A stretch of 5,665 nucleotides of DNA, from positions 1-5,665 of the forward strand of contig JAGCKY010000079.1 in the NCBI GenBank assembly GCA_017647245.1. The letters are read 5' to 3'. Shown one piece after another: positions 1-5,665 of the stretch (its first letter is position 1; every line of letters starts with the position of its first letter). The translations under genes were made by a program, and so were the position numbers. The notes below the pieces were generated by a model, which ran no database searches, was not told the DNA's origin, and saw only the letters and a list, made by a program, of their open reading frames with translations. Source of the stretch: Elusimicrobiaceae bacterium (GTDB lineage Bacteria; Elusimicrobiota; Elusimicrobia; Elusimicrobiales; Elusimicrobiaceae).

Positions 1-113
1 CGTACAGTGAATTTTATTTCTCGCCTGTGTTGTGGCCCGATTTTAACGAGGAAGAACTCAAAAAGGCCATTTTAGCCTACCAATACCGCGCCCGCCGCTT
101 TGGCGGAGTGTAA
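1..113 (+). CDS. C-terminal fragment of an unidentified protein
   Basis: An open frame enters from the left edge and ends at the TAA at 111-113. The first full codon is at base 3, giving 36 visible residues that begin YSEFYFSP and end YRARRFGGV. The tail has an acidic helix-like stretch ([15 protein letters not shown]) followed by a basic cluster (RARRFGG). There is no membrane segment or motif I can assign, so the function is unknown. Reality is supported by an open frame with codon use like the neighbouring genes and by tight convergence with the pilin gene, whose stop lies 15 bases away. No convincing terminator is visible in that gap: the GC hairpin at 95-106 is inside the coding sequence and lacks a T-tract. 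Confidence 0.6.
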
Positions 114-128
114 GAGTAAGCGATCCTT

Positions 129-827
129 TTAATTCTTATAATACCAGCGCACTAAATTATTTTTACTGCTTGTATTAGCCGTGGTGGATTCTGTTTCTGA
201 TATACAAATCCTGGCTCGCCAGTCTTTTTTATCGGTAGTTCCATGAATGGCACAGGAACGCGCTCTATTTGCAAAGTCTTTCCTATAATCCATATTTATC
301 AACAAATCCTCGCATACAGCCGCCCCGCCAGAAGCAGTAACATAACAATTTCCCCAATCATAGTAACGATAACGCTTAGCATCGCTTTCTGCTGTTTCTC
401 CTTCAAATTCATGCGCCACCGTGCCGCCCGGCATACTGATATCTAAATCGTCAAAATCTACCGAATAACTGCCATTGGATAAACGGTACACTTCTTGCGC
501 CTGTGCGATGCTCTCCACTAAATTTTTTAATTTAGCATAACGGCTTTTTGCAACCGCTTTTCTATATTGCGGCAGGGCAATGGCCGCCAGTATGCCGATG
601 ATTAATACAACTACTAATAATTCTATTAGAGTGAAGCCGTTATTAAATAGTGTTGTCGTCCTGAGATGTTTTTGCCAGGGCCTGTCCCCGAAGGTTGTAA
701 TCGGGGAACCTCCCTCTTTCTTGTTGTTGGTTGTTGTAAAACGGCAACAACCCAAAAAGCGGGAGATGCTGAGTAACAACCTCTCAGCATGACATACGGT
801 TTTGATTTGTTTTTCTTTATTTTTCAT
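129..827 (-). CDS. Type IV pilin (PilE-like major/minor pilin) with an abnormally long leader
   Basis: This is a precursor of a type IV pilus or pseudopilus subunit, 232 residues long. Residues 64-84 carry the class III signal: Gly64 is followed by FTLIELLVVVLIIGILAAIA, with Phe as +1 and Glu as +5 of the predicted mature protein. Cleavage and N-methylation by a PilD-type peptidase are therefore expected after Gly64. The mature part is 168 residues. It has the LPQYRKAVAKSRYAKLKNLV helix continuation and four cysteines (161, 172, 192, 208) that could form two disulfides in the globular head. The start at 827 is supported by AAGGAG five bases upstream, and I see no usable start between the repeat and Gly64. 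Leader residues 12-58 are encoded by an inserted repeat (654-794). Without it the leader would be a normal 17 residues. The gene has its own promoter at 958-985. The pilin identity is secure. Whether the long-leader form is processed and assembled is unknown. Confidence 0.9.
   Translation of the reverse strand: MKNKEKQIKTVCHAERLLLSISRFLGCCRFTTTNNKKEGGSPITTFGDRPWQKHLRTTTLFNNGFTLIELLVVVLIIGILAAIALPQYRKAVAKSRYAKLKNLVESIAQAQEVYRLSNGSYSVDFDDLDISMPGGTVAHEFEGETAESDAKRYRYYDWGNCYVTASGGAAVCEDLLINMDYRKDFANRARSCAIHGTTDKKDWRARICISETESTTANTSSKNNLVRWYYKN
654..794. repeat. Three-hairpin inverted-repeat element inserted in the pilin leader
   Basis: The termini form an imperfect inverted repeat. TGTCGTCCTGAGA (654-666) matches the reverse complement of 782-794, TGTCATGCTGAGA, at 11 of 13 positions. 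Inside are three hairpins. The right arm has an 8-bp stem (766-773/783-790). The centre has an 8-bp stem, GGTTGTTG (729-736) with CAACAACC (745-752). The left arm has a 7-bp stem (685-691/701-707). Read in equivalent orientation, the arm loops are AGGTTGTTA and AGGTTGTAA, each followed within a few bases by CTCCC, although the stems differ. The element therefore looks like two inverted, diverged copies of one stem-loop unit around a centre. The span is 141 bp, exactly 47 codons. The GTCATGCTGAG end resembles dispersed repeats of several bacterial phyla, from memory. No transposase is encoded, and no target-site duplication is evident. A MITE- or REP-like element is the best guess. Confidence 0.75.
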
Positions 828-832
828 ACTGT

Positions 833-838
833 CTCCTT
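833..838 (-). promoter_or_regulatory. Ribosome binding site of the pilin gene
   Basis: AAGGAG on the minus strand is separated by five bases (ACAGT) from the ATG at 827-825. It decides the start: it places translation initiation upstream of the repeat element and so forces translation through it. The TTG codons inside the repeat-encoded part have no comparably spaced Shine-Dalgarno sequence. Confidence 0.8.
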
Positions 839-854
839 ATGTTTTTCTTTTTGT

Positions 855-949
855 CGTCATCCCGGACATGGATCCGGGATCCAGTCCGTTTAGTAAGGCC
901 TTTTTACCTTATTAAAGACCTGGATTGCGGGTCCACGCCCGCAATGACG
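855..949. repeat. Three-hairpin inverted-repeat element in the pilin 5' UTR
   Basis: Two 30-base arms (855-884 and 920-949) are inverted repeats of each other at 23 of 30 positions. Each arm is also its own hairpin. Stem 859-866/873-880 is 8 bp with loop CATGGA. Stem 924-931/938-945 is 8 bp with loop TCCACG, whose reverse complement CGTGGA matches CATGGA at 5 of 6. Most differences between the arms are compensating stem changes. A central hairpin (889-898/907-916) has nine Watson-Crick pairs plus one G/T position and an 8-base loop. The arm sequence (GTCATCCCGGACATGG and onward) belongs to a widely dispersed type of intergenic repeat, from general knowledge. It lies immediately downstream of the predicted pilin transcription start, so it would form most of the untranslated leader. 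Confidence 0.8.
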
Positions 950-957
950 GCATAATT

Positions 958-985
958 ATTGTACCAAAAAAAAAAAACAAGTCAA
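958..985 (-). promoter_or_regulatory. Sigma70-type promoter of the pilin gene with a 12-T spacer run
   Basis: On the minus strand TTGACT (-35, 985-980) and TACAAT (-10, 963-958) each match consensus at 5 of 6 positions. The spacer is 16 bases. TGG directly before the -10 makes an extended -10. The spacer contains a 12-base T run (plus-strand A at 966-977). The transcription start is expected near 951, giving a 5' UTR of about 124 bases that is almost wholly the repeat element at 855-949. A length change in the T run would alter -35/-10 spacing. Confidence 0.65.
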
Positions 986-1013
986 GCCCTATTTTTACCG
1001 ACGAGAAAACAAT

Positions 1014-1042
1014 AAAAAACCCTCCCGTAAAAATCGGAAGGG
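1014..1042 (-). terminator. Intrinsic terminator of lpxK
   Basis: Read on the minus strand, CCCTTCCG (1042-1035) pairs with CGGGAGGG (1027-1020) around a 7-base loop. This gives an 8-bp stem with one T-G wobble, followed immediately by six T (1019-1014). It lies 20 bases past the lpxK stop and separates lpxK transcription from the pilin promoter downstream. The opposite strand also ends in a T run (1044-1049) but has a C/A mismatch in the stem, so the minus direction is favoured. Confidence 0.85.
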
Positions 1043-1062
1043 CTTTTTTGCAAGTAAAATTT

Positions 1063-2166
1063 TTACTCTTTCATTTTGGAAAATTTGGGATACAAAGCAT
1101 CGGTGAATTTGTTAAATTCTTCTTCTCCGCCGCGAATTTTCAAATTGACCGAAAGTACATACACATCTTTTGTCAAAATATCGCGCCAATTATCGGGGAA
1201 TTTCACAAAATCTTTGAAGGTAGTTACCAGCGGCAAACCGCGGCGCGTATCTTCAAACGTGCGCAAATGTTCTTCTGTATAATGTTGATGATCCGGAAAG
1301 CGCCACTTCTGTGCGATAGTCAGCCCCAGCCCTTTGAGCGTATTTTCAAAAGTCTCCGGGTGACCCAGCGCGCTAAAGCACGCCACTTCCCCTTTTACGT
1401 CGGTCAGAGCCACTTTTTGTGCTTTGCACACATCAAAGAAATACTCCGGTTTGTGTTCGCTTTCCACAATTTCTACCAAGTCATTATATTCGCGGATTTT
1501 GTCTTTGATGTTTTCCAGTTCGCGCTCGTTTACTTGGTCGCAATGCGTGAGCACAATTAAATTAGCCCGCTTGAGCGCGCTCATCGGTTCGCGCAAATTA
1601 CCCAATGGCAAAAGCGCCCCGCCGCCAAACGGATTTTTGGCATCCACCAAAACGATATTGGCATCACGTTTGAGTTTGTGATGTTGCATTCCGTCGTCTA
1701 GCAAAATAATTTGACTGCGGAATTTACGTAGCGCCTCCGTAGCCGCGGCGGCGCGGTTGCGCCCGATGACAATAGGTACTTTATATTGAATAAGCAGGCG
1801 GCTCATCATATACGGCTCATCGCCCGCCAAGCGCCAATCGGCGTCGGGGTTATCAAATAAAATCACCACGTCATTTTTATTTTTCTGCTGACGTTTGTAA
1901 CCGCGCGAAACAATGCTCACGCGCAGTCCCTTTTGCGCCAGCGTGGTGGCCGCCAGCAAAACAGCGGTCGTTTTGCCCGTTCCCCCCGCCGTGATATTGC
2001 CAATGCACACTACGCGCGAATTAACCGATTCGGACGCTTTCCAGCCGTTATCATACGCCAAGCGGTTTAAATTTACCCCCACGCCGTACAATTTGCTGGC
2101 ACACAATAATACCGTGCGCCCCGCCCAATTTTTCTTTAATTTGTCACGCAAAGAAGCAAAGTCCAT
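1063..2166 (-). CDS. lpxK: Tetraacyldisaccharide 4'-kinase (LpxK)
   Basis: LpxK is the inner-membrane-associated kinase that uses ATP to phosphorylate the 4' position of the lipid A disaccharide, forming lipid IVA. The protein is 367 residues from the chosen start. Residues below are numbered from that start. Family signatures appear in order: a hydrophobic N-terminal segment (LYGVGVNLNRLAYDNGW), Walker A GNITAGGTGKT (57-67), SRGYKR (87-92), GDEP (115-118), LLDDGMQHHKLKRD (155-168, the family's DDG-QH catalytic region), LPLGNLREP, a LIVLTHCD strand and FPDHQHY (290-296). The conserved TTEKD segment reads TTFKD here (315-319). An ATG two codons upstream (2172) is possible, but its distance to GGAG is only two bases against eight for the start used here, and I prefer the latter. 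Length is slightly above the usual 320-350. The gene diverges from the lpxL operon and is probably transcribed alone. Confidence 0.95.
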   Translation of the reverse strand: MDFASLRDKLKKNWAGRTVLLCASKLYGVGVNLNRLAYDNGWKASESVNSRVVCIGNITAGGTGKTTAVLLAATTLAQKGLRVSIVSRGYKRQQKNKNDVVILFDNPDADWRLAGDEPYMMSRLLIQYKVPIVIGRNRAAAATEALRKFRSQIILLDDGMQHHKLKRDANIVLVDAKNPFGGGALLPLGNLREPMSALKRANLIVLTHCDQVNERELENIKDKIREYNDLVEIVESEHKPEYFFDVCKAQKVALTDVKGEVACFSALGHPETFENTLKGLGLTIAQKWRFPDHQHYTEEHLRTFEDTRRGLPLVTTFKDFVKFPDNWRDILTKDVYVLSVNLKIRGGEEEFNKFTDALYPKFSKMKE

Positions 2167-2174
2167 ACGCATTT

Positions 2175-2178
2175 CTCC
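2175..2178 (-). promoter_or_regulatory. Ribosome binding site deciding the lpxK start
   Basis: GGAG on the minus strand lies eight bases before the ATG at 2166-2164 but only two before the ATG at 2172-2170. The spacing favours the downstream ATG, giving a protein that begins MDFASLRDKL. Confidence 0.55.
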
Positions 2179-2196
2179 GCTGTAAAAGGTTGATAT

Positions 2197-2205
2197 ATTT
2201 TAGCA
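2197..2205 (-). promoter_or_regulatory. Candidate extended -10 promoter for lpxK
   Basis: TGCTAAAAT on the minus strand fits an extended -10 (TGn followed by a five-of-six TATAAT match). Transcription would start near 2190, about 24 bases before the ATG. No clear -35 hexamer is visible at 16-18 bases upstream, so this is only a candidate. Confidence 0.35.
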
Positions 2206-2264
2206 TTTATTTTTTGCTTTGGTGCAGGGGTTTATATATCCTCGGTAGAACAGTTAAAAATTAG

Positions 2265-2270
2265 TATAAT
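2265..2270 (+). promoter_or_regulatory. Candidate -10 box for the lpxL operon
   Basis: A perfect TATAAT sits only five bases before the lpxL ATG (2276). If it is used, transcription would begin at or next to the start codon, giving a leaderless or nearly leaderless message. No recognisable -35 lies 16-18 bases upstream (2241-2248 reads CTCGGTAG). AT-rich stretches at 2231-2239 offer alternatives, so confidence is low. Confidence 0.3.
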
Positions 2271-2275
2271 AAGGT

Positions 2276-3214
2276 ATGCGCTTTGAAAAATCTCCTTCTT
2301 ATTTTATGCAATATGCCGGACTGAAAGCCGCGTGTTTGGGCTTGCGACTACTGCCGTACAACGTGGCCTGTGCGTTTGGCCGCTCGCTAACCGCACTGGC
2401 GCCGCGTATTATGAAAAAACGCTTTGAGCGCAGTGTACGCGACGTACAACTGGCTTTCCCCGAAAAATCCGAACAAGGGGCCCGCGCGATTGCCTATCAG
2501 TCGTGGAAAAATATGGGGCAAATTTTAGCCGAATTTATCAAACTTTCGTCTTACTCGCGCGAAGAAGTCATGCGCCGCGTGCCGATACGCGGATTGGAAA
2601 AATTGCAAAAAGCCAATGCGCAAAAAACCGGCGGCATTGTGCACATCGGGCACTTTACCAATTGGGAAGCGTTTGGGCTGGGCGTATCGGCCGCCGGAAT
2701 TGACAGCATCGTCATGGCCCAGCGCGTGGACAATCCTTATGTAGATGAAGAAACAAACCGCCTGCGCCACGTGTTCGGCGGTTTTACCATTTACAGCAAC
2801 CACGATGCCAAACCGTTTTTTGCCACTATGCGTGTCCTTAAAAAAGGACGTATGTTGGGCATTTTAACCGACCAGAACGTCGTATCGGGCGAAATTTTTA
2901 TGCACTTTTTAGGGCGTCCTGCGGCCATTTCCCCCATCACCGCACTACTGGCTATCCGTCAGAAGGTACCCATTTTCCCCGTAGTAGTTACACGCGAAAA
3001 CGGAAAACTGGTCTGCACGGTAGAAGACCCGATTGTAACCGATTTGGAATATAGTACGGAAAATGTGCGTCTGCTGACCCGAAAATTAACCGATATTTAT
3101 GAGCGGTGGATACGTCAAAGTCCGGGCAATTGGCTGTGGGCACATAATCGTTGGAAACGCGAAGAAGAAGGTAAACGTTGGTTTGCGGAGCATCCTGAAT
3201 GTCAAATAAAATAA
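2276..3214 (+). CDS. lpxL: Lipid A biosynthesis acyltransferase (LpxL/HtrB family)
   Basis: This inner-membrane acyltransferase transfers a secondary fatty acyl chain from acyl-ACP to a lipid A precursor, next in pathway logic to LpxK. At 312 residues it matches the usual family length of about 300. The N-terminal segment (LKAACLGLRLLPYNVACAFG, about 16-35) is the expected membrane-associating part. The catalytic HX4E motif is HFTNWE (His126, Glu131) in the context VHIGHFTNWEAFGLG. Further family blocks are LTDQN (198-201 and on), FLGRPAAISP (211-220) and the C-terminal QSPGNWLWAHNRWK (281-294). I cannot tell lauroyl (LpxL) from myristoyl (LpxM) specificity by sequence reading. The start has only AAGG one base before the ATG, a poor ribosome binding site. 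The next ATG (2306) has none and would cut into the N-terminal segment. The stop overlaps gmhB by 16 bases. Confidence 0.9.
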   Translation: MRFEKSPSYFMQYAGLKAACLGLRLLPYNVACAFGRSLTALAPRIMKKRFERSVRDVQLAFPEKSEQGARAIAYQSWKNMGQILAEFIKLSSYSREEVMRRVPIRGLEKLQKANAQKTGGIVHIGHFTNWEAFGLGVSAAGIDSIVMAQRVDNPYVDEETNRLRHVFGGFTIYSNHDAKPFFATMRVLKKGRMLGILTDQNVVSGEIFMHFLGRPAAISPITALLAIRQKVPIFPVVVTRENGKLVCTVEDPIVTDLEYSTENVRLLTRKLTDIYERWIRQSPGNWLWAHNRWKREEEGKRWFAEHPECQIK

Positions 3215-3759
3215 AAGCTATCTTTTTTGACCGCGACGGCACACTCATCCACGAAAAACCCGGCACATATTTATCCGACCCGGCCGCGGTAAAACTCTAT
3301 GCTCCCGTCAAACCGGCTTTGCAAAAACTCGCCCGCGCGGGATTTGAATTTTTCATGGTGTCTAATCAATCCGGCATCGGGCGCGGCTATTTCACCGATA
3401 AAGAAGTAAACAAAGTACACGCGCGGCTTTGCCAATTACTTAAACCCGTGCAACTACGCGATATTGTTTTTTGCCCGCACGCTCCCGAAGAAAAATGCCG
3501 CTGCCGCAAACCCGGCACTTTACTGGGCGAGCAACTGATTAAAAAATATCACATAGACCCCGCGCGCTCTTTTATGGTAGGCGATAAAAAGGCCGATGTG
3601 CAATTCGGCCACGGACTGAATATGCGCGCTGTCCTAATGACCACCGCCAACGGCAAAACCCATTTAAAAAAATACCCTGATTTAAAACCTGACTTTATTG
3701 CCAAAGATATGCTTGCAGCCGCACGCTATATTATAAAGGAGAATAAAGCACATGAATAA
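3199..3759 (+). CDS. gmhB: D-glycero-D-manno-heptose 1,7-bisphosphate 7-phosphatase (GmhB)
   Basis: This cytoplasmic HAD-superfamily phosphatase removes the C7 phosphate from heptose 1,7-bisphosphate in ADP-heptose synthesis. It is 186 residues, normal for GmhB. HAD motif I is FFDRDGTL, with nucleophile Asp11 and general acid Asp13. Motif II is VSNQSGIGRG (Ser55). A zinc-binding loop carries Cys92, His94, Cys100 and Cys102 in the arrangement CPH...CRC, followed by RKPG. The acidic motif is VGDKKADVQFG (Asp129, Asp133). The zinc loop is shared with the histidinol-phosphatase domain of HisB, so sequence alone leaves that alternative. The heptose kinase gene two positions downstream favours GmhB. 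GGAG lies eight bases before the ATG, inside lpxL. The 16-base overlap upstream and 8-base overlap downstream suggest translational coupling. Confidence 0.9.
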   Translation: MSNKIKAIFFDRDGTLIHEKPGTYLSDPAAVKLYAPVKPALQKLARAGFEFFMVSNQSGIGRGYFTDKEVNKVHARLCQLLKPVQLRDIVFCPHAPEEKCRCRKPGTLLGEQLIKKYHIDPARSFMVGDKKADVQFGHGLNMRAVLMTTANGKTHLKKYPDLKPDFIAKDMLAAARYIIKENKAHE

Positions 3760-4906
3760 ATTTTTGACTGTCAGTTTAGCCGCACTATTATTAATCGGGT
3801 GTTATTGCCAATGCCGCAAAAATACGCCTGTTTTAGAAACTCCGGTGGAACAAGAAGTCGTAGCGGCGGCCCCAGTTGCCCAACCTGCTGAAGAAGTGAA
3901 AACCGCAGAAGTTACTTCCACCCTCCCTGCAACTGTTGCCAAAAATACAACTGCGCAACCCGTAGCCGCTAAACAAACAACCCTTGCAAAAAGTACTCCT
4001 GTTGCCGTCGCCGCTACCGTTGCCCAGCCCGTACAAGCCGTAGAAGAAAAAACCGAAGTACCGCAAGCGCCGCAGACACCACAGGTACCGCAATTTACCC
4101 CCTTTCCGTTTAAACCTACTTTTAAAAACGAGCCCGTCATTTCCACCGAGGGCCGTATGCTAAACCCGTATGCCGCGCTCGTACCCGATGCTACCGCGAA
4201 ACAAACCGCGCCGTGGGCCTATGAGCAACTCAAATACGGCGTTTACTATTCCTTTGTCAAAGCAGGTACGGCCTATATTCACAATTTAGGGCTCGTTAAT
4301 ATAGAGGGCCGCCCTGCCTATGTATTTCAAACAACGGCTTTTTCCGCTTCTGTAATTGACGCGGTGTTTAGAGTACGCGATATCAATCAATCTTGGATGG
4401 ACGCTCAAGAATTTTATTCGTACGGATATGGCCAAAGCGTGCGCGAAGGCAATTATGTGCGTGATGAATGGCTCAAATTTAATTACCCCGCCAAAAAATA
4501 CGAAGGCCTAATCCGCAAAAAAGAAGAACCCAGCGAAATTTCCGGTCCCTTGGATATTAAGGTAGTGGATATGCTCACTTCCCTTTATTATGTACGCGGA
4601 CATGATTTACAAGTCGGCACAGATGTAGTATTTGATATCATTAACCGCGAAAAACAATATCCACTCGTCGTTAAAGTCCTTAAAAAAGAACGCGTCAAAG
4701 TGGCCGCAGGAAAATTTGATTGTATCGTTGTAGAACCACAAATGCGCGGGGAAGGTATCTTTGTTGCCAAAGGTAAAAGCTTAAAGGTCTGGCTCACCGA
4801 TGACCAGTACCGTATGCCCGTTAAAATGGCGGTAGAGGTATTTATCGGCTCGGTGTCGGCAGAACTGCTGGAGTACCAAAGACAAGCTCCCGCAAATATC
4901 TTATAA
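3752..4906 (+). CDS. Lipoprotein with a Pro/Ala/Val-rich linker and a DUF3108-like domain
   Basis: This is a predicted envelope lipoprotein of 384 residues and unknown function. The signal peptide MNKFLTVSLAALLLIGC ends in a lipobox (LIGC), placing lipidation on Cys17. Tyr at +2 gives no inner-membrane retention signal, so an outer-membrane location is plausible. Residues 19 and 21 are also cysteines. Residues about 25-125 form a low-complexity linker rich in Pro, Ala, Val, Thr and Gln (VAQPAEEVKTAEV, VAQPVQAVEEKTEVP, PQAPQTPQVPQ), probably extended through the periplasm. Residues about 150-375 form a beta-rich domain whose end, KVWLTDDQYRMPVKMAVEVFIGSVSAELLEY in outline, is typical of DUF3108 proteins. 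AGGAG lies ten bases before the start. Being sandwiched between gmhB and rfaE1 suggests an envelope or LPS-related task, but that is inference from position only. Confidence 0.85.
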   Translation: MNKFLTVSLAALLLIGCYCQCRKNTPVLETPVEQEVVAAAPVAQPAEEVKTAEVTSTLPATVAKNTTAQPVAAKQTTLAKSTPVAVAATVAQPVQAVEEKTEVPQAPQTPQVPQFTPFPFKPTFKNEPVISTEGRMLNPYAALVPDATAKQTAPWAYEQLKYGVYYSFVKAGTAYIHNLGLVNIEGRPAYVFQTTAFSASVIDAVFRVRDINQSWMDAQEFYSYGYGQSVREGNYVRDEWLKFNYPAKKYEGLIRKKEEPSEISGPLDIKVVDMLTSLYYVRGHDLQVGTDVVFDIINREKQYPLVVKVLKKERVKVAAGKFDCIVVEPQMRGEGIFVAKGKSLKVWLTDDQYRMPVKMAVEVFIGSVSAELLEYQRQAPANIL

Positions 4907-4926
4907 TGATTGGATAGAGGTAAGCT

Positions 4927-5665
4927 ATGAAAACTGTTACTACTAAAAGACTAAAACAAATTTTGCGTGCTTTCAAAGGCAAAGAAATGATCGTGGTCGG
5001 CGACGTAATGCTGGACCATTTTATTAAAGGTTCCGTTTCCCGCATTTCCCCCGAAGCGCCCGTACCCGTGGTCGCGGTAAATAAAGAATTTTTTGTAGCG
5101 GGCGGTGCCGGTAATGTGGCCGTCAATTTAGCCGCATTAGGCGCAAAACCGACGCTTGTTTCCGTCGTCGGACGGGATGCCGGCGGTGAACTGTTAAAAG
5201 ATTTTTTGCACAAACAAAATGTAAATATCAAATGTATCGCCGAAGATTATGACCGTCCGACTACTCAAAAAATCCGCGTCATGGCCGAACAACAACAAAT
5301 TGTGCGCTATGACCGCGAAAGCAAACAAATCATCGGACACGATGTTGCCGCAGAGTGTATGCAGAATTTTACCGCCGCACTTAAGACCGCCAAAGGGGTC
5401 ATTTTGTCCGACTACGGCAAGGGTATGCTCAGCGACCACAATATCAAATCGTTAATTGATGCTTGTCGCAAACGCAAAATCCCTGTGTGCGTGGATCCTA
5501 AAATTGACAATTTCAAAAAATACAAAAACATTACCTGTATGACCCCCAACACCAAAGAAGCATGGGAAGGCGCAGGCGATTCCCCCAAACCCGGTGAAGA
5601 AGCCATTGAAAAATTGGGACAGAAAATTTTGAAAATGCTCAATGCAGAGTCTATTTTAATTACCC
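4927..5665 (+). CDS. rfaE1: D-glycero-beta-D-manno-heptose-7-phosphate kinase (RfaE1/HldE kinase domain), 3' truncated by window
   Basis: This cytoplasmic PfkB/ribokinase-family enzyme phosphorylates heptose 7-phosphate at C1 to give the bisphosphate that GmhB then uses. The window holds 246 residues of the N-terminal part. Visible landmarks are VVGDVMLDHFIKGSVSRISPEAPVPVV in outline (23-49, the substrate-binding start typical of RfaE1), GGAGNVAVNLAALGA (59-73), RYDRE (127-131), SDYGKG (161-166), VDPK (189-192) and TPNTKEA (206-212). The catalytic Asp and GAGD-type anion hole should lie just past the right edge. Whether this is a stand-alone kinase (about 320-330 residues) or the bifunctional HldE with an adenylyltransferase domain cannot be seen. 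GAGG six bases before the ATG is the ribosome binding site. The gene follows the lipoprotein stop by 20 bases with no terminator, so it shares the operon. Confidence 0.93.
   Translation, partial: MKTVTTKRLKQILRAFKGKEMIVVGDVMLDHFIKGSVSRISPEAPVPVVAVNKEFFVAGGAGNVAVNLAALGAKPTLVSVVGRDAGGELLKDFLHKQNVNIKCIAEDYDRPTTQKIRVMAEQQQIVRYDRESKQIIGHDVAAECMQNFTAALKTAKGVILSDYGKGMLSDHNIKSLIDACRKRKIPVCVDPKIDNFKKYKNITCMTPNTKEAWEGAGDSPKPGEEAIEKLGQKILKMLNAESILIT

Follow-up and report, generated by a model that had tools for sequence, protein, structure and literature searches.

The window, by which we mean the whole 5,665-nucleotide stretch of DNA analysed here, is contig C66 of a fragmented metagenome-assembled genome (MAG) of 1.12 Mb, which comprises 188 contigs and is 78% complete. 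Its minus strand carries a gene for a type IV pilin-like prepilin, with lpxK as a neighbor. The closest match to the lpxK product (82%) comes from an uncultured member of the Elusimicrobiales, and Candidatus Avelusimicrobium excrementipullorum shows 78% identity. The lpxK relatives are Elusimicrobiaceae MAGs, many of them with a gut or rumen sample named in the title, and the host bacterium is likely to be gut-dwelling.

The predicted prepilin carries the N-methylation motif of type IV pilins and pseudopilins, as seen from a match to PF07963 that begins at residue 62 (E 1.1e-7, 31.5 bits against a cut-off of 21.2); the scores for PF16732 and PF16734 were below their cut-offs. The genome contains one prepilin peptidase gene (PF01478), which together with the motif suggests that the leader is removed by this peptidase. 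The features of the gene are summarized in Table 1.

Table 1. Features of the prepilin gene in the window
Feature	Positions	Strand	Remarks
Type IV pilin-like prepilin gene	129..827	-	232 codons plus stop; ATG at 827
Mature pilin	129..635	-	168 codons plus stop; starts with FTLIELLVV
Predicted prepilin peptidase cleavage site, Gly64 / Phe65	633..638	-	Cleavage predicted from the motif
Prepilin leader, MKNKEKQIKTV...TLFNNG	636..827	-	64 codons
Palindromic element read in frame, CHAERLLL...LRTT	654..794	-	Leader codons 12-58; boundaries follow the outer inverted repeat
Nested 27-nt hairpin TCCCCGA..TCGGGGA, in frame	681..707	-	Extra in the window copy; the three most similar copies (C5, C188, C171) lack it
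Ribosome binding site AAGGAG	833..838	-	11 nt before the ATG
Second palindromic element, ATTGCGGG / ATCCCGGA type	855..949	-	In the 5'UTR of the same pilin gene; fold z -7.45 (855-950)
Sigma-70-like promoter TTGACT-TG(T12)GG-TACAAT	958..985	-	12-T tract at 966-977 in the spacer; promoter activity predicted

The element in the leader and its copies

The original prediction, made from the window alone, described an element of 141 nt that is open over exactly 47 codons and lies downstream of the ribosome binding site and the ATG. This description is accurate, and the minus strand is free of stop codons throughout the element. The outer ends form terminal inverted repeats (TGTCAT..GACGACA), as in MITEs, and the predicted fold was more stable than that of shuffled versions of the element, with z scores of -4.7 for the coding strand and -5.3 for the other strand (0/200 shuffles as good). 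No Rfam family matched the window at gathering scores. A REP-type transposase (PF01797) was found in none of four genomes, which are incomplete ones; the control gave a signal in 5 of 14.

A BLAST search with the element against its own genome (E <= 0.001) gave 13 matches in 11 pilin genes, and all 13 were pilin-associated. Ten were located in leaders and three in untranslated 5'UTRs (C1, C168 and C6).

The prediction also held that the element had been cleanly inserted at exactly 654-794, lengthening the leader from about 17 to 64 residues. Neither part was borne out. The short leaders of the same genome contain only 4-13 residues, and the right flank of the element, TATTTAATAACGG with the first codons after it, occurred in ten exact copies in the 25 genomes searched, each time in an element-bearing leader and never without the element. 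The flank is therefore considered to be part of the leader module. No allele lacking exactly 654-794 was found among the pilin leaders of the genome, at the lpxK loci of the same genus or, by means of the right flank, in the 25 genomes; the insertion is thus deduced from comparison. When 23 lpxK loci of the same genus were examined together with flanks of up to 1.5 kb, six proved to contain a pilin whose leader, 4-22 residues long, is free of the element. In three relatives (L135, L137 and L145) these leaders were 16-22 residues long and differed in sequence. Such neighbors could not serve as orthologous empty alleles, because the window pilin ranked only 5th to 74th best against them among its own-genome paralogs. 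In one group of leaders (class C, see below), FTLI is repeated before and after the insert, which may or may not represent a target-site duplication.

Leaders, promoters and pilin repertoire in the genome and the genus

The N-methylation profile gave 137 matches in the genome, of which 136 were above the family cut-off. The pilin list contained 139 rows, corresponding to these matches, C115 and a duplicate entry for C183. Three rows were dropped, namely C168:2518, the only one read without an in-frame start before the motif, C61:91 with an altered motif, and C115 at a contig start; the remaining 136 rows represent 135 genes. One gene cut by a contig end (C119:107) was counted as short (12 residues) in the leader reading and as long in the tree. 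Leader length in the 135 distinct pilin genes was bimodal, with 105 leaders of 4-13 residues, 30 leaders of 26-64 residues and none between. Of the long leaders, 28 contained an inverted repeat that is rich in G+C and has perfectly matching arms of at least 7 nt, and the remaining two (C135 and C40) contained imperfect or shorter palindromes, as judged by eye. The long leaders started with ATG in 29 of 30 cases, and 28 were preceded by a ribosome site with at least four matching bases; the two exceptions (C153 and C73) are cut by contig ends. No inverted repeats were found in the short leaders (0/106 rows), but this is a weak control, since the repeats tested would scarcely fit into leaders that do not exceed 39 nt. 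Grouped by eye, the long leaders fell into six multi-member classes (A-E and H) and singletons, read in three frames, with class A consisting of the window gene, C5, C188 and C171.

Some leaders have a more complex layout. In seven genes (C110, C120, C165, C72, C113, C169 and C187) the element is flanked upstream by a copy of MKxAFTxI, in many cases decayed, and downstream by a second FTLIELL; in C113, the upstream start and the element are followed by a fresh ribosome site and a second start. A homologous prepilin from another assembly (P0007) has a leader of about 97 residues that seems to hold two tandem elements. Furthermore, four open frames of roughly 500-780 residues (C6:4960, C131:2026, C52:2233 and C168:2518) begin with the pilin N-methylation motif.

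The genome (G000, 1.1 Mb) and a relative, G014 (1.5 Mb), contain 137 and 125 pilin matches, respectively, as compared to 8 in G025 (2.7 Mb), which belongs to another family of the order. Most pilins of the genome are preceded by a promoter that hardly varies, TTGACTTG(T12)GGTA, a 24-mer with 85 exact copies. A run of 10-15 A or T was located in the best-scoring -35/-10 spacer of 94 of the 135 pilins (12 nt long in 80 of them), by a scoring that favored such runs. Slipped-strand switches classically involve homopolymer spacers of this type, and by this resemblance a phase-variable pilin repertoire is possible. The 5'UTRs fall into discrete length classes of about 36, 92, 125, 142 and 188 nt that look like modules, for example at 855-949 in the window and in C1, C138:3055 and C14. 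One 5'UTR class carries GGCCCCTTGC..GCAAGG, and the 188-nt class resembles two tandem modules.

A profile built from 19 leaders matched in 8 of the 25 genomes of the genus, including the genome itself, and 64 places were classified, leaving out six weak places in G016 and G018 and not counting two places in G010 that adjoin classified ones. Pilin leaders accounted for 25 of the 27 classified places in G010, two of the 25 being in one leader, but for only 1/25 in G016 and 0/8 in G018. In G004 and G024 one pilin leader each was recorded, and in G001 and G008 the only classified place was of another kind. At the loci in G016 and G018 (L270-L296 and L317-L336), similar elements are mostly located away from pilins (30/33 classified places). 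A further apparent long leader was seen in G019, and 25 pilins in the loci fetched from G014 had leaders of 5-11 residues. Two apparent long leaders in G025 (L242 and L252) resulted from the choice of start codon, were found by eye to lack a TGTCAT-type palindrome, and were not counted. Based on this uneven distribution, we conclude that the feature arose, or spread, in only some species of the genus.

The 24 long leaders of G010 are 44-78 codons long. Their elements are mostly read in the TCA frame (SCRKVFIRHL, SSREAVTRDL), unlike the element of the window, and three leaders are in the frame of the window (CAT); at L313, GTC precedes the element in the G010 frame reading. In the seven of these 24 leaders that were compared, the two arms of a hairpin have been exchanged as a pair while the rest is unchanged, and the leaders are 83-95% identical, as compared to 65-75% for the mature parts. 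A T-tract promoter of similar kind precedes the G010 leaders that were compared.

Hairpins in the leaders and probable separate histories of leader and mature part

Several analyses agree with the prediction that the element is a nucleic acid repeat read in frame rather than a conserved peptide. In addition to the untranslated matches in the three 5'UTRs, different leaders bear different palindromes, and all three frames are used. The leader's first GTC falls in frame 1 in 14 cases, in frame 0 in 7 and in frame 2 in 6, or 12, 7 and 3 when class C and C73, where the GTC is internal, are left out. For comparison, the untranslated UTR elements have 138 forward frames, of which 36 are open.

A census of hairpins anchored on GTCAT, covering 527 kb of the genome, gave 106 hairpins, as compared to 4.7 in base-shuffled DNA. 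Their density was highest in pilin leaders, with 27 hairpins in 6.0 kb (4.5 per kb, where the length includes the elements themselves), followed by the 250-nt stretches that precede pilins (47 in 19.8 kb, 2.4 per kb), other intergenic DNA (15 in 41.8 kb, 0.36 per kb) and other open reading frames (17 in 390 kb, 0.04 per kb), at least 6 of the latter 17 being in frames that run upstream of a pilin. None of the 106 was located in mature pilin coding DNA, over 68.7 kb.

Covariation of the arms was analyzed in an alignment of nine leaders (three of class A, five of class B and C97), from which the structure itself was drawn. In this alignment 92% of the cells were paired, with 98.6% in helix 1 and 100% in helix 3. 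Cells changed on both sides numbered 41 against 16.8 in shuffled alignments, and the covariation score was 0.476 against 0.226 when shuffled and at most 0.144 when the partners were slid. Two of the five measures did not exceed the shuffles, namely two-sided changed pairs (11 against 8.8, reached by 62/500) and further pair types (14 against 21.3), and helix 2 showed no two-sided change in the nine leaders.

Codon changes were compared in 21 pairs, which are not independent, drawn from 20 of the 30 long-leader genes. The leaders contained 91 synonymous and 242 nonsynonymous changed codons, with 120, 138 and 178 differences at the three codon positions. In the first 28 codons of the mature part, the same pairs showed 268 synonymous and 38 nonsynonymous changes, with 71, 25 and 262 differences, and the mature N-termini of long-leader genes are thus under strong purifying selection. 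Taken together, the changed codons and the pairing data suggest that the amino acids of the leader are free, whereas the frame and the stems are kept. The opposite pattern of conserved amino acids without hairpins, which the original prediction had named as refuting it, was not seen. The dense hairpins in leaders, their absence from mature pilin DNA and the unconstrained leader amino acids support the predicted tolerance of the repeat in a leader that would be discarded.

The leaders and the mature parts have different patterns of similarity. Within class A, identity is 89-92% in the leader DNA and 68-75% in the first 150 nt of the mature part, where the most conserved stretch is encoded. Over classes A-E, the leader surpassed this 150-nt segment in identity in 45 of 47 within-class pairs and equaled it in the other two (C173 with C61 and with C97). 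The identity ends 2-8 nt past the cleavage joint in 19 of 20 pairs and 14 nt past it in the remaining pair. The three pairs that include C187 lose their identity upstream of the joint. The class D leaders are 94-97% identical, and that of C152, when compared with C14 and C19, is also joined to an unlike UTR (57-59%). On a tree of mature parts, in which 58 of 125 inner branches remained open and which covered 128 of the 136 rows (mature length 100-260, duplicate removed), leader class required 14 changes against 15.1 when shuffled (five classes, 24 genes; 296/1000 as low), as expected if it is independent of the mature clade. Long and short leaders as such clustered somewhat on this tree (20 changes against 27.0; 1/1000 shuffles). 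These results suggest that leader modules are likely to have been copied between pilin paralogs by recombination (gene conversion), in which case the sharp edge of identity would mark the start of the homology common to all pilins, at FTLIELL. A constraint at the nucleotide level could explain part of the likeness of the leaders.

Interpretation and comparison with known systems

The reading that we favor, with a probability of about 0.72, is that a palindromic repeat in the pilin leader is kept in frame, translated as part of the prepilin and cut off with the leader by the prepilin peptidase. Inserts between the promoter and the cleavage codon would survive provided that the frame is kept, because no other part of a pilin gene is absent from the final filament. 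The leader modules would afterwards be copied from paralog to paralog, with the edge of the copied block set where the homology shared by all pilins begins.

Alternatively, the hairpins may be selected as RNA, as a 5' stem-loop, located in the 5'UTR or in some genes just past the start, by which the mRNA is protected or its translation adjusted, with the peptide as a by-product. Covariation of the arms and their paired exchange in G010 are as expected from this explanation, as is the placement of the elements between the promoter and the mature coding region, in both 5'UTR and leader; in C61, C145, C165 and C187 a short hairpin-free UTR is even accompanied by hairpins in the leader instead. 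However, 60 of the 105 short-leader genes, counted with the duplicate C183 row removed, have no UTR hairpin by the same test, many of them with a 36-nt UTR and the same promoter, and a hairpin is therefore not needed for a pilin gene. The elements in G016 and G018 that lie away from pilins also argue against a role in pilin mRNA, and distinct element families with palindromic arms would appear covariant without any RNA function. We consider selection as RNA possible, although rather unlikely.

The remaining explanations concern the leader itself. The leader of 64 residues exceeds the 15-30 residues quoted for type IVb pilins in the part of PMC3927602 that describes them, and the original prediction allowed for a gene damaged by the insertion or on its way to becoming a pseudogene. 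However, the frame, the ribosome site, the promoter and the mature open reading frame are all intact and G010 contains as many as 24 long-leader genes, and the strong purifying selection on the mature part makes a damaged gene improbable. It is just as improbable that the long leader is a genuine extension of the protein with a function of its own, such as a long signal or a regulatory N-terminal domain: a recognizable peptide pattern is common to many leaders, but nonsynonymous changes dominate and like elements are read in different frames across genes and species. A misjoining of short-read contigs at repeated pilin sequence could have produced the shared leaders, given the 188 contigs of the MAG and several pilin genes that run off contig ends. 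We regard such an artefact as quite improbable, since the same long-leader proteins are found on more than one database contig (two for the window, three for C171 and five for C5, in assemblies that are possibly not independent) and the pattern is repeated in G010, which is assembled in about 40 contigs and 99% complete. Finally, translation might start downstream, leaving the long frame unused, as 15 of the 30 long leaders have an in-frame ATG 5-10 codons before the cleavage site, mostly from the ...GGGATGAC end of the element. These 15 could in principle yield a short product, but a spaced ribosome site was found at none of them, as compared to 28/30 at the upstream starts. The window gene and 14 others, with all of class A among these 15, have no such ATG. 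In the window gene no in-frame ATG, GTG or TTG is present within 13 codons of the cleavage site, and two in-frame TTG codons are located further upstream, inside the element. A start downstream of the element, which the original prediction had named as evidence against itself, is thus highly improbable.

Rickettsia palindromic elements (RPEs) are described in the relevant passages of PMC10969869 as palindromic repeats of about 150 bp that belong to several families and are located in frame in host proteins, in unrelated genes. The likeness to RPEs proposed in the original prediction holds for the element as such, which is palindromic, of similar size, open, and translated in frame inside a coding gene. 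It fails for the choice of target, as the elements studied here reside in a single gene family rather than in functionally unrelated genes (13/13 matches in the genome; 25/27 places in G010), occupy a leader that would be discarded, use all three frames and are also found in untranslated pilin 5'UTRs. Due to this restriction to one gene family, we have not filed the element as an RPE.

REP/BIME and MITE-type palindromes are short inverted-repeat elements of several hairpins, as is the element in the window, and the location of the elements in G016 and G018 also agrees with such repeats. Unlike these, the elements in G000 and G010 are concentrated at pilin genes, and PF01797 was not detected in the four genomes. 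Mosaic pilin genes formed by copying between paralogs are known from the pilE/pilS gene conversion in Neisseria, which is similar to the copying suggested here; in contrast, copying here would affect the discarded leader instead of the exposed portion, probably with complete genes at scattered sites as donors. As in type IVb pilins, the leader is longer than 10 residues and the cut by prepilin peptidase is predicted. However, the leader of 64 and the mature part of 168 residues differ from the type IVb sizes, the latter being 180-200 residues in the same part of PMC3927602, and the mature part in the window starts with Phe and resembles the short-leader paralogs.

Translated repeats are known from Rickettsia; new here are the restriction of translated palindromes to the discarded leader and the 5'UTR, and their module-like spread across paralogs. 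Our literature search retrieved no account of either the palindromes in pilin leaders or the expansion of the pilins, and the genome paper on Elusimicrobium minutum may remark on pilin numbers. More speculatively, and as an idea that we hold to be doubtful, the more than 100 pilin genes may be built from interchangeable 5' modules (a T12-spacer promoter that could switch by slippage, 5'UTR, palindrome leader and mature pilin), with the palindromes as shared recombination handles for moving modules from paralog to paralog and the leader as the joint of a combinatorial, phase-variable repertoire.

With 30 long-leader and 105 short-leader paralogs in one family, the pilins of this genome offer a natural experiment on why some genes tolerate translated repeats. 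Inserts are missing from the mature protein and concentrated in the segment that would be lost on processing, which raises the question of how long a leader the prepilin peptidase can handle. The results also suggest that this little-studied gut lineage has a large repertoire of mosaic pilin genes, preceded by promoters with homopolymer tracts.
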